A DNA stretch of 64,000 nt from Tumebacillus algifaecis. GTDB lineage: Bacteria > Bacillota > Bacilli > Tumebacillales > Tumebacillaceae. Both the position numbers and the translations under genes were made by a program. This document shows positions 1-64,000 of the stretch, piece after piece. The notes under the pieces were generated by a model. It was not told the DNA's origin. It saw only the letters and a program-made list of their open reading frames with translations, and made no database searches. Within the stretch, counting starts at the first letter, position 1. The number at the start of each line of letters is the position of its first letter. The stretch covers positions 2,037,001 to 2,101,000 of the forward strand of contig NZ_CP022657.1 in the NCBI RefSeq assembly GCF_002243515.1, read 5' to 3'.

Positions 1-1161
1 GACCACCTGATCTCCATTTTTCAAACCGGAGCGCACTTCCACCCACGTGCCATTGTCATAGCCGAGCTTGAGGCGGGCGATACTTGCGGTGCCGTTTTGA
101 ATCTGGAGGACAAAAGGGCCAGTTTCATCGGTTAAAAGAGCCGCTTTCGGTATCGCCAGCACGTTGTGATGTGGATCGAGTGTGACGGTCGCTTGACCGA
201 TCATGCCCGGTTTGAACACACCTTGCAGATTGGGCAGCGGTGTGCGGGCGGTGAATGATTTCGTTTGCGGTTGGAGGGCCGGGGAGACGATGGTAAGCTT
301 GGTGCTCGCAATGGGCTGTGTGCCGACCTGCACGGCTACTGCTTGTCCCTCTTGCAGGCGCGGGACGAGATTGGGGTCAACGAATACTTCAAACTCAACC
401 TGCTCGACCGTGCCGATGCTAAACATGGGGGCTCCAGGCAGTGCCGGGCTGCCTTTGGCTGCGTTTTGGGCGAGCACGACGCCTTGGATCGGGGAGGTGA
501 TGCGAGCGGCAGTCACCTGTGCTTCGGCCGCTTGCACCATCTGCCGGGCTTGTGCCACCTGCATCTGCAAGCCTTGCAGGAGCGGGGGGCGCAGTTGATT
601 GAGCGATTCGGAAACGGCCGATTCGATCTGCAGTTTGGCCAATTCGTTTTGCAGGTTCACCAATTCGTGACCGGAAGCGATCAGTTCAGCTTGTGTCGGT
701 AGCGCACCAGCTTTTGCAGCGTCAGTCAGGTTGTCGATGCGCCGACGGATCTGATTTTGCAACTGGTCGAGCTTACCAGAGGGGGTGACTCCACCGAGGT
801 TTTGCAGTCTGGCAAGCTGTGTTTCGAGCGACGTTACGTTTCGTTTGGCCTCGGCCAGACTGTTGCTCGCGGCTGTGTCGTTCAAGGTGGCAAGCAGTTG
901 GCCTGCTTCGACGCGGTCGCCGACCTGAACGGAAATGCCTTGCACCTGTCCGGGAATGCTGGCGGAGACAGCAACTTCATTTCCAGCGACAACGCGGCCG
1001 GGCAGCAGAATCGTTTCGGGGATATCGCGCGTCGTCACGCTATAGGCGCTGACCGGAGTTGCTTGCGGAGCAGCTCCCGGCTGTTGCTCGGTACCGCAGC
1101 CTGTCAGTAAAAGCGCTGATAGGCTCAATGTGAAACATCCGGTGCGGACGATCGGATGCAT
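1..1161 (-). CDS. RND/ABC efflux periplasmic adaptor lipoprotein (HlyD family), 3' end outside window
   Basis: The reading frame enters from the left edge on the minus strand and is open for 387 codons. It begins at ATG 1161 behind an AGGTGGAGG ribosome binding site. The N-terminus is a lipoprotein signal with lipobox LTGC (Cys 22). A short biotinyl-lipoyl-like segment follows, with the sequence PGQVQGISVQVGDRV and then AGQLLATL. Next come a helical hairpin rich in Gln/Ala/Leu (about residues 100-190) and the second lipoyl half (ITSPIQGVVLAQN). Adaptors of this family link an inner-membrane pump to its substrate path; in Gram-positives they usually pair with MacB-type ABC transporters. The partner gene is presumably beyond the left edge. 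Product class is well supported, substrate unknown. Confidence 0.88.
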   Translation of the reverse strand, partial: MHPIVRTGCFTLSLSALLLTGCGTEQQPGAAPQATPVSAYSVTTRDIPETILLPGRVVAGNEVAVSASIPGQVQGISVQVGDRVEAGQLLATLNDTAASNSLAEAKRNVTSLETQLARLQNLGGVTPSGKLDQLQNQIRRRIDNLTDAAKAGALPTQAELIASGHELVNLQNELAKLQIESAVSESLNQLRPPLLQGLQMQVAQARQMVQAAEAQVTAARITSPIQGVVLAQNAAKGSPALPGAPMFSIGTVEQVEFEVFVDPNLVPRLQEGQAVAVQVGTQPIASTKLTIVSPALQPQTKSFTARTPLPNLQGVFKPGMIGQATVTLDPHHNVLAIPKAALLTDETGPFVLQIQNGTASIARLKLGYDNGTWVEVRSGLKNGDQVV

Positions 1162-1328
1162 CTGCTCACCTCCACCTTACGAACATTTTCCAAAGGTGGA
1201 TATAGTGTAGAACAAAACCAGTATTTCTATGTGCAGACTTAAATTGGGGGTGGAGAAGAAAAGGAGAGTATTTACGTATAATTGCTTGATAGAGCGGGAT
1301 ATTCTCATCTCATGGCTAGTGGAGATGT

Positions 1329-1358
1329 TTGAGCGGATTGTAAAGAACATGTTATAGT
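1329..1358 (+). promoter_or_regulatory. Sigma-A-like promoter without an obvious gene
   Basis: TTGAGC at 1329-1334 and TATAGT at 1353-1358 are 18 bp apart. No protein gene follows on the plus strand; transcription would reach the hairpin at 1481-1520. Confidence 0.4.
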
Positions 1359-1480
1359 CACTTCAAGGAACGACAACGTTCGACAACATGATTCGACAAA
1401 CTGAACTACGTGGTTAACTTTGCTCTTCAAAGATCAGCTGATTGGGTCGGCTCGGTGTTTTGAAGGCTAACTACATATCA

Positions 1481-1526
1481 AGTACGCCTTGTTGCAGAAG
1501 GGACTGCGGCAGGGCGTACTTTATTT
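1481..1526 (+). terminator. Intrinsic terminator-like hairpin
   Basis: A 17-bp stem (AGTACGCC... / ...GGCGTACT, two G-U pairs) with loop AAGGGA is followed on the plus strand by TTATTTTTA. On the minus strand it lies 15 bp beyond the stop of the membrane protein gene but lacks a T-run there, so the plus-strand reading is preferred; it may serve both. Confidence 0.6.
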
Positions 1527-1534
1527 TTATCCGA

Positions 1535-1876
1535 TTATTTTGCAGTGTGCAGATTGAGCAGTCGCAAGAGCCAGTAGCCAAGGCCACCGCCGCCCAAGAT
1601 GGTGACAAGATCGAGCACCAGTCGAATCAAGATTGCATAGGTATCGATCATCACGAAATTTGGATGCCGCATCTGATGAGCGACCACCGCTAAGAGCACG
1701 ATCAAAATCACTGCCACTGCTGCTCCATAGACCCCGCGAATGCCGAAGATCAGATAAAAGAAAAAGCCCAGCAGGAGCGTCGCGACCAAATGCGGCTGCT
1801 CAGCAGACTGCATGATTGTTAAGTTGGTTACCAAATATGCTGTAAAAACGGCCCATGCAAGCACCCATTTCTTCAT
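1535..1876 (-). CDS. Small multi-pass membrane protein, unknown function
   Basis: 113 residues starting at ATG 1876 behind a GAGGGGGGTG ribosome binding site with 8-nt spacing. The protein is almost entirely hydrophobic, with about four membrane segments (roughly residues 5-22, 30-46, 50-68 and 82-108) separated by short charged turns such as HQMRHPN. I do not recognise the family. It stands alone between the hairpin at 1481-1520 and tRNA-Thr; start and frame are reasonable but expression is not otherwise supported. Confidence 0.65.
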   Translation of the reverse strand: MKKWVLAWAVFTAYLVTNLTIMQSAEQPHLVATLLLGFFFYLIFGIRGVYGAAVAVILIVLLAVVAHQMRHPNFVMIDTYAILIRLVLDLVTILGGGGLGYWLLRLLNLHTAK

Positions 1877-1977
1877 GATGTTGACACCCCCCCTCGTCCA
1901 AGCGTATGTGCCATTAAGGGAAATAATTCCTTGTAAATAAATAATTTGGAAATTGCTGATTTCTTTTATTTTTCGTG

Positions 1978-2006
1978 TTGACTTCTTGTGTGATCTTCGT
2001 TATTCT
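1978..2006 (+). promoter_or_regulatory. Promoter of tRNA-Thr
   Basis: TTGACT (1978-1983) and TATTCT (2001-2006) with a 17-bp spacer, ending 24 bp before the tRNA. Confidence 0.7.
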
Positions 2007-2030
2007 ATTGCCAATAAAACGACAGTTCTT

Positions 2031-2106
2031 GCCGGTGTAGCTCAGATGGTAGAGCAACTGACTTGTAATCAGTGGGTCGAGGGTTCGATTCCTTTCGCCG
2101 GCACCA
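2031..2106 (+). tRNA. tRNA-Thr (anticodon TGT)
   Basis: Full cloverleaf: acceptor stem GCCGGTG / CGCCGGC, D arm GCTCAGATGGTAGAGC, anticodon stem ACTGA/TCAGT with loop CTTGTAA (anticodon TGT, reads ACA and other ACN codons), T arm GAGGGTTCGATTCCTTT, discriminator A and encoded CCA. It has its own promoter and a terminator just downstream. Confidence 0.97.
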
Positions 2107-2116
2107 TTCCAAAACT

Positions 2117-2163
2117 AGCGTGTTTTCAACCACGAATCAGCGTGGCTGGAAGCACGCTTTTTC
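2117..2163 (+). terminator. Terminator after tRNA-Thr
   Basis: Imperfect stem of about 18 bp (AGCGTG... / ...CACGCT, several G-U pairs) followed by TTTTT. Confidence 0.85.
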
Positions 2164-2292
2164 GTATGTTTCGACATTGCTTCCCGAGAATGGGGAGACA
2201 AAAACAGAGGATTGTACGTATGCACCGTTTCCACTGCGCAGCTCTCGACATAATTTATAGAAACCAAACTATCAAAGAAAGCAGGGAGGAAC

Positions 2293-3603
2293 ATGAACGT
2301 ATCGGTGATTGGGACTGGATACGTGGGAGCGACAACAAGCGCTGCTCTGGCGGAGCTCGGACATCAGGTGATCGGCGTCGATGTCGATCAGAAGAAAGTA
2401 GGGATGCTAAACGCCGGACGTTTGCCTTTCTATGAGGAAGGTTTGGAAACGCTGATGCAGGCCTTGCTGAAGAAGGGAGCGCTTGCCTTTACGACCGACT
2501 TGGCGCGCGCGGTGACAGGAAGTGACATCCTCTTTCTCACCGTCGGGACACCTTCCCAAGCGGACGGTTCGGCCAACCTGCGCGATCTTGAGCAAGCGGT
2601 GCGACAGATCGGACGTGCGCTGAACGGCCATAAGATCATCGTCAGCAAAAGCACAGTTCCGGTCGGAACAGGGGAGCGGGTGAAAGCCTGGCTACAGGAA
2701 GAAGTGACCAAACGCGGCTTGAGCATTCCATTCGATGTGGTCTCCAACCCTGAATTTCTGCGTGAAGGCAAAGCGCTCCACGATGCGTTGCACCCCGAGC
2801 GCATTGTGATCGGTTGTGAGTCGGACAAGGCACGAGCCATGATGACCAAGCTTTACCAAGGCATGCAAACCGATTTCTGCTACACGACAGTTCGCGATGC
2901 GGAGATGATCAAATACGCATCCAACTCATTTTTAGCCACGAAGATCTCCTTTATGAATGAATTGGCGCGCCTTTGTGAACAAACAGATACTTCGATCTCG
3001 AAGGTTGCGCATGGCATGGGGTTGGATTCGCGGATCGGATCGCAGTTTTTACGAGCGGGCATCGGATATGGTGGCTCGTGTTTTCCAAAAGATGTGGAGG
3101 CGCTCTTGCATTTGGCCCGTGAAAATGGCGTGCCGTTGCGCCTGTTGGATGCGGTGGCAACGGTCAATCGAGAGCAGTCGGGATGGTTTTTGCAAAAAGT
3201 GCGAACGGCGCTGGGAACGCTATCGGGTAAGCAGATCGCCTTGCTTGGACTTACGTTTAAACCGGGCACGGATGATATTCGCGAAGCGCCAGCACTCAAG
3301 TTGATCCCTGTGCTGCTCGCAGCTGGCGCACAGATCACAGCATATGATCCCAAAGGGATGGAGGCGGTGGGTCGCTTGCATCCCAAAGTACGTTGCGCCA
3401 AGGATGCCTACGCAGCGCTGGACGGGGCGGACGCGGCGCTTTTGCTCACCGAATGGCCGGAGTTTCTGAAACTGGACTTCGCCCGAGTGATCGGTTCGAT
3501 GCGTAAGGCCCTATTTTTTGATGGGCGCAATGCGCTGGACGGTGCGAAGATGCGCAGCTACGGATTTACGTATGACGGTGTCGGGGAGCGGGGAACAGCA
3601 TGA
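2293..3603 (+). CDS. UDP-glucose/GDP-mannose dehydrogenase family protein (UDP-glucose 6-dehydrogenase)
   Basis: 436 residues, the usual length of UDP-glucose 6-dehydrogenases, which oxidise UDP-glucose to UDP-glucuronate with two NAD+. The Rossmann motif GTGYVG is at residues 7-12. The catalytic cysteine is in GYGGSCFPKD (Cys 263), and SKSTVPVGTG and NPEFLREG are typical family signatures. ATG 2293 follows a GGGAGGA ribosome binding site. The stop overlaps the next start in ATGA, so it is co-translated with the nucleotidyltransferase. UDP-glucuronate would feed envelope or spore-surface polysaccharide made with the neighbouring glycosyltransferase genes; that pathway link is inferred. Confidence 0.95.
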   Translation: MNVSVIGTGYVGATTSAALAELGHQVIGVDVDQKKVGMLNAGRLPFYEEGLETLMQALLKKGALAFTTDLARAVTGSDILFLTVGTPSQADGSANLRDLEQAVRQIGRALNGHKIIVSKSTVPVGTGERVKAWLQEEVTKRGLSIPFDVVSNPEFLREGKALHDALHPERIVIGCESDKARAMMTKLYQGMQTDFCYTTVRDAEMIKYASNSFLATKISFMNELARLCEQTDTSISKVAHGMGLDSRIGSQFLRAGIGYGGSCFPKDVEALLHLARENGVPLRLLDAVATVNREQSGWFLQKVRTALGTLSGKQIALLGLTFKPGTDDIREAPALKLIPVLLAAGAQITAYDPKGMEAVGRLHPKVRCAKDAYAALDGADAALLLTEWPEFLKLDFARVIGSMRKALFFDGRNALDGAKMRSYGFTYDGVGERGTA

Positions 3604-4628
3604 AAGGACTGATTCTTTGTGCGGGACGCGGCACGCGGATGCAACCGTTTTCCAATACGATGCCTAAGACCCTGCTCCCTGTCGCCAACCGACCTTTGCT
3701 CCACTACTGTATTGAAAAATTGAATCGGGTCGGAATCACCGAGATCGGTGTTGTGATCAACCCGCAACAAAAGAGCATCATCGAATTTCTCGATCGGATA
3801 CAATTTCCCAGTCCGATCGAAATCATCAAGCAAACTCGGCCGCTTGGCATCGCCAACGCCGTGCAAAAGGCAAAGGCGTTCATCGGCGACGACCCGTTTG
3901 TGCTACTGCTTGGCGACAACTTGATCTGTGAAGAACTGCACATGCTGGTGGATGCTTCGCGGGGACATGATAGCGCCATTTTGCTGTCGCGCGTGGAAAA
4001 CCCGAGTGATTATGGCATCGCCGAGATCGAAGATGGCAAAATCCACTCCTTGGTGGAAAAACCGAAAGCGCCCAAAAGTGACTTAGCGGTGATCGGCGCC
4101 TATGTGTTTCAACCGACGATCTTTGATGTGATCGCAAAGCTGAAGCGTTCGGCGCGCGGTGAATATGAGATCACCGATGCGATTCAACAGTTGATCAGCG
4201 ACGGGTACTCCGTTTCTTTTTCGGTCACAGACAAGCCATATTCGGATGTCGGCACGCTAGAGCGTTGGATTGTCGCAAACGGCTGGATGCTTAACCAGGT
4301 GCACGGCGACCAAGTGAAGATCGGTCAGAATACGACGGTGGAGAACTGTACGATCAGAGGCCCGGTGTTGATCGGGGAGAACTGTCTTCTGCAGAATGTC
4401 GTGATCGGACCGTACGTTTCGGTGCAGGATGGCGTATCGCTGCGCGATTGTGAGATCGCCGACAGCATCTGTCTGGAAGACGCGTCGATCTGCGGTATTG
4501 GGGTCAAAATTGTACAAAGCGTCTTCGGGCGATCGACCAATCTGCAAGGAGAAGGCGAGACGAAAAAGGTCACGTTTATGCTTGGCGATCACTCACAAGT
4601 CACGTTTCCCATCGATCATAAGGAATAA
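3600..4628 (+). CDS. Sugar-1-phosphate nucleotidyltransferase (long RmlA/GlmU-like)
   Basis: 342 residues. The N-terminal nucleotidyltransferase domain carries the signature AGRGTRMQPFSNTMPKTLLP (residues 8-27), and LLLGDNL holds the metal-binding Asp. After about residue 240 a left-handed beta-helix follows, with hexapeptide-like repeats (VKIGQNTTVENCTIRGPVLI, ENCLLQNVVIGPYVSV). This matches the long glucose-1-phosphate thymidylyltransferase class (StrD-like) rather than short RmlA. The real nucleotide and sugar cannot be read from sequence; dTTP or UTP with glucose-1-phosphate is the family expectation. The gene is coupled to the dehydrogenase by a 4-nt overlap and ends at a bidirectional terminator. 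Confidence 0.9.
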   Translation: MKGLILCAGRGTRMQPFSNTMPKTLLPVANRPLLHYCIEKLNRVGITEIGVVINPQQKSIIEFLDRIQFPSPIEIIKQTRPLGIANAVQKAKAFIGDDPFVLLLGDNLICEELHMLVDASRGHDSAILLSRVENPSDYGIAEIEDGKIHSLVEKPKAPKSDLAVIGAYVFQPTIFDVIAKLKRSARGEYEITDAIQQLISDGYSVSFSVTDKPYSDVGTLERWIVANGWMLNQVHGDQVKIGQNTTVENCTIRGPVLIGENCLLQNVVIGPYVSVQDGVSLRDCEIADSICLEDASICGIGVKIVQSVFGRSTNLQGEGETKKVTFMLGDHSQVTFPIDHKE

Positions 4629-4660
4629 CAAAACCCCCTCATTATGAAGGGGGTTTGTTG
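4629..4660. terminator. Bidirectional terminator
   Basis: AAACCCCCTC / GAAGGGGGTTT stem with A- and T-rich flanks lies between the convergent nucleotidyltransferase and epimerase genes. Confidence 0.9.
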
Positions 4661-4663
4661 TGT

Positions 4664-5614
4664 TCAGATGTTGTAAAGCGACTTCACCTGCTCGATCTGT
4701 AAGCGGATACCATGTTCGATGTCAAATTGCGGGTCATAACCGAGGTGAGTTTGTGCTTTACGGATGTCAGCGAAGGTATGCTTGGGATCACCTGGCTGTG
4801 CGGGGAGCAAGCAGCGATTTGCTTGCTTCCCGGTGTGAGACTCAATCATTGACAGCACTTCGTTTAGGTTGAGGCGGGAGATCCCGCCGATGTTATAGAC
4901 CTCTCCGGTCAGAGGAGAATTGGCTGCGAGTAGGTTGGCCGTCACCGCATCCTCGATAAAGGTGAAATCGCGGGACTGTTCTCCGTCGCCGTAGATTTCG
5001 ATCGGCTGCCCGGTCAGGACGCTTTTGATAAATTTGTGAAAGGCCATATCGGGACGTTGACGTGGACCGAAGACGGTGAAATAGCGCAACGAGACGACAG
5101 GAACGCCGAATTGGGAGGCATAGAGCTGGCAGAGTTGCTCGGCCGCAAGCTTCGTCACGCCATACGGTGAAATCGGATGGGGGGCCTGCGTCTCTTCGGT
5201 CGGCCCGTTCATCCCGCCGTAGACGGAGGATGAGGAGGCACAGACGATCTTGTTGAGATTGGAGTCTTTTGCCGCCTCGAGGAGCGCCTGTGTGACGAGG
5301 ATGTTGTGATCGACGTACTCCTGAAACTGTGTGCCCCATGATGTGCGGACGCCGGGCAGTGCCGCCTGATGAAAGACGACGTCAACCCGACTGATCAACT
5401 CGGAAAACGACAACGTGCGCAAATCTCGTTCAAAAAAGCGGAACTGAGGGTGTTCCAACAAATTGCGCAAATTCTGCTCTTTCACCCAGCGGTCATAATT
5501 GTGCAGAAATGCGTCGATCCCGATGACCGCATAGCCTTCGCGCAGCAGACGTTCGCTTAAGCTAGAGCCGATGAAGCCGGCACATCCGGTGACGAGGGCG
5601 CATTTTCGTTTCAT
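4664..5614 (-). CDS. NAD-dependent epimerase/dehydratase (UDP-sugar epimerase type)
   Basis: 316 residues from ATG 5614. That start overlaps the stop of the upstream glycosyltransferase (ATGA) and has GAGGTG 5 nt upstream; a GTG at 5620 would add two residues. The extended SDR fold is shown by TGCAGFIGSSL (NAD-binding GxxGxxG) and by the catalytic YxxxK in SPYGVTK, with upstream Ser triad CASSSSVYG. Closest types by eye are UDP-glucose 4-epimerase and UDP-glucuronate 4-epimerase; a UDP-glucuronate epimerase would fit the nearby dehydrogenase. It is the last gene of a translationally coupled minus-strand trio with the glycosyltransferase and the CotS-like protein. Confidence 0.92.
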   Translation of the reverse strand: MKRKCALVTGCAGFIGSSLSERLLREGYAVIGIDAFLHNYDRWVKEQNLRNLLEHPQFRFFERDLRTLSFSELISRVDVVFHQAALPGVRTSWGTQFQEYVDHNILVTQALLEAAKDSNLNKIVCASSSSVYGGMNGPTEETQAPHPISPYGVTKLAAEQLCQLYASQFGVPVVSLRYFTVFGPRQRPDMAFHKFIKSVLTGQPIEIYGDGEQSRDFTFIEDAVTANLLAANSPLTGEVYNIGGISRLNLNEVLSMIESHTGKQANRCLLPAQPGDPKHTFADIRKAQTHLGYDPQFDIEHGIRLQIEQVKSLYNI

Positions 5615-6738
5615 TGCCACACCTCGAGGATCTCGCGAATGACCCGTTCAAATCCGTAATGCGTTTCGACCATACCGCGACCAAATTGGCCCATCGAGCG
5701 CATCATGGAGTTGTCGGCGAGCAGCTTGGAAATCTGTGCGCCAAGAAGTTCTGGGTCTTCTGGTCGCTCGACTAGCAGCCCGTTTTGGTCGCTGCGCAAC
5801 ACTTCCGGATTCCCCCCGCGTGCGGTGGTGATGATCGGCAGGTTGGCAGCCATCGCTTCATAATGGACACGAGCGAGCGGTTCCTCCCATTGGGAGGGGC
5901 AGACAAACAGGTCACCGGCAAAGAACCAGTGATGAATCTGATCGGCAGGTACGTAGCCTGTCGTGATGACAGGAACCTTGGAGCGGCTGGCCAGCGCCCG
6001 CACGTAAGCGACATAGTCGGAGATGCTGTCGTCGCTGAACCATTTGCCGCCGACGATGACGAGTGCCGCATCGGGATGGCGTTGTGCGACATATTGCATG
6101 GAGCGAACGAGGATGTCGGCTCCTTTTTTCGGGGAGAGACGGCCGACGAACAGGACGACTTTTTTGCCCTCAAGCCCGTGTTGGGCGCGCAATTGCTCGC
6201 GGATCGTGCGCGATTGGGAATTGACCGCATAGCGGTTTAGATCGACGCCCGAATAGATCGTGCGCAGTTTTGGTTCGACTGACGGGTACAGAGAAGCGAT
6301 TTTGCGTCCGACATAGTTGGAAACGGTGACGATGCGCTCCACTTCCTGAATTGTCGTCTCCGCTTCTTCCTCCGTGAGCTTCTCTCGGGTGAACATATCG
6401 TTGTGCATCGAGAGCACGAGGCGCGAATTTGGAGCCGCTTGACGCACGGGACCGACCAGACGAGGGCGATTGAAGATGTGGATGAGGTCGAAACTCTTGT
6501 CTTGCAAAAAGCGCACAACATGTTCTGCGTAGATGTCAAACAGTCTCCCCGGCACACGCTCAAACTGGATCAGGTCAACCCGTTCCGAATCGGGCAGGCT
6601 GGGGTCGGTGATGCCTAGAATCGTGATGTCGTGGTGTTTGGCCAGTTCCGGGGCGATGCCCGCGATGTAGGTCTGAATGGCACCGCCGCGCACCGGTGGA
6701 ACGGGGAGTTTTTCTGTACAGATCATCAAAATCTTCAT
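5611..6738 (-). CDS. GT4-family glycosyltransferase, CotSA-like
   Basis: 375 residues with a GT-B fold. The N-terminus MKILMICTEKLPVPPVRGGA is typical of spore-coat CotSA and relatives. The C-terminal donor-binding part has VLFVGRLSPKKGADIL and the EX7E-type region around CPSQWEEPLARVHYEAMA. It would transfer sugar from a nucleotide-sugar donor to a cell- or spore-surface acceptor. Its start overlaps the stop of the CotS-like gene by ATGA, as in coupled operons. Position beside a CotS-family protein and an epimerase supports a spore-coat glycan role, as with B. subtilis cotSA-cotS; the exact sugar is unknown. Confidence 0.9.
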   Translation of the reverse strand: MKILMICTEKLPVPPVRGGAIQTYIAGIAPELAKHHDITILGITDPSLPDSERVDLIQFERVPGRLFDIYAEHVVRFLQDKSFDLIHIFNRPRLVGPVRQAAPNSRLVLSMHNDMFTREKLTEEEAETTIQEVERIVTVSNYVGRKIASLYPSVEPKLRTIYSGVDLNRYAVNSQSRTIREQLRAQHGLEGKKVVLFVGRLSPKKGADILVRSMQYVAQRHPDAALVIVGGKWFSDDSISDYVAYVRALASRSKVPVITTGYVPADQIHHWFFAGDLFVCPSQWEEPLARVHYEAMAANLPIITTARGGNPEVLRSDQNGLLVERPEDPELLGAQISKLLADNSMMRSMGQFGRGMVETHYGFERVIREILEVWQ

Positions 6739-8894
6739 TTGTTTTCTCTCCCCTTCCGCTTGTTGACAATTTTATTGAGCAGTTCGTGTGTGTAGGGGGA
6801 GAGTTGCCCAGGCTGTGGTAGCGATAGGTTGGACAGATCGAGCGAGGGTAGCGAGCTTTTGATCCGATTAAGGGGATCGTGCTGGTCAGCTTGAGATGCT
6901 TTGCGCTTGCTTTCTTCCTTGCGCGTATGCTCGGAGCCAGTATCCTTCGAACGGTTCGTCTTTACCGTCTTTTCATCTCTGCGGCTCGTAGTCGGAGCGT
7001 TTTCTGGCACAGTGGGCTCAGGCTGGTTTTTAACGATCTCTCGCTCTTCTGGAGTTTGATGGGAGTTGGCCTGTTCAGGGCGGGATGCTTTGCGCTTGCT
7101 CGCTTCTTTGCGCGTATGCTCGGTGTCAGTATCCTTCGAACGGTTCGTCTTCACCGTCTTTTCATCTCTGCGGCTGGTGATCGGAGCGTTTTCTGGCACA
7201 GTGGGCTCAGGCTGGTTTTTAACGATCTCACGCTGTTCTGGAGTTTGATGGGAGTTGGCCTGTTCAGGGCGGGATGTTTTTGCTTTGCGCTTGTTTACTT
7301 CCTTGCGCGTGCGCTCGGTGCCAGTATCCTCCGAACGGTTTGACTTCACCGTTTTTTCATCTCTGCGGCTGGTGATCGGAGCGCTTTCTTGCACAATTGG
7401 CTCAGGCTGGTTTTTAACGATCTCGCGCTGTACTGGCAGTTGACGGGTGTCGCCCTGTTCAGCACGGGATTCTTTCTGCTTGCTCGCTTCTTTGTGGGTG
7501 CGCTCGGCGCCAGTATCCTTCGAACGGTTCGTCTGCACCGTCTTTTCATCGCTATGGCTGGTGAGCGGAGCGTTTTCAGGCACCGTGGGCTCAGGCTGGG
7601 TGGTAACGATCTCCCGCTGTTCTAGCACAGGTTGTGCCTCCGCGACGTCTGCTTCTGGTTGAGCGACCTGCAAAGGGTCAAAGTCAGGCTGGTTGTCTGT
7701 GGTGATCGTCTCCCGCTCTGGCAATGGCAGCACAGTCTCCATGTCGAAACTGAGTTTGCTCGGCTGTATCAAGTGGAAATTGAGCGAAGGCTGCCAGTCG
7801 GCAGGCGCTTCGAGAATGTGGGCGCCAAGTTCTGCCAAGGCAGGCCACTTGGTGGCATCGGTCGCTTCCATCCGCTCGAGCATTGCCTCCGTCTCGGCGC
7901 TAAAAAACAGTTCCGGCTCATAGACGACCTCTTTGACATGCTTGTAAAATTCGTTGGGCATCGCCATGTCGATCAACAGTACCTGCATCAGTTCGGGTTC
8001 GATCGGATTGGCTTGGTGATAGGCGTCGATCATGCCTCGAATCCAAGCCAGATCCCAGCCCCCCATGTCTTCCATCGTGGATGTCATCAGTTTGCGCAGG
8101 TCGCGGATAGGCAGGTCATAGGCGACACCGTCCAGGTCGATGATCCAGATCTGTCCGTCCGGGCCGACCTGTCCGTTCGACCATCCATAGTCTTGATGGG
8201 CGAATCCCCAAGCAGTTTCACCGCGCTGTACCAGCTCTTTATAGGGCGATTGTTCTAACGTATACAGTGCGTTGCGGGCCTGCATCTCATATTTGTCGAG
8301 CAGCGAATGGAGCTTTTGGCTGGCTGGCAGATCGGAGTAGAGAATGGAGATGTGGCGGAACCAGTCGAATTTGGTGAGGATTTTAAAATAGGACATCGGG
8401 TAGCGATAGAGGCGGGAGGCGTTCTCAGCCCCTCTGGGCGGCACATAACCTTGCGACATTTTGTGAAATTCACCAAGGCCGTAGCAAAGCTGTTCAGCGC
8501 CGGTGAGGTCGATTTTTGCAGCGGGGGTCAGTGGTTCGATCCAATCGGTGACGATCCACATCTTGCCGCCGTGCTCGACCGACAACTGACCTGTTATGCT
8601 CGGAATTAGGCCGGGCACCCGCGCCCCTTTTTCCTTGAGATACTGCTGTGCATAGATGCTGTACAGACTGCGCTGTGGCGTGCGGTGCAGCACTTTTAAA
8701 CTGCGTGGGCCGTGGTCGGTTTGGATTTTCCAAATCGCACCACCCTTGTCTGGCTTGGTGGTGATCAAAAGCATGTCGCTGACCGTCATGTCGTATTCTT
8801 TGACGACCTCATGTGTCATCGCTTCTAACTCCGGCGGGACGGTCGGCACATCGCCTTCCACGTCTCCCCACGGCTGTATCAGCCATTGTTCCAT
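6735..8894 (-). CDS. CotS-family kinase-like spore coat protein with repetitive charged C-terminal tail
   Basis: 719 residues; ATG 8894 follows AAGGAAGGG. Residues about 1-345 form an aminoglycoside-phosphotransferase-like fold as in CotS/CotI/YutH coat proteins. Evidence is GGAIWKI...LKVLHRT for the nucleotide-binding Lys region, GFAHQDYGWSNGQV as the catalytic-loop equivalent and IIDLDG for the metal Asp. CotS-family proteins normally end near residue 350. Here a hydrophilic extension follows with four tandem repeats of about 63 residues (one is 65), each starting REIVxxQPEPxV, containing DEKTVxxNRSxDT and ending Lys/Arg-rich. The final segment SLPSLDLSNLSLPQPGQL precedes a basic C-terminus. 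The tail is probably unfolded and may cross-link or anchor the protein in the coat. First gene of a coupled trio with glycosyltransferase and epimerase. Confidence 0.85.
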   Translation of the reverse strand: MEQWLIQPWGDVEGDVPTVPPELEAMTHEVVKEYDMTVSDMLLITTKPDKGGAIWKIQTDHGPRSLKVLHRTPQRSLYSIYAQQYLKEKGARVPGLIPSITGQLSVEHGGKMWIVTDWIEPLTPAAKIDLTGAEQLCYGLGEFHKMSQGYVPPRGAENASRLYRYPMSYFKILTKFDWFRHISILYSDLPASQKLHSLLDKYEMQARNALYTLEQSPYKELVQRGETAWGFAHQDYGWSNGQVGPDGQIWIIDLDGVAYDLPIRDLRKLMTSTMEDMGGWDLAWIRGMIDAYHQANPIEPELMQVLLIDMAMPNEFYKHVKEVVYEPELFFSAETEAMLERMEATDATKWPALAELGAHILEAPADWQPSLNFHLIQPSKLSFDMETVLPLPERETITTDNQPDFDPLQVAQPEADVAEAQPVLEQREIVTTQPEPTVPENAPLTSHSDEKTVQTNRSKDTGAERTHKEASKQKESRAEQGDTRQLPVQREIVKNQPEPIVQESAPITSRRDEKTVKSNRSEDTGTERTRKEVNKRKAKTSRPEQANSHQTPEQREIVKNQPEPTVPENAPITSRRDEKTVKTNRSKDTDTEHTRKEASKRKASRPEQANSHQTPEEREIVKNQPEPTVPENAPTTSRRDEKTVKTNRSKDTGSEHTRKEESKRKASQADQHDPLNRIKSSLPSLDLSNLSLPQPGQLSPYTHELLNKIVNKRKGRENK
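6880..7640 (-). repeat. Four in-frame ~189-nt tandem repeats inside the CotS-like gene
   Basis: The nucleotide period is 189 bp, with one 195-bp unit, matching the 63/65-residue protein repeats. Such repeats can change copy number by slippage or recombination without breaking the frame. Confidence 0.8.
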
Positions 8895-9099
8895 GGGCTT
8901 CCCTTCCTTTTGTATGCATTTTCTATCAGTGTATTTGCAGGACTGCGCTCTCGTAACGGACAGGCAACCAGAGGCTCTTGGAATTGGTTGGGTGCTATGC
9001 TATTGTGGAAGAAATCAGAAAATAGTGGAACGTAGGCGTCTGCCTGCGCAGCGGTTCGAAGTGGTGGATGTTCTTGGGTCGAAAAGGAGGGTCAATGAA

Positions 9100-10287
9100 A
9101 TGTACATGCGAAACGAAGCAGCAATCGCGCTTTCTTGCCTGCGCTGTGGGAACGAGTATGAACTGAACGATTATACAACTGGCTGCCCGTCCTGTTTGGG
9201 AGAAGGTTACCCGGTCTCGCTGGAGGTGAAGTATGCAGCGGTGGAGTGGAGCGTCGATGCGACGAAACGCGGGATGCAACGTTTTGCTGACAAGCTCCCG
9301 TACCGCACGTTTCCAATGCTCGGAGAAGGGGACACGCCGTTGCTTCCTTTGGCCGATCTGGCCACAGAGCTTGGCGTGCAGGAGTTGTGGTTGAAAAATG
9401 AAGGGCAGAACCCGACCGGTTCACATAAAGATCGGATGAGCGCACTGGTCGTCGCACGGGCCAAAGCGAGCGGGTACACGACGGTCGTCGCCGCTTCGAG
9501 CGGCAATGCAGGCGCGTCGCTGGCCGCTTATGCAGCGGCGGCCGGGTTGCGCTGTGTGGTGGTCACCACCGTGGGGATGAACCCGATTTGGGCCCAGGCG
9601 GTGCGGGCGACAGGGGCGGAACTGGTCGCAGCGCACGATGCGAAACTGCGCTGGAAATATATGCGGCGCATGGTCGAGGAAGAGGGCTGGTATCCGGTGA
9701 CCAACTATCTCGATCCGCCGACGGGCAGCAATCTGTTTGGCGTGCAAGGCTATAAGACGTGCGGGCATGAGATCGCTGAAGCGTTTGCAGGAAATGCACC
9801 GACGGCCATCGTCGTGCCGACTTCGCGCGGCGATTTGCTGTGGGGGATCTGGCGTGGCTTGCAGGAAGCTCGCGATGCAGGCTGGATCGCGACTTTGCCG
9901 CGTCTTTATGCGGCAGAACCGTTTGGTCGCTTATCACGAGTGCTGGCAGGAGCGGACTACCGAGGTAATTTTCCAGGGGATCACAGCAGCACTGAGTCGA
10001 TCGGTGGCTCTACTGTGACCTTCCAATCGCTGGTCGCCCTGAAAGAGTCGGGTGGGGGTGCGGTCGATGTCTGTGGAAAAGACGCTTTGCAGGCGCAAAA
10101 CAAATTGGCGCGGCGCGGTCTGTATCTGGAGAGTTCATCGGCGATCGTTTGGGCGGCCGTTCAGCAACTGAAAGACAGCGGTCAGCTCGGTGCGCAAGAC
10201 CGAGTGGTACTTGTTGGCACATCGAACGGGTATAAAGACCATTATTTTGCACAATTGCCCGCAATCGACGTGATCGACGCAGACTAG
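9100..10287 (+). CDS. Threonine synthase-like PLP enzyme with N-terminal zinc-ribbon
   Basis: 395 residues from ATG 9100, which has AAAGGAGGG 9 nt upstream; the frame is open further upstream but that part only mirrors the divergent CotS-like gene. The PLP lysine is in NPTGSHKDR (Lys 110), and SSGNAGASLAAY binds the cofactor phosphate. The first 40 residues hold CxxC...CxxC (Cys 13, 16, 29, 32), as in archaeal-type threonine synthases. Family members convert O-phosphohomoserine to threonine, but most have SFKDR where this has SHKDR, and related fold-type II enzymes use other substrates. No hom or thrB gene is adjacent, so the reaction is a family-level call. Confidence 0.8.
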   Translation: MYMRNEAAIALSCLRCGNEYELNDYTTGCPSCLGEGYPVSLEVKYAAVEWSVDATKRGMQRFADKLPYRTFPMLGEGDTPLLPLADLATELGVQELWLKNEGQNPTGSHKDRMSALVVARAKASGYTTVVAASSGNAGASLAAYAAAAGLRCVVVTTVGMNPIWAQAVRATGAELVAAHDAKLRWKYMRRMVEEEGWYPVTNYLDPPTGSNLFGVQGYKTCGHEIAEAFAGNAPTAIVVPTSRGDLLWGIWRGLQEARDAGWIATLPRLYAAEPFGRLSRVLAGADYRGNFPGDHSSTESIGGSTVTFQSLVALKESGGGAVDVCGKDALQAQNKLARRGLYLESSSAIVWAAVQQLKDSGQLGAQDRVVLVGTSNGYKDHYFAQLPAIDVIDAD

Positions 10288-10400
10288 TGGGTTGCTTCAA
10301 GCAGCGCAGGTAAAAGTTGCGGCTTGAACTTTCCTTTCCTTCATCTGTAAACTAATAACGAGAATAATAGGCTTCGAGACTGGAAAGCGAGGAGAGAGCT

Positions 10401-12005
10401 ATGCGTAAATGGTTGCGAAACATGATCGCTGGACTGTTGAGTGCAGCCATGCTCTTGCCGGGGACTTCCGGGTTTGCAGCGGACGGCAAGTTTAACATGT
10501 CCTATCTTTATTTTGGTAGTACGTCTACGTATGTGCAGACCGTAGAACGTACAAAAGGTGCACTACATGTAGTGTCTCCCGATTTCTTCAATCTTAACGC
10601 AGATGGCTCATTGAAACTGACAACCAAGCTGTCCACATCATTTATAGCGGAGATGCACAAGCGCAACATCAAAGTGGTGCCGTTCCTGAGCAATCATTGG
10701 GATCGGGAGTTGGGGCGACGTGCTTTGCAAAACCGTGAACAGTTGTCCACGCAAATCGCCAACGCGATCGCGACGTACAACTTGGACGGTATCAACGTGG
10801 ACATCGAAAATTTGACAGAGACCGACCGTGCTGCCTACACCGACATGGTGCGTCTCATCAACTCGAAAATTCCGGCCCATAAGGAAGTGTCGGTGGCGGT
10901 GGCCGCCAATCCGTTCGGTTCGAATGTGGGCTGGAAAGGCTCTTATGATTACAAGCAGTTGGCGGCTTACAGCGACTATCTGATGATCATGGCGTATGAC
11001 GAAAACTATTCGGGGGATCTTACGCCTGGCCCAGTCGCAAGTGATGCATTTGTGAAGCGATCGATCGAATACGCGCTGAACCAAGGTGTGTCCAAAGAGA
11101 AAGTGGTGCTCGGCATCCCGTTCTTCGGGCGGGCATGGAGCGCAGACGGCACGATGAACGGCGCTGGGGTTTCAAACTGGCGCGTGCCGGAGCTGGTGAA
11201 AAAGTATGGTGGGCGCATCGTGTACGATGCACCAACCAAGTCGGCCAAAGCAACGTTTACAGTCGCGCCGGGCGATGAGGTGACGGTGATCGGAAGCACG
11301 ACATTTTCGGCTGGAACCTATACGATCTGGTTTGAAAATGAAGCGTCGATCAAGGAAAAACTACGCTTGGTCGGTCAGTATGACATCAAAGGCACCGGCT
11401 CCTGGAGTTTGACCCAAGAAGAAGCAGGTACGTGGGACTATTATTCGCGATGGCTGAATGGACGATTCTTCATTGACACGGAGAAGCATTGGGCCGCTCA
11501 GGACATCCTGGCCATGCTTGATAAGGGCTGGATGGTCGGCACTTCGCCGCTGAAATTTTCGCCGGAACAGCGGTTGACTCGTGCACAAGCTGCCGTCATT
11601 CTCGTCAAAGCGGCAGGTCTTGAAGATCAGTCTGCGCCGAATGCAGGTTTTCGCGATGTGCCGTCCGGCTTTTGGGCGAAGCGTCACATCGACATCGCCA
11701 AACGGGCGGGCTTTATCACAGGGAAGGAATACAACCTGTTTGCGCCCGATCAGCAGGTGTCCCGTGAGGAGATCGCCTCGATGCTGGCACGCATTCTGAA
11801 CCTACAGATGGAGCCGGAAAGCGAGCCGCCGTTTTCTGATGTGCAGGGCGGCTGGTCATACGATGCGGTGCTTGCGATGAAGCAGGCAGGAATTTTGAAC
11901 GGATTTGAAGATGGTACCTTCCATCCGAAAGACGGCACTTCTCGTGCGGAGATGGCGTCGCTGATGAACCGGATTGGAGATCGACTGAACGAGCACAACA
12001 ATTGA
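10401..12005 (+). CDS. Secreted GH18-family glycoside hydrolase with three SLH domains
   Basis: 534 residues. A signal peptide (about residues 1-27, cleavage near GFAADG) precedes a GH18 catalytic barrel. Its signature LDGINVDIEN carries the expected catalytic Glu 136 in DxxxDxE form. YLMIMAYDEN and GIPFFGRAW are further GH18 motifs. After about residue 360 come three S-layer homology domains (starting near HWAAQDIL, FRDVPSGFWAKRHID and FSDVQGGWSYDAV), which bind pyruvylated secondary wall polymer. The protein would thus be displayed on the cell or spore wall and cut peptidoglycan- or chitin-type glycans, like YaaH/YdhD-type spore hydrolases. ATG has GAGGAGAG upstream; a terminator follows. 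Confidence 0.92.
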   Translation: MRKWLRNMIAGLLSAAMLLPGTSGFAADGKFNMSYLYFGSTSTYVQTVERTKGALHVVSPDFFNLNADGSLKLTTKLSTSFIAEMHKRNIKVVPFLSNHWDRELGRRALQNREQLSTQIANAIATYNLDGINVDIENLTETDRAAYTDMVRLINSKIPAHKEVSVAVAANPFGSNVGWKGSYDYKQLAAYSDYLMIMAYDENYSGDLTPGPVASDAFVKRSIEYALNQGVSKEKVVLGIPFFGRAWSADGTMNGAGVSNWRVPELVKKYGGRIVYDAPTKSAKATFTVAPGDEVTVIGSTTFSAGTYTIWFENEASIKEKLRLVGQYDIKGTGSWSLTQEEAGTWDYYSRWLNGRFFIDTEKHWAAQDILAMLDKGWMVGTSPLKFSPEQRLTRAQAAVILVKAAGLEDQSAPNAGFRDVPSGFWAKRHIDIAKRAGFITGKEYNLFAPDQQVSREEIASMLARILNLQMEPESEPPFSDVQGGWSYDAVLAMKQAGILNGFEDGTFHPKDGTSRAEMASLMNRIGDRLNEHNN

Positions 12006-12013
12006 TGTACAGC

Positions 12014-12046
12014 TACCTTGCGCTTTTATCGCGCAAGGTTTTTTTT
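12014..12046 (+). terminator. Terminator after GH18-SLH gene
   Basis: Perfect 8-bp stem CCTTGCGC / GCGCAAGG, loop TTTTATC, then TTTTTTTT. Confidence 0.92.
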
Positions 12047-12561
12047 GTGCGCGCAGCCAAAAAGGCGAGTCACTGCAACAAGTGGAAGAGCTGGCTGAGC
12101 GGCCCTCTGTTCAGCGTACGGACCAGCGGACGGCAAAAATCATGCAGAGAACGGTTCGAGGATTCATTTAATAAACGAAGGAACTGTGTAGTGCTTGGCG
12201 AACTAAAGAAATGTGTACTCGTTTCTAAATAGCCGGTTGCCTTCAACTGAGTAGCGCTATTTTTCCTATCCGAACACGACTTGATGCCTGTGCAATCGTA
12301 TCGAGCGGGCCTGCTGCCGAAGCAGAATTTTCTACCGCCTATTGCCAAGCAGGGTGAAACGGCATAAACTCAATTTATCACTTCGTTTATTAACTTTGAT
12401 CCAACCAACCTGAAAGCGCAACTGCACGAGTTGGAGGATCTATGAAAATAGCATAACCTCTGCTCTCATTTCGGCGGATCGAAAGCTGTATGCCGCTGCA
12501 AGTGAGTGAGGTCACACGGTAAAAGGGGAACGATGAAGGATCATCACTGGGAGGATACTAC
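12047..12561. other. Intergenic stretch, possible decayed coding remnants
   Basis: No intact gene is visible. Two short plus-strand frames read like protein C-termini: 12278-12367 (ending KQNFLPPIAKQGETA) and about 12369-12446 (ending NFDPTNLKAQLHELEDL). Both stop cleanly but lack starts of their own. They may be remnants of an older gene; I could not assign a family. Confidence 0.35.
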
Positions 12562-13827
12562 ATGAGTCAAAAAAAATCGATGTTTGCGCCGGTCAAGCAG
12601 CGTTCGTTTCGGAACCTGTTTATCGGCTCCCTGTTTTCCGATTCGGCGAACTGGCTAGACATGACAGCGCTTGCGGTCGTCATCGCCTACGAATGGGGTA
12701 TGGGGGCGACACAGATCGCCTCGATGATGATCGTGCTGGCGATTCCATGGATCTTTATCGGCCCCGTAGTCGCCGTCTGGGCGGATCGATTGCCGCGCCG
12801 GGCACTGATGGTCACCTGTGTGCTGATCCGCGCTGTGCTGATCTTGGGACTGTTCTTCGTACCGAATCTCTATGCGATGCTGGCTCTCGTCTTCCTGCGG
12901 GCGACGGTGGCGACATTGTACAATCCGGCGCGTATGTCGGCGATCCGTACGTTGGTCGCGGATGACATGTTGCCGCAAGCGCTGTCGCTTGGGCAGATGT
13001 CGATGTACCTCACTCAAGTCGGGGCTCCGATGCTGGGTGGCGCATTGATCCCGTTGATCGGTGCACGTCAGGTGTTTTTGGTAGAGATCGTTTTCCTGCT
13101 CGTGGCCGTGGCGTTTATCGCGATGTTGCCCCCGCTGCGAAGCGAAGCGGTCGATGGTGATCGCAGCCCGCACTTCTGGACGCAGTTTATGGAAGGGATC
13201 GTGCATGTGAAGTCGAAGCGTATTCTGTCCGTTTCGATCGTCCTGATGTCGATCGGCATGTTCATCGTTCTGTTGTATGACGGCATGCTCGTCATCTGGA
13301 CGAAAGATATTGGGCTTGGCGAGCACGCGTTCGGTTATCTGGTCTCCGCGCTCGGTATCGGCTCGGTCGTAGGCGCCTTCGCGATGGGGTCAATTCCGAG
13401 ATGGCACGAAAAGCCGCTGCACGCGCTGGTTGCGCTGGCTATGGTCTGCGGCCTGCTCGACGTGGTGATCGGCCTGGGCGGACTGGGCTACATCAATGCA
13501 GGGTTGGCGATGTGGTTCGTCTACTTCTTGTTCTTTGGGATCTTCTCCGCTGCGGCGACCATTCCGTTTTCCTACATCATTCAAAAGGAAACGCCGAAGC
13601 ATCTGATCGCACGCGTGAGTGGCGTTTCGACCGCTACTCAGGCCGCGTCGATGCTGCTCGCCCCGGCGGTCGGTGCATGGATGACTTCGCTCATCGGCAT
13701 CGGTGGCACCTTTGCGGCGGCAGGTTTGTTCATGGCGATCATCGCCGTGCTCGTGTTGCTGATGCTCAACCGCATCTTACAGGAGAAAAAAGGTGTAGGC
13801 GGTGAAACGACCGCACCTTCAGCGTAA
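12562..13827 (+). CDS. MFS transporter
   Basis: 421 residues with about 12 membrane helices and the MFS loop 2-3 signature AVWADRLPRRALMVT. The overall look (FRNLFIGSLFSDSANWLDMTAL near the N-terminus, STATQAASMLLAPAVG late) resembles the MFS_3/enterobactin-exporter-like group, often called macrolide or drug efflux proteins. It would export a small molecule by proton antiport at the cell membrane. ATG 12562 follows TGGGAGGA. It is a single-gene unit closed by a terminator; substrate is unknown. Confidence 0.9.
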   Translation: MSQKKSMFAPVKQRSFRNLFIGSLFSDSANWLDMTALAVVIAYEWGMGATQIASMMIVLAIPWIFIGPVVAVWADRLPRRALMVTCVLIRAVLILGLFFVPNLYAMLALVFLRATVATLYNPARMSAIRTLVADDMLPQALSLGQMSMYLTQVGAPMLGGALIPLIGARQVFLVEIVFLLVAVAFIAMLPPLRSEAVDGDRSPHFWTQFMEGIVHVKSKRILSVSIVLMSIGMFIVLLYDGMLVIWTKDIGLGEHAFGYLVSALGIGSVVGAFAMGSIPRWHEKPLHALVALAMVCGLLDVVIGLGGLGYINAGLAMWFVYFLFFGIFSAAATIPFSYIIQKETPKHLIARVSGVSTATQAASMLLAPAVGAWMTSLIGIGGTFAAAGLFMAIIAVLVLLMLNRILQEKKGVGGETTAPSA

Positions 13828-13836
13828 GACGACAGG

Positions 13837-13862
13837 TCAGGCCCCTTATGGGGCCTGATTTC
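13837..13862 (+). terminator. Terminator after MFS gene
   Basis: TCAGGCCCC / GGGGCCTGA stem with TTAT loop, followed by TTTCGTT. Confidence 0.85.
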
Positions 13863-14051
13863 GTTAGGAGGATGGTTGGGACGCGAGGAGCTGTCACCTT
13901 TTCGAGCCTTACAGACTAGGAATACGCGAATGCAGGGATGTTGAGCCAGATCGTTTGGGCACAAGAAGGTGTGGCTACTTGCCAAGGATGCTCTTGGCCA
14001 TCTGTGATCTGCAAACGAGCAGTAAACACGATTTGAAAGAGGTGAGTTCCC

Positions 14052-14525
14052 ATGAAACGATTGTGCATCATCCCCTGCGGCTCCCGTAAAATTTGGGATC
14101 AGCATCCCGATTTTGCAGGGCCTGCCGAGGCGCAACACACCTATACAGGCACCTTGCATAAACTTTGCCAAGCTTATGCAAAAAAGTTTTTTGGCGACGA
14201 TTGGCTGATCCTTTCGGCCAAACACGGATTGCTTCGTCCCGAGGACATCGTGTCAGAAAACTACGATGTCCGCTTCACCTCTAACAACCCGCTACGTCAC
14301 GTCTCTTTGCAGGCGTTCATGCGGCAGGTTGAAGAGAAAGGGCTCACCGCCTATGATGACATCACCATTCTCGGCGGCAAAAAATACACGCTGATCGTGC
14401 CAGCGATCTTTGGTAACACCCGCACCTACCACATGCCTCTTCAGGGCTGCAAGGGCATCGGTTTTATGTTACAACGGCTAAAGCGTGCGCTCGCAGAAGG
14501 AAAAGAGCTCGCGGACGATAACTAA
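14052..14525 (+). CDS. DUF6884-like protein
   Basis: 157 residues; ATG 14052 is preceded by GAAAGAGGTGA. The N-terminus LCIIPCGSRKIW and the block ILSAKHGLLRPEDIVSENYDV are typical of a family found across bacteria and phages (DUF6884, related to DUF1643-like proteins and distantly to YaaA). No catalytic role is established that I know of. The gene stands alone between two terminators, upstream of the CcpA-like regulator. Confidence 0.7.
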   Translation: MKRLCIIPCGSRKIWDQHPDFAGPAEAQHTYTGTLHKLCQAYAKKFFGDDWLILSAKHGLLRPEDIVSENYDVRFTSNNPLRHVSLQAFMRQVEEKGLTAYDDITILGGKKYTLIVPAIFGNTRTYHMPLQGCKGIGFMLQRLKRALAEGKELADDN

Positions 14526-14538
14526 ATCCTCCTGCATC

Positions 14539-14573
14539 AAAAGCACAACCGGCTCACGAGGTTGTGCTTTTTT
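14539..14573 (+). terminator. Terminator
   Basis: AAAAGCACAACC / GGTTGTGCTTTT, 12-bp perfect stem followed by TTTTT. Confidence 0.93.
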
Positions 14574-14632
14574 GCACAACCTCGATATGGTAAAATGAGG
14601 TCACTATTTGTGTAACGAAAAGAGGAGTTCCC

Positions 14633-15637
14633 GTGAACAAGACCATTTATGATGTAGCAAGAGAAGCGGGCGTTTCGATGGCGACCGTGTCCCGCGTGCT
14701 AAACGGTACGGCGGTGGTCAAAGAGGAGACGAAAGCGAAAGTCCAAGCTGCCATCGAAAAGCTGGGCTATCGTCCCAACGCCGTCGCGCGCGGGCTGGCC
14801 AGCAAGCGGACGAAAACGATTGGTGTCATCCTGCCTGACGTTTCGGACCTTTTCCATGCAGAGGTGCTGCGGGGGATTGAGGATATCGCCATGATGTACC
14901 ACTATCACATCATCTTGACCAGTTCTGACGCCCGCGAGGATCGGGAAATCGATCTGATCGGCACGATGTGGGAGAAACAGGTGGATGGCCTCGTTTTCAT
15001 CTCGGAACGCATCACCAAAGAGATTGTCAGAACTTTTGAACAAGCGCAGTTGCCCGTCGTGCTCTGCGCGACCGACGACCCGGAAGGACGCATCCCATCC
15101 GTGGCGATTGACAACGAGTCGGCCGCCTATGACGCGACTCGCTTCTTTCTTGATCAAGGGATCGCCAACATCGCCTTCTTTGGCGGCCCGACCACGCATC
15201 GCGTCACGATGGAGCGCCGTCATGGCTATGAGAGGGCGCTACAGGAAGCTGGGCAGTCGGTGCAGGAAAGTCTGATTCTTCACGCCCCCGACATGAAATA
15301 TGAAGGTGCGCACTCGGTCGCGGCCGAATTTTTGCGACAAGGTCACCACGCCGCAGCAGTTGTGGCTGCCAGTGACGAAATCGCACTCGGCTATCTCAAC
15401 GCCGTCCGCGATCGGGGCGGCAATTCGCCCCAAGATGTGCTCCTGCTTGGATTTGACAACACACGCCTGTCCACCATCGTCCGCCCGGAACTGACCACCG
15501 TCGCGCAGCCGACCTATGACCTCGGTGCCGTTTCGGTGCGTCTGCTCACCAAACTGCTCAATGAAGAACCGATCGATGACTACACCGTCCGTTTGCCACA
15601 TTCGATCATCGAACGGACTTCGACGAAACGGGGATGA
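14633..15637 (+). CDS. ccpA: LacI-family regulator, CcpA-like
   Basis: 334 residues from GTG 14633, with AGAGGAG upstream. The LacI helix-turn-helix is IYDVAREAGVSMATVSRVLN (residues 4-23), with the hinge helix NAVARGLASKRT. The periplasmic-binding-like sensor domain fills the rest (TIGVILPDVSDLFHAEVLRG, ...SVAIDN...). Length and HTH/hinge residues resemble CcpA, the global carbon catabolite regulator that acts with HPr-Ser-P at cre sites. Other LacI paralogues cannot be fully excluded because the HPr contact residues were not checked against a reference. In several bacilli ccpA sits elsewhere, so context does not confirm it. Confidence 0.75.
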   Translation: MNKTIYDVAREAGVSMATVSRVLNGTAVVKEETKAKVQAAIEKLGYRPNAVARGLASKRTKTIGVILPDVSDLFHAEVLRGIEDIAMMYHYHIILTSSDAREDREIDLIGTMWEKQVDGLVFISERITKEIVRTFEQAQLPVVLCATDDPEGRIPSVAIDNESAAYDATRFFLDQGIANIAFFGGPTTHRVTMERRHGYERALQEAGQSVQESLILHAPDMKYEGAHSVAAEFLRQGHHAAAVVAASDEIALGYLNAVRDRGGNSPQDVLLLGFDNTRLSTIVRPELTTVAQPTYDLGAVSVRLLTKLLNEEPIDDYTVRLPHSIIERTSTKRG

Positions 15638-15641
15638 GCAG

Positions 15642-16625
15642 ATGAACGGACGACCTCGAGTTCTCGTCACTCGCGCGCTACCGGAAGCGGGGATGAACAA
15701 GCTCTTTTTGCACTGTGATGTGACCGTCTTCTCCGCAGAACGCCAGCCAACCGCTGAGGAGTTGAAGGCGCTCCTCCCGCAGTATGACGCACTTCTGTGC
15801 ACACTCATGGACAAAATTGACCGCGAACTGCTTCAAACAGCCCGTCCAAAAGTTGTCAGCACCTACGCGGTCGGCTACGACAACATCGACATCGCTGCCG
15901 CTACTGAATTCGGGATTCCGGTCACCAACACGCCGGGTGTGCTCACCAACGCGACCGCAGAGATCGCGTGGGCGCTCTTGATGGCCGTAACTCGGCGCAT
16001 CGTCGAAGCGGATCATTTCGTCCGCCAAGGCAAATGGAGCGGCTGGTCTCCGCTGATGCTGCTTGGCACCGAACTGGCAGGCAAGACGCTCGGCATCATC
16101 GGTTGCGGTCGCATCGGGCTAGCGGTGGCGAAGCGGGCGAAGGCATTTGAGATGAACACGCTCTATTTAAACCGTCGTCGCTTAGAGGAAGCGACCGAAA
16201 ACGAATACGGCCTGACCTACGCCGATCTTGACACGCTGCTCGGTCAGGCAGATTTCGTATCGCTACATGTGCCGTACACGCCCGAAGCGCATCACCTCAT
16301 CAACAGAGATGCGTTGCGAAAGATGAAGCGGTCCGCCTTTTTGATCAATACGGCACGCGGGGCGGTCGTGGACGAAGCGGCCCTTGTCGAAGCACTGCAA
16401 ATGGGGGAGATCGCCGGGGCTGGACTTGACGTTTTTGAAGCAGAGCCGCAAGTACATGCAGGATTGCTCCCTCTACAAAATGTGGTGTTGGCACCACATT
16501 TAGGCAGCGCCACTTGGGAGACCCGCACCAAAATGGCCGAGATCGCTGTGGAAAATACGATCAAGGTGCTCCAAGGTGAACACCCGATCTCACTGGTCAA
16601 CCCAGAAGTCTGGACAACGCGCTAG
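15642..16625 (+). CDS. D-isomer 2-hydroxyacid dehydrogenase (glyoxylate/hydroxypyruvate reductase type)
   Basis: 327 residues from ATG 15642, 4 nt after the stop of the regulator gene, so the two are probably co-transcribed. The NAD(P) motif is GIIGCGRIGLAVAKRA. Catalytic residues follow the family order: Arg in INTARGAVVDEAAL, Glu in AGLDVFEAEP and His in LAPHLGSATWETR. Members reduce glyoxylate or hydroxypyruvate, or oxidise D-glycerate. The upstream open frame (to 15516) overlaps the regulator and is not used. The exact substrate is not decided by sequence. Confidence 0.9.
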   Translation: MNGRPRVLVTRALPEAGMNKLFLHCDVTVFSAERQPTAEELKALLPQYDALLCTLMDKIDRELLQTARPKVVSTYAVGYDNIDIAAATEFGIPVTNTPGVLTNATAEIAWALLMAVTRRIVEADHFVRQGKWSGWSPLMLLGTELAGKTLGIIGCGRIGLAVAKRAKAFEMNTLYLNRRRLEEATENEYGLTYADLDTLLGQADFVSLHVPYTPEAHHLINRDALRKMKRSAFLINTARGAVVDEAALVEALQMGEIAGAGLDVFEAEPQVHAGLLPLQNVVLAPHLGSATWETRTKMAEIAVENTIKVLQGEHPISLVNPEVWTTR

Positions 16626-16668
16626 ACTTTTGCAAAAATACACAAATAACTGAGAGGAGTTGCATACG

Positions 16669-18051
16669 ATGTTTGAAAAGTGGATTGATCAAAACCGCGA
16701 CGACATCATCGCCAAAACACAGGGAGTCTTGCGCATCGATTCGGTGGGTGCCGAATCGACCGCTCCCGATCAGCCGTTTGGCCCAGGATGCGCCGAAGCG
16801 CTGGACTACGCGCTTCAGCTTGGTCAAGAGCTCGGTTTTGCCGTGAAAAATGTAGATGGCTATGCGGGCCATATCGAATGGGGAGACGGGGACGACTATA
16901 TCGCCGTACTCGGTCATCTTGACGTCGTGCCGGTCGGGACTGGCTGGACCTATCCGCCTTTTGGCGCAGAGATCCACGACGGCAAAATTTATGCCCGTGG
17001 CGCAATCGACGACAAAGGGCCGACGATGGCCGCGCTCTTCGCAATGAAAGCGATTCAAGCATCTGGCGTGCAACTCAGCAAAAAGGTCCGCTTGATCATG
17101 GGACTTGATGAAGAATCGAACTGGCGCTGCATGGATCGCTACTTTGAAAAAGAACCGTTTCCGATCGGCGGATTTACTCCAGATGCCGACTTCCCGCTGA
17201 TCTATGCCGAAAAGGGCATCTACTGCTTCAACCTGACCAAGCCGCGTCACAACATCGAAACCGCTTCGGTTGTCGTTCGTGAGCTGTCCGGCGGCAATCG
17301 AGTGAACATGGTGCCAGACAGTTGCCGCATCGTGCTGACCGCAACTGGGGATGCCGAAGCTGTGGCATCGCAGTTGCGGCATACGGCCGAGCAGGAAGGG
17401 GTGAAGTGCCAAGTCGATGTGAACGGTAGCGAGATCACGTTGATCGTGGAAGGGATCTCCGTCCATTCCATGGCACCGCAGCATGGGATCAATGCGATCG
17501 TACAAGCGGGCAAATTGCTCAAAGTGCTGGACACAGCCGACCAAGCGATCTGGGCGTTTCTCTCCGAAGTGGACACAGATGGCGAGCGCATCGGCGTCAA
17601 GATGACCTGCCACGCGACCGGTCCTTTGACCAGCAATCTCGGCCTAGCCAGCGTCGATGAGGAAACGATCACCTTCACGTTTAACCTGCGTTTTCCGGTG
17701 GACAAAACGGAGGATGACTTGATTGCTTTGATCAAACAAAAAACGGGGCCGATCGGTTTTGACGTCACAGACCCGGGCATTGCCAACATGAAACCGCACT
17801 ATGTGCCGCTCGATTCGGAAATCGTGCAAACGCTGCTCAAGGTCTATGAAGAGGAGACCGGTGAGAAACTGGCTCCGCTGACCACAGGCGGAGGCACGTA
17901 TGCAAGGGCGATCCCGAATGCGGTCGCATTTGGTGCACAATTTCCAGGACAGCCAGATGTCGCCCATCAAAAGGATGAGTTCTGGGAGGTAGAACATCTG
18001 CTCAAATGCACCAAAATCTTTGCGAAAGCCATTTACGAACTGGCAAAGTAA
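16669..18051 (+). CDS. pepV: M20-family dipeptidase PepV-like
   Basis: 460 residues. ATG 16669 is 8 nt after GAGAGGAGT; a TTG at 16660 lies within the ribosome binding site and is less likely. It is a metal-dependent M20 peptidase. Zinc ligands appear in order as GHLDVVPVG, YARGAIDDKGP and DEESNWRCMDRYF, and the late His in GGGTYARA...HQKDE. Motif PPFGAEIHDGKIYARG and the length agree with PepV, a cytosolic dipeptidase that opens beta-Ala- or D-Ala-containing and other dipeptides. It follows the hydroxyacid dehydrogenase by about 40 bp and may share its transcript. Confidence 0.92.
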   Translation: MFEKWIDQNRDDIIAKTQGVLRIDSVGAESTAPDQPFGPGCAEALDYALQLGQELGFAVKNVDGYAGHIEWGDGDDYIAVLGHLDVVPVGTGWTYPPFGAEIHDGKIYARGAIDDKGPTMAALFAMKAIQASGVQLSKKVRLIMGLDEESNWRCMDRYFEKEPFPIGGFTPDADFPLIYAEKGIYCFNLTKPRHNIETASVVVRELSGGNRVNMVPDSCRIVLTATGDAEAVASQLRHTAEQEGVKCQVDVNGSEITLIVEGISVHSMAPQHGINAIVQAGKLLKVLDTADQAIWAFLSEVDTDGERIGVKMTCHATGPLTSNLGLASVDEETITFTFNLRFPVDKTEDDLIALIKQKTGPIGFDVTDPGIANMKPHYVPLDSEIVQTLLKVYEEETGEKLAPLTTGGGTYARAIPNAVAFGAQFPGQPDVAHQKDEFWEVEHLLKCTKIFAKAIYELAK

Positions 18052-18149
18052 CCTTGCTTACAGAACGGGTGATCTTGTCGTTGCATAATGATAGGTAAAG
18101 AGGTAGTGTACCATCTTGCACCCAATCTCTCTGCAAAGGAGTGATGAGA

Positions 18150-18758
18150 ATGCGCGTAGAGAAGCTCGGAGACAACAAAGTCCGGATCATGCTCTCTTAT
18201 GACGACCTCGATCAACGCGGCATCGACCGGGAAGAAATTTGGCAAAACGGTCGGAAAGTTCAAGAGCTGTTCTGGGATATGATGGAGAAGGCTTATCTGG
18301 AAACCGGTTTTGAAGTCGCCGGTCCGATCGCAGTGGAAGCGTTCACGATGCCGACCGAAGGCGTTGTGGTCGTGATCACCCAACTGCCGGCACTACCTGT
18401 TCAAGCGGAGCAGGAGCTGGTGGAAGAGGATGACGAGGCGGATGCGGCGATGGACTCACCCGATCCGTTCGGTGCGTTCACCTTCGTGTTCCAAGACTTG
18501 GAAGACGTGATCCGCGTCGCGCACTCGCTCCAAGCGTATGAGGCGGTAGGCGGCACGCTTTACCACTACAAGGAACGCTATCATCTGTTCTTCGATGAAG
18601 AAGAGGTCGGAGAAGACTTGTACGACACGTTCTGGTCGATTTTGCATGAATATGGAGAGTTGTCGCCAACCACGAAGGCGATGCTCGATGAATATGGAAA
18701 GCGGGTCATGGACGGCAATGCTGTGCAAACGATCACGCAGCACTTTCCGCTTCGCTAA
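18150..18758 (+). CDS. mecA: Adaptor protein MecA
   Basis: 202 residues from ATG 18150 (AAAGGA 9 nt upstream; GTG 18141 and ATG 18144 are too close to it). The N-terminal domain RVEKLGDNKVRIMLSYDDLDQRG...REEIW and FWDMM is typical of MecA substrate-recruitment modules. A long acidic linker (QEELVEEDDEADAAMDSPD region, about 93-112) leads to the C-terminal domain that binds ClpC (FVFQDLEDVI..., FFDEEEVGEDLYDTFWSILHEYGE). MecA hands substrates such as ComK to the ClpCP protease. Single gene closed by a terminator. Confidence 0.93.
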   Translation: MRVEKLGDNKVRIMLSYDDLDQRGIDREEIWQNGRKVQELFWDMMEKAYLETGFEVAGPIAVEAFTMPTEGVVVVITQLPALPVQAEQELVEEDDEADAAMDSPDPFGAFTFVFQDLEDVIRVAHSLQAYEAVGGTLYHYKERYHLFFDEEEVGEDLYDTFWSILHEYGELSPTTKAMLDEYGKRVMDGNAVQTITQHFPLR

Positions 18759-18770
18759 ACCAAATACATG

Positions 18771-18806
18771 AAAAGCTCCCGTGCCACTGTGGCCGGGAGC
18801 TTTTTT
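18771..18806. terminator. Bidirectional terminator
   Basis: AAAGCTCCCG...GCC / GGC...CGGGAGCTTT stem between convergent mecA and the DUF441 gene; TTTTTT on the plus side. Confidence 0.9.
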
Positions 18807-18823
18807 CTGATTTATTCATTTGG

Positions 18824-19279
18824 TTACCGAAACATATAATTGTAAAGTTTCAGCAAAATGGCAGCGATCGCCGCGGCCATCAGCGGGCCGACCGGGATGC
18901 CTTTGAGGAAGACGATGCCAAGCACCGTGCCGATGACCAGCCCGATCGTCAACTGAGGGTCCATTTTTAGCATATACAGACCTTGACCGTTCAGATACGT
19001 AGCCAAGATTCCGCCGATGATCGCACAGATCCCGGCTACCGATACAAAAGCGCTCATTAGATCTTTGGTGGACACTTTTCCGTTGACGAGCGGCACCAAG
19101 ACTGAAATCATCAGAAACAGCAGTCCGATTTCCAGCCCTCTGCGCTCGAGCGTTGGAAAAAACCGCTGTAAACTCAGCAGTTTCAAAATGAGTAAAAAGC
19201 TGGCAGCTGTGGCTAAAATACTGGCTCTGCCGACGATGCCAATGATGATCAATACGACCAGAATGATCTCTCCGACCAC
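18824..19279 (-). CDS. DUF441 family integral membrane protein
   Basis: 151 residues from GTG 19279, where AAGGGGCGG gives a ribosome binding site; the open frame reaches a TTG at 19339 but the extra residues are not family-like. Four to five hydrophobic segments start with GEIILVVLIIIGIVGRASI and end with IPVGPLMAAAIAAILLKLY, matching the roughly 150-residue DUF441 (YtwI/YeaL) membrane family, whose function is unknown to me. It lies downstream of phosphosulfolactate synthase on the same strand with 92 bp between. Confidence 0.85.
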   Translation of the reverse strand: MVGEIILVVLIIIGIVGRASILATAASFLLILKLLSLQRFFPTLERRGLEIGLLFLMISVLVPLVNGKVSTKDLMSAFVSVAGICAIIGGILATYLNGQGLYMLKMDPQLTIGLVIGTVLGIVFLKGIPVGPLMAAAIAAILLKLYNYMFR

Positions 19280-19371
19280 GATCGACCGCCCCTTACGTGT
19301 GCAGATTCCTTGACACATGTATATGGACAGGGCGGACAAGGTAGACCAATCGAGCGCATTGCGGAGGTCGC

Positions 19372-20172
19372 TTACAGGGTCAAGCGAAGCGTGTCGCTAC
19401 GCAGACCGACGCGTAGCGCTTCCAAGGCGACGATGTCGCGCGGATTGATATTTCCGAAATTGACGTTCGGGCCAAATGCACCGATCAGTTCTTGCTGTTG
19501 CGATTTGAGCGGTGCTTCCCAGATCAGTTGATCCAGATTTTGCACCTGCGATGTGAGCTCATCAAAATCGTCTTGGCGGATCGAACCGTCCTCTGCAAAG
19601 AAACCGACCGACTTGCCTGATTCACGCCCTTCCAGAATCACTTTGAAGGCACCCGCCTGCAAGTCAGCATCGATCAGTTGCAACTGTGTCTCGACGGGGA
19701 GGTGGAGGCCGTCCTCCTTCTTACCTACTTCGGTGATCACTTTCAACCCCTGATGAGTCGCGTAGCGGATGATCTCTGATCGCTTTTCCGGCGCGAGCGG
19801 GATCGTTCCATCCGACACTTCTACGGTCTGAAATCCGAGGTCGAGACAGCGTTCCAGAAACGGTTGCCACCTGTTTTGCAAAATGGCTGCTTCGAGGAAG
19901 GTTCCGCCAGGGTAGACTTCGATGTGGTGAGTTTGTAAAAAGGAAATTTTGTCACGCAACACGGGCACAGGATACAGTTTCGAAGTGCCAAATCCCAATT
20001 TGACAAAATCGATATAGGGACCGGACAACTCTACCAGATCATAAGTCTCAGTCAGGCCGAGACCTGTATCGATCAACATGGTAAGGCCGCTGGTCGTTCG
20101 CGGTTTGGCGAGACGACCAGGCAGCGGATCACGCAAGATGTCATCCCAAGCACGTTCGAACGATGAACGCAT
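19372..20172 (-). CDS. comA: Phosphosulfolactate synthase (ComA/YitD family)
   Basis: 266 residues from ATG 20172, with AAAGGAG 9 nt upstream. ComA adds sulfite to phosphoenolpyruvate to give (R)-phosphosulfolactate. Family signatures seen are KPRTTSGLTMLIDTGLGL at the N-terminus, DFVKLGFGTS, EVYPGGTFLEAA, GFQTVEVSDGTI and FKVILEGRESG. In methanogens this starts coenzyme M synthesis; in Bacillus the YitD homologue is linked to sulfolactate, which accumulates in spores. Given the many spore genes here, a sulfolactate role is the likelier inference. No ComB phosphatase gene is adjacent. The symbol follows the archaeal enzyme, not competence ComA. Confidence 0.9.
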   Translation of the reverse strand: MRSSFERAWDDILRDPLPGRLAKPRTTSGLTMLIDTGLGLTETYDLVELSGPYIDFVKLGFGTSKLYPVPVLRDKISFLQTHHIEVYPGGTFLEAAILQNRWQPFLERCLDLGFQTVEVSDGTIPLAPEKRSEIIRYATHQGLKVITEVGKKEDGLHLPVETQLQLIDADLQAGAFKVILEGRESGKSVGFFAEDGSIRQDDFDELTSQVQNLDQLIWEAPLKSQQQELIGAFGPNVNFGNINPRDIVALEALRVGLRSDTLRLTL

Positions 20173-20349
20173 ACCTTCCGGCTCCTTTCTCTTTCCCGAG
20201 GGTAACCAGCGGGTAGTAGGCTCTAGCATCGTATGAAAAAGGATTGCTGATGGTGAAGGGTGTACAATCCTCGAAAACAAGGGATGTAAGGGGAGCGCGA
20301 TACGGCCAGCAAACACAAGTCCTAGTACGAGCTGAAACTGCAAGAAAAA

Positions 20350-20379
20350 GGGAGCCGATGTTGACGGCTCCCATCAAAT
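20350..20379 (-). terminator. Minus-strand terminator
   Basis: Reading the minus strand, GGGAGCCG / CGGCTCCC with a short loop is followed by TTTTTC. It lies downstream of the minus-strand MFS gene and its first terminator. Confidence 0.75.
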
Positions 20380-20443
20380 GCATCTCGTCTTCGCCTGAGA
20401 ACGTCTCCTCTGTCCGCTAGCAACAGTCGAAACGTGATGCTGG

Positions 20444-20506
20444 AAAGCTCAAAGCTCAAAGCTCAAAGCTCAAAGCTCAAAGCTCAAAGCTCAAAGCTCA
20501 AAGCTC
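20444..20506. repeat. Nine perfect tandem copies of AAAGCTC
   Basis: A 63-bp heptanucleotide array with no variant unit sits in non-coding DNA between two minus-strand terminators. Perfect identity implies recent expansion by slippage. Confidence 0.97.
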
Positions 20507-20510
20507 AACG

Positions 20511-20545
20511 AAAGCGCGGGCGTGTGATTACGCCCGCGCTTTTCT
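20511..20545. terminator. Terminator overlapping the 3' end of the MFS gene
   Basis: GCGCGGGCG / CGCCCGCGC stem. The minus-strand reading gives a TTTC tail and the stem includes the last codons and stop of the transporter gene. Confidence 0.75.
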
Positions 20546-21811
20546 TCGCGTCAGAAGCTTTTGTTGTTGGGCAATCTGTTCATACCGTTCGGGATTGCTA
20601 CCGCCACCCTCTGTACCGACCTGGATCAGGAAGAAAGCCATCACCGCACAGACACCAGCCAAAGCGGCCATGATCGAAAACATGATCTTCGGAGTGTCCA
20701 TCAAAGCGCCGAAGATCGGGGGGCCCGCCGCGACGCCGAGGAAACGCACGCTGCCATAAAGCGCTGTGACCGCCCCGCGCTCCGCTTTCTGTACGGCGGA
20801 GGTGATCATCGTGTTCAGGCAGGGCAGGACCAGTCCGGTGCCGATCCCGGAGACGACGAGCAGGCCGAGCGACACATACGGGTTGTTGAAAAAGGCGGCG
20901 ATCGCCAGCGGAACGCCGATCAGCGCCAGTCCGGATACGATCAAAATCTTCATCAACCGCATGTTCTTTTTGATCTTCGCGCCCGTCACCAGTGAGGTCG
21001 TGCACATCGCCAGCAGTGGAATGGACAGGATCAGGCCGCGCATCAGGTCGGCAACCTTGTATTTTTCTTCGAGGATCTGCGAGATATAAAAGAGGACGCC
21101 AAATAGGATAAAAAGTGCGATCGAACCTGCCAAATAGGCGGTGAGCAGCCATTTACCTTGCGCCTTGAATGTTTTTTTCAAAGCGCCGATATACTCTTTT
21201 GGCGATTGTTTCGAGCCGCTTTTCTTTGGTTCTTTGACGAAAAAATAGACCAGTGCGGCCGAAAGGATACAGATGATGGGAAACGCGAAAAATGCGGCGT
21301 ACCAGAACAAGAGTGCAATCAAAGAGCCGATGATCGGTGACAGCACTTTGCCTAATCCGTTCGAAGCTTCGATGATGCCAAGCGCCTTGGCGCGCGAAGC
21401 ACCGCTCCAGAGATCTCCAGCCAGCGCCATCGCGATCGAAGCTGTCCCCGCCGCCCCGAGACCTTGCAAGACGCGTCCAGCCATGATCACTGCATAAGGT
21501 TGGTCCATCAGCCAGGCAGCCACTCCGGCGACAACGCCTCCTGCTCCATACAGGAGCAAGGCCGGAATGATGACAACTTTTCTTGTGTAACGGTCGGAGA
21601 GAAAGCCGGCCAGCGGGATGATCACCCCAGCTGGGACAGAGAACAGCGTGATGACCAAGGAAGCTTGGAATTTGGATATGCCGATCTCCTCTTGCATCTG
21701 AGGGAGGATTGGGATCAGCATCGAGTTGCCAAGCACCATGATCAGCGGTACGGTTGCCAACGCGAACAAGGGAAGGAAATGAATCGCTTTTTTCGGTTTC
21801 GTCGCGGCCAT
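20528..21811 (-). CDS. MFS transporter (DHA1-like multidrug/metabolite exporter)
   Basis: 427 residues from ATG 21811, preceded by AAAGGACTGACACC; the frame is open to 21913 but without a ribosome binding site. About 12 membrane helices are visible. The DHA1 motif A appears as GFLSDRYTRKVVIIP and motif C-like AGRVLQGLGAAGTAS follows. Near the middle is a basic linker KEPKKSGSKQSPKEYIGALK, typical between the two six-helix halves. It is likely a proton antiporter of a drug or metabolite. It is divergent from the S-box metI operon but shares no obvious regulation with it. Confidence 0.9.
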   Translation of the reverse strand: MAATKPKKAIHFLPLFALATVPLIMVLGNSMLIPILPQMQEEIGISKFQASLVITLFSVPAGVIIPLAGFLSDRYTRKVVIIPALLLYGAGGVVAGVAAWLMDQPYAVIMAGRVLQGLGAAGTASIAMALAGDLWSGASRAKALGIIEASNGLGKVLSPIIGSLIALLFWYAAFFAFPIICILSAALVYFFVKEPKKSGSKQSPKEYIGALKKTFKAQGKWLLTAYLAGSIALFILFGVLFYISQILEEKYKVADLMRGLILSIPLLAMCTTSLVTGAKIKKNMRLMKILIVSGLALIGVPLAIAAFFNNPYVSLGLLVVSGIGTGLVLPCLNTMITSAVQKAERGAVTALYGSVRFLGVAAGPPIFGALMDTPKIMFSIMAALAGVCAVMAFFLIQVGTEGGGSNPERYEQIAQQQKLLTRRKARA

Positions 21812-21896
21812 GGTGTCAGTCCTTTCTCCCAAAAAGCAGGTTGCATCAGGTCTAGTGTGTCGTGCGCAAGTGCGCAGTATGACTGACAAAATATAC

Positions 21897-21926
21897 TTGA
21901 CAGCCGAGCACAACTGAGGCTACATT
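21897..21926 (+). promoter_or_regulatory. Promoter of the metI-metC operon
   Basis: TTGACA (21897-21902) and TACATT (21921-21926), 18-bp spacer, just upstream of the SAM riboswitch. Confidence 0.75.
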
Positions 21927-21952
21927 TAGTATCAAACAACAACAGCAAATAG

Positions 21953-22123
21953 TTCTCTTATCAAGAGTAGGCGGAGGGACTGGCCCGACGATGCCACGGC
22001 AACCGACACGATATTTCGTGCACGGTGCCAATTCCAACAGGTTGTTTATGCAACCTGAAAGATGAGAGAAAGCGCTCTTTGTAGCTATCAAAGACCTTTC
22101 TCAATTCTGAGAGAGGTCTTTTT
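21953..22123 (+). promoter_or_regulatory. SAM-I riboswitch (S-box) with terminator
   Basis: The aptamer runs from CTCTTATCAAGAGTAGG through GGAGGGACTGGCCCGACGA, GCCACGGCAACC, CACGGTGCCAATTCC to GATGAGAG, which closes the P1 helix with the 5' end (21953-21962 with 22061-22070). The expression platform has AAAGACCTTTCTC / GAGAGAGGTCTTTTT, a terminator at 22090-22123. When SAM binds, the terminator forms and the methionine/cysteine genes downstream are switched off. Confidence 0.97.
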
Positions 22124-22142
22124 GCTTGAGGAGGAAATCAGA

Positions 22143-23300
22143 TTGCATCCAGATACTTGTTTGGCTCAAATTGGCAACAATAAAGCAGAAAAAACCGGCG
22201 CGATTTCGTCGCCGATCTATCTTTCGACCACGTATCGTCATCCGCGGCTTGGCGAGAGCACAGGATTTGATTACACGCGGACGAAAAATCCGACTAGGCA
22301 GACGCTGGAAGACGCGATCGCACAGCTGGAAGGCGGGGTACAGGGATTTGCGTACAGTTCGGGAATGGCGGCGATCGCCGGAGTGCTCGGGTTGTTTGGG
22401 CAAGGAGATCATCTGCTGGTCTCTCATGATCTATACGGAGGCACTTACCGCCTGCTGGAGCAGATTTTGCCGCGTCAGGGCATCACGACGACGTTTGTCG
22501 ATACAGGTGACTGGCAGAAGGTTGAAGCTGCGGTGCAGGAGAACACCAAAGCGATTTTTCTTGAAACGCCGACCAATCCGACGATGCGAATCAGCGATTT
22601 GCAGGCGATCATCGGCGTGGCCCAAAGAAACGGGTTGCTGACCATCGTAGACAATACGTTTATGACGCCCTATCTGCAACGACCGCTGACACTGGGAGCC
22701 GATGTGGTCGTACATAGCGCGACGAAATACCTCGGCGGGCACAATGATGTGCTTTCTGGGCTGGCGGTGGCGCGCGAGCAAGAGTTGGCGGACCGCATCT
22801 ACTTTTTGCAAAATTCGATTGGAGCGACACTGGGCCCGCAAGACGCATGGCTGTTGATGCGGGGGATGAAGACGTTGGCGCTGCGCATGGATCGACATCA
22901 GGAAAATGCGATGGTGCTCGCCAAATGGCTGACCGGGCACCCTTGCGTCAAGCAGGTGTATTTCCCTGGATTGGAAAACCACCCTGGACGCGACGTACAC
23001 ATCGGGCAGGCGGATGGCTATGGTGGGATGTTGTCTTTTGAGGTGGTGCGTGAGGAGCTGGTCGAGCCGCTGTTGCGCCATTTGAACCTGATCGCCTTTG
23101 CCGAATCGCTCGGCGGGGTCGAGTCGCTGATCACCTACCCGGCGCGACAGACGCATTTTGATGTGCCGGAAGCGGTTCGCAATGAATTGGGTGTGACAAG
23201 TTCTTTGCTCCGTTTGTCCGTGGGGATTGAACATTACGAGGATTTGATCGAAGATATGGCGCAGGCGTTCGCCGCGTCGGAACGTGAATTGGCTGAATAG
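22143..23300 (+). CDS. metI: Cystathionine gamma-synthase / O-acetylhomoserine-type enzyme (MetI)
   Basis: 385 residues from TTG 22143, with GAGGAGGAAA upstream; earlier codons lie inside the riboswitch. It belongs to the Cys/Met metabolism PLP family: PLP lysine in VVHSATKYLGGH, phosphate-binding YSSGMAAIAG and LETPTNPTMRI. In bacilli MetI joins an activated homoserine ester with cysteine to give cystathionine. S-box control and the adjacent beta-lyase support that step. It cannot be separated from gamma-lyase by sequence alone. The next gene starts 18 bp after its stop. Confidence 0.92.
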   Translation: MHPDTCLAQIGNNKAEKTGAISSPIYLSTTYRHPRLGESTGFDYTRTKNPTRQTLEDAIAQLEGGVQGFAYSSGMAAIAGVLGLFGQGDHLLVSHDLYGGTYRLLEQILPRQGITTTFVDTGDWQKVEAAVQENTKAIFLETPTNPTMRISDLQAIIGVAQRNGLLTIVDNTFMTPYLQRPLTLGADVVVHSATKYLGGHNDVLSGLAVAREQELADRIYFLQNSIGATLGPQDAWLLMRGMKTLALRMDRHQENAMVLAKWLTGHPCVKQVYFPGLENHPGRDVHIGQADGYGGMLSFEVVREELVEPLLRHLNLIAFAESLGGVESLITYPARQTHFDVPEAVRNELGVTSSLLRLSVGIEHYEDLIEDMAQAFAASERELAE

Positions 23301-23318
23301 GAAGGGAGTTTGGCTTAG

Positions 23319-24479
23319 ATGAGCGAGGAGAAAAAACTGACATTTGCGACACAGCTTTTGCATACGGGAAATGAGATCGACCAGACGACTGGAGCATCGG
23401 CCATACCGATCTATCAGGTCTCGACGTTTCATCAAGAGGACCCTGACAATCCACCGCAGTATGAATATGCCCGTTCCGGCAATCCGACGCGGAACGCGCT
23501 GGAACGGACGATCGCCGAGCTGGAAGGCGGGACGCGAGGGTTTGCCTTTGCATCGGGGATGGCGGCGATCTCCACGGCGCTGTTGCTGTTCTCGGCAGGT
23601 GATCATCTGATCGCGACGGACGACATCTACGGCGGTACATTTCGAGTGCTGACCACCGTGCTGAACCGTTTGGGGATCGAGACAACATTTGTCGATGTGA
23701 CCGATTTGGAAAACATTCGTGTCGCGATCCGTCCCAATACGAAAGGGATACTGTTAGAAACGCCATCCAACCCGCTTTTGAAGATCACCGATCTGGCAGG
23801 AGCGGCTGCGATCGCGAAAGAGCACGGACTGCTGACCATTGTGGATAACACCTTCCAGACCCCGTATCTGCAGCGCCCACTCGACGTGGGGATCGACGTG
23901 GTCGTACACAGCGCAACGAAGTTTCTCGGCGGTCACTCCGATCTGGTCGCCGGGCTTGCAGTGACCAAAGACCGCGTGCTGGGGCATCGCCTAGCCCAGT
24001 TGCAAAATTCGTTTGGAGCGGTGCTCGGCCCGCAGGACTGCTTCCTGCTGCAGCGAGGGATCAAGACGTTGAAAGTGCGCATGGACGCCTCCTGTGACGG
24101 GGCTGAGCGTATCGCGCACTGGCTTGCAGAGCGCGAAGAGATCAGCGCGGTGTTTTATCCCGGATTGTCCACTCATCAAGGACATGAAGTGCACCGGAAG
24201 CAATCGACTCGATCTGGCGCGGTACTTTCGTTCGATACTGGCAGCGCCGAGCGTGCCAAGCTGTTGATGCAACAGGTCAAAATCCCGTTGGTCGCCGTAT
24301 CTCTTGGTGGTGTGGAAAGTATCCTCTCCTACCCGGCCTCGATGTCGCATTCGGGCATGCCGAAAGAGGAGCGCCACAAGCGCGGGATTACAGACGGCCT
24401 GCTCCGTCTATCGGTCGGCTTGGAAGATCCAGATGATCTGATCGCCGATCTGGAGCGGGCGTTGCTTCAACTGAGCTAA
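23319..24479 (+). CDS. metC: Cystathionine beta-lyase (MetC-like)
   Basis: 386 residues from ATG 23319; AAGGGAGTTTGGC is upstream. It is a paralogue of the preceding protein with the same fold: PLP lysine in VVHSATKFLGGHS, FASGMAAIS, LETPSNPLLKI. In the B. subtilis metI-metC pair this second enzyme cleaves cystathionine to homocysteine, pyruvate and ammonia. Sharing the S-box leader with metI makes this assignment natural, although a gamma-lyase activity is possible on sequence alone. Confidence 0.9.
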   Translation: MSEEKKLTFATQLLHTGNEIDQTTGASAIPIYQVSTFHQEDPDNPPQYEYARSGNPTRNALERTIAELEGGTRGFAFASGMAAISTALLLFSAGDHLIATDDIYGGTFRVLTTVLNRLGIETTFVDVTDLENIRVAIRPNTKGILLETPSNPLLKITDLAGAAAIAKEHGLLTIVDNTFQTPYLQRPLDVGIDVVVHSATKFLGGHSDLVAGLAVTKDRVLGHRLAQLQNSFGAVLGPQDCFLLQRGIKTLKVRMDASCDGAERIAHWLAEREEISAVFYPGLSTHQGHEVHRKQSTRSGAVLSFDTGSAERAKLLMQQVKIPLVAVSLGGVESILSYPASMSHSGMPKEERHKRGITDGLLRLSVGLEDPDDLIADLERALLQLS

Positions 24480-25383
24480 GGTAAGTTTAAAACTGTGTTA
24501 GAACACAGTGGATTTATGCGTGAAATTTCAGTAAAATAAAAATGTAACATCCATCGCGGCACCTCGTTTTTCAAATCGAGGTGCTGATCGAAGGGCGATA
24601 GAAGCAGACAAGGGCGACGAAGCAGTCAACGATTTGGTCATCTCGCTCGGCACGTTTGACGTGTTCGGCGTTGCGAATGGGGTAGCGTACTTGATCGTTC
24701 GCATTTGTCCGGATCGCGAAGCGGCGACCAATGTCGCGTAACTGTTTCGATCGTGCTAGTCGGTCACCGCAATTTTAGGTGGCGATCTTGATCACCTTGG
24801 TGCGTGGTTCGGTGTCTGTGGCTTGATGACCGCTTGTCAGGTTGGTGCATCCCCTTGGCAATCACCAACAGATGGCCTTGAGCGTGACAGCCGTGCAGAT
24901 GGCAAATGTTGACCAGACCAGCAGTCTCAAACTTCTATACCTGTTGATCTTCAACTTGCTCAGATCGCTCAGTTTGTTTTGTCTCACTTTCCGACGCGTC
25001 GTTGTACGACAGGTGCGTTGTGCGCTTCTGCATGTTGACCATTGCCCGCAGACCAAATTTTATGAGATTAGGCGAGGGTCGAGGTTGCGATGTTAGGGTA
25101 TGTCATATACTGCTCTCAATCTGATCTATCGTTTTGTGAGAGAGCGGCGTGATTTTGACCTAGTGCCTCTGGCATTGCTTGTCCTATGTGCAGGGCTTTC
25201 AGCAGCAACGCGGCAAGATGCAGGAACTCGCCGTCATTATGATTCAATTCTTATGTTCCGCACGACCGTACGAAAAGCGGGAACGGTGGGCATTGTAGTT
25301 GAAGGAACTCGAAGGCAGGGAGCATCCTGATGACGATCTTGGGCATTCTAAACGTTGAGAATCCACGCCAAGGGGGAATTAAC
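24480..25383. other. Gene-poor, apparently decayed stretch
   Basis: No intact gene is supported. A plus-strand frame from about 24535 to 24741 lacks a start but has convincing protein-like composition (ending PDREAATNVA, with DLVISLGTFDVFGVANGVAY inside), so it may be a pseudogene tail. A minus-strand frame around 24862-25056 has a basic then hydrophobic pattern (RRKVRQNKLSDLSKLKINRY, then LRLLVWSTFAICTAV) reminiscent of transposase C-termini but is broken. The rest shows nothing definite. Confidence 0.4.
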
Positions 25384-25557
25384 GTGAAGCCCTTTAACGC
25401 ACAGACCCGAAAAGACGGTGGCAAATCCGATCTGATCGCCTTTGATAACCCAGATGACATGCTCGAAAATATCCCGCCGCAAGCGCAAGGTTATGCGGAA
25501 ACGATGGTAGTTGTTGACAATCCGGATGATTTTGAAGAGGAAGGGACAGAGGTGTAA
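25384..25557 (+). CDS. Small acidic protein, unknown function
   Basis: 57 residues from GTG 25384, which has AAGGGGG 8 nt upstream; an in-frame ATG at 25330 with AGGGAG would add 18 residues and cannot be excluded. The protein contains the motif DNPDD twice (IAFDNPDDMLEN and VVVDNPDDFEEE) and has an acidic end. I recognise no family. It lies alone in a gene-poor stretch upstream of glutamate dehydrogenase. Confidence 0.5.
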   Translation: MKPFNAQTRKDGGKSDLIAFDNPDDMLENIPPQAQGYAETMVVVDNPDDFEEEGTEV

Positions 25558-25770
25558 TCAAAGCGAAACATTCCCGAATCGGAAAACGGAGGACAACAGC
25601 GCAAATGAATCCAATACAGCTAAAACCGAACCAAACTCTTGTTATTGACCGTGTTTGAGGTTGTTTCGAACAATTAAGGTCTTTGCTAACCTTTCCTTGT
25701 TCATGAGTAAGGTGTATATTGAGGTCAAGGTTCACGAATACCTGTATAAGTTCAAAGGGAGTCGAGTCGA

Positions 25771-27060
25771 TTGAATACCCAGAATTTGCCTTCTAACAAT
25801 GCTACTGCAAATGAGCCTGCTGAAAATTTGAACATTCTAACTAGCACTCAACTTGTGATTCAAGATGCTTTGAATAAATTGGGCTACGGTCAGGACATGT
25901 TCGAATTGCTGAAGGAACCGTTGCGTGTGCTTACCGTACGGATCCCGGTGCGCATGGACGACGGCAGTGTCAAAGTGTTCACCGGTTACCGTGCCCAGCA
26001 TAATGATGCGGTTGGTCCGACCAAAGGGGGCATTCGTTTCCACCCGATGGTTACCGAGGATGAAGTGAAGGCACTTGCAATTTGGATGAGTTTGAAGTGC
26101 GGGATTGCCAACTTGCCTTATGGCGGCGGGAAAGGCGGCATCATCTGCGATCCGCGTGAGATGTCGTTCCGTGAGCTTGAGCGCCTCTGCCGCGGCTATG
26201 TTCGCGCAATTTCGCAGATCGTCGGCCCGACTAAAGATATTCCGGCTCCGGACGTGTTCACCAACGCACAGTCGATGGCATGGATGATGGACGAGTATTC
26301 CCGCATCCGTGAGTTTGACGCACCGGGCTTCATCACCGGCAAACCGCTGGTGCTCGGCGGTTCTTATGGCCGCGAATCGGCTACCGCGCGCGGCGTGGCG
26401 ATCGCGATCGAAGAAGCGGCGAAAGTGAAAGGTATCGATTTAAAAGACGCTCGCGTGGTCGTGCAAGGGTTTGGTAACGCCGGTGGTTATTTGGCGAAAT
26501 TCATGCACGATGCAGGGGCAAAAGTCGTCGGGATCTCCGACGCGTATGGCGGTCTGTATGATGAAAAAGGTCTTGATATCGATTACTTGTTGGATCGTCG
26601 TGACTCTTTTGGCACAGTGACCAAGCTGTACAAAAATGTGATCACGAACCAAGAACTGCTTGAACTCGATTGTGATATCCTCGTTCCGGCAGCAATTGAG
26701 AACCAGCTCACGGCGCGCAACGCGCACAACATCAAGGCGAGCATCGTCGTGGAAGCTGCGAACGGCCCGACGACGATCGAAGCGACCAAGATTCTCTCGG
26801 ATCGTGGTGTTCTGCTCGTGCCGGACGTGGTTGCGAATGCTGGTGGTGTCATCGTTTCTTACTTCGAATGGGTACAGAACAACCAAGGGTACTATTGGTC
26901 GGCAGAAGAGGTCGATTCTCGCCTCAAGACGATCATCTCCCGTTCGTTCCACTCTGTATACGAGACATCGAAACTTCGCAAGATCGATATGCGCTTGGCA
27001 GCGTTCATGGTCGGTTGCCGTCGGATGGCGGAAGCTTGCCAACTGCGCGGTTGGGTGTAA
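25771..27060 (+). CDS. NAD(P)-dependent glutamate dehydrogenase (Glu/Leu/Phe/Val family)
   Basis: 429 residues from TTG 25771, after AAAGGGAG. It is a hexameric-type glutamate dehydrogenase of the RocG/GudB group, which interconverts glutamate with 2-oxoglutarate and ammonia. Signatures: GPTKGGIRFHP (substrate), LPYGGGKGGI (catalytic Lys), PAPDVFTN and the Rossmann motif VVQGFGNAGGYLAK. Both a catabolic role and length agree with RocG/GudB; which of the two it represents is not clear. A bidirectional terminator separates it from the asparaginase gene, and the pair would degrade asparagine-derived aspartate and glutamate nitrogen. Confidence 0.95.
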   Translation: MNTQNLPSNNATANEPAENLNILTSTQLVIQDALNKLGYGQDMFELLKEPLRVLTVRIPVRMDDGSVKVFTGYRAQHNDAVGPTKGGIRFHPMVTEDEVKALAIWMSLKCGIANLPYGGGKGGIICDPREMSFRELERLCRGYVRAISQIVGPTKDIPAPDVFTNAQSMAWMMDEYSRIREFDAPGFITGKPLVLGGSYGRESATARGVAIAIEEAAKVKGIDLKDARVVVQGFGNAGGYLAKFMHDAGAKVVGISDAYGGLYDEKGLDIDYLLDRRDSFGTVTKLYKNVITNQELLELDCDILVPAAIENQLTARNAHNIKASIVVEAANGPTTIEATKILSDRGVLLVPDVVANAGGVIVSYFEWVQNNQGYYWSAEEVDSRLKTIISRSFHSVYETSKLRKIDMRLAAFMVGCRRMAEACQLRGWV

Positions 27061-27070
27061 GTCAGTCGTC

Positions 27071-27109
27071 AAAAAAGCCGTCTGCCACGCTGGCAGACGG
27101 CTTTTTTTG
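27071..27109. terminator. Bidirectional terminator
   Basis: GCCGTCTGCCA / TGGCAGACGGC, 11-bp perfect stem flanked by AAAAAA and TTTTTTT between convergent genes. Confidence 0.95.
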
Positions 27110-27115
27110 ATGCGA

Positions 27116-28093
27116 TCAATCTTGAACAAAATACTGTTGTAAATGCTCAAGATCATTCGTTTCTTGCAACGCTGTCATCAGCTTGATGCGCGCTTTCTGC
27201 CCGTTGAGACCGTTGGAGAACAGCACGCCCAGATCGCGAAGTTGTTTTCCGCCGCCTTCATACCCGTAGATGTCTTGAACAACACCGTTAAAGCACCGGG
27301 AGACCAGCACGATGACAACTCCCTGTGCAATCGCTTTCTTGATGCCAGGCACGACCATCGGAGGGACGTTGCCCAAACCGAGCGCCTCGATGACGACGCC
27401 GCGCACCCCCTTATCGAGCAGGTATTGTAGCAGCGCGTCATCCATCCCAGCCGCCATCTTGAGGAGTCCGACCTCGTGCACGAGTCCGTCTACAGGGATG
27501 TGCGCATGAGGTTTGGGAATGTGGCGAATCTGTACGGAGCGTTTGTCCAAAAAGCCGATCGGTCCAACCGAAGGCGACTGGAAGGTGGCAACATTGCTCG
27601 TGTGCGTCTTTGTCACAAATCGTGCAGCATGGATGTCGTCGTTAAAAACGACGAGCACGCCTTGGCCGATCGCATCGGCGGAAGCAGCTGTACGCACCGC
27701 ATTGAGCAAGTTAAGCGGGCCATCCGCGCCCAGTTCATTCGAGGAGCGCATCGCACCGGTCACGATCACCGGCTTGCCCGGCGGCAAGATCAGGTCGAGA
27801 TAGTAGGCCGTCTCTTCGAGCGTGTCCGTGCCATGCGTGAGCACGATGCCATCGATGTCTTCCTGGAGCAGTCTTTCTTTGATCGCCGTCCCCAGCTTGG
27901 CGAGGTGGTCGAGCGTGAGATGGGGGCTCGGCAGGTTGGAGAACGCTTCGACCTGCACGTTTGCATACTGGTTGAGATGCGGGATGGCATTGGTCAGGTC
28001 GGACGCGTTTTCGGCCGGTCGAACTGTCTGGCTTTGCGGGTCTTCGATCATCGCGATCGTGCCGCCCGTTGTCAGGATCAGGATCGTTTTCAT
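27116..28093 (-). CDS. L-asparaginase
   Basis: 325 residues; ATG 28093 after AAAGGTGTGA. Asparaginase motif 1 is TTGGTIAM (Thr 12 as nucleophile) and motif 2 is GIVLTHGTDTLEETAYYLDL, with the Thr-Asp pair of the active site. GAMRSSNELGADGPLNL is also diagnostic. It hydrolyses asparagine to aspartate and ammonia. No signal peptide is visible, so it is probably cytosolic (AnsA-like). Convergent with the glutamate dehydrogenase gene. Confidence 0.95.
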   Translation of the reverse strand: MKTILILTTGGTIAMIEDPQSQTVRPAENASDLTNAIPHLNQYANVQVEAFSNLPSPHLTLDHLAKLGTAIKERLLQEDIDGIVLTHGTDTLEETAYYLDLILPPGKPVIVTGAMRSSNELGADGPLNLLNAVRTAASADAIGQGVLVVFNDDIHAARFVTKTHTSNVATFQSPSVGPIGFLDKRSVQIRHIPKPHAHIPVDGLVHEVGLLKMAAGMDDALLQYLLDKGVRGVVIEALGLGNVPPMVVPGIKKAIAQGVVIVLVSRCFNGVVQDIYGYEGGGKQLRDLGVLFSNGLNGQKARIKLMTALQETNDLEHLQQYFVQD

Positions 28094-28218
28094 TGAGAGA
28101 TCACACCTTTGTCCGAATCGGTTTGTTCTAGCATATTATGCCCCGCAGTGGCAGGCTCTGTCAAAGCAGGATTTTCATAGACCAGTTCGAATTTACATCA
28201 TCGGGAGGGGAAATCGAA

Positions 28219-28905
28219 GTGGAATTTTTGCTGTTAATCGGGTGCGCTGTCGCACCTGGAATCGCCCTGATGTCCTTTTTCTATCTTCGTGACCGCTACG
28301 ATTCTGAGCCCTTGAGTCTGGTGGGATTGCTGTTCTTTTTGGGAATGTTATCGACCATTCCGGTCATGTATCTCAGCGACTGGCTCGCCCAGGGCATGAG
28401 TTCGCCTTACGGTCGTGCCTTTTTTGCTGTGGCGCTTGTGGAAGAATTGGCCAAATACATCTTGACGATCCTCATCGCGCTTCGGCACCGCGAATTTGAT
28501 GAAGAGATCGACGGGATCGTCTATGCGGTCGCCGCGTCGCTTGGGTTTGCAACGCTTGAGAACATCATCAAAGCAATGGTGCTCGGCTGGGAGACGGTTG
28601 CGATACGGGCCTTTTTCACCGTCCCAGGCCATGCACTGTTCGGGGTGGCGATGGGCTTTTATCTAGGGAAGGCGAAATTTGCCACGTCCAAGAAAAAGCG
28701 TTGGCTGCTATTTGGCGGTGCCTTCTTTTATCCGTGGGTGTTCCATGGGATCTATGATTCCCTGCTCGTTTCGGAGCAGATGGCATGGATCATGTTGATC
28801 ATTCCGTTCATGATCTTCTTGTGGGGCTTAGGCATGTGGAAAGTGCGCCATGCACAGCGGCGTTCCCCCTACAAGCCGATGGAGGAACAGGTGCAGGATG
28901 TATAA
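28219..28905 (+). CDS. prsW: PrsW-family intramembrane metalloprotease
   Basis: 228 residues from GTG 28219, with GGGAGGGGAAA upstream; the frame is open earlier without support. A polytopic membrane protein with the PrsW hallmarks: ALVEELAKY (EExxK), EEIDGIVYAVAASLGFATLEN, PGHALFGVAMG and FHGIYD, which together supply the likely metal ligands. In B. subtilis PrsW cleaves anti-sigma factor RsiW at site 1 and lies next to sleB, as here. Its substrate in this organism is not shown. Confidence 0.92.
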   Translation: MEFLLLIGCAVAPGIALMSFFYLRDRYDSEPLSLVGLLFFLGMLSTIPVMYLSDWLAQGMSSPYGRAFFAVALVEELAKYILTILIALRHREFDEEIDGIVYAVAASLGFATLENIIKAMVLGWETVAIRAFFTVPGHALFGVAMGFYLGKAKFATSKKKRWLLFGGAFFYPWVFHGIYDSLLVSEQMAWIMLIIPFMIFLWGLGMWKVRHAQRRSPYKPMEEQVQDV

Positions 28906-28973
28906 AGAAACGGTGAGCCTGTCAAGACTTAATTTGCAGGGATGAAATCATAGACTCCTTAAGGAGGGAAAGC

Positions 28974-29138
28974 ATGTCAGTACGAGACGAACGGGTAAAA
29001 GTTCACATTCGCTGTCGTCTGTGTGGAGAGACGTTCATTTTGCGTGGCTCTCGTGACTATCGTGGGCAGGTGGACACCGGATTCAAACGTTGCCTGTGTG
29101 ACAATGAAGAAGCGTTCGACATTGAAACACTCATTTAA
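28974..29138 (+). CDS. Small protein with two CxxC-like motifs, unknown
   Basis: 54 residues from ATG 28974 behind the strong site AAGGAGGGAA. Two cysteine pairs (CRLCGE at residues 14-19 and CLCDNE at 40-45) could bind a metal ion as a zinc-ribbon-like unit; charged residues dominate elsewhere. It lies between prsW and sleB, with its own terminator downstream. It is too short for most automatic gene lists. I know no function for it. Confidence 0.75.
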   Translation: MSVRDERVKVHIRCRLCGETFILRGSRDYRGQVDTGFKRCLCDNEEAFDIETLI

Positions 29139-29152
29139 AACTTGCAGGGTGG

Positions 29153-29189
29153 AAAGGGAGTTGCCTATTTGGAGGCACTCCCTTTTTTT
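29153..29189 (+). terminator. Terminator before sleB
   Basis: AAGGGAGTTGCC / GGCACTCCCTT stem then TTTTTTT. Confidence 0.9.
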
Positions 29190-29261
29190 GGTTCTCATAT
29201 CAACTTGCTTCCCATCTCACACTAAGGTCAGAAACGATCATCTTAAAATGGAGGGGGTACC

Positions 29262-30062
29262 ATGAGTAGGAAGTGGAGATGGCTTGTGGCAGCCTTTGCC
29301 CTGATGTTTGCGGTCCTTTACGTCTCAGTAGATTCGATGCAGTTCATTTCGAAAAAAGAGGAGTCGGTCTTCACCACGCGCAAACTCGTGCGAGGCAGTC
29401 AAGGCACCGACGTCCGTGAACTGCAAGGCCGCTTGAAACATTTGGGTTATTACAAGGGCCGCATCGACGGCGATTTTGGTTGGGGTACATACTGGGCGGT
29501 TCGTAACTTCCAGTACAAATTTGGCATGAAAATTGACGGTATCGTTGGCGACAATACGCGAACTCGTCTGGTTCGCGCCACTCGCGGCTATAATCCGTGG
29601 GCGGCAGGTGGAGGAGGAGGCGGGGCAGCAGCACCAAAAGGCGGTGGCGGCGCGCCCAAAGCGACCGCTCCGGCGACCAAAAGCGCCGCGTACGCAGGGA
29701 AAAACCTGTCGGGCAATGACTTGAAACTGCTCGCCAACGCCGTCTATGGCGAAGCGCGCGGCGAACCGTACATCGGACAGGTGGCGATCGCAGCCGTGAT
29801 CTTGAACCGCATAGACAACCCGAACTTTCCGAATACCGTACCCGGTGTGATCTTCCAACCAGGCGCGTTTACGGCGGTTGCCGACGGACAGATCTGGCTG
29901 TCCCCGAACGCGCAGGCCATGAAGGCAGTGCAGGATGCGATCAAAGGATGGGACCCGTCCTCGTCGGCGATCTACTACTTCAATCCGGCGACGGCAACCT
30001 CAAAATGGATCTGGTCGCGTCCGCAGATCAAGCGGATCGGCCAACATATCTTCTGCAGATAG
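29262..30062 (+). CDS. sleB: Spore cortex-lytic enzyme SleB
   Basis: 266 residues. An N-terminal hydrophobic segment (residues 8-24) acts as signal or anchor. A peptidoglycan-binding domain follows ([20 protein letters not shown] through [14 protein letters not shown], about 43-105). A Gly/Ala/Pro/Lys-rich linker (about 116-145, including two runs of Gly) leads to the hydrolase_2 lytic transglycosylase domain ([20 protein letters not shown], with catalytic Glu in GEARGE; ending near QHIFCR). SleB degrades muramic-lactam peptidoglycan of the spore cortex in germination. ypeB follows 18 bp later, as in Bacillus. Confidence 0.97.
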
Positions 30063-30080
30063 AAAGGAGGTATCGACCGT

Positions 30081-31403
30081 ATGTTTAGCAAAATCACATC
30101 CCTCGTGCTCGCCGTGGCCTTGGTGGTCGCAGGCTTCTGGGGCTACCGAGAACACAAAGAGAAACAGGCATTGCTCTTGAAGACGGAAAACCAATACCAG
30201 CGTGCCTTTCATGATTTGAGCGACCGAATGAATCTGCTTCAAGATCAACTGGGCAAGTCGCTTGCTATCAATACAAAGAAGCAGCTCACCCCCTCGCTGA
30301 CCGAAGTGTGGCGGCTGGCTGCCGAAGCGCGCACCGACGTGGGCCAACTTCCGCTCTCCTTGATGCCGTTCAACAACACGATGGAATTTATCAATGATGT
30401 AGGGAACTTCTCCTACCGCACAGCGGTCGATCGCGACGGCAAAGAAGGATTGAACGAACAGGAGTTCAAGACGCTGAACGAACTGTACAAGCGTTCGAAA
30501 AAGCTGGAAAATCAGCTCGCAGAAGTGCAGTCCGCCGTCATCAAAAATAACCTGCGCTGGATGGACGCAGAACTGGCGCTGACCCAGACGGAAAAGAAGA
30601 CGGACAACCAGATTCTCGACGGTTTCCACGCGATGGAGAAATCGGTCAAAAATTCTACACCGCTGAATTTTGGCCCGACGCTACAATCGATGAAAAACCG
30701 CAACCGAGTGAACGTGAAAAATCTATCCGGCCAAGATGTGAACGAAGCGCAAGCGGCACAGATTGCAGCTGCGTGGCTTGGGCGTAGCACGGCAGACGGA
30801 ATCACCGCGCAACGCAACGGCAAAGGCGCACCGTTCCTGTCGCACACCGTCACCGTACCGCAAGAGAAGCGCCGGGAAGCGCTCTTCACGATCACTGTTC
30901 GCGGCGGTAAAGTCACTAACATGCTGAACGACCGGACCGTGCTAGAGGAAAAGCTCGATCTGTCTCAAGCTTCACAAAAAGCGATCGCCTATCTGAATCG
31001 ATTTGGTATCAATGACAGCTTAGAAGTGGTGAATATCGACACGCACGATCACATCGGTGTGTTTGACCTCGTACCGCGTCAAGGCGGCGTCCGCCTCTAC
31101 CCGGACAAAGTGATCGTGCAGGTAGCGCTCGACAACGGGGAGATTCTGGGCGTCAACTCACGCGAGTATGTGTTCAATCACAAACCGCGCACCTTGGCGA
31201 AACCGAAGATCAGCCAAGCACAGGCCCGCACGTTTGTCTCCTCGCGCGTCAAGGTGCAAGAGACTGCGCTCGCTGTGGCCCACAATGTGCAAAACGAAGA
31301 GGTGCTCGCGTACGAGTTTGTCGGCACGATGGACAATGACACGTACAAAATCTTCATTTCGGCACTCAACGGCGATGAAGTTGGGATTGAAAAGTTGAAC
31401 TGA
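30081..31403 (+). CDS. ypeB: Germination protein YpeB
   Basis: 440 residues; ATG 30081 after AGAAAGGAGG. An N-terminal membrane anchor (about residues 4-20) is followed by a helical region with coiled-coil features and then PepSY-like repeats in the second half (for example FTITVRGGKVTNMLNDRTV and YPDKVIVQVALDNGEILGVN). YpeB is required for stable SleB in the dormant spore and each protein depends on the other. The immediate sleB-ypeB order is diagnostic. Confidence 0.96.
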   Translation: MFSKITSLVLAVALVVAGFWGYREHKEKQALLLKTENQYQRAFHDLSDRMNLLQDQLGKSLAINTKKQLTPSLTEVWRLAAEARTDVGQLPLSLMPFNNTMEFINDVGNFSYRTAVDRDGKEGLNEQEFKTLNELYKRSKKLENQLAEVQSAVIKNNLRWMDAELALTQTEKKTDNQILDGFHAMEKSVKNSTPLNFGPTLQSMKNRNRVNVKNLSGQDVNEAQAAQIAAAWLGRSTADGITAQRNGKGAPFLSHTVTVPQEKRREALFTITVRGGKVTNMLNDRTVLEEKLDLSQASQKAIAYLNRFGINDSLEVVNIDTHDHIGVFDLVPRQGGVRLYPDKVIVQVALDNGEILGVNSREYVFNHKPRTLAKPKISQAQARTFVSSRVKVQETALAVAHNVQNEEVLAYEFVGTMDNDTYKIFISALNGDEVGIEKLN

Positions 31404-31404
31404 T

Positions 31405-31428
31405 GGGAGGGGGTATCCCCCTCCTTTG
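31405..31428. terminator. Probable bidirectional terminator
   Basis: GGAGGGGG / CCCCCTCC hairpin between convergent ypeB and amidase genes; T-runs are short (TTT), so strength is uncertain. Confidence 0.6.
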
Positions 31429-31434
31429 CTGTGA

Positions 31435-32121
31435 CTATTGGCTCTCCAAATAGGCTTGTACCCCTTCTGCAATCGCTTGGGCCAGTTTTTTCTGATAGGG
31501 AGGCGAGATCAGACGGCTGCGGTCACCCGACAAGTTGAGATAGCCGCATTCGATAAGCAGTGTGGGAATGGGCTGTTTTCGCAAAAGATAGTATTTGGCC
31601 GGTTTCGCGGCGCGCTTCGTCATCTCCGGCAGGGTGTGCAGTTTGGTTTGTACAAACTGGGCTATCTTTTTTGCCTCGGGCAGTTCTTCCATGTAAAACA
31701 CTTCTGCTCCCCCTCTGGAAGCGAGGGGCGAGACGTTTACGTGCAGGGAGAGAAAGAGAGTGGCTCCTTGTTCGAAGGCCATGTTCATCCGATGGTCGAG
31801 ATCGGCACGCTTGGCGACCTTTCCTTTCATGCCAGGCTTCGCGAAGTCAATGTCTTCGGTGCGGGTCATCACCGCTACGATGTTCTTTTCACGTAACGCA
31901 GCTTGCACTTCTTTGCTGATGGCAAGCGTGAGGTCCGATTCACGCAGATCACCTGAGAGCACGCCAGGGTCATAACCGCCATGTCCTGCGTCGATCATCA
32001 CATAGGCAGGTACCTTTGAAGGTAGGGTCAGCGCTTTCTTGACTGGCGAAAAGGGGCTGACCAGGAAAGCAAACAATAGAATGAGGGAGAGTGGGAGCGC
32101 ATAAGGCCTGAAAGGTTTCAT
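31435..32121 (-). CDS. N-acetylmuramoyl-L-alanine amidase (Amidase_3), CwlD-like
   Basis: 228 residues with an N-terminal hydrophobic segment (about 8-24), so it is exported or membrane-anchored. The zinc amidase_3 motifs are in order: MIDAGHGGYDPG (His), ESDLTLAIS (Glu), LFLSLHVN (His) and LLIECGYL (catalytic Glu). CwlD makes muramic-delta-lactam in spore cortex with PdaA; size and the neighbouring cortex genes suggest that role. Paralogous cell-wall amidases are possible. ATG 32121 is preceded by GGAGAGG. Confidence 0.85.
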   Translation of the reverse strand: MKPFRPYALPLSLILLFAFLVSPFSPVKKALTLPSKVPAYVMIDAGHGGYDPGVLSGDLRESDLTLAISKEVQAALREKNIVAVMTRTEDIDFAKPGMKGKVAKRADLDHRMNMAFEQGATLFLSLHVNVSPLASRGGAEVFYMEELPEAKKIAQFVQTKLHTLPEMTKRAAKPAKYYLLRKQPIPTLLIECGYLNLSGDRSRLISPPYQKKLAQAIAEGVQAYLESQ

Positions 32122-32242
32122 TTTTCCTCTCCTTGTCCGAAATTGTCTGTACAGGTTTATTCATGAATGAGGGCAAACATTCGTATCTTAAGTAGGAGAA
32201 GAACAAGAACTGGGAGATCAGATCCCTTGGAGAGTGAGAACT

Positions 32243-32920
32243 TTGGCATACCCAGACATCGGCCAGACGATCACCTTGGTCATCACAGATGGTTACTATG
32301 AAGGGCGGTATCAGGCGAGGGTGCAAGACATGGAAGAGGACGGCATCTTTATCGAGATTCCGCTCAAACCAGGAGCGATCATGCCGACCAATCTGCCGAC
32401 AGAACAATCTGCTCTGGTGCAATATCGTGCGGCAGACGGTGCTCTGTGCACGTTTCAAACGGAGGTGCAGGGCCGTGACGTGCGGCAGATCCCGCTCTTG
32501 AAGCTGTTGAAACCGGATGAAGAGCACATCTACCGCCAGCAGCGCCGTGAATTTTTGCGAGTGCCGATCATGGCCACTTTTCAACTGATCTTCGTGGACA
32601 ACGAGACGAAAGAAATCATCAACGCCGATGCATACGGGTACGACATCTCCGGCGGTGGCCTGTCGCTGCGGGTCCAACATGACCTACCGATGCGCAGTGA
32701 AGACATTATCGGTTTTCGTTTCCGGTTGCCGCTAGAAAGCATGACGCATGAAATCGTCGGCAAAGCGCGTGTGATTCGCATCGCCCCGCAAGATCGGCAC
32801 GGCTATAAGCTGGTGTCGCTCAAATATTATGAGCTTTCGGAGCGTGATCGTCAGCGCATCATCCAGTATTCTTTTAGACGACAGATTGAACTGCGCGATA
32901 AAGGTTTGTCCAATAGATAG
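32243..32920 (+). CDS. PilZ-domain protein, YcgR/YpfA-like
   Basis: 225 residues from TTG 32243, which sits 10 nt after GGAG; the in-frame GTG 32234 is too close to the same site. The N-terminal YcgR-like domain (about 1-95) precedes a PilZ domain with the c-di-GMP motifs RRxxR (QQRREFLRVPI) and DxSxxG (YDISGGGLSL). In B. subtilis the corresponding gene YpfA/MotI binds c-di-GMP and blocks flagellar rotation. The gene keeps the ypfA position between ypeB and cmk. Motility in this organism is not shown in the window. Confidence 0.9.
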   Translation: MAYPDIGQTITLVITDGYYEGRYQARVQDMEEDGIFIEIPLKPGAIMPTNLPTEQSALVQYRAADGALCTFQTEVQGRDVRQIPLLKLLKPDEEHIYRQQRREFLRVPIMATFQLIFVDNETKEIINADAYGYDISGGGLSLRVQHDLPMRSEDIIGFRFRLPLESMTHEIVGKARVIRIAPQDRHGYKLVSLKYYELSERDRQRIIQYSFRRQIELRDKGLSNR

Positions 32921-32973
32921 TATGAATCCCTCCAGACTGGCATAGGATGGAACGTATCTGGGGGTGGTACAAG

Positions 32974-33477
32974 TTGGAACAAAGACGCCAGCAAACGTAT
33001 GAAGAGCGCTTCTTGCGCGCCTACGAACGTCTGGAAAAACCGCTGTTTAAACTGATCTTGCTCGGCTTTGCCCTGATCTTGATCGGGCAGATGGCACTCT
33101 CCACAGCGGCAGGGCGGCAGTTTTTGTCGGCCACCGACCGGATGGAAGGGCAGCGTGCCAACGGAGTGATGCCAGCGGCGGCGACCGAAAAATCGACGGC
33201 GAACATCACGATCCGCTCGGTAGAAGCGGATGCTCCGCTGTCCAAGGTGTGGGTGAAGGTCAATGGCGTTCCGTCTGCTGCTTTCCAAGACGAAGAAGTG
33301 ACCGTCTCTGTGCACCAAGGAGACGTTGTGACCGTCGATACGTCCGAACTGCCCGGTGTCTACCGTTTTGAAGTCGATCATGACAATCCGGGGATCTCTT
33401 ATCCAGTGCCTGGGATGCTGGTCGAAGCGATGGAAGGACAGTTGGCAGAAGTGGGTCCGATCCACTTTATGAAGTAA
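32974..33477 (+). CDS. Single-pass membrane protein, unknown (ypfB position)
   Basis: 167 residues from TTG 32974, with GGGGGTGG upstream; ATG 32947 would add 9 residues but has no clear binding site. A basic N-terminal region with predicted coil (EQRRQQTYEERFLRAYERLE) is followed by one membrane helix (about residues 24-44) and a mainly beta-strand extracellular part (for example NITIRSVEAD and VTVSVHQGDVVTVDT). The N-terminal part may correspond to DUF5359/YpfB, which holds this position in B. subtilis but is much shorter. Function unknown. Confidence 0.7.
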   Translation: MEQRRQQTYEERFLRAYERLEKPLFKLILLGFALILIGQMALSTAAGRQFLSATDRMEGQRANGVMPAAATEKSTANITIRSVEADAPLSKVWVKVNGVPSAAFQDEEVTVSVHQGDVVTVDTSELPGVYRFEVDHDNPGISYPVPGMLVEAMEGQLAEVGPIHFMK

Positions 33478-33644
33478 CTTTGAACTCCGATTCCTTTTGT
33501 TGCACCTGCTGCGGCCGTTATGATACTATCAATATTGAAGAGATTGACAATTAAACAGGTCGCGCATGAGAAGCGGGCGATGCCTGCTTTTTGTGTTCTC
33601 GACCATTTCATGGTCAGATGCGAATCAGGAGGCCGAATTACTTG

Positions 33645-34325
33645 ATGAATACATTACGAGTGGCTCTAGACGGCCCGGCTGGCGCTGGGAAAAGCACGGT
33701 GGCGAAACTGGCGGCGAAGGCGCTAGGAGTGACCTATGTTGACACCGGAGCGATGTACCGCGCCATCACTTGGAAAGCATTGCAGGAAAAGATCGACCTG
33801 GCGGATCAGGCCGCTTTGACAGAACTGTCAACCCGAGTGAAGATCGAGTTCCAACTCACCAAGGAAGGACAAAATGTCTCTGTAGACGGTGCTGACATCA
33901 CCGAGGCGATTCGCTCGGGCGAAGTGACGAGCAACGTATCGGCCGTATCGGCCGTATCGGGCGTTCGCGAGGCGATGGTCAAGCTGCAACAGGAGATCGC
34001 CGCGCAGACCGGGGTCGTGATGGACGGACGAGACATCGGGACCGTCGTGCTACCTGATGCGAATGTCAAAATTTGGCTGACTGCATCGGTGGAGGAGCGT
34101 GCACAGCGCCGATACCAAGAACTGGTCGCCAAAGGGCAGACACTCGACTACGATCAACTCAAAGCGGAGATCGAGCGCCGCGACTTATTGGACAGCGGCC
34201 GCGAGCATTCGCCGATGAAAAAAGCGGATGATGCTATCGTCGTGGACACGACCGGGCAATCGATCGAAATGGTCATCGAGCAAATCTTACATATCTGTCG
34301 CTCCGCAGAAGCACAGAACGACTAG
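33645..34325 (+). CDS. cmk: Cytidylate kinase
   Basis: 226 residues from ATG 33645 (AGGAGG 11 nt upstream; TTG 33642 is also possible). The P-loop is DGPAGAGKST (residues 9-18); YVDTGAMYRAIT, DGRDIGTVV and the lid RRYQELVAKG are typical of Cmk, which phosphorylates CMP and dCMP. A local 9-bp repeat at 33948-33965 gives the tandem Val-Ser-Ala units in NVSAVSAVSG. The gene starts the conserved cmk-plsC-S1 order of Bacillota. Confidence 0.96.
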   Translation: MNTLRVALDGPAGAGKSTVAKLAAKALGVTYVDTGAMYRAITWKALQEKIDLADQAALTELSTRVKIEFQLTKEGQNVSVDGADITEAIRSGEVTSNVSAVSAVSGVREAMVKLQQEIAAQTGVVMDGRDIGTVVLPDANVKIWLTASVEERAQRRYQELVAKGQTLDYDQLKAEIERRDLLDSGREHSPMKKADDAIVVDTTGQSIEMVIEQILHICRSAEAQND

Positions 34326-34337
34326 GAGGCGTATACT

Positions 34338-34928
34338 ATGGTGTTGTATCGCTTTCTTCGAGCATTGCTTCGCATATTTTTCCGCTTGTTCTATCGATGG
34401 CAGATCAGCGGGACGGAGAACATCCCGCAAACAGGCGGAGTCATCGTTTGCGGCAACCATATTTCCAACTACGACCCGCCGCTGCTGGGCTCAGCGATGG
34501 AGCGAGAGATTACCTTTATGGCGAAAGACTCCCTGTTTAAAATTCCGTTGCTCTCAGCGATCCTTCCGTCACTAGGCGCGTTCCCGGTCAAGCGGGGCGC
34601 GGGTGACCGCGGTGCGATTCGCGCTTCGCTCGAGATACTCTCGGCGGGCAAGGCGCTATGCTTGTTTCCGGAAGGCACCCGTTCCAAGACGGGGGAGGTC
34701 GGCAAAGGACAGGGTGGCGCTGCGATGCTGGCGATACGGTCGAACGCAGAGGTCATACCTGCTGCGATCATCGGGCCATATCGGCTGTTTCGTCCCGTCA
34801 AGATCGTCTATGGCAAACCGGTCGATCTGTCGGCGTTTCGAGGGCAAAAAACGAACAGCGAGATGATCGAAAATGCGACGGAAGCGATCATGGAAGCGAT
34901 CCGTCAGCTGCAGGCCGAGCATCGCTAA
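34338..34928 (+). CDS. plsC: 1-acyl-sn-glycerol-3-phosphate acyltransferase
   Basis: 196 residues, starting 12 bp after cmk. The acyltransferase motifs are NHISNYDPP (HxxxxD, catalytic His/Asp) and FPEGTRS, with VIPAAIIGP as block IV. A hydrophobic N-terminus (LRALLRIFFRLFYRW) anchors it at the membrane, where it makes phosphatidic acid. ATG 34338 follows TAGGAGGCG. PlsY and GpsA for earlier steps of the same pathway are encoded further on in the window. Confidence 0.95.
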   Translation: MVLYRFLRALLRIFFRLFYRWQISGTENIPQTGGVIVCGNHISNYDPPLLGSAMEREITFMAKDSLFKIPLLSAILPSLGAFPVKRGAGDRGAIRASLEILSAGKALCLFPEGTRSKTGEVGKGQGGAAMLAIRSNAEVIPAAIIGPYRLFRPVKIVYGKPVDLSAFRGQKTNSEMIENATEAIMEAIRQLQAEHR

Positions 34929-35034
34929 GTTCGTATGGAAAGCCTGTTGTCGTATCATACTAGGTGATGTTACCAACTGTTCTCATACTATTATTATCTG
35001 GAGCTGTCCTTTTACCGGAGAGGAAGAGGTAACT

Positions 35035-35058
35035 ATGGGAGTCGTCCGAGTCTCATGA
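35035..35058 (+). promoter_or_regulatory. Possible 7-codon leader ORF upstream of S1 gene
   Basis: ATG to TGA encodes MGVVRVS, with GAGAGGAAGAGG directly upstream as a good ribosome binding site. It lies 70 nt before the S1 start in a 200-nt leader. Could be a leader peptide or chance. Confidence 0.3.
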
Positions 35059-35128
35059 TACCTTCCCTATAAATCAACAATTCAAAGCGTTTTCTTTTTG
35101 GGCGCTAGGCGAATAGGAGGTTTTTTCA

Positions 35129-36283
35129 TTGGTAGAAGACATGAAAGAGATGGAACTCGTCACATTTCAAAAAGGTGACGTGGTGAAGGGCCGGATCACA
35201 AAAATTGAAGATGGTCAGGCTCTTGTAGATGTAGGTTTCAAATATGACGGTGTGATCCCAATTGGCGAACTTGCGCCTGTGCGCGTGGAAAATGTCAGCG
35301 AAGTCGTGCAAGTGGGCGATGAAGTTGAGGTGAAAGTTCTGCGCATCAACGATGAGGAAGGCAAGATCATCCTGTCCAAAAAAGCGGCCGATGCGGTGAA
35401 CTCTTGGGATGAATTGAAACAAAAATTCACCGCAGGCGACGTGTTCGAAGTGAAAGTGCTCGATGTCGTCAAAGGTGGCCTTGTCGTCAACGTTGGCGTG
35501 CGCGGCTTCATTCCGGCCTCTCTGGTCGAGCGTCATTTCGTAGAAGATTTCACCGACTATAAAGGTCGCACGTTGCGCGTGAAAATCGTTGAGTTCGACC
35601 GTGAAGAAGGCAAAGTGATCCTGTCGCAAAAAGCGGTGCTCGACCAAGAGATCGAACAACAAAAAGAAGGCCGTCTGAACGAAATCGAGCCAGGCCAAAC
35701 TTTGACCGGAACTGTGCAGCGCATCACTTCTTTTGGCGCGTTCGTAGACCTCGGCGGTGTAGACGGTCTCGTGCATATCTCTGAGATGGCGCATCATCGC
35801 GTGGAAACGCCTGCCGATGTCGTCACCGAAGGGGATACGGTACAGGTGAAAGTGCTGAAAGTGGACCCCTCTGCGGGCCGCATTTCCCTGTCGATCAAAG
35901 CGGCTTCTCCAGGGCCGTGGAGCGGTGTGGAGAACCAATTCCATACAGGTGATATTGTGACCGGTACCGTAAAACGTCTGGTAACCTTTGGGGCATTTGT
36001 TGAACTGCTGCCAGGTGTCGAAGGTTTGGTGCACATTTCGCAGATCGCCAATCGCCATGTGGCGACTGCCGATGAAGTGTTGGAAGTCGGCCAGGAGGTC
36101 AAAGCAAAAGTTCTCGACGTGAGCGAAGGTGGGCAGCGCATCTCCCTTTCCATCCGTGAGGTGGAAGGCGAGCGTGGCCGTCGCGAAGTGGAGACGTTTG
36201 TCAAGCAAAACAACACCAATCAGGATCAGGGCGGCGGCCTCGGCACGCTTGGCGATGTGTTTGGCGACCTGTTCAAAAAATAA
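35129..36283 (+). CDS. 30S ribosomal protein S1 homologue (YpfD-like, four S1 domains)
   Basis: 384 residues from TTG 35129, 8 nt after AGGAGG. Four S1 RNA-binding domains follow one another, each beginning like GDVVKGRITKIEDGQALVDV (about 13), GDVFEVKVLDVVKGGLVVNV (about 101), GQTLTGTVQRITSFGAFVDL (about 188) and GDIVTGTVKRLVTFGAFVEL (about 273). Low-GC Gram-positives have this four-domain form rather than the six-domain proteobacterial S1, and its role in translation is less firmly established. The cmk-plsC-S1 order matches Bacillus. Confidence 0.93.
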   Translation: MVEDMKEMELVTFQKGDVVKGRITKIEDGQALVDVGFKYDGVIPIGELAPVRVENVSEVVQVGDEVEVKVLRINDEEGKIILSKKAADAVNSWDELKQKFTAGDVFEVKVLDVVKGGLVVNVGVRGFIPASLVERHFVEDFTDYKGRTLRVKIVEFDREEGKVILSQKAVLDQEIEQQKEGRLNEIEPGQTLTGTVQRITSFGAFVDLGGVDGLVHISEMAHHRVETPADVVTEGDTVQVKVLKVDPSAGRISLSIKAASPGPWSGVENQFHTGDIVTGTVKRLVTFGAFVELLPGVEGLVHISQIANRHVATADEVLEVGQEVKAKVLDVSEGGQRISLSIREVEGERGRREVETFVKQNNTNQDQGGGLGTLGDVFGDLFKK

Positions 36284-36306
36284 TCTTTTGTTAGCGAGGG
36301 AAGCTG

Positions 36307-37362
36307 GTGTCGATTGAACAGCGCAAGTTAGATCATGTGCGGTATGCGTTGGAGCTACCGATCACTGGTAGCACAGGCTTTTCCGATCTTAGTTTCGTGC
36401 ATCGCGCTTTGCCTGAGAGCGACCTTGCGGATGTCTCCCTTGCAACTTCCGTCGGCGGACTGGATCTCAGTTCGCCGATTTTGCTTAATGCGATGACTGG
36501 CGGTGCGGGACCGACCGAAGCGATCAACCGCAAACTTGCCGAATTGGCCAAGCACAGCGGAATCGCGATGGCGGTCGGCTCCCAGCGTGCCGCATTGAAA
36601 GATCCCGCCCTCTGCTCGACCTACTCCGTTGTGCGCGAAGTGAATCCGAACGGGATCATCATCGGCAACCTGGGCGCCGGAGCGACGGTGGAAGACGCAG
36701 AGCGTGCTGTTGAGATGATCGGAGCCGATTTGCTTCATCTGCATTTGAACGTCGCACAGGAGTTGACGATGCCAGAAGGGGACCGCAGTTTTTCGGATCT
36801 GCTCGAAAAGATCCAACGTGTGGTCGAAGGCGTTTCCGTACCGGTGATCGTCAAGGAAGTTGGCAACGGGATGAGCATCGAGACTTATCGCATGCTCGCA
36901 GACATTGGTGTCCAAGCGGTCGATGTGGCGGGGCGCGGCGGAACCAATTTTGTAGCTATCGAAAACCAGCGTCGCAGTGGGCGGCAATTTCAGCATCTTG
37001 AAAGCTGGGGGCAGACCACCGCTGTTTCGTTGCTCGAAGCGCAAGATTTTGTGAATACGTTTGATCTGATCGGATCTGGCGGGGTGCAACACGCACACGA
37101 TGCGGCGAAGTGCTTGGCTTTGGGAGCAAAGATGGTGGGACTGGCCGGTGCGGTGTTGCGCCCATTGATGGAGCACGGTGTGGAGTACGCAACGGAGTTG
37201 GTCGATCATCTACATAGCGAACTACGGGCCATTTTGACCCTGCAAGGGTGCCGCAAGGTCGGTGAGCTTGCACAACGACCGTTGATCGTGCGCGGGGAGA
37301 CGGCAGAATGGTGTAGGCTGCGCGGTCTGCGTTTGGAGCCGCTCGCACGGCGCGGACTGTAA
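36307..37362 (+). CDS. fni: Type 2 isopentenyl-diphosphate delta-isomerase
   Basis: 351 residues from GTG 36307, after GAGGGAAGCTG. It is the FMN-dependent type of IPP isomerase: RKLDHVRYAL at the N-terminus, LLNAMTGGAG, VGSQRAAL, LHLHLNVAQEL, VKEVGNGMS, and the phosphate-binding GRGGTNF and GSGGVQHA. It interconverts IPP and DMAPP for isoprenoid and quinone synthesis. B. subtilis fni (ypgA) occupies the same position after ypfD. Confidence 0.95.
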   Translation: MSIEQRKLDHVRYALELPITGSTGFSDLSFVHRALPESDLADVSLATSVGGLDLSSPILLNAMTGGAGPTEAINRKLAELAKHSGIAMAVGSQRAALKDPALCSTYSVVREVNPNGIIIGNLGAGATVEDAERAVEMIGADLLHLHLNVAQELTMPEGDRSFSDLLEKIQRVVEGVSVPVIVKEVGNGMSIETYRMLADIGVQAVDVAGRGGTNFVAIENQRRSGRQFQHLESWGQTTAVSLLEAQDFVNTFDLIGSGGVQHAHDAAKCLALGAKMVGLAGAVLRPLMEHGVEYATELVDHLHSELRAILTLQGCRKVGELAQRPLIVRGETAEWCRLRGLRLEPLARRGL

Positions 37363-37387
37363 CGTAAGTAGAAGGAGGTCAGGATAG

Positions 37388-38098
37388 ATGGAAGAGATCG
37401 AACTGAACACCTTCTCGATCGTCGCCCGCGACCCGCTGACGGGGCGATTTGGTATCGCGGTCACCACAAAAGCGTTGGCTGTCGGCTCGCTCTGTCCCTT
37501 TGCAAAAGCTGGCGTTGGCGCTGTGGCGACACAGGCTCGCGTCAATCCGACGCTTGGGCCGAAAGGACTGCGGTTGCTGGAGCATGGACTGTCAGCGGAG
37601 GAAGTGTTGCAAGAACTGCTCGCAGGCGATCCGGGCCGCGAGTTGCGACAGGTCGGCATCGTTGACCGTTACGGGCGTTCTGCTGCCTTCACAGGTGCAG
37701 AGGTCAATGAAGGCAAAGGCCACATCATCGGTGATAATTTTGCGGTGCAGGGCAATCTGCTGACTGGTGAAGCGGTGGTTCAAGCGACCGCTGCGGCGTT
37801 TAATGGCTCGAACGCACCGTTTCCGGAGCGACTGCTCAAGGCGTTGGAAGCGGGGCAATTTGCGGGCGGTGACAAGCGGGGCAAGCAATCGGCAGCCTTG
37901 CTTGTCGTCGATACGGATGAATTCCCCTATATCGACCTGCGTGTCGATGACAATCCCGAACCGCTCAAAGAGCTCCGCCGACTCTATGACATCCATAAAA
38001 ATGGTTTGATGTCTTCATACCACGAATGGGTCGAAGCTACCCAAAATGGCATCGTCCTCTCTGAAACGGTGAAACCGGACGAAGAGAATCGGTCCTAG
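37388..38098 (+). CDS. DUF1028 family protein (Ntn-hydrolase-like), copy 1
   Basis: 236 residues; ATG 37388 after AAGGAGGTCAGG. The N-terminus NTFSIVARDPLTGRFGIAVTT and later GDKRGKQSAALLVV are the DUF1028 hallmarks; the family has an Ntn-hydrolase-like fold and no settled reaction. A paralogue of similar core sequence is encoded at 50342-51214, where the C-terminal part is about 50 residues longer. The gene follows fni directly and may share its transcript. Confidence 0.88.
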   Translation: MEEIELNTFSIVARDPLTGRFGIAVTTKALAVGSLCPFAKAGVGAVATQARVNPTLGPKGLRLLEHGLSAEEVLQELLAGDPGRELRQVGIVDRYGRSAAFTGAEVNEGKGHIIGDNFAVQGNLLTGEAVVQATAAAFNGSNAPFPERLLKALEAGQFAGGDKRGKQSAALLVVDTDEFPYIDLRVDDNPEPLKELRRLYDIHKNGLMSSYHEWVEATQNGIVLSETVKPDEENRS

Positions 38099-38104
38099 CA
38101 AGCG

Positions 38105-38142
38105 AAAAGCGCCCCTGTCGGCCAAGGCAAGGGCGCTTTTGC
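38105..38142. terminator. Terminator between DUF1028 and HAD genes
   Basis: AAAAGCGCCC / GGGCGCTTTT, 10-bp perfect stem, usable in both directions. Confidence 0.88.
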
Positions 38143-38212
38143 GTGCGGTAGTGCTGCTCGTTTGTGCGCTGTTCGACTCACAGCTGCGGGGAGCCCTGCG
38201 GAACGCTCTGCT

Positions 38213-38875
38213 TCAAGAAAGGATATCGAACAGCTCGTTCAGGGAGTCGATCTCATGATCGGCCCGGGGCAGATCGTCAGGCCATGCGAAACTGTTGGCA
38301 AACCAGACGGTGCGCATCCCTGCGTTGCGTGCGCCAGCGATGTCGTTGGCCGGGTGATCGCCAACAAACAGGCAGTCAGCAGGTGCGACCCCGAGTCGCT
38401 CGGCAGCCCGTTCGAAAATCTGCGGGTCGGGCTTGCGCAAGTTTTCATGTTGCGAAATCAGGATGGTGTCAACCAACTCAGGAAGCATCATCGCGTCCAT
38501 ATTGCGTTGCTGGAACTCCGTTTCGCCGTTGGTGATAATTCCAAGCCGATACGATCGTTGCCGCAGTTCGGTCAGTACGGCACGCCAATTATCGAAACCG
38601 GACACATGGTGGCGAAATCCTTGCTGATAATCCTCAAGCAACTCCTCAAAGGTCAGACCTTTTATCTGCCACTCTGCTAACAATTTCTGATAGACCACAC
38701 GTTTATGTACATACCCTTTTTCGTCCAAACTGTGGAATCGACTCTGAAATGTCACAAAGGGAATCTCCTGAAAATGGGTTTGATAACGAGTGTGTTGCTC
38801 GTGTAAAAACCGATTCAGTGACGCCGTGCGGTCGAGCAGCGTCTCATCTAAATCGAACAAAATTCCCTGTATCAT
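38213..38875 (-). CDS. HAD-superfamily hydrolase
   Basis: 220 residues; ATG 38875, upstream AAGGTGGGAAAG. HAD motifs in order: FDLDETLLD (Asp 8 nucleophile, Asp 10 acid), GIITNGE (Thr/Asn), KPDPQIF (Lys) and FVGDHPANDIAGA (metal Asp pair). The cap is the four-helix type between motifs I and II (subclass I). Similar proteins act on nucleotide, haloacid or sugar-phosphate substrates (YjjG/YfnB-like). Single gene on the minus strand between convergent and divergent neighbours. Confidence 0.92.
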   Translation of the reverse strand: MIQGILFDLDETLLDRTASLNRFLHEQHTRYQTHFQEIPFVTFQSRFHSLDEKGYVHKRVVYQKLLAEWQIKGLTFEELLEDYQQGFRHHVSGFDNWRAVLTELRQRSYRLGIITNGETEFQQRNMDAMMLPELVDTILISQHENLRKPDPQIFERAAERLGVAPADCLFVGDHPANDIAGARNAGMRTVWFANSFAWPDDLPRADHEIDSLNELFDILS

Positions 38876-38926
38876 CAGAACTTTCCCACCTTTCTCATCC
38901 GTACTATTATAACAAAAAATAGGACT

Positions 38927-38955
38927 TGCACATCAATATCGACCGTGGTATATTA
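38927..38955 (+). promoter_or_regulatory. Promoter of the yphA-like/YIEGIA leader
   Basis: TTGCAC (38927-38932) and TATATT (38950-38955), 17-bp spacer. A TATAAT-like box for the divergent HAD gene lies nearby at 38906-38913. Confidence 0.65.
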
Positions 38956-39060
38956 CCAATTGTCGTTGCAAGTTGTTCGTCACCTTTCAACATTTTTCGA
39001 CACCGAATTTGCTTCTCCAGATCGCTCTGGCCCGAAGCTGCATATAGATCTACCCCGTTT

Positions 39061-39096
39061 AAAGTCCTGTGCCGCCTACTGGTTCAGGGCTTTTTT
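39061..39096 (+). terminator. Terminator 1 in leader
   Basis: AAAGTCCTG / CAGGGCTTT, 9 bp with one G-U pair, then TTT. Confidence 0.75.
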
Positions 39097-39133
39097 GGCA
39101 ACTCTTACAAACGTATACCCCCACCAGTGATCG

Positions 39134-39170
39134 GCAAAACTGACAGCATACTGTTCGTTTTGCTTTTTTT
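39134..39170 (+). terminator. Terminator 2 in leader
   Basis: GCAAAAC...ACAG / CTGT...GTTTTGC, then TTTTTTT; it ends 10 nt before AGGAGG of the following gene. Confidence 0.85.
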
Positions 39171-39194
39171 GTGCCTGGAAAGGAGGGACTTGGG

Positions 39195-39848
39195 GTGAAT
39201 CCGGGTGTAATTTCCAACATCATCATGATCGTGCTCGTGATCCTCATCCTGACCGGATGGGGAGCGAAGACACTGCGCGACGGTCACTTGTCGCCCAAAC
39301 TGGCAGCCTGCGGACTGATTTTGTATGTGTTCTGTAGTGGGCTAAACTTTGCAGGGCCGCTGGATGGTCGCTGGAATTTCGGCGGCACGCTGTTCCCGGT
39401 TCTGCTTACGCTATGGTCGCTGACCATTTTCCAGAACTGGCAGCACCGCTTGCAATACCTGCTGGGCGTGCTGACCGTCTCAGTCGCCTTGCTGGTGCTG
39501 TTGACCTTGGTGCCGCTCGACCCAGCATTTTTTATCCTTGATCCAGACTTGCTGTACCCGTTTACGGCAGTGATCATCTCGGTGCTCAGCGTGAAAAGGC
39601 CCTTTGTAGCACTGTCGATCGCTTGTGTTGGATTGATGATTTCGGGCAGTGTCGATCCGATTTTGCACCGTGCGTTCCAAATGGATGGCATCGTCTTTGG
39701 CGGCGGAGAGATTCGCGACATGCTCGCATTGACCGGGGCGGGTGTGCTGGCGGTGCACGGGTTTTATCATACAGGTGCTAACTATGTGCAGAGCATGGTG
39801 AAAGGTTGGCGCGAACGGCGGTCGGAGGGAGGCCCGGAGCATGCATGA
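39195..39848 (+). CDS. YphA-like integral membrane protein
   Basis: 217 residues from GTG 39195, with AGGAGG 8 nt upstream. Six or seven hydrophobic segments fill the protein (for example IIMIVLVILILTGW, LAACGLILYVFCSG, YLLGVLTVSVALLVLLTLV). It holds the position of B. subtilis yphA between fni and der and has similar character, but I assign it by position as much as sequence. Its end overlaps the YIEGIA gene by 8 nt, indicating coupled translation, so it probably works with that protein in the membrane. Confidence 0.7.
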   Translation: MNPGVISNIIMIVLVILILTGWGAKTLRDGHLSPKLAACGLILYVFCSGLNFAGPLDGRWNFGGTLFPVLLTLWSLTIFQNWQHRLQYLLGVLTVSVALLVLLTLVPLDPAFFILDPDLLYPFTAVIISVLSVKRPFVALSIACVGLMISGSVDPILHRAFQMDGIVFGGGEIRDMLALTGAGVLAVHGFYHTGANYVQSMVKGWRERRSEGGPEHA

Positions 39849-40731
39849 GTATACGATGATCATCGTGGTCGGTGCGTTGTGTGGGATCGCCTGCCGTCTC
39901 AATCTGTTGAAAACAGACTACAGACAGTATCCGACCTACCCGCACGGCATCGTCATTCACATCGCACTTGGCGTGATCGCTTCGGGTTTAGGGGCCGTGT
40001 TGGTCGCGACCCTTTTGAAAAAAGATTACACGGCCGTCACCTTCCTGACGCTGGCCGCACAGCAGTTTCGAGATGTGCGCAACATGGAACGACAAATGCT
40101 AACCAATGTCGATGAGTTGGAACTGGTGCCGCGTGGAACGACCTATATTGAAGGAATCGCCATGGCATTTGAAGGGCGAAACTACCTGGTGATCGGCACA
40201 GCGTTTTTCGCTGCCTTGGCCACCGAATTTTTCCACTGGTGGGGTGGGGTTGTCATCGGTCTGATCTGCATCTGGCTGTCCTCTTGGTTCATGTCTGGCA
40301 AAACGTTGGTCTCGATGGTCAACATCAAGGAAGCCGAGGTGCGATTTGACGGGCCAAATCTGTTTGTCGATGATGTCCTGATCTACAACAGCGGCCTGAA
40401 AGACACTCAAGAGAGAATCTTGAAAAACGGGATGGGCTTCATCCTCGAACCGAAGAATGCGAACAGCACGGTGACGATCGGCAACCTCGGACAGCGGCAG
40501 GCCATCTTGCACGATGTCTCGACCATTTTGGGTGTCTACCGCGACTCGGGAGAGCCGTCGCTCGTACCGCTGTCCAAGCGCGACCTCAACTCGGGCAAGC
40601 TCGCTTTGTTTTTGCTGCCGATGGACCGCGACCCGGTCAAAGCCAAGGAGATCATCGAACGGGTGCCCGTTTTGGAGAACTCCTACCGCAAACCCTTAAA
40701 GGCGGATGTCAAACCGGATCGCAAACTGTAA
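39841..40731 (+). CDS. YIEGIA-family membrane protein
   Basis: 296 residues. The motif TYIEGIAMAFE at residues 101-111 names the family. Three membrane regions are visible (about 4-20, 36-60, 116-150), followed by a soluble C-terminal part with LFVDDVLIYNSG and GMGFILEPKN. Members occur mainly in spore formers and have no established activity that I know. The start overlaps the yphA-like gene by 8 nt and a small partner gene follows. Confidence 0.85.
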   Translation: MHEYTMIIVVGALCGIACRLNLLKTDYRQYPTYPHGIVIHIALGVIASGLGAVLVATLLKKDYTAVTFLTLAAQQFRDVRNMERQMLTNVDELELVPRGTTYIEGIAMAFEGRNYLVIGTAFFAALATEFFHWWGGVVIGLICIWLSSWFMSGKTLVSMVNIKEAEVRFDGPNLFVDDVLIYNSGLKDTQERILKNGMGFILEPKNANSTVTIGNLGQRQAILHDVSTILGVYRDSGEPSLVPLSKRDLNSGKLALFLLPMDRDPVKAKEIIERVPVLENSYRKPLKADVKPDRKL

Positions 40732-40754
40732 CTTGAAAGGAGGCACGCGCTCCG

Positions 40755-40943
40755 ATGTCCACCGTGAACAATTTCATTCTTGCCGTCTGCACCACAGCAA
40801 ATGATAGCGTCGGCGGTTCTGGGCCGATCTTTTTCTGCCAAGATGATGAGGACCTGCAAAAGACCTCGTTGTATCTGGAGAAGATTCTCGATGCGATGGC
40901 GCACGAGATTCGACCGGGCACGATGATTTTGGTGAAACACTGA
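40755..40943 (+). CDS. Small partner of YIEGIA protein ('capping complex subunit' type)
   Basis: 62 residues; ATG 40755 after AAAGGAGG. Short globular protein (NNFILAVCTTANDSVGGSGP, then DLQKTSLYLEKILDAMAHEI) of a type found beside YIEGIA genes and annotated as a capping complex subunit. That name is recalled from family annotation, not from experiment known to me. Its last base (the A of stop TGA) is the first base of the next gene's ATG. Confidence 0.75.
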   Translation: MSTVNNFILAVCTTANDSVGGSGPIFFCQDDEDLQKTSLYLEKILDAMAHEIRPGTMILVKH

Positions 40944-41392
40944 TGAAACATCGCGTCTATTATGACAGCGGTGGTGGCGTCGCAGCCTTGCTGACGGCGG
41001 CGATTCGTCTGCAAAAGCTGCCGGGGGACGTACTGCCCGATGCCGATCATGTCGCCTCCTTTTTGCGCGATCACGGCAACAAAGCTCATCCACAGGGCAC
41101 GGTGTATCTGATGGGCGAAGAACGCGGTGAACGGATCTATTGGTGCGGATTGGGCGGTGTGACCCACATTGCGGTGCGGACGTGGCGCCATTTTTTACAT
41201 CTCTATCAACTTCCGCAAAGTGACTTCTCATTTTGTTATGTGCCCAAGCCATCCTGCAGGCGATGGAGACGCGGAGAGAAACTGCTCAAGCAAGGCCGAC
41301 GCGAAGAGAGCAGGAAGTGGTTTGCCGGAGCGGCGGTACAAGAGTACGCCGTTTTTTTGACCGTGTTGATGTCCGACTGGCGGGGGGAATGA
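40943..41392 (+). CDS. DUF3189 family protein, copy 1
   Basis: 149 residues with start overlapping the preceding stop (TGATG). The N-terminus HRVYYDSGGGVAALLTAAIRL and the downstream LPGDVLPDADHV match the pattern of the next protein (HIIYHCYGSAHSSVVAAAIHLGRLPSDRVPS), so the two are tandem paralogues. DUF3189 proteins are known from spore-forming Bacillota without a defined reaction. Coupled to both neighbours. Confidence 0.78.
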   Translation: MKHRVYYDSGGGVAALLTAAIRLQKLPGDVLPDADHVASFLRDHGNKAHPQGTVYLMGEERGERIYWCGLGGVTHIAVRTWRHFLHLYQLPQSDFSFCYVPKPSCRRWRRGEKLLKQGRREESRKWFAGAAVQEYAVFLTVLMSDWRGE

Positions 41393-41880
41393 CGGTGCAC
41401 ATCATCTATCATTGTTATGGTAGCGCCCATTCCTCGGTGGTGGCCGCGGCGATCCACCTTGGGAGATTGCCGAGTGACCGTGTGCCATCACATGAAGAGG
41501 TGCTGAAGCTAGCCGATTATGACAGTGTGGAATCGTGGCAGATCGGTACGCTTTTTTTCAAAGGGCATGATGAGTGGGCCAATCCGATCTATACGCTTGG
41601 GCTCGGCAAAGAATCAAAGCGGAGCAAACAAGCGTTGGTCACTTTTTTGGAACTGCTGAATATCGACACCGCGCAGCTCTTTTTTAATGAAGCATTGCCG
41701 CATATCAACGTCTATGCAAAAGTCGGCGGTGCATTATCGAGGCGATACGGAATTGTGCGCTTGGGGCGTCCCTTATCCGCCTATGGCATTCGCAGAGGGT
41801 ACTTCCAACTGGTCCGCTTTGTCCAGCAGGTCAAAGCGGAAGTGGAGCATCGCATGCAGGGAATGGGTAGAAACGGTTGA
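41389..41880 (+). CDS. DUF3189 family protein, copy 2
   Basis: 163 residues from ATG 41389 within the stop of copy 1 (ATGA) and behind GGGGGG. It keeps the conserved IYHCYGSAHSS start, GTLFFKGHDEWANPIYTLG and a C-terminal YGIVRLGRPLSAYGIR segment. The upstream extension of the frame into copy 1 is a shadow. Five genes from the yphA-like gene to here are almost without gaps and form one operon leading towards der. Confidence 0.8.
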   Translation: MTVHIIYHCYGSAHSSVVAAAIHLGRLPSDRVPSHEEVLKLADYDSVESWQIGTLFFKGHDEWANPIYTLGLGKESKRSKQALVTFLELLNIDTAQLFFNEALPHINVYAKVGGALSRRYGIVRLGRPLSAYGIRRGYFQLVRFVQQVKAEVEHRMQGMGRNG

Positions 41881-41953
41881 CGTACCAATCTTACTTAGCG
41901 GATAATAGTAAACTGGACAATGTCAAGAATCATAGAAAGGCAGGGATTTTGCC

Positions 41954-43282
41954 ATGCCAACACCAGTGGTTGCGATTGTAGGCCGACCGAACGTCGGAAA
42001 ATCGACCTTATTTAACCGCCTCGCAGGGGAGCGTATCTCCATTGTTGAGGACAAACCGGGGATTACCCGTGACCGAATTTATGCGAGTTCGGAATGGTTG
42101 GACCATAAGTTTCGTATGATTGATACAGGTGGGATCGAAGTCGGGGAAGAGGATGAGATTCTGTACCGCATCCGCGAACAGGCAGAGCTTGCGATGCACG
42201 AAGCGGATGTGATCATCTTCCTCGTCGATGGACAAGACGGTGTGACCAATGCCGACAAAGAAGTAGCGCAAATTTTGTACCGGACGAGAAAGCCGATTGT
42301 GCTTGCAGTCAATAAATTGGACAACCCCAAGATGATGCAGACGATCTACGATTTTTATGAACTCGGCTTTGGCGAGCCGTTTGGGATCTCGACGTCGCAC
42401 GGGACAGGGCTTGGCGACATGCTTGATGAAGTCGCGAAGAATTTCCCGGAAGACTACGATGCCAGCTATCCGGAAGACGTGATCAAAGTGTCGATGATCG
42501 GCAGGCCGAACGTCGGCAAATCATCGCTTGTCAACGCCCTGCTCGGCGAAGAGCGCGTCATGGTTTCCGAAATTGCCGGCACCACCCGCGATGCGGTTGA
42601 CACCGAGTTTGTTTACGATGATCAGGACTATGTGCTGATCGACACTGCGGGGATGAGAAAGCGCGGCAAGGTGTATGAAAACACCGAGCGCTATTCGGTG
42701 ATGCGCGCGATGTCTGCGATCGAGCGAAGCGATGTCTGCTGTCTGGTCATCAACGCCGAAGAGGGCATCATCGAGCAGGACAAGAAGATCGTAGGCTATG
42801 CGCTGGAAGCAGGGCGTGCGATCATCATCCTCGTCAATAAATGGGACGTGCTGGAGAAGAACGACAAGACTGCGATCGAGTTTGAAAAGCAGATTCGCAA
42901 AGAGTTTCCGTTCATGCCGTGGGCGCCGGTCCTGTTCGTTTCGGCAAAAACCAAGCAGCGCGTACATAAGATTTTAGGTATGGTCAAAACGGCTTCGGAG
43001 CACCATTCGATGCGGATTCCGACTTCGACGGTCAATTCGATCATCGAAGACGCCGTGACGATGATCGCACCACCGACAGACAAAGGCCGCAAGTGCCGCG
43101 TTTACTACACGACACAGGTGGCGGTGCGTCCGCCTTCGTTTGCTGTCTTCGTCAACGATCCAGAGTTGATGCACTTCTCGTATCAACGCTATTTGGAGAA
43201 CAAACTGCGCGACTCTTTTGGATTTGAAGGAACGCCGATCAAACTGTTTATCCGAAAACGCAAGCAGGATGAAAAGAACTAA
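41954..43282 (+). CDS. der: Ribosome biogenesis GTPase Der (EngA)
   Basis: 442 residues. Two consecutive GTPase domains are seen, each with P-loop GRPNVGKST (residues 9-17) and GRPNVGKSS (about 184-192), switch region and NKLD / NKWD specificity motifs. A C-terminal KH-like domain (about 355-435) follows. Der assists 50S subunit assembly. ATG 41954 after AAAGGCAGGG. Start of the conserved der-plsY-gpsA block. Confidence 0.97.
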
Positions 43283-43315
43283 GCGCAACAACAAGAGGGG
43301 AACGGGGGAGAGAAT

Positions 43316-43906
43316 GTGGCAGTCTTATTTGTCATGTTGATCGCCTATCTGCTCGGGTCGATTTCCACCTCGACCATTCTGGCGAAGAAGGTTGCGGGGA
43401 TTGACATTCGCAAGCATGGTTCCGGCAATGCCGGGGCGACCAATACACTGCGCGTTCTCGGGCCGAAACTGGCAGGGATCGTGCTCGTCTTGGATGCAAG
43501 TAAAGGCGTGATCGCCGTCCTGTTGGCCAAACTGCTCGCTATGCCCGATCTGGTCGTCGCGGGTTCGGCCATCGCGGTGATTGTCGGCCACAACTGGCCG
43601 ATCTTTTTCCGCTTTCGAGGTGGAAAAGGGATCGCGACGACGATCGGCGCTGTGTTGGCGCTGGTGACAGTACCAGCGCTGCTGGCCGGTGCGGTCGGAC
43701 TTTTGGTGTTGTACGCGACGCGCTACGTGTCGCTTGCCGCGCTGAGTTTCACCGCGCTGTTGCCACTTTGCAGTTATCTTTTGCAGGCGCCAGATCAGTT
43801 TGTATGGTTTACGTCTGCAGCGTTTGTGCTGTCCTTGTGGGTGCACCGTGCGAACATCGGACGCTTGGTTGCTGGGAGAGAGAATAAGCTCGGAGCAAAA
43901 AGGTAA
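43316..43906 (+). CDS. plsY: Acyl-phosphate:glycerol-3-phosphate acyltransferase
   Basis: 196 residues from GTG 43316, behind GGGGGAG. Five membrane segments, with PlsY motifs GSGNAGATNTLR, VGHNWPIFFRFRGGKGIATT and the late HRANIGRLVAGRENKLG. It makes lysophosphatidate from glycerol-3-phosphate and acyl-phosphate, supplying PlsC encoded at 34338. gpsA follows after 12 bp. Confidence 0.97.
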   Translation: MAVLFVMLIAYLLGSISTSTILAKKVAGIDIRKHGSGNAGATNTLRVLGPKLAGIVLVLDASKGVIAVLLAKLLAMPDLVVAGSAIAVIVGHNWPIFFRFRGGKGIATTIGAVLALVTVPALLAGAVGLLVLYATRYVSLAALSFTALLPLCSYLLQAPDQFVWFTSAAFVLSLWVHRANIGRLVAGRENKLGAKR

Positions 43907-43918
43907 GGAGGAGAGCCC

Positions 43919-44962
43919 ATGATTCAACATGTGGCTGTCATCGGGGCAGGAAGTTTTGGCACGTCACTCGCCAACGTGTTAGCAGGCAAAGGGTGCCAAG
44001 TCGATCTGTACGCACGCCGTCAGGATCAGGCAGATGAAATCAACCAAGAACATACGAACAACCGCTATCTGCCAGATGTGTCCCTCCATGAAGGGATATG
44101 CGCATCGGCAGACATCGCGCACGTGGTGCGGGACAAAAAGTGGGTGCTGATCGTCACACCGTCCTCGGTGTTTCGGGAAACGCTGCGGATGATGCGACCG
44201 CACCTCGACCCGGATGTGCGGATCGCGCATGCGACCAAAGGCTTTGATTTGGACACCGGGCAGCGCATGACACAGGTGATGGAAGAGGTGCTGACAGGGA
44301 TCGACCCAGGCAGGTTTGCAGTCATCTCTGGTCCCTCCCACGCCGAAGAAGTGTCACGTCACATCCCGACCACCGTCGTGGCCGCATCGAGAAGTCAACG
44401 CACAGCAGAAGGATTTCAAGAGCTGATGATGACGCCCTATTTTCGCGTCTACACCAACCCTGATGTGATCGGTACTGAGATTGGTGGGGCTCTGAAGAAC
44501 ATCATCGCGCTTGGCGCTGGCATCTGCGACGGCTTGGGCTATGGAGACAATACCAAAGCGGCGCTGATGACGCGCGGTCTGACCGAGATCGTGCGACTTG
44601 GCGTGTCGCTTGGCGCGTCACAGATGACCTTATCAGGGCTCGCTGGGGTCGGCGATCTGATCGCCACCTGTACGTCGCTGCACAGCCGCAACTACCGGGC
44701 TGGTTTCGCGCTTGGACAGGGCAAAAGCTTGGAGGAAGTGCTCGATCAGATGGGCATGGTCGTCGAAGGGGTTCGTGCGACAAAAGCTGCGCACAAGATC
44801 GCCCTTGAAAAAGGCGTTGAAATGCCGATTACTTCGGCGATCTACAACCTGTTGTTCGAAGGCACACCGCCACGGACGGCAGTCGAAGAGCTGATGGGAC
44901 GCCGTCGCATCCATGAGATGGAAGAAGTGGCGGAAGCAGTATCGCTGACTTGGGAGTCTTGA
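43919..44962 (+). CDS. gpsA: Glycerol-3-phosphate dehydrogenase [NAD(P)+]
   Basis: 347 residues; ATG 43919 after AAGGAGGAG. Rossmann motif IGAGSFGTSLANVLA; catalytic Lys in EIGGALKNIIALGAGICDGLG; substrate loop SGPSHAEEV. It reduces dihydroxyacetone phosphate to glycerol-3-phosphate for the adjacent PlsY. Standard length and order. Confidence 0.97.
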   Translation: MIQHVAVIGAGSFGTSLANVLAGKGCQVDLYARRQDQADEINQEHTNNRYLPDVSLHEGICASADIAHVVRDKKWVLIVTPSSVFRETLRMMRPHLDPDVRIAHATKGFDLDTGQRMTQVMEEVLTGIDPGRFAVISGPSHAEEVSRHIPTTVVAASRSQRTAEGFQELMMTPYFRVYTNPDVIGTEIGGALKNIIALGAGICDGLGYGDNTKAALMTRGLTEIVRLGVSLGASQMTLSGLAGVGDLIATCTSLHSRNYRAGFALGQGKSLEEVLDQMGMVVEGVRATKAAHKIALEKGVEMPITSAIYNLLFEGTPPRTAVEELMGRRRIHEMEEVAEAVSLTWES

Positions 44963-45056
44963 TCGAGAAAGCGCTCTGCCTGTTGTGAGGGAGCGGTATG
45001 ATCTGGTACAATAGGCGAGAGTTTGGAAACTTTTTTTGGTGCAGGGAGGAATCATT

Positions 45057-45437
45057 GTGAGCAACGTACCGAGCGATTTGAAGTATAGCAAAGAACATGA
45101 GTGGGTACGCGTTGACGGCAACCGCGCATACATCGGGATCACCGATTTTGCACAGTCCGAACTGGGTGATATCGTATTTGTCGAACTTCCGGAAGACGGC
45201 GACATCACGGCAAACACCACGTTTGGCACCGTTGAGTCGGTCAAAACCGTTTCTGACCTCTATGCTCCGGTTTCCGGCAAGATTGTGGAAATCAACGCCG
45301 CGCTGAACGACGCGCCGGAGAAGGTCAACGAATCTCCGTACGAAGACGCTTGGATGCTGGTTGTGGAACTGTCGGATGTTTCGGAGCTGGACAACCTGAT
45401 GTCTGCTGACGAATACACCGCGCTGACCTCCAAGTAA
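45057..45437 (+). CDS. gcvH: Glycine cleavage system H protein
   Basis: 126 residues from GTG 45057, with GGGAGGA upstream. The lipoyl attachment lysine is Lys 63 in [35 protein letters not shown] is the family signature. In Bacillota GcvH is also the obligate carrier through which lipoyl groups reach other enzymes. Here it stands without gcvT or gcvP and directly before lipM (11 bp), pointing to the carrier role. Confidence 0.96.
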
Positions 45438-45448
45438 GGTAGCAGCGG

Positions 45449-46279
45449 ATGGAAACGTGGCGCGTTTTGAATACGGGATTTTCTGATCCCGCCTGGAACA
45501 TGGCGGTCGATGAAGCCATTCTAAACGCTCATAGTCGGGGGCTCGTGCCTCCGACTATTCGTTTTTTTGGCTGGGACCCGCCAACACTTTCGATCGGCTA
45601 TTTTCAGCGGTCGGCGAAAGAAGTAAATTTGGAAGCACTGCAAGCAAAAGGTCTTGGCTTTGTGCGCCGTCCGACAGGCGGACGAGCGGTCCTGCACGAT
45701 CAGGAGCTGACCTACTCGGTGATCGTCACCGAGTCGCATCCGATGATGCCGAGCAGCGTCAATGAGAGCTACCGCGTCCTATCGATGGGACTGCTCGAAG
45801 GCTTTCGCGAACTGGGCTTTGCGGCGGAGATGGTGTCGCTCGCCGATGAAGAGGAGAAAAAGAAGTTCGAGTCGATGGGCTCAGCCGCTTGTTTCGACTC
45901 ACCGTCCTGGTACGAACTGGTCGTCGAAGGCCGCAAAGTGGTTGGCAGCGCACAAGTGCGCCAACAGCATACGATCTTGCAGCACGGCTCGATCCTTTTA
46001 GACCTCGACGTTGAGCTTTTGTTCTCGGTGCTGACCTTTTCCTCCGAACGCATTCGCGAGCGGATGATGGAGACCTTCAAAGAACGTGCTGTGTCGATCA
46101 AGGACTTCTCTGGTGAAGTGATTTCCTACGACCGCGCCGTCGAAGCGTTTACGGTCGGATTTGCCCGTGGGCTTGGCATCAAGCTGGAAGCGGCAGGGTT
46201 GACCCCTTATGAGCAGGAGTTGGCCGAGCAACTGGTGCAAGAGAAATATGGCACCGATTCGTGGAATTTTAAAAAATGA
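45449..46279 (+). CDS. lipM: Octanoyl transferase LipM
   Basis: 276 residues. A biotin/lipoate transferase fold (PF03099) with RRPTGGRAVLHDQELTYSV as the acyl-binding region, the conserved lysine in GRKVVGSAQ (Lys 163) and a cysteine in SAACFDSPSWYEL (Cys 148). That Cys matches the acyl-thioester cysteine of B. subtilis LipM, which moves octanoate from acyl carrier protein to GcvH. LplA-type ligases lack this Cys. The gene next to gcvH supports LipM over lipoate ligase. Confidence 0.9.
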   Translation: METWRVLNTGFSDPAWNMAVDEAILNAHSRGLVPPTIRFFGWDPPTLSIGYFQRSAKEVNLEALQAKGLGFVRRPTGGRAVLHDQELTYSVIVTESHPMMPSSVNESYRVLSMGLLEGFRELGFAAEMVSLADEEEKKKFESMGSAACFDSPSWYELVVEGRKVVGSAQVRQQHTILQHGSILLDLDVELLFSVLTFSSERIRERMMETFKERAVSIKDFSGEVISYDRAVEAFTVGFARGLGIKLEAAGLTPYEQELAEQLVQEKYGTDSWNFKK

Positions 46280-46292
46280 CCTGACATATCAT

Positions 46293-46328
46293 GACATTCG
46301 GGAGGCAAACTTCCCGGGTGTCTTTTTT
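46293..46328 (+). terminator. Terminator after lipM
   Basis: GACATTCGGGAG / TTCCCGGGTGTC stem (with G-U pairs), then TTTTTTT. Confidence 0.88.
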
Positions 46329-46432
46329 TATGCAAAGAGACAGCGAGGGCTTGTTCTACTTCTCAAATAATGGTCATAGAGTAGAACCATAGCACATCCC
46401 AAGCGTGTTGGACAAATTGTAGAGCCTGATCA

Positions 46433-46461
46433 GCATAATCTCGTTTTGGAGTCATATACAT
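46433..46461 (+). promoter_or_regulatory. Candidate sigma-E promoter of spoIVA
   Basis: GCATAAT (46433-46439) and CATATACAT (46453-46461) separated by 13 bp resemble the mother-cell sigma-E boxes. It lies about 130 bp before spoIVA, which is a sigma-E gene in Bacillus. Confidence 0.5.
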
Positions 46462-46588
46462 GTACTGTCCAATTGGGAGAGTTTGAGTTTCGGCTTTGAT
46501 AGATGCCGTATTCGCCTTTCAAGGGGAGGGATCGGCTCACGGGGATTGCGTACAGAGTCAACGCCGATCAGAATAAGGAGGGAACAGA

Positions 46589-48067
46589 GTGGAAAAGTTC
46601 GACATTTTCAAAGACATCGCGGAACGGACCGGAGGCGACATCTATCTGGGTGTCGTGGGCCCTGTCCGGACGGGGAAATCTACTTTTATCAAGAAGTTTA
46701 TGGAACTGATCGTCCTTCCGAACATCAAGGAAGAGGCGGACCGCGTACGCGCCACTGACGAGCTGCCGCAATCGGCTGCTGGTAAGACGATTATGACCAC
46801 CGAGCCGAAATTCATCCCGAACCAAGCGGTTGAAATTGGCGTTGCAGAAGGGCTCGACATCAATGTCCGCCTTGTGGACTGCGTAGGCTACTGCGTCGAA
46901 GGCGCACGCGGCTACGAAGATGAGAACGGCCCGCGCATGGTAAGCACACCTTGGTTTGACGAGCCGATTCCGTTTCAGGAAGCGGCAGAAGTCGGTACGC
47001 GCAAAGTAATCGCGGACCACTCCACGATCGGCTTGGTCGTCACCACCGACGGCTCGATCGCAGAGATCGACCGCGACTCCTACATCGCAGCAGAAGAGCG
47101 CGTCATCGCGGAACTTAAAGAGATGGGCAAACCGTTTGTCATCGTGATCAATTCGACTGAACCACACTCTGAGCGCGCCGAATCGCTGCGCCAAGAGCTG
47201 ATGGAAAAATACGACCAGCCGGTCATCGCACTCTCCGTGCAGGCGATGCGTCAAGAGGACATCATGGCAGTTCTGCGCGAAGCCCTGTATGAATTCCCTG
47301 TGCATGAAGTCAATGTTAACCTGCCGAGCTGGGTGATGGTGCTCGATCAAGAACACTGGTTGCGTTCCAATTTTGAAGAGTGCGTTCGTGAGACGGTCAA
47401 AGACATCCGTCGTCTGCGCGACATCGACCGAGTCGTCGCTCACTTCGGTGAATTTGAGTTCGTATCTCGTGCGGCGCTGGCCAATATGGATATGGGGCAC
47501 GGTGTCGCCGACATCGACCTGATCGCGCCAGATGAGCTGTACGACCAAGTGCTGACCGAAGTGGTCGGTGTGGAGATCCGCGGCAAGGATCACCTCTTGC
47601 AATTGATGAAAGATTTCTCCTATGCCAAGCGCGAATATGACAAAGTAGCAGAAGCGCTGCGCATGGTGCGCATGACCGGGTATGGGATTGCGCCGCCGGT
47701 GCTGGAAGAAATGACGCTCGACGAACCGGAACTGATCCGTCAAGGATCCCGCTTTGGTGTCCGCCTGAAAGCGACTGCGCCATCGATCCACATGATCCGC
47801 GTCGATGTGGAAAGCGAATTCGCACCGATCGTAGGCACGGAGAAGCAGTCGGAAGAATTGGTGCGTTATCTAATGCAGGACTTCGAGGAAGATCCGCTCA
47901 AGATCTGGGACTCGGACATCTTCGGCAAATCGCTGGCTGCGATCGTGCGCGAAGGCATCTCGGCCAAACTGTCGATGATGCCAGAAAATGCGCAGTATAA
48001 GCTAAAAGAAACGCTGGAACGCATCATCAATGAAGGCAGTGGCGGACTGATTGCGATCATCCTATAA
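46589..48067 (+). CDS. spoIVA: Stage IV sporulation protein A
   Basis: 492 residues from GTG 46589, with AAGGAGGGAAC upstream. It is an ATPase that polymerises on the forespore surface as the basement layer of the spore coat. Walker A GPVRTGKST is at residues 24-32; SAAGKTIMTTEPKFIPN and VRLVDCVGYCVEGA are family blocks. The length and the C-terminus LIAIIL are standard. The neighbour order spoIVA-hup follows Bacillus. Confidence 0.97.
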   Translation: MEKFDIFKDIAERTGGDIYLGVVGPVRTGKSTFIKKFMELIVLPNIKEEADRVRATDELPQSAAGKTIMTTEPKFIPNQAVEIGVAEGLDINVRLVDCVGYCVEGARGYEDENGPRMVSTPWFDEPIPFQEAAEVGTRKVIADHSTIGLVVTTDGSIAEIDRDSYIAAEERVIAELKEMGKPFVIVINSTEPHSERAESLRQELMEKYDQPVIALSVQAMRQEDIMAVLREALYEFPVHEVNVNLPSWVMVLDQEHWLRSNFEECVRETVKDIRRLRDIDRVVAHFGEFEFVSRAALANMDMGHGVADIDLIAPDELYDQVLTEVVGVEIRGKDHLLQLMKDFSYAKREYDKVAEALRMVRMTGYGIAPPVLEEMTLDEPELIRQGSRFGVRLKATAPSIHMIRVDVESEFAPIVGTEKQSEELVRYLMQDFEEDPLKIWDSDIFGKSLAAIVREGISAKLSMMPENAQYKLKETLERIINEGSGGLIAIIL

Positions 48068-48082
48068 TGGCGAACGATCGGT

Positions 48083-48111
48083 GGAGCATAGGATTTCCTG
48101 TGCTCCTTTTT
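48083..48111 (+). terminator. Terminator after spoIVA
   Basis: GGAGCA-AGGA / TCCT-TGCTCC stem, then TTTTT. Confidence 0.9.
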
Positions 48112-48152
48112 GTGATAACCTGAGTCAAAAGTCCCGTTGCGATGTACGAAAC

Positions 48153-48181
48153 TGGACATTTGATAAAACATGCCATATAAT
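48153..48181 (+). promoter_or_regulatory. Sigma-A promoter of hup
   Basis: TGGACA (48153-48158) and consensus TATAAT (48176-48181), 17-bp spacer. Confidence 0.8.
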
Positions 48182-48273
48182 CACCATAGATTCTGATAGA
48201 AACCTTTGGCAGCACGTATAGATTCATGCTTTCTTGCTAAAAAAGGTAATATGCAGAGGAGGTGTAATGGGTC

Positions 48274-48546
48274 ATGAACAAGACGGATCTGGTCAACCTC
48301 GTAGCCGAAAAGGCGGACCTCTCCAAGAAGGATGCTGCAGTTGCAGTCGATGCTGTTTTCGACGGTATCGTGGAAGCGCTGGCAACTGGCGACAAAGTAC
48401 AACTGATCGGCTTCGGTAACTTCGAAGTACGTGAGCGTTCTGCACGCAAAGGCCGCAACCCGCAAACCGGCGAAGAGATCGACATCGCTGCTGCGAAAGT
48501 TCCGGCATTCAAACCGGGCAAGCAATTCAAAGATTCCATCAAGTAA
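48274..48546 (+). CDS. hup: HU-family DNA-binding protein
   Basis: 90 residues; ATG 48274 after AGAGGAGGTG. Typical [42 protein letters not shown] with the DNA-intercalating Pro (RNPQTG) and FKPGKQFKD. It binds and bends chromosomal DNA. Equivalent to hbs of B. subtilis, which also follows spoIVA. Own promoter and terminator. Confidence 0.97.
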
Positions 48547-48560
48547 TATACATAGAAAGA

Positions 48561-48586
48561 GAGTCTCGTAGGGGAGGCTCTTTTTT
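48561..48586 (+). terminator. Terminator after hup
   Basis: GAGTCTC / GAGGCTC (one G-U), then TTTTTT. Confidence 0.8.
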
Positions 48587-48688
48587 GTTTTAGTTTTGGA
48601 GGAATTTTCGCGCAAATCGTGGAAATAAGGTACGTGAGTATACGATTACACTTTACTAGTCTATAGGAGCATCGAGGGGGCTATTCAC

Positions 48689-50305
48689 GTGACAACTGAC
48701 AAAGCTTATGAACAACAAGTGAATGCATTCACGTTAGACGTGCCGGAGACCTACAATTTCGCCAAACAAGTGGACGTCTACGCCGAACTGAATCCGAGCC
48801 AACTGGCCGTGCATTGGGAAAATGAAGCGGGCGACATCTTGCAACTGACGTATGGCGAATTAAAAGCTGCTTCAAACAAGTGGGCCAACGCGCTGCAAAC
48901 GATCGGTCTGACCCGTGGGGATCGCGTGATCGTATTGTTGCCGCGCTCGCTGGAAGCGTACATCGTCTATCTCGGTTTGATCAAGGCAGGCGTTGTCGTC
49001 ATGCCGGGCTCTGAGATGCTCCGACCAAAAGATATCGAATACCGTGCCAACCACGCCGGAGCTACTGGGGTGATCGCGTTTGGCAACATCACCTCCGAAG
49101 TCGATCAAGTCCGCACACAGTGCCCGACGCTCACAAAGTTTATCATCGTCGGCAGTGAAAAAGAGGGCTGGACTTCGTACGAATCGTTGATTGCCGACCA
49201 ATCTAGCGAATATGAGGCTGTGGCAACACGCACCGATGAGATGGCATTCCTCTCCTATACTTCTGGTACCACAGGCGGCCCGAAAGGCGTCGTGCACACG
49301 CACGCTTGGCCGTACGCGCACCAAAAGATTGCCGCAACCTATTGGTTTGATGTGCAAGCAGGTGAGATGGCTTGGGCGACGGCAGGTCCTGGGTGGGCGA
49401 AATGGATCTGGAGCCCTTTTGTCTCCATCCTTGGCAAGGGCGGTACGGCTTTTGTCTACGCAGGCCGTTTCAATCCTGAGACGTATCTCAATCTGCTGGC
49501 CAAATATCCGATCGCGGTGCTCTGCTCGACCCCGACCGAATACCGTCTGATGGCCAAAGTGGACAACATGGAGCGCTTCCAGCCAAAAGCGCTGCGCAGC
49601 GCGTGTTCTGCTGGTGAGCCGTTGAATCGCGAAGTGATCGATGCGTTCCATAAGCATTTGGGAATCACCGTCCGTGACGGCTACGGCCAGACGGAGAACT
49701 CGTTGCTCGTCGGCAACTTTGTGGGTCTTGATGTGCGCCCGGGCTCAATGGGACGTCCTTCACCGGGTGTCAACGTGTCGATCATCGACGAAGACGGTAA
49801 CGTCGTGCAAAGCGGTACGGTCGGTGACATCGCGGTACACAAAGACGCACCGATTCTGTTCAAAGGCTACCTCAACGACGAAGTGCGCACTGGCCGCGCA
49901 TTCCGCGGTGACTGGTATATTACTGGCGACCAAGGCAAAGTGGACGAAGACGGCTATATTTGGTTCGAAGGCCGCGCCGATGACATCATCATCTCGTCGG
50001 GTTACACCATTGGGCCGTTCGAAGTGGAAGATGCGCTGGTGCAGCATGCAGACGTGGCAGAATGTGCAGCGGTGGCGAGCCCAGACCCCGACCGCGGTCA
50101 CATTGTCAAAGCGTTTGTCGTGCTCAAACGTCCAGAGCTGGCATCTGAGCAAAAAGTGCGCGAGTTGCAAGAGCATGTCAAAAACCTGACCGCTCCTTAC
50201 AAGTACCCGCGCGTGATCGAATTTGTGGAAAGCCTTCCGAAAACGACGTCTGGCAAAATCCGCCGCGTCGAACTGCGTGCCGCTGAGAGAGACAAAGCAC
50301 GCTAA
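48689..50305 (+). CDS. AMP-forming acyl-CoA synthetase (medium-chain type)
   Basis: 538 residues from GTG 48689 after GAGGGGGC. It activates a carboxylic acid as acyl-AMP, then forms the CoA thioester. Adenylate-forming motifs: LSYTSGTTGGPKGV (P-loop), DGYGQTE (A5), GDWYITGDQG (A7), FEGRADDIIISSGYTIGPFEVE (A8) and the late KTTSGKIRR with the catalytic Lys. It resembles the MACS/MbcS group rather than acetyl-CoA synthetase. Acid substrate unknown. The DUF1028 gene follows after 36 bp. Confidence 0.9.
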   Translation: MTTDKAYEQQVNAFTLDVPETYNFAKQVDVYAELNPSQLAVHWENEAGDILQLTYGELKAASNKWANALQTIGLTRGDRVIVLLPRSLEAYIVYLGLIKAGVVVMPGSEMLRPKDIEYRANHAGATGVIAFGNITSEVDQVRTQCPTLTKFIIVGSEKEGWTSYESLIADQSSEYEAVATRTDEMAFLSYTSGTTGGPKGVVHTHAWPYAHQKIAATYWFDVQAGEMAWATAGPGWAKWIWSPFVSILGKGGTAFVYAGRFNPETYLNLLAKYPIAVLCSTPTEYRLMAKVDNMERFQPKALRSACSAGEPLNREVIDAFHKHLGITVRDGYGQTENSLLVGNFVGLDVRPGSMGRPSPGVNVSIIDEDGNVVQSGTVGDIAVHKDAPILFKGYLNDEVRTGRAFRGDWYITGDQGKVDEDGYIWFEGRADDIIISSGYTIGPFEVEDALVQHADVAECAAVASPDPDRGHIVKAFVVLKRPELASEQKVRELQEHVKNLTAPYKYPRVIEFVESLPKTTSGKIRRVELRAAERDKAR

Positions 50306-50341
50306 GCACGAGACAGTTGAACATCAGGAGGTACGTAAAAC

Positions 50342-51214
50342 ATGCGGAGTGATCGTCTGATTCACACCTTTTCTATCGTCGCCTGTGACCCGCAAACTGG
50401 GGAGATCGGGGTGGCGGTTGCTTCAAAGTTTTTAGCGGTTGGCTCGATCGTGCCGTGGGCAAAGGCCAACGTAGGGGCAGTGGCAACGCAATCGTGGGCC
50501 AATACTGGCTTTGGCCCAGACGGTTTGAAACTGCTTGCCGAAGGCAAGACGGCGCGCGAGACGCTCGAACTGCTTTTGGAGGGCGATGAGGACCGCGATT
50601 ATCGCCAAGTCGGCATCGTGGATCGCCACGGCAATGCGGCGGCGTTCACCGGCAAAAAGTGCCACGACTACGCCTTCCATCACATCGGAGAAGGTTTCAC
50701 TTGCCAAGGCAATCTGTTGGCCGGACCGGAAGTGCTCGACGCGATGGCGATCTCGTTTCAATATGCAAAAGGCGACTTGGCAGACCGCTTGCTGGCCGCT
50801 TTGATCGCCGGAGACGAAGCGGGCGGCGACAAGCGTGGGAAGCAAGGGGCAGCGCTTTATGTCGTCAAGGAAAAAGGAGCGTATGATGGCCACATCGACC
50901 GCTATGTTGACCTGCGCGTCGATGATCATTCGTCCCCGACCTATGAGTTGAAGCGCCTGCTCAACTTGCATCGTCTGTACATGGGGGAAACTGACCCGAG
51001 CAAACTGCGTCCGATCGAAGGCGAAGTGCTGGTCGAACTGGTCGGGCATCTGACCCGCTTCGACTTCCTGAAGGCGGACAGCGAGTTCACCTCCTACGAT
51101 GAGACGGTGAAAAAAGCGCTGCAAGATTACTGCGCTGTTGAAAATTTTGACACGCGCTGGCGGGAAGATGGTCAGATCGACGAGGAGATCTTGGCGTTCA
51201 TGCGCACGAAGTAA
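50342..51214 (+). CDS. DUF1028 family protein (Ntn-hydrolase-like), copy 2
   Basis: 290 residues; ATG 50342 after CAGGAGGTA. It starts HTFSIVACDPQTGEIGVAVAS and contains GDKRGKQGAALYVV, like copy 1 at 37388. The C-terminal 60-70 residues (VELVGHLTRFDFLKADSEFT and on) have no counterpart in copy 1. Co-transcription with the acyl-CoA synthetase suggests action on an acyl or amide substrate, but that is a guess; the family's reaction is not settled. Confidence 0.87.
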   Translation: MRSDRLIHTFSIVACDPQTGEIGVAVASKFLAVGSIVPWAKANVGAVATQSWANTGFGPDGLKLLAEGKTARETLELLLEGDEDRDYRQVGIVDRHGNAAAFTGKKCHDYAFHHIGEGFTCQGNLLAGPEVLDAMAISFQYAKGDLADRLLAALIAGDEAGGDKRGKQGAALYVVKEKGAYDGHIDRYVDLRVDDHSSPTYELKRLLNLHRLYMGETDPSKLRPIEGEVLVELVGHLTRFDFLKADSEFTSYDETVKKALQDYCAVENFDTRWREDGQIDEEILAFMRTK

Positions 51215-51233
51215 CTGCATATAGATACAGGGT

Positions 51234-51270
51234 AGGGGAGCCGATTTTGGGAAGAGGCTCCCCTTGTGTT
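51234..51270 (+). terminator. Terminator after DUF1028 copy 2
   Basis: AGGGGAGCC / GGCTCCCCT, 9-bp perfect stem; T-run is short (TTGTGTT). Confidence 0.75.
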
Positions 51271-51324
51271 ATCATAAAGGGAGTATAATTCCGAGAAAAT
51301 CGACCAGATAGAGGGAGGGAACCG

Positions 51325-52677
51325 ATGAGCCGCACAATGCGCAGGTGTTGCATAGTCGTTCTGTCGCTAATTCTGTTGCTTGGAATGGGGAATCTTGTTT
51401 CGGCTGCCGAGCAGGTACAAGCAACTTATACGGCACCTGACGGAAAGGTGCTCACCAGTTACTCTCCGAAGTGGGATAAAGCGAAGTTACAAGCGCTACA
51501 TGGGGAATTGATGCAAAACTTGCACGGGGACGAGATGGACCTGCTCGATGAGATCGCCGTCTATGATGGCTACCCGCATGGCAAAGGCGTCGCTGGGCAG
51601 TACATCTTCCAGACGGTGACCGGAGTGTTCCAGAACAAGACGAAGATGCGGCCCGGGAAGATCGAGCTGTATGGTGGAAATGAGCATACCACACCCGCTG
51701 GATTTGCTCATACGTTAGCTCACGAATATGGTCACCATGTCACCCATTATTATACACTCCAATATGATAAGATCACCTTGACCGACAGCAAACGCTGGAA
51801 AGAGACAACGTATGCAAAAATGCGCGGCTTGTCCGAAGATGTCCGCATCGGTGTGTCCGAGAGCACCGAGCACCGCTGGCAGTTGGCCGAAGTGGCTGCC
51901 GAAGACTATGTCCAATTGTTCGGTTCACCGCTTGCCAAGGCGAAAACACCGTTCGAGTCGCGCATTGAGCAGACCTTGAACGGTAAAGAGGTTGGGGCGA
52001 TCTCGTGGAACGGCTCGATGTTCAACATCCAGCCGCAAGAAAACCTGACCCTGCCGCTGGCGAGCGAAGTGCCGGGGCTGTACGAGTTTTTCATCAAGCA
52101 GATGAAAAAGCAGGACCCTGTGTTCACGCCGCCAGCCAAGCCAGAATTAAAGCTTGCGTCTTACTCGGAGCAGGGAGATGCTGGTTACCAACTGCACTTC
52201 ACGTGGACTCAAGCTGGGGAGCAGGACAATTATCATTACACTTTGGTCACCTACCAAAGCGATGATCTACTCGCTGAACCTATTGTCACTCGTGAGGCGA
52301 ACGACAAGCAGGAAGCGTTGTATGGTGCTGTGACGGTGCGCAAAGGCGGCTATCTTTATACCTATAAGGAGCCGAAAGCGACAGGCATGCGTCACTTCAA
52401 GCTCTACGTGTTCGGCCAGAATGGTTGGGTAGCCGATTCGGCGGTGCTGACGGTCGATATGGGCAATCCTAGCGAGGTGCAAGTCAACGACGAGCAGGTC
52501 GTTCCGGTCGAACATGTCAAAGGGGAACCTGCGCTTGACCCGGTCTTTGGGATTCCAAAACTTGATTTTAGCGCCTGGATCGAAACGGGAAAGGGAGGCT
52601 GGCTCGATAGCCTTTTGAACGCGTTGACCAAAGTGATCGATGGAGTTGCGTGGCTATTGGGTAAACTTTGGCCATAA
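51325..52677 (+). CDS. Secreted zincin-like protein with HExxH
   Basis: 450 residues; ATG 51325 after GAGGGAGGGAAC. A signal peptide (about 1-28, hydrophobic core VVLSLILLLGMG, cleavage near VSAAEQ) precedes a domain with HTLAHEYGHHVTHYY; His 133, Glu 134 and His 137 form the zinc HExxH motif. A possible third ligand is Glu in the RWQLAEVAAEDY segment. The second half has fibronectin-like beta-strand character (YQLHFTWTQAGEQDNYHYTL). It ends in an amphipathic Trp-rich tail (LTKVIDGVAWLLGKLWP). I cannot name the peptidase family; secretion and metal binding are well supported, proteolysis is inferred. Confidence 0.8.
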   Translation: MSRTMRRCCIVVLSLILLLGMGNLVSAAEQVQATYTAPDGKVLTSYSPKWDKAKLQALHGELMQNLHGDEMDLLDEIAVYDGYPHGKGVAGQYIFQTVTGVFQNKTKMRPGKIELYGGNEHTTPAGFAHTLAHEYGHHVTHYYTLQYDKITLTDSKRWKETTYAKMRGLSEDVRIGVSESTEHRWQLAEVAAEDYVQLFGSPLAKAKTPFESRIEQTLNGKEVGAISWNGSMFNIQPQENLTLPLASEVPGLYEFFIKQMKKQDPVFTPPAKPELKLASYSEQGDAGYQLHFTWTQAGEQDNYHYTLVTYQSDDLLAEPIVTREANDKQEALYGAVTVRKGGYLYTYKEPKATGMRHFKLYVFGQNGWVADSAVLTVDMGNPSEVQVNDEQVVPVEHVKGEPALDPVFGIPKLDFSAWIETGKGGWLDSLLNALTKVIDGVAWLLGKLWP

Positions 52678-52742
52678 AGATATTTCCGTGGGAATTAGAA
52701 AAAACGCACGAAGTGACAAAAGACCTGCGGAGGTATCGAAAC

Positions 52743-52823
52743 ATGGCGACGGCTAGTTGTGTGCGATTCGAAGTGGAAGACGGTGTGCGCTACCGTTTTA
52801 CTGTAGGGCGATTGAGTGCTTGA
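52743..52823 (+). CDS. Possible 26-residue peptide ORF
   Basis: ATG 52743 has GCGGAGGT at good spacing. It encodes a short peptide starting MATASCVRFEVEDG and ending FTVGRLSA. It ends 3 nt before a strong hairpin. It may be a real small gene, a leader peptide or the broken start of a lost gene. Only the ribosome binding site supports it. Confidence 0.3.
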   Translation: MATASCVRFEVEDGVRYRFTVGRLSA

Positions 52824-52825
52824 GC

Positions 52826-53126
52826 TAGCGGGGCGGTTGCAGTTTGTCTGCACCGCCGTGCTAACTAGGGTCGAGTACGATCTAGGGAGCGTGTAAAGCT
52901 GTTAGCACCTGTTCAGCCGTACAAAGTGATCTGTGCCGACTTGAACAATATAGCCTACGCGACAGGCACTCTAGCTGGCGTAGGAGCGCTTCATTAAGGA
53001 GACCTTCCGAGGTGACGCTGCAAGGCGTTGGTACGCTTATAACCCGTGTCAGGGCATAATGATGCGACCTCGGCATATAGATATAGGGCTAGAGGGATTT
53101 CTGAGCCGAATTCCCTCACTTTTTTT
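52826..53126 (+). ncRNA. Candidate structured RNA ending in a terminator
   Basis: Visible stems: TAGC-GGCGGTTGCAG / CTGCACCGCC-GCTA (52826-52863), TGTTCA / TGAACA (52909-52946), CCTACGC / GCGTAGG (52953-52984), CCGAGGT / ACCTCGG (53007-53073), then GAGGGA / TCCCTC with TTTTTTT (53090-53126). I matched it to no known RNA class. Confidence 0.4.
53090..53126 (+). terminator. Terminator upstream of tRNA-Pro
   Basis: GAGGGA / TCCCTC stem with extra A-T pairs inside, then ACTTTTTTT. Confidence 0.75.
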
Positions 53127-53141
53127 GAAACACCCCTTGCA

Positions 53142-53172
53142 TTCGACTCAGTATTACTATATAATCACTCTT
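53142..53172 (+). promoter_or_regulatory. Promoter of tRNA-Pro
   Basis: TTGCAT and consensus TATAAT with a 17-bp spacer, directly upstream of the tRNA. Confidence 0.8.
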
Positions 53173-53209
53173 GCGCCCATCAAAAGCGCAAACCCAAATT
53201 CAAGATCAT

Positions 53210-53286
53210 CGGAATATAGCGCAGCCTGGTAGCGCGCACCCTTGGGGTGGGTGAGGTCGTGGGTTCGAATCCCGCTATTCCGACCA
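53210..53286 (+). tRNA. tRNA-Pro (anticodon GGG)
   Basis: Acceptor CGGAATA / TATTCCG, anticodon stem CACCC/GGGTG with loop TTGGGGT (anticodon GGG), T arm GTGGGTTCGAATCCCGC, discriminator A and encoded CCA. Its 3' end is the likely anchor for the element whose recombinase gene starts 162 bp downstream. Confidence 0.96.
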
Positions 53287-53295
53287 TATTGTAAG

Positions 53296-53330
53296 AAAGC
53301 GTGTCGGGACTTGGTTCCGACACGTTTTTT
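53296..53330 (+). terminator. Terminator after tRNA-Pro
   Basis: CGTGTCGG / CCGACACG stem followed by TTTTTTT. Confidence 0.92.
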
Positions 53331-53448
53331 TGATGAGGATAAGCCTTGTAGGAGTCGCATGGGTGCGCTTCCGATCTAAACAAGGGCTCGCTCTTCCACA
53401 ACGCCTTTCCATTCGGTTACTGACTGAATAGGAGGCGTTTTTTCGTTT

Positions 53449-54276
53449 ATGGCGGACAAAAGAACTGGCAGACGAGTCAAGTTTGAGCGCAAGGTACAAT
53501 CGGTATCACTCGCATTAGTGGATTTGTTTCAGGTATTCTATGAGGCGAAGGTGGCGGAAGGCGTTTCAAAACGTACATTAGAGACGTACATGGAGAATTT
53601 TAGATTCTTGTGCAACTTTCTGGATATGAACCAGATTCCACACGATGTTACAGAAGTCACACCGGAGGTACTGAGAAGTTACCAAACATGGATGCTCACT
53701 ACAAAACAACGATTTGAAGGACATGATCACAAGTCGGAGAAGGAAAAGACGGTCGGTTTATCACCTGTTACGGTTAACACTCGCACGAAAACGTTGCGTG
53801 GCATGTTTCGTTTCTTGTGCAAAGAGGGGCTTATTGATCACGATCCTTGGACGAACGTAAAGAAGGCAGAAGAGGCACAATCGGAGATAAAAGTAATGAC
53901 GGTGGAACAGCTCAAAAAGTTGCTTCAGACGCCAAACCAGCGTAGTTATGCAGGCTTTCGCGACTATGTACTCATGAATGTTTTGATTGATGGCTTTTTG
54001 CGAATCAATGAGGCTGTTTCGTTACAAAAAGACGATATTGATTTTGATTTGGAAATGATCACAATACGAGCAGAAGTTGCAAAAACGAAACGATCAAGAA
54101 TGGTTCCGCTCCAACGAAATACAATAAAATTATTGAAAGAGCTAGTTCATGAAGGTGAAGAATTCGGAAACAGGTGTGTGTTTCTCACCAACTATGGTGA
54201 GCCGCTTAGTCCGAACCAATTCCGTCACCGTCTTAAGGAACATGCAAAAACAGCAGGGTTTGTGTTTCGCAACTGA
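53449..54276 (+). pseudogene. Tyrosine recombinase, N-terminal part, cut by IS21-family element
   Basis: ATG 53449 after AATAGGAGG. Residues 1-270 are recombinase; the last five codons (FVFRN) are read from the insertion element. The N-terminal SAM-like DNA-binding domain (about 22-125) has VSKRTLETYMENFRFLCNFL. The catalytic domain begins near MTVEQLKKLL and shows the first active-site Arg in GFLRINEAVSL and the Lys region AEVAKTKRSRMVPLQ. The HxxR, His and Tyr residues are on the other side of the IS (56698-56933). Integrases of this type sit at one end of elements integrated next to tRNA genes. Unless the IS is excised, the protein is inactive. Confidence 0.93.
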
Positions 54277-54328
54277 AAAGTGCAGAGTATCGCGGCCATT
54301 TTGTGCATAGCACCGCCAACATCGAAAT

Positions 54329-56553
<2,225 letters not shown>

Positions 56554-56697
56554 CCTCTCGATCCCCCTTGGTCGTCGCAAACCGTAGGGTAAGTTAGTAG
56601 ATCGATGTTGGCAAGTGCTTTTTTTATGCCAAAATGTCGCGGGCAAAGTCTGCACTTTTACGCCGCGACATTCTGCAATTTCATTATGCGATAAACA

Positions 56698-56933
56698 CAG
56701 GGTTAACAATTCGGGTGCATCCGCATTTGTTCCGCCATACTTCAGCCACACTTTTCCTCGAACAAGGTGGAGAGATTCGCCATCTTGCTAAAATCCTTGG
56801 ACATGCAGACCTAAGAATGGTGATGAGGTATACTCACTTGTCGAATAAGTCTATCAAGGTTCAGCATGAGAAATTTTCCCCGCTGAATCATATTGTTGGG
56901 AAATTGAATAAGGATCGTATCGTAACAAGGTGA
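56698..56933 (+). pseudogene. Tyrosine recombinase, C-terminal part
   Basis: Continues the recombinase after the IS. It has HPHLFRHTSA (HxxR plus following His), AKILGHADLRMV (His) and MRYTHLS (Tyr nucleophile). Joining position 54260 to 56705 keeps the frame and gives ...AKTAGLTIRVHPHL..., a protein of about 346 residues. No frameshift or stop exists in either half, so the insertion looks recent. Confidence 0.93.
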
Positions 56934-57099
56934 AAAGGAGCGGGTCGAATGACTCGCTTTTTATTTTGATATTTATAGTTATTTGTTTGGTTACTATTTA
57001 TTTTGATATTTGTAAAATTATTTTTACATATTCTAATTGTTATGATATGATACTTCTCATATCGCTCTTAACGGGGTTCAACTGCGAGGGGATGACAAC

Positions 57100-60081
57100 A
57101 TGACAAATCACAATCTATCCGAAATTGGGACGTTCCTGTACGATTTTCTCACTGCTTTTCATGGTGACCAAGCATTTGAAATTCGCTATGTACGTGAGAA
57201 AAATGGAACTGGTCAAAACTTCAGTATCATGCGATCAGGAAATTTTTTCTATGCGAACTCGACAGATGGAGGAAAGAGTATCATTGGGCATTTTTCTGCT
57301 GAAGGTATAATTGATCTTCTTCCCGATTTGTTTTTACGAACTGATTCCTTTCCCTGTTTTACGGTGAACTCACCTAATTTCGACAGAATGGATCGATGCG
57401 TCTCGACTGATGAAGACATTAGGAAAGGCGGTCGCATTCAGTGTCAATTTGTCGATATTGACGCACCAAAGAAATATAGAAACACCAAGGAAGTGTTAAT
57501 GAGATGGAAAAGGAAGACAGCTAAGAAGATACTGAGTTGTCCTGTATCACCATCTATTGTTGTTGAAACAAAACATGGCTACCATGTATACTGGCTTCTT
57601 AATGAGGCGGGAAACCTCAAAATGTACCGCCCAATACAACTTCAATTAATCCAATACTTCCAGAGTGATGAAAGCTGCATGAACGAATCAAAGGTCATGA
57701 GGTTGACTCGATTTCCTCACCGAAAAGACCCAAAAGACTCTTTTCTGGTCAGAGAAGTATTTTTTCATCCGCAAACTAGGTATTCACAACAGGAACTGCT
57801 GGACAGTTTTCCGCCTGTTACCGAAGAAAAACTCGTTAGGATTTTGAAGAAGCTGAGCCGAAGAAAGAGTAGTAAAATTGTAAGTACGACAAGGGATGCG
57901 ATTCTTAATCTCTTAGCGGAAAAATTGTCGGTTGTTCGTGATCTGGATGAAAAATTGATTTGCCATTGCTGTATGCCTGATCATGAAGACCGCAATCCTT
58001 CAGCTTGGTTCAACAAAAGTGTGTTATGGTATCATTGTTCGGGCTGTAACGTTCATTATTCAATTCGAGAACTTGCTTTGGAGCTTGATTGGGAAGATAT
58101 TATCGATGAACTTGAACAGAATGAGTTGGAAGTGTCCGAAGAGATCAGGAGGATCAATTCTCATAAGGTGAGTGCTGATGATCTGCTCAAGGACACACTG
58201 ACCAGACAAGATCTTGCCATAGCAGACAGTATCACGACTCAAGTTTTCGAATATTTCCGCGCTGTCCATCAAAAATTGACTGCCAAGCATGAACAATACG
58301 TATCTGATCTGATTCATGTACTTGTCGGATACAGGAACCACCAGAAGCCAGTTTTAGTCCCGCTCGATATGGGGGGAGGGAAGTCTACGATTATACGCTA
58401 CTTCCTTACGGAAATGGTGAAAAGCAGGGATGATTTCGGGGCTGTCGTCGCTGTTGAACGAGTAGAAACGGGTAACGACCTCATGCAAAAAATAAACTCG
58501 ATGGTCGGACGTGATGTCGCATTTGCGATGAGGGGATTCGATGTCATGGAGTGCAAACTGAACCAAGCGGATGGTTCAATGCTCTCAAGTTGTCTCGCTA
58601 GGTCAAAACCTTATCTATGCGAACATCGACTCAACTGTAGGTACTATCTGCAATTTGATGACCAGACGAAATATCCTATCGTGATTATCTCATTCAAAAG
58701 GCTTGAATTAGAATTAGGAAACTTTATCGGAAAATTCGGTAAGTTTAAACGTGAACATCTGCAATTCAGTAGGGATCTTTTACTCATTGATGAAAAGCCA
58801 CCAATGATCGGAGTACAAGAGATAACACAAACAGAGTACGAAAGGTGGCTTCAATATGCTCTGATCTTCTTTAACTCTGAGTATGCGACCGAACTGAATC
58901 GAGTCCTTCCGATTGTAACATCACTGTTCTCTCAAGAATTCCAACGCCGGGAGTTGATTCCCTCGCAAGATCAGGCGTTTTCGTTTTCGAATGATTTTTG
59001 GATGGCGTGGCGTAGAAATTTTTCATTTACCGATGACATTTTCAAACTTCCGAGATTCATCGAAAGTCTCATGAAAAATGGTGGTCACCTTTCCCTCCAT
59101 TCAGGTAGTCAGACGACAAAACTGACGACATCATGGAGTAACAAATTCAACATGGCCTCCGACATACAGACTGTCATCTTTGATGGAACAGCCGATCTTG
59201 ATCAGAGCTACAAACATGAAGAATATCACCTACTGGATTTTGGGAGTTTGAGAACTTACGAAGGGCTAGAGTTCCATATTTGTGATTTCATTAGTGGAAC
59301 TAAAACCGCTCTTACCGATGAGAAAATGGTAAAGGCTCTGTGTAGGGAAGTTGAAAGTATTGCTAATGAGAATCCCCGTGAACAGATTTTCTTTCCAGTG
59401 TTTAAAAAAATCGAGCCAGTCGTTGTGATGGAATTGGCAGACCTAATCGTGAGTGGCAGAGTGAAAGTCGCTCATTATGGAGAAACAAGGGGCAGCAATG
59501 ATTTTCGAGAGTGCAGCATTGTTGTAATTGGAGGAATTCTTCATAAGGGAGAAGACTATTATATCGCGAAAGCACGGTCAGTTTACGATGACCTTCAAGA
59601 AATTGAGGCAACGAACATAGGGAGGGTACGGAGATTTCATGATGACCGGATCGAGCAAGTTAAGATTCTGGACATGCTTGTTGATTATTCGCAAGAGATC
59701 AAACGTACTAGTCAGCGAGACAATTCGACGGAGGTAAAGGGGAAAGTGTTCGTTTTTCATACCGACAATACGCTTCTCAAACACATTGGGATCAAGTTTC
59801 CCAAAAGCCGAATGTATGCGTGGAGCCCAATGACGATTGTGGAAGAAAAGATCAAGTCAACATCGAATAATACGAATCAACAACGGCTGCTGGTTTATCT
59901 TCAAAATCGAAAAGCAGCGGGTGATCGGGAGATTTATTACGAGGAAATCAGAGATCATCTAAATCTAGATTCAAAAGCTCTGACGAAACTACTTGGTTCA
60001 GTTAAGATGGAAATGGTCATAGAGCCTAACTATCGAGTTGAAATTGAAGGTAAGAAGAAAAAATTAGTTGCCAAGTCGTAA
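57100..60081 (+). CDS. Primase-zinc finger-helicase fusion protein
   Basis: 993 residues; ATG 57100 follows GCGAGGGGATG. Residues about 80-240 resemble an archaeo-eukaryotic primase/RepB-like primase: FVDIDA (Asp 119, Asp 121), GYHVYW (His 162) and VMRLTRFPHRK (Arg 201). Residues 288-316 form a CHC2-like zinc finger (CHCCMPDHEDRNPS ... CSGC). Residues about 405-850 look like a superfamily 2 helicase: Walker A DMGGGKST (423-430), Walker B LLLIDEKPP (560-568), FDGTAD (694-699), HYGETRGSN (792-800) and NIGRVRR (839-845). Between Walker A and B lie Cys 485, 498, 507 and 513, followed by KYPIVIISFKRL, the layout of XPD/DinG iron-sulfur helicases. The C-terminus may be a winged helix. Likely the replication protein of the integrated element, though a defence role is possible. 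Domain calls are by motif only. AT-rich codon use differs from the core genes. Confidence 0.8.
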   Translation: MTNHNLSEIGTFLYDFLTAFHGDQAFEIRYVREKNGTGQNFSIMRSGNFFYANSTDGGKSIIGHFSAEGIIDLLPDLFLRTDSFPCFTVNSPNFDRMDRCVSTDEDIRKGGRIQCQFVDIDAPKKYRNTKEVLMRWKRKTAKKILSCPVSPSIVVETKHGYHVYWLLNEAGNLKMYRPIQLQLIQYFQSDESCMNESKVMRLTRFPHRKDPKDSFLVREVFFHPQTRYSQQELLDSFPPVTEEKLVRILKKLSRRKSSKIVSTTRDAILNLLAEKLSVVRDLDEKLICHCCMPDHEDRNPSAWFNKSVLWYHCSGCNVHYSIRELALELDWEDIIDELEQNELEVSEEIRRINSHKVSADDLLKDTLTRQDLAIADSITTQVFEYFRAVHQKLTAKHEQYVSDLIHVLVGYRNHQKPVLVPLDMGGGKSTIIRYFLTEMVKSRDDFGAVVAVERVETGNDLMQKINSMVGRDVAFAMRGFDVMECKLNQADGSMLSSCLARSKPYLCEHRLNCRYYLQFDDQTKYPIVIISFKRLELELGNFIGKFGKFKREHLQFSRDLLLIDEKPPMIGVQEITQTEYERWLQYALIFFNSEYATELNRVLPIVTSLFSQEFQRRELIPSQDQAFSFSNDFWMAWRRNFSFTDDIFKLPRFIESLMKNGGHLSLHSGSQTTKLTTSWSNKFNMASDIQTVIFDGTADLDQSYKHEEYHLLDFGSLRTYEGLEFHICDFISGTKTALTDEKMVKALCREVESIANENPREQIFFPVFKKIEPVVVMELADLIVSGRVKVAHYGETRGSNDFRECSIVVIGGILHKGEDYYIAKARSVYDDLQEIEATNIGRVRRFHDDRIEQVKILDMLVDYSQEIKRTSQRDNSTEVKGKVFVFHTDNTLLKHIGIKFPKSRMYAWSPMTIVEEKIKSTSNNTNQQRLLVYLQNRKAAGDREIYYEEIRDHLNLDSKALTKLLGSVKMEMVIEPNYRVEIEGKKKKLVAKS

Positions 60082-60109
60082 CCTGACGATTAATTTGAAA
60101 CAACTAAAC

Positions 60110-60153
60110 AGTCACCCATTTTCTATAAGATATATACTGGATATTGGGTGACT
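60110..60153. repeat. Inverted repeat after the primase-helicase gene
   Basis: AGTCACCCA (60110-60118) and TGGGTGACT (60145-60153), perfect 9-bp arms with a 26-nt AT-rich spacer. It lies 28 nt after the stop and could be a weak terminator or a binding site. Confidence 0.6.
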
Positions 60154-60378
60154 ATAGCATTTCTTTTATGCAGTTGATTTCGAATATAGTAGCCTATGGG
60201 AATGGTTATGCCAATCCCTAATTATGTTTCTGTCGGTGAAATTAGCAAAATCACTTGATGAATTTTTCTCGGAGATACAATCTAAAATGTCTTTCTAATT
60301 TAACATTATTGAAGCGTGCTGTGATAAAATGTCGAAAATAGGCTATGTTTGATAATAATTGAGGTGGTGTTGATAGGT

Positions 60379-61086
60379 ATGGTTCAGCCAAGAAGATGGA
60401 TCGACGAATTATTGGATGTTTTTCATGAATTGGATGGAATAGCTCATTATAAACAAGTGTATGAAACTATTCGGATTAGGGGAGTTATGGATTTAACTTC
60501 TAACACCAATTGGCAGGCTGCTGTAAGGCGAACTGTTGAACAATATTCGAGCGATTCTGAGGCTTTTTTGAACAAGGAAGATTTTTTCTACACAGTTAAG
60601 GGGAAAGGAAAAGGGGTCTGGGGACTTAGAGAGATATTACAAGCTGATGAAAAACGACTTGTCTCAAAATTAACGAACGAAATTACCGAAACAGAGATAG
60701 AGAACATTTTTGAAGCTGACGACGAGTTGGTAAAAAAAATATTGTCACGAATTAATACGATTGCGAGTATTGAGGAGAGACAAGTCATAATAAAAGCGCG
60801 AAAAGCAAGTCGAGCAGTTATCTCAAAGTTAAAACAGTTATACGATCATTCTTGTCAGTTATGCAGATCCAATCATAACAGTAGGTATGGAGTAAATGTT
60901 GTTGAGGCACATCATATTGAGCATTTCTCAATTTCTCAAAATCACCATCCTTCGAATCTCGTAATACTTTGTCCAACACACCATCGGCTGGTTCATGCTG
61001 GTAAAGCTACTTACCTAAGAGATCGGCAATTGTTTGTATATGAAAATGGGTATGAGGAGACGTTGAAACTTAACAAACACCTGTAG
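60379..61086 (+). CDS. HNH endonuclease with probable winged-helix N-terminus
   Basis: 235 residues from ATG 60379 (GAGGTGGTG 9 nt upstream). The N-terminal 85 residues (IAHYKQVYETIRIRG, NWQAAVRRTVEQYSSDSEAF, GKGVWGLRE) read like a winged-helix DNA-binding domain often attached to nucleases. The C-terminal part is an HNH nuclease: CQLC (159-162), EAHHIEHF (His 178/179), the central Asn in HHPSNLVILC and CPTHHRLVH. The protein may be a restriction-like or homing-type nuclease. It lies between the primase-helicase and the restriction-modification genes; no matching methyltransferase is adjacent on its strand. Confidence 0.85.
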   Translation: MVQPRRWIDELLDVFHELDGIAHYKQVYETIRIRGVMDLTSNTNWQAAVRRTVEQYSSDSEAFLNKEDFFYTVKGKGKGVWGLREILQADEKRLVSKLTNEITETEIENIFEADDELVKKILSRINTIASIEERQVIIKARKASRAVISKLKQLYDHSCQLCRSNHNSRYGVNVVEAHHIEHFSISQNHHPSNLVILCPTHHRLVHAGKATYLRDRQLFVYENGYEETLKLNKHL

Positions 61087-61097
61087 AGGAATTTTGT

Positions 61098-61125
61098 GGA
61101 ATGGCAATATGCCATTCCTTTTTTT
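61098..61125 (+). terminator. Terminator after HNH gene
   Basis: GGAATGGCA / TGCCATTCC, 9-bp perfect stem then TTTTTTT. Confidence 0.92.
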
Positions 61126-61126
61126 C

Positions 61127-61184
61127 TGTCGCGGCCAAGACCGTCAGCAGATGTGCAATACGTCCAGCAGTTGTGAGTATCAAA
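61127..61184. repeat. Direct repeat copy A
   Basis: Begins TGTCGCGGCCA, contains CAGCAG twice about 19 bp apart and ends GTATCAAA. About 70% alike copy B. Confidence 0.6.
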
Positions 61185-61366
61185 AATAACCAATTTTTGC
61201 CCTATATTAGGTTTTCAGATTCAAGCCTGACCAAGTATACTACCTCCACTCAAAAACGCAATACAGGGCAAATGTGAAGGAGTGAGAGAGCATGAAGCTG
61301 GTCACTCTTTGGAGACATGATACTACCGCAAACATTTGAACCGTTTGGTGGCCAATATAGATCGAC

Positions 61367-61424
61367 AGTCGCGGTCATGATTGACAGCAGACGGACAAAA
61401 GCGATCAGCAGTTGTTATATCAAA
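61367..61424. repeat. Direct repeat copy B
   Basis: Begins AGTCGCGGTCA, contains CAGCAG twice and ends ATATCAAA, in the same orientation as copy A. Confidence 0.6.
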
Positions 61425-61452
61425 TTGTCGAAATTAGAAATTCAAGTCTTAC

Positions 61453-61498
61453 AATAAAGAAGAACCAGTTCAACTGAAGAGACTGGTTCTTCTTTATT
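61453..61498. terminator. Bidirectional terminator
   Basis: 17-bp perfect stem AATAAAGAAGAACCAGT / ACTGGTTCTTCTTTATT; closes the minus-strand restriction gene. Confidence 0.93.
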
Positions 61499-61500
61499 AA

Positions 61501-62217
61501 TTAGGAAGTTTGGTGAGCGATAATATGACCCACTAATGACCTTATGAGCAGTTCAATAGAAAGCTCTTCATTTGGTGTACGATAATCACCGAGCTTTTTA
61601 GTATCTGCAATGATGAGAGCACATTTGTCATATAATTGTTCTTGTACCATTTTCATCATAAATAATTCTGCTCGTTCCTCATAATTTGCTGGTTGTTGAG
61701 TACGGGGGAATTTTGTGTACTCATCCAGGGGACGGAATAGCATATTTCCACGCCGTTCCGTCCCCTTTTTGTTAGCCGGATGATCAGTCATTACGTAAAT
61801 GTAACCTAAAAAAGGGCGTGAAGCACCAAAGGCTCCGTGCTCAAATGCCTTCCACAAATCGTAACTACTTCCTACAGCTTCTTCGGATCGATTATTAAGA
61901 TTGTTACCGACAGAACCATGCATAGACTTAAACTCAATGACTGCAAGCAGACGTCTTGTACCGTCCTGTAAGTTCTTTAACACAATCATATCCCAGTCTT
62001 TTGACATCCGGAAATAGCCGGGTAATTTTGCCGAGCGACCGAAAATAATCTCTGTTTCGTGAACACCATTCTTCAGCAGAACGTCCATTAGGACATTGGC
62101 GAAGCCATCCATAGTTTTGCCGTCTAGCACTCCGTTGCTTCTGACCCCCCAAAAGTTCATAAGTGCGTATTGGGTTATATGTTTTATTTCATCATTTGAT
62201 GGCATCCACATGTTCAT
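61501..62217 (-). CDS. Type II restriction endonuclease, PaeR7I/XhoI family
   Basis: 238 residues; ATG 62217 after AAAGGGGCGTC. Matches the PaeR7I family as I know it along most of its length: TMDGFANVL, LPGYFRMSKDWDMIVL, AVIEFKSMHGSVGNNLNNRS, EEAVGSSYDLWKAFEHGAFG and RPFLGYIYV. The PD-(D/E)xK core is Asp 76 ... Glu 95-x-Lys 97. PaeR7I and XhoI cut CTCGAG, so that is the expected target. It lies 27 bp downstream of the methyltransferase gene on the same strand. Confidence 0.9.
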   Translation of the reverse strand: MNMWMPSNDEIKHITQYALMNFWGVRSNGVLDGKTMDGFANVLMDVLLKNGVHETEIIFGRSAKLPGYFRMSKDWDMIVLKNLQDGTRRLLAVIEFKSMHGSVGNNLNNRSEEAVGSSYDLWKAFEHGAFGASRPFLGYIYVMTDHPANKKGTERRGNMLFRPLDEYTKFPRTQQPANYEERAELFMMKMVQEQLYDKCALIIADTKKLGDYRTPNEELSIELLIRSLVGHIIAHQTS

Positions 62218-62244
62218 GACGCCCCTTTCCGAGCAAAGTCTGTG

Positions 62245-63930
62245 TTAGTTCACAAGATCTCGAATATCATTCATTTCATCATCCGTGAGTGAGTATAACT
62301 TCTGTGCTAACTTTTCAATACCTTCTAAGTTACCAGAGTGATAATACATTTTCAAAAGATCTATTTCATCAATGCTTATATCAGTTGGTAGCCGTATTTT
62401 TTTCAGGTACTGAGCCTGATATCGTAGGTAATCTCCTCGCATCTTTGTTGCATAAGACCAAATAAAGAATTTCACAATCGAGCACGACAATAACGCTTGC
62501 AAAGCCTGAATATCCCACGAACCGGCGGTGAGGTAATACAAACTATGCTCAGGGTAATATTGTCCGCTGTCCAAAACAACAAGGTTTTTAGATTTAATGT
62601 CAGGGATGAGAAGTTTCGGTATTGAAAGACGTTCAGGATAGATTCGATCAATAGTCTTATACCATTTAGATGGGGAGTTCTTGGCAGTGCTGCGTGCTTT
62701 TAAACGCTCTTGGTGCATATTAAGGTACTTCATTAGCTTCGGGTATTTTTCGAGATCGACTAAACTTCCGTCGTTCTTATAGGGGTTAATGACATATTTT
62801 CCGCTCCAATCTACTTGTCCAGTTTTGATATCGTCTTTTGTTACAATTGGAAGGAGGATATCAGACTCTAGATCGACCTCATTTGGCTTAACTAGGTAGA
62901 TATCGTTTGCCCCAGTTGCAACTCCAATCCCGACATGAATATTATGTGGAGCTTCAGTAATTAAGGGATACGACTGCTCAATTTTGTGTAATAATTCCCG
63001 TGCGCGCTCACCGTTAAGAACCCATGGATCTGAACCTATGAACCAATTTTTTAAGGTGTGTGAAGAAAAGTCTTGATCAACAATTTCTTCACCTTTAAGA
63101 AGATAACTTCGGGCATTTTCTAATTGCTTGGCTGAAAGTGCATTGAGTTTGAGGGTTCTAGATATTCCTTCTGAACCTTTCTGTAAGGTAAAAATACATG
63201 GGTACGCGGAAACTTGATCGACAAAAGGTTGGGTATTATGGATATCAACAAAATGGACAACATGATAGTTCCCATTAATATACCTTCGGATTTCTTTGCC
63301 ATATCGATTCTTTGTAAAACGGTCGGTACAGATGTAACTCAAAACCCCTTTGTTTGATAGCATTTCAAGTCCGTGTTCAATGAACGCAATATAGATATCC
63401 GCTCTATCGTACAGTGTTGGGTACACACGGCGATAGTGCTTATCGTCGATATTGTTTAGATTCTCGATTCGAATGTATGGGGGGTTCCCAACAACAAAGT
63501 CGAATGTTTGAACTACAGGTTTGTTCCAACGGAGGAAGTCTGTACTAATTAACCATTGGTCGAGCAAGCGAGTAATCAGTGTTTGGGGAATGTTGTACTT
63601 GTTCAGTGTCTCAAAAATGTTTTTACGCAACTTTTCGTACTTAAGGGAATCGACTTCGATAGAACATATTGCATTCCTTAGTAAGTGAAAGGAATAGTCC
63701 TGATTCGAAAAAAGCGTGTTCACAACATGGTATCTCTTATACGATTCAATTAGGCGTTCAACGACTTGTACAAGGAAAGCCCCCTCTCCAGTAGCTGGTT
63801 CTAACAATGAATATTCAAAGAGGGGTTTTTCTGACGTATAACCTAAAATGTCGAGAATTAGCGAAACAATTTCAGGTTTTGTATAGTACGAACCGCTACG
63901 TTTCTTTTGGTCTAATTCAATCATAGTCAT
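62245..63930 (-). CDS. N6-adenine DNA methyltransferase of the restriction-modification pair
   Basis: 561 residues from ATG 63930 (GGAGAGG upstream; an ATG at 63957 would add nine residues with a poorer site). SAM-binding motif I is LLEPATGEGAFL (42-53) and the catalytic NPPY is at 149-152, order as in gamma-class adenine methylases (Eco57I-like/PaeR7I-type). The C-terminal half (about 330-561) is a target-recognition region. It should protect CTCGAG sites by methylating the adenine if the paired enzyme is PaeR7I-like. It is transcribed first, then the endonuclease. Confidence 0.92.
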   Translation of the reverse strand: MTMIELDQKKRSGSYYTKPEIVSLILDILGYTSEKPLFEYSLLEPATGEGAFLVQVVERLIESYKRYHVVNTLFSNQDYSFHLLRNAICSIEVDSLKYEKLRKNIFETLNKYNIPQTLITRLLDQWLISTDFLRWNKPVVQTFDFVVGNPPYIRIENLNNIDDKHYRRVYPTLYDRADIYIAFIEHGLEMLSNKGVLSYICTDRFTKNRYGKEIRRYINGNYHVVHFVDIHNTQPFVDQVSAYPCIFTLQKGSEGISRTLKLNALSAKQLENARSYLLKGEEIVDQDFSSHTLKNWFIGSDPWVLNGERARELLHKIEQSYPLITEAPHNIHVGIGVATGANDIYLVKPNEVDLESDILLPIVTKDDIKTGQVDWSGKYVINPYKNDGSLVDLEKYPKLMKYLNMHQERLKARSTAKNSPSKWYKTIDRIYPERLSIPKLLIPDIKSKNLVVLDSGQYYPEHSLYYLTAGSWDIQALQALLSCSIVKFFIWSYATKMRGDYLRYQAQYLKKIRLPTDISIDEIDLLKMYYHSGNLEGIEKLAQKLYSLTDDEMNDIRDLVN

Positions 63931-64000
63931 ATCCTCTCCATTTATAGGTCTGAACATAGCTCTGGGTAGTAGTTAACGCAATGGATAGCATATCAGAACG
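63931..64000. other. Right window edge, upstream region of the methyltransferase
   Basis: Only 70 bp remain; they hold the ribosome binding site region of the minus-strand methyltransferase and no other recognisable feature. The second end of the integrated element is not in view. Confidence 0.5.

Follow-up and report, generated by a model that had tools for sequence, protein, structure and literature searches.

An integrative element at a tRNA-Pro gene

The stretch of DNA analysed here, referred to below as the window, comprises 64,000 nucleotides of Tumebacillus algifaecis (RefSeq assembly GCF_002243515.1, contig NZ_CP022657.1, positions 2,037,001 to 2,101,000 of the forward strand) and holds, towards its right-hand end, part of an integrative element with the following features, those beyond the window being given in extended window coordinates.

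53210-53286, + strand: tRNA-Pro(ggg), the integration site
53213-53312, + strand: attL, a 100-bp exact direct repeat (other copy outside the window, 71656-71755)
53449-54276, + strand: N-terminal part of a tyrosine integrase, its gene broken by IS21 (PF00589, 1.1e-19; 75% identical to the intact integrase of a sister element)
54261-56704, - strand: IS21-family element (istB 54329-55057, istA ORF 55054-56751), with the 7-bp sequence CAGGGTT at 54254-54260 and 56698-56704
56634-56933, + strand: ORF with the C-terminal portion of the interrupted integrase
57100-60081, + strand: AEP-CHC2-SF2 helicase-WH fusion protein P0001, 993 aa (intact ORF, full-length homologues)
60349-61086, + strand: HNH endonuclease-like cargo gene
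61501-62217, - strand: XhoI-type restriction endonuclease, cargo (PF04555, 1.7e-41)
62245-63957, - strand: N6-adenine methyltransferase of the restriction-modification (R-M) pair, cargo (PF07669, 8.8e-25; PADLOC type II MTase, 3e-181)
64452-67228, outside the window (L051 12452-15228): two XRE-TPR regulators with relatives in sister elements
68020-68517, outside the window: second recombinase fragment

A complete tRNA-Pro(ggg) gene stands at either end of the element, the second at 71653-71729 outside the window, and from the positions of the two 100-bp repeats the element is therefore 18.44 kb long. A genome of the same genus has the site unoccupied, with left flank, tRNA and right flank uninterrupted (80% identity over query positions 10-405). 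The initial annotation had supposed an integrated element, and the att repeats, tRNA-Pro gene, integrase and unoccupied site bear this out, with the fusion gene lying next to the integrase gene in the same element. The repeat spans nearly the whole tRNA gene, not its 3' end only. Among the element proteins searched, no further one was recognised as acting in replication, and the origin search within the element identified no origin, returning nothing besides an imperfect 21-nt direct repeat (56957-57014) in the AT-rich stretch immediately before the fusion gene, a possible origin or operator. The XRE-TPR regulators raise the possibility of signalling-type control of the element.

The integrase gene is split by the IS21 element, and excision by the element's own integrase is therefore improbable. 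This break is what speaks for P0001 being a remnant in an element possibly no longer active, a reading that we regard as very improbable against an intact 993-codon frame with conserved motif residues and against the CAGGGTT repeats at the IS ends, which look like the IS21 target duplication and whose exactness suggests that the insertion is recent.

Domain architecture and conservation of the fusion protein

The reading frame, its length and its residue numbering are as initially annotated. Its recognisable parts, all on the + strand, are these:

57337-57834: AEP/PrimPol catalytic domain, residues ~80-245 (D119, D121, H162, D190, R201), from profile matches and conservation
57907-58089: CHC2 (DnaG-type) zinc finger, residues ~270-330 (C290, H295, C313, C316), from profile matches and invariant residues
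58366-58389: Walker A DMGGGKST, residues 423-430, from the alignment of fusions
58552-58638: four-cysteine cluster C485, C498, C507, C513, a putative FeS site, conserved in nine members
58777-58800: Walker B LLLIDEKP, residues 560-567, from the alignment of fusions
59248-59835: second RecA-like domain, residues 717-912, including Q865/R869/R873 (pLDDT up to 84 in blocks; fold matches)
59872-60069: probable C-terminal winged helix, residues ~925-990 (helix/strand order in the model, pLDDT 51-81)

The primase-like blocks of the initial annotation form an AEP domain, whose family profile (A1) matches the solved PrimPol AEP domain 6zp9 (E 1.7e-7) and in which the Pfam domain RepB_primase is found in three of six family members (best 3.7e-9). 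The CHC2-like finger is likewise confirmed, the profile PF01807 being found in four of the six (best 1.6e-5) and the region matching DnaG primase 2au3 in a profile search (E 2.5e-4), with ligands invariant in the fusions. For P0001 alone, the RepB_primase and CHC2 scores fall below the Pfam cut-offs (PF01807, E 0.005), and weak nSTAND3 and ResIII matches were given no weight. The finger ligands are C-H-C-C, with H-x17-C-x2-C preceded by C-x4-H in P0001 as against C-x2-H in L005-L008. AEP motif II reads GYH (160-162), with Lys replacing His in L006 and L007; D190 is the third catalytic Asp, and R201 of motif IV is invariant and followed by Leu or Val. The initial annotation had also followed helicase motifs as far as NIGRVRR (residues 839-845, with R845 invariant in the first alignment); the motor stands, with Q865-x3-R869-x3-R873 the better position for its conserved Arg-finger motif VI. 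Beyond it, the modelled order of helices and strands indicates that residues ~925-990 probably fold as a winged helix.

Seven such fusions occur in Bacillota, the homologues being 22-42% identical to the window protein. An alignment of six full-length ones leaves invariant D119, D121, G160, D190 and R201 of AEP motifs I-IV, C290, H295, C313 and C316 of the finger, G425, G427 and K428 of Walker A and D564 and E565 of Walker B, and the seventh, L053, retains the AEP, finger and Walker A/B residues invariant in these six. The catalytic AEP residues, CHC2 ligands, Walker A/B and the four cysteines are thus kept in 7/7 fusions, including the cysteines and the Asp pair whose absence from homologues the initial annotation had regarded as telling against its proposal. 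Judged by sequence comparison, P0001 is a member of a real protein family. In every one of the seven fusions, as well as in the two helicase-only relatives L020 and L054, the cysteines singled out initially (485, 498, 507, 513) recur between Walker A and Walker B, spaced C-x(11-13)-C-x(2-8)-C-x(3-5)-C, a conservation far beyond chance for proteins that share only 22-42% identity with that of the window. The cluster is missing from the more distant stand-alone relatives L009, L066 and L132-L134; among DinG-like proteins, too, the cluster has been lost in some branches (PMC11981726). The family is infrequent, a near full-length match being present in 5 of 399 sampled Bacilli genomes. Scans of IMG/VR with the alignments A1, A4, A7, A8 and A9 and with the L020 protein gave no further helicase relative besides L020, tblastn of the helicase-only relatives against 50,697 phage records gave no match, and the listed matches of the whole protein to plasmids and phages fall in its AEP/CHC2 part.

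The helicase motor and its kinship

The helicase recognised initially is an SF2 motor, as indicated by its conserved Walker A and B motifs, by the match of L053 to Pfam ResIII above the cut-off (33.4 vs 22.5 bits) and by the second RecA domain, which is predicted better than the rest of the motor and matches XPD 3crv (Z 10.1) and T4 UvsW (Z 10.0) about equally. Within SF2, the position of the cysteines, the layout of the motor and the top fold matches suggest kinship to XPD/DinG. The four cysteines sit between motifs I and II, a criterion of that group, in the seven fusions, L020 and L054; motifs II and III, between which that group has an arch insertion, are separated by about 125 residues (568-693), mostly helical in a prediction of very low confidence; and the best three Foldseek matches in the PDB are XPD 5h8w, DinG 6fws and Staphylococcus aureus DinG 9ii8, the top XPD/DinG E values being 1.2e-3 and 1.8e-2 from a model of mean pLDDT 48.7. 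Both AlphaFold2 models, from full-length and helicase-only runs, were poor (mean pLDDT 48.7 and 40.1), the helicase part resting on three sequences and the cysteine region being modelled at very low confidence. A divergent family member, L136 (E 2.8e-10 to the A4 profile), has DEAD_2 as its sole Pfam match, over the stretch from the cysteines to Walker B (E 0.084).

The initial description of a DinG-like helicase thus holds for the layout and the fold matches and is weakened by the poor model, the Pfam result and a differently spaced motif VI. In an hmmscan of P0001, neither DEAD_2 (PF06733) nor Helicase_C_2 (PF13307) matched, and the latter profile detects the DinG of the host while missing P0001. 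Profile-profile comparison with DinG scored 32.5, above the column-shuffle maximum of 23.8, while shuffles in blocks of eight reach 36.1. Because of the low pLDDT, the silence of PF13307, the motif VI sequence QEIKRTSQR and this equivocal score, P0001 is not filed here as a member of DinG.

This SF2 helicase probably works in the manner of the iron-sulfur group. The four cysteines could instead form a structural zinc site in an SF2 helicase of another group, with no iron-sulfur helicase involved: zinc fingers can likewise contain CCCC and CCHC motifs, a point made for DinG-like proteins (PMC11981726), C-x2-C pairs are present in L005-L008 and L054, and the DinG profile finds no match. We consider the zinc site unlikely, in view of the match to the XPD/DinG layout (cysteines between motifs I and II, a putative insertion between II and III, a C-x5-C ending) and of XPD and DinG being the top fold matches.

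Relatives in context and slot exchange

A survey of neighbourhoods for integrases, as proposed initially, found a recombinase beside every fusion with enough context, so that 6/6, the window included, stand in integrative settings; the fusion L005 was left out of this count, its contig being too short. Those of L001, L053, L057 and L058 adjoin tyrosine recombinases and that of L056 a serine recombinase (in several cases identified by reading the sequence); L057 sits at a tmRNA, L058 beside a cluster of tRNAs. The same tRNA-Pro site in a genome of the same family (L131, G117:C5:4000-21000) is occupied by a sister element of ~12.7 kb, whose integrase (75% identity) and XRE-TPR regulator (66%) correspond in sequence and order to those of the window element, and which replaces the fusion with a distant stand-alone helicase relative broken by one TGA stop. 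Intact stand-alone copies, devoid of the cysteine cluster, adjoin related integrases in L132-L134. Since the sister element has a stand-alone helicase where the fusion stands, the slot is a replication-type module whose constant component is the motor, the primase being added.

The helicase relative L020 lies in a phage contig that also encodes terminase- and portal-like proteins (by reading), directly preceded by an RdRP-like gene (PF05183, E 1.9e-8; L020 271-3516), perhaps like YonO of SPbeta-like phages. The helicase-only L054, which has the four cysteines, lies near brxL- and pglZ-like genes of BREX (L054 7150-15429; by eye, no search).

A probable replication initiator

The initial annotation had offered two roles for P0001, initiator or defence enzyme. 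The mobile setting, the equivalence of the slot and the lack of another recognised replication gene make the first plausible, and we consider it likely that P0001 is the replication initiator of the integrative element, acting as primase and helicase, with the iron-sulfur motor included in the proposal. For such a protein we infer an iron-sulfur cofactor, unwinding and priming. The integrase would first excise the element, whose origin would then be bound by the C-terminal winged helix. A 4Fe-4S cluster held by the four conserved cysteines would stabilise the SF2 motor, which would open and unwind the DNA, 5'-3' by analogy with XPD/DinG; priming of the exposed strand would fall to the AEP domain and its CHC2 finger, with the host DNA polymerase extending the primers. 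A 5'-3' motor would travel on the lagging-strand template, which would give the tethered primase a position like that in T7 gp4 or DnaB-DnaG.

Defence is the main rival because of Thermus ICETh2, in which deletion of a similar element-borne PrimPol left element replication unimpaired and defence against foreign DNA was proposed (PMC7693054). P0001 would by analogy be a defence or interference enzyme acting on invading or damaged DNA and not in element replication, a role consonant with the XhoI-type R-M and HNH cargo beside the fusion gene and with the BREX-like neighbours of L054. Yet PADLOC gives no match to the fusion outside its CHC2 part, the fusions adjoin recombinases while their cargo is varied, the sister-element slot has a helicase without R-M genes, and the relative L020 is encoded in a phage contig; we therefore hold a defence role to be improbable and initiation the better account of P0001.

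Novelty and comparison with known systems

Contrary to the initial annotation, a CHC2 finger beside an AEP domain is not unusual: the pairing is common in phage and prophage proteins of Bacillota, and Zn-binding domains beside PrimPol have been described (PMC5512222, PMC5862659). The new part of the fusion is the joining of AEP-CHC2 to an iron-sulfur-type SF2 motor. In the open-licence literature we found no description of DinG, XPD or Rad3 fused to an AEP or other primase, although an older account of a related fusion may exist, nor any instance of an XPD-type iron-sulfur motor serving as the replicative helicase of a mobile element; such helicases in the literature examined are of SF3/D5, AAA+, DnaB/RepA, MCM or remote SF2 types. 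We propose, tentatively and at somewhat less than even odds, that AEP primases covalently joined to an XPD-type 4Fe-4S helicase constitute a bacterial family of mobile-element initiators, in which a repair-type motor would have been recruited as replicative helicase, the primase would be carried on the lagging-strand template and element replication might be redox- or iron-sensitive. If confirmed, the fusion would offer a single polypeptide in which to test the coupling of a primase to an FeS motor, the capacity of such motors to initiate replication and a possible gating of a mobile element by cellular redox state. Sister elements that have a stand-alone helicase at the same integration site provide a natural comparison from which the contribution of the fused primase could be read.

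Among described systems, the PrimPol-PV1/All3500-like proteins (Kazlauskas et al., 2018; PMC5862659) share an AEP with a motif II His and a motif IV Arg fused to helicases, can have Zn-binding and C-terminal winged-helix domains, and are, like the fusion, encoded almost solely in integrated mobile elements. The fusion is here called a variant of the PrimPol-PV1 replication proteins on the basis of motifs I-IV and mobile setting, the fusions having the acidic pair of motif I, the His of motif II save for the Lys of L006 and L007, the Asp of motif III, the Arg of motif IV and a location in mobile elements. In one PrimPol-PV1 subgroup the C-terminal domains bear a remote resemblance to SF2, but these are tied to pVOG1685/9714 (T4-like phages, SPbeta; UL9-like), and no significant relative was detected in the SPbeta-like phage phi3T; that account mentions Zn-binding domains, but neither DinG helicase nor iron nor the word zinc. 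With XPD/DinG (XPD 5h8w, Escherichia coli DinG 6fws; PMC11981726) the fusion shares two RecA domains, the four cysteines between motifs I and II and a putative insertion between II and III, whereas its motif VI departs from QxxGRxxR; the word primase is absent from that review.

AEP-CHC2 primases of Bacillota phages and prophages (L060-L065, L068, L071, L074) share the N-terminal AEP and CHC2 part, where they are 21-30% identical, but are without a helicase domain, the intact ones having ~590-690 aa. CRISPR-associated Prim-Pols (PMC8211822) include the closest solved AEP, 6zp9, and some of their relatives are helicase-fused and in mobile elements; they differ in being linked to cas1/cas2, and an FeS motor is not mentioned in the parts of that source consulted. 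The SCCmec proteins Cch2/CCPol-MP (PMC7581432) likewise form a mobile-element replication module with an initiator helicase and primase activity, but with a helicase of another family carrying a D5-type domain, 3'-5' polarity and a separate primase derived from an A-family polymerase. The four-in-one replicase GP55 of phage 1706 (PMC12205980) also unites AEP and helicase in one phage-encoded chain, differing in its SF3 helicase and family B polymerase.
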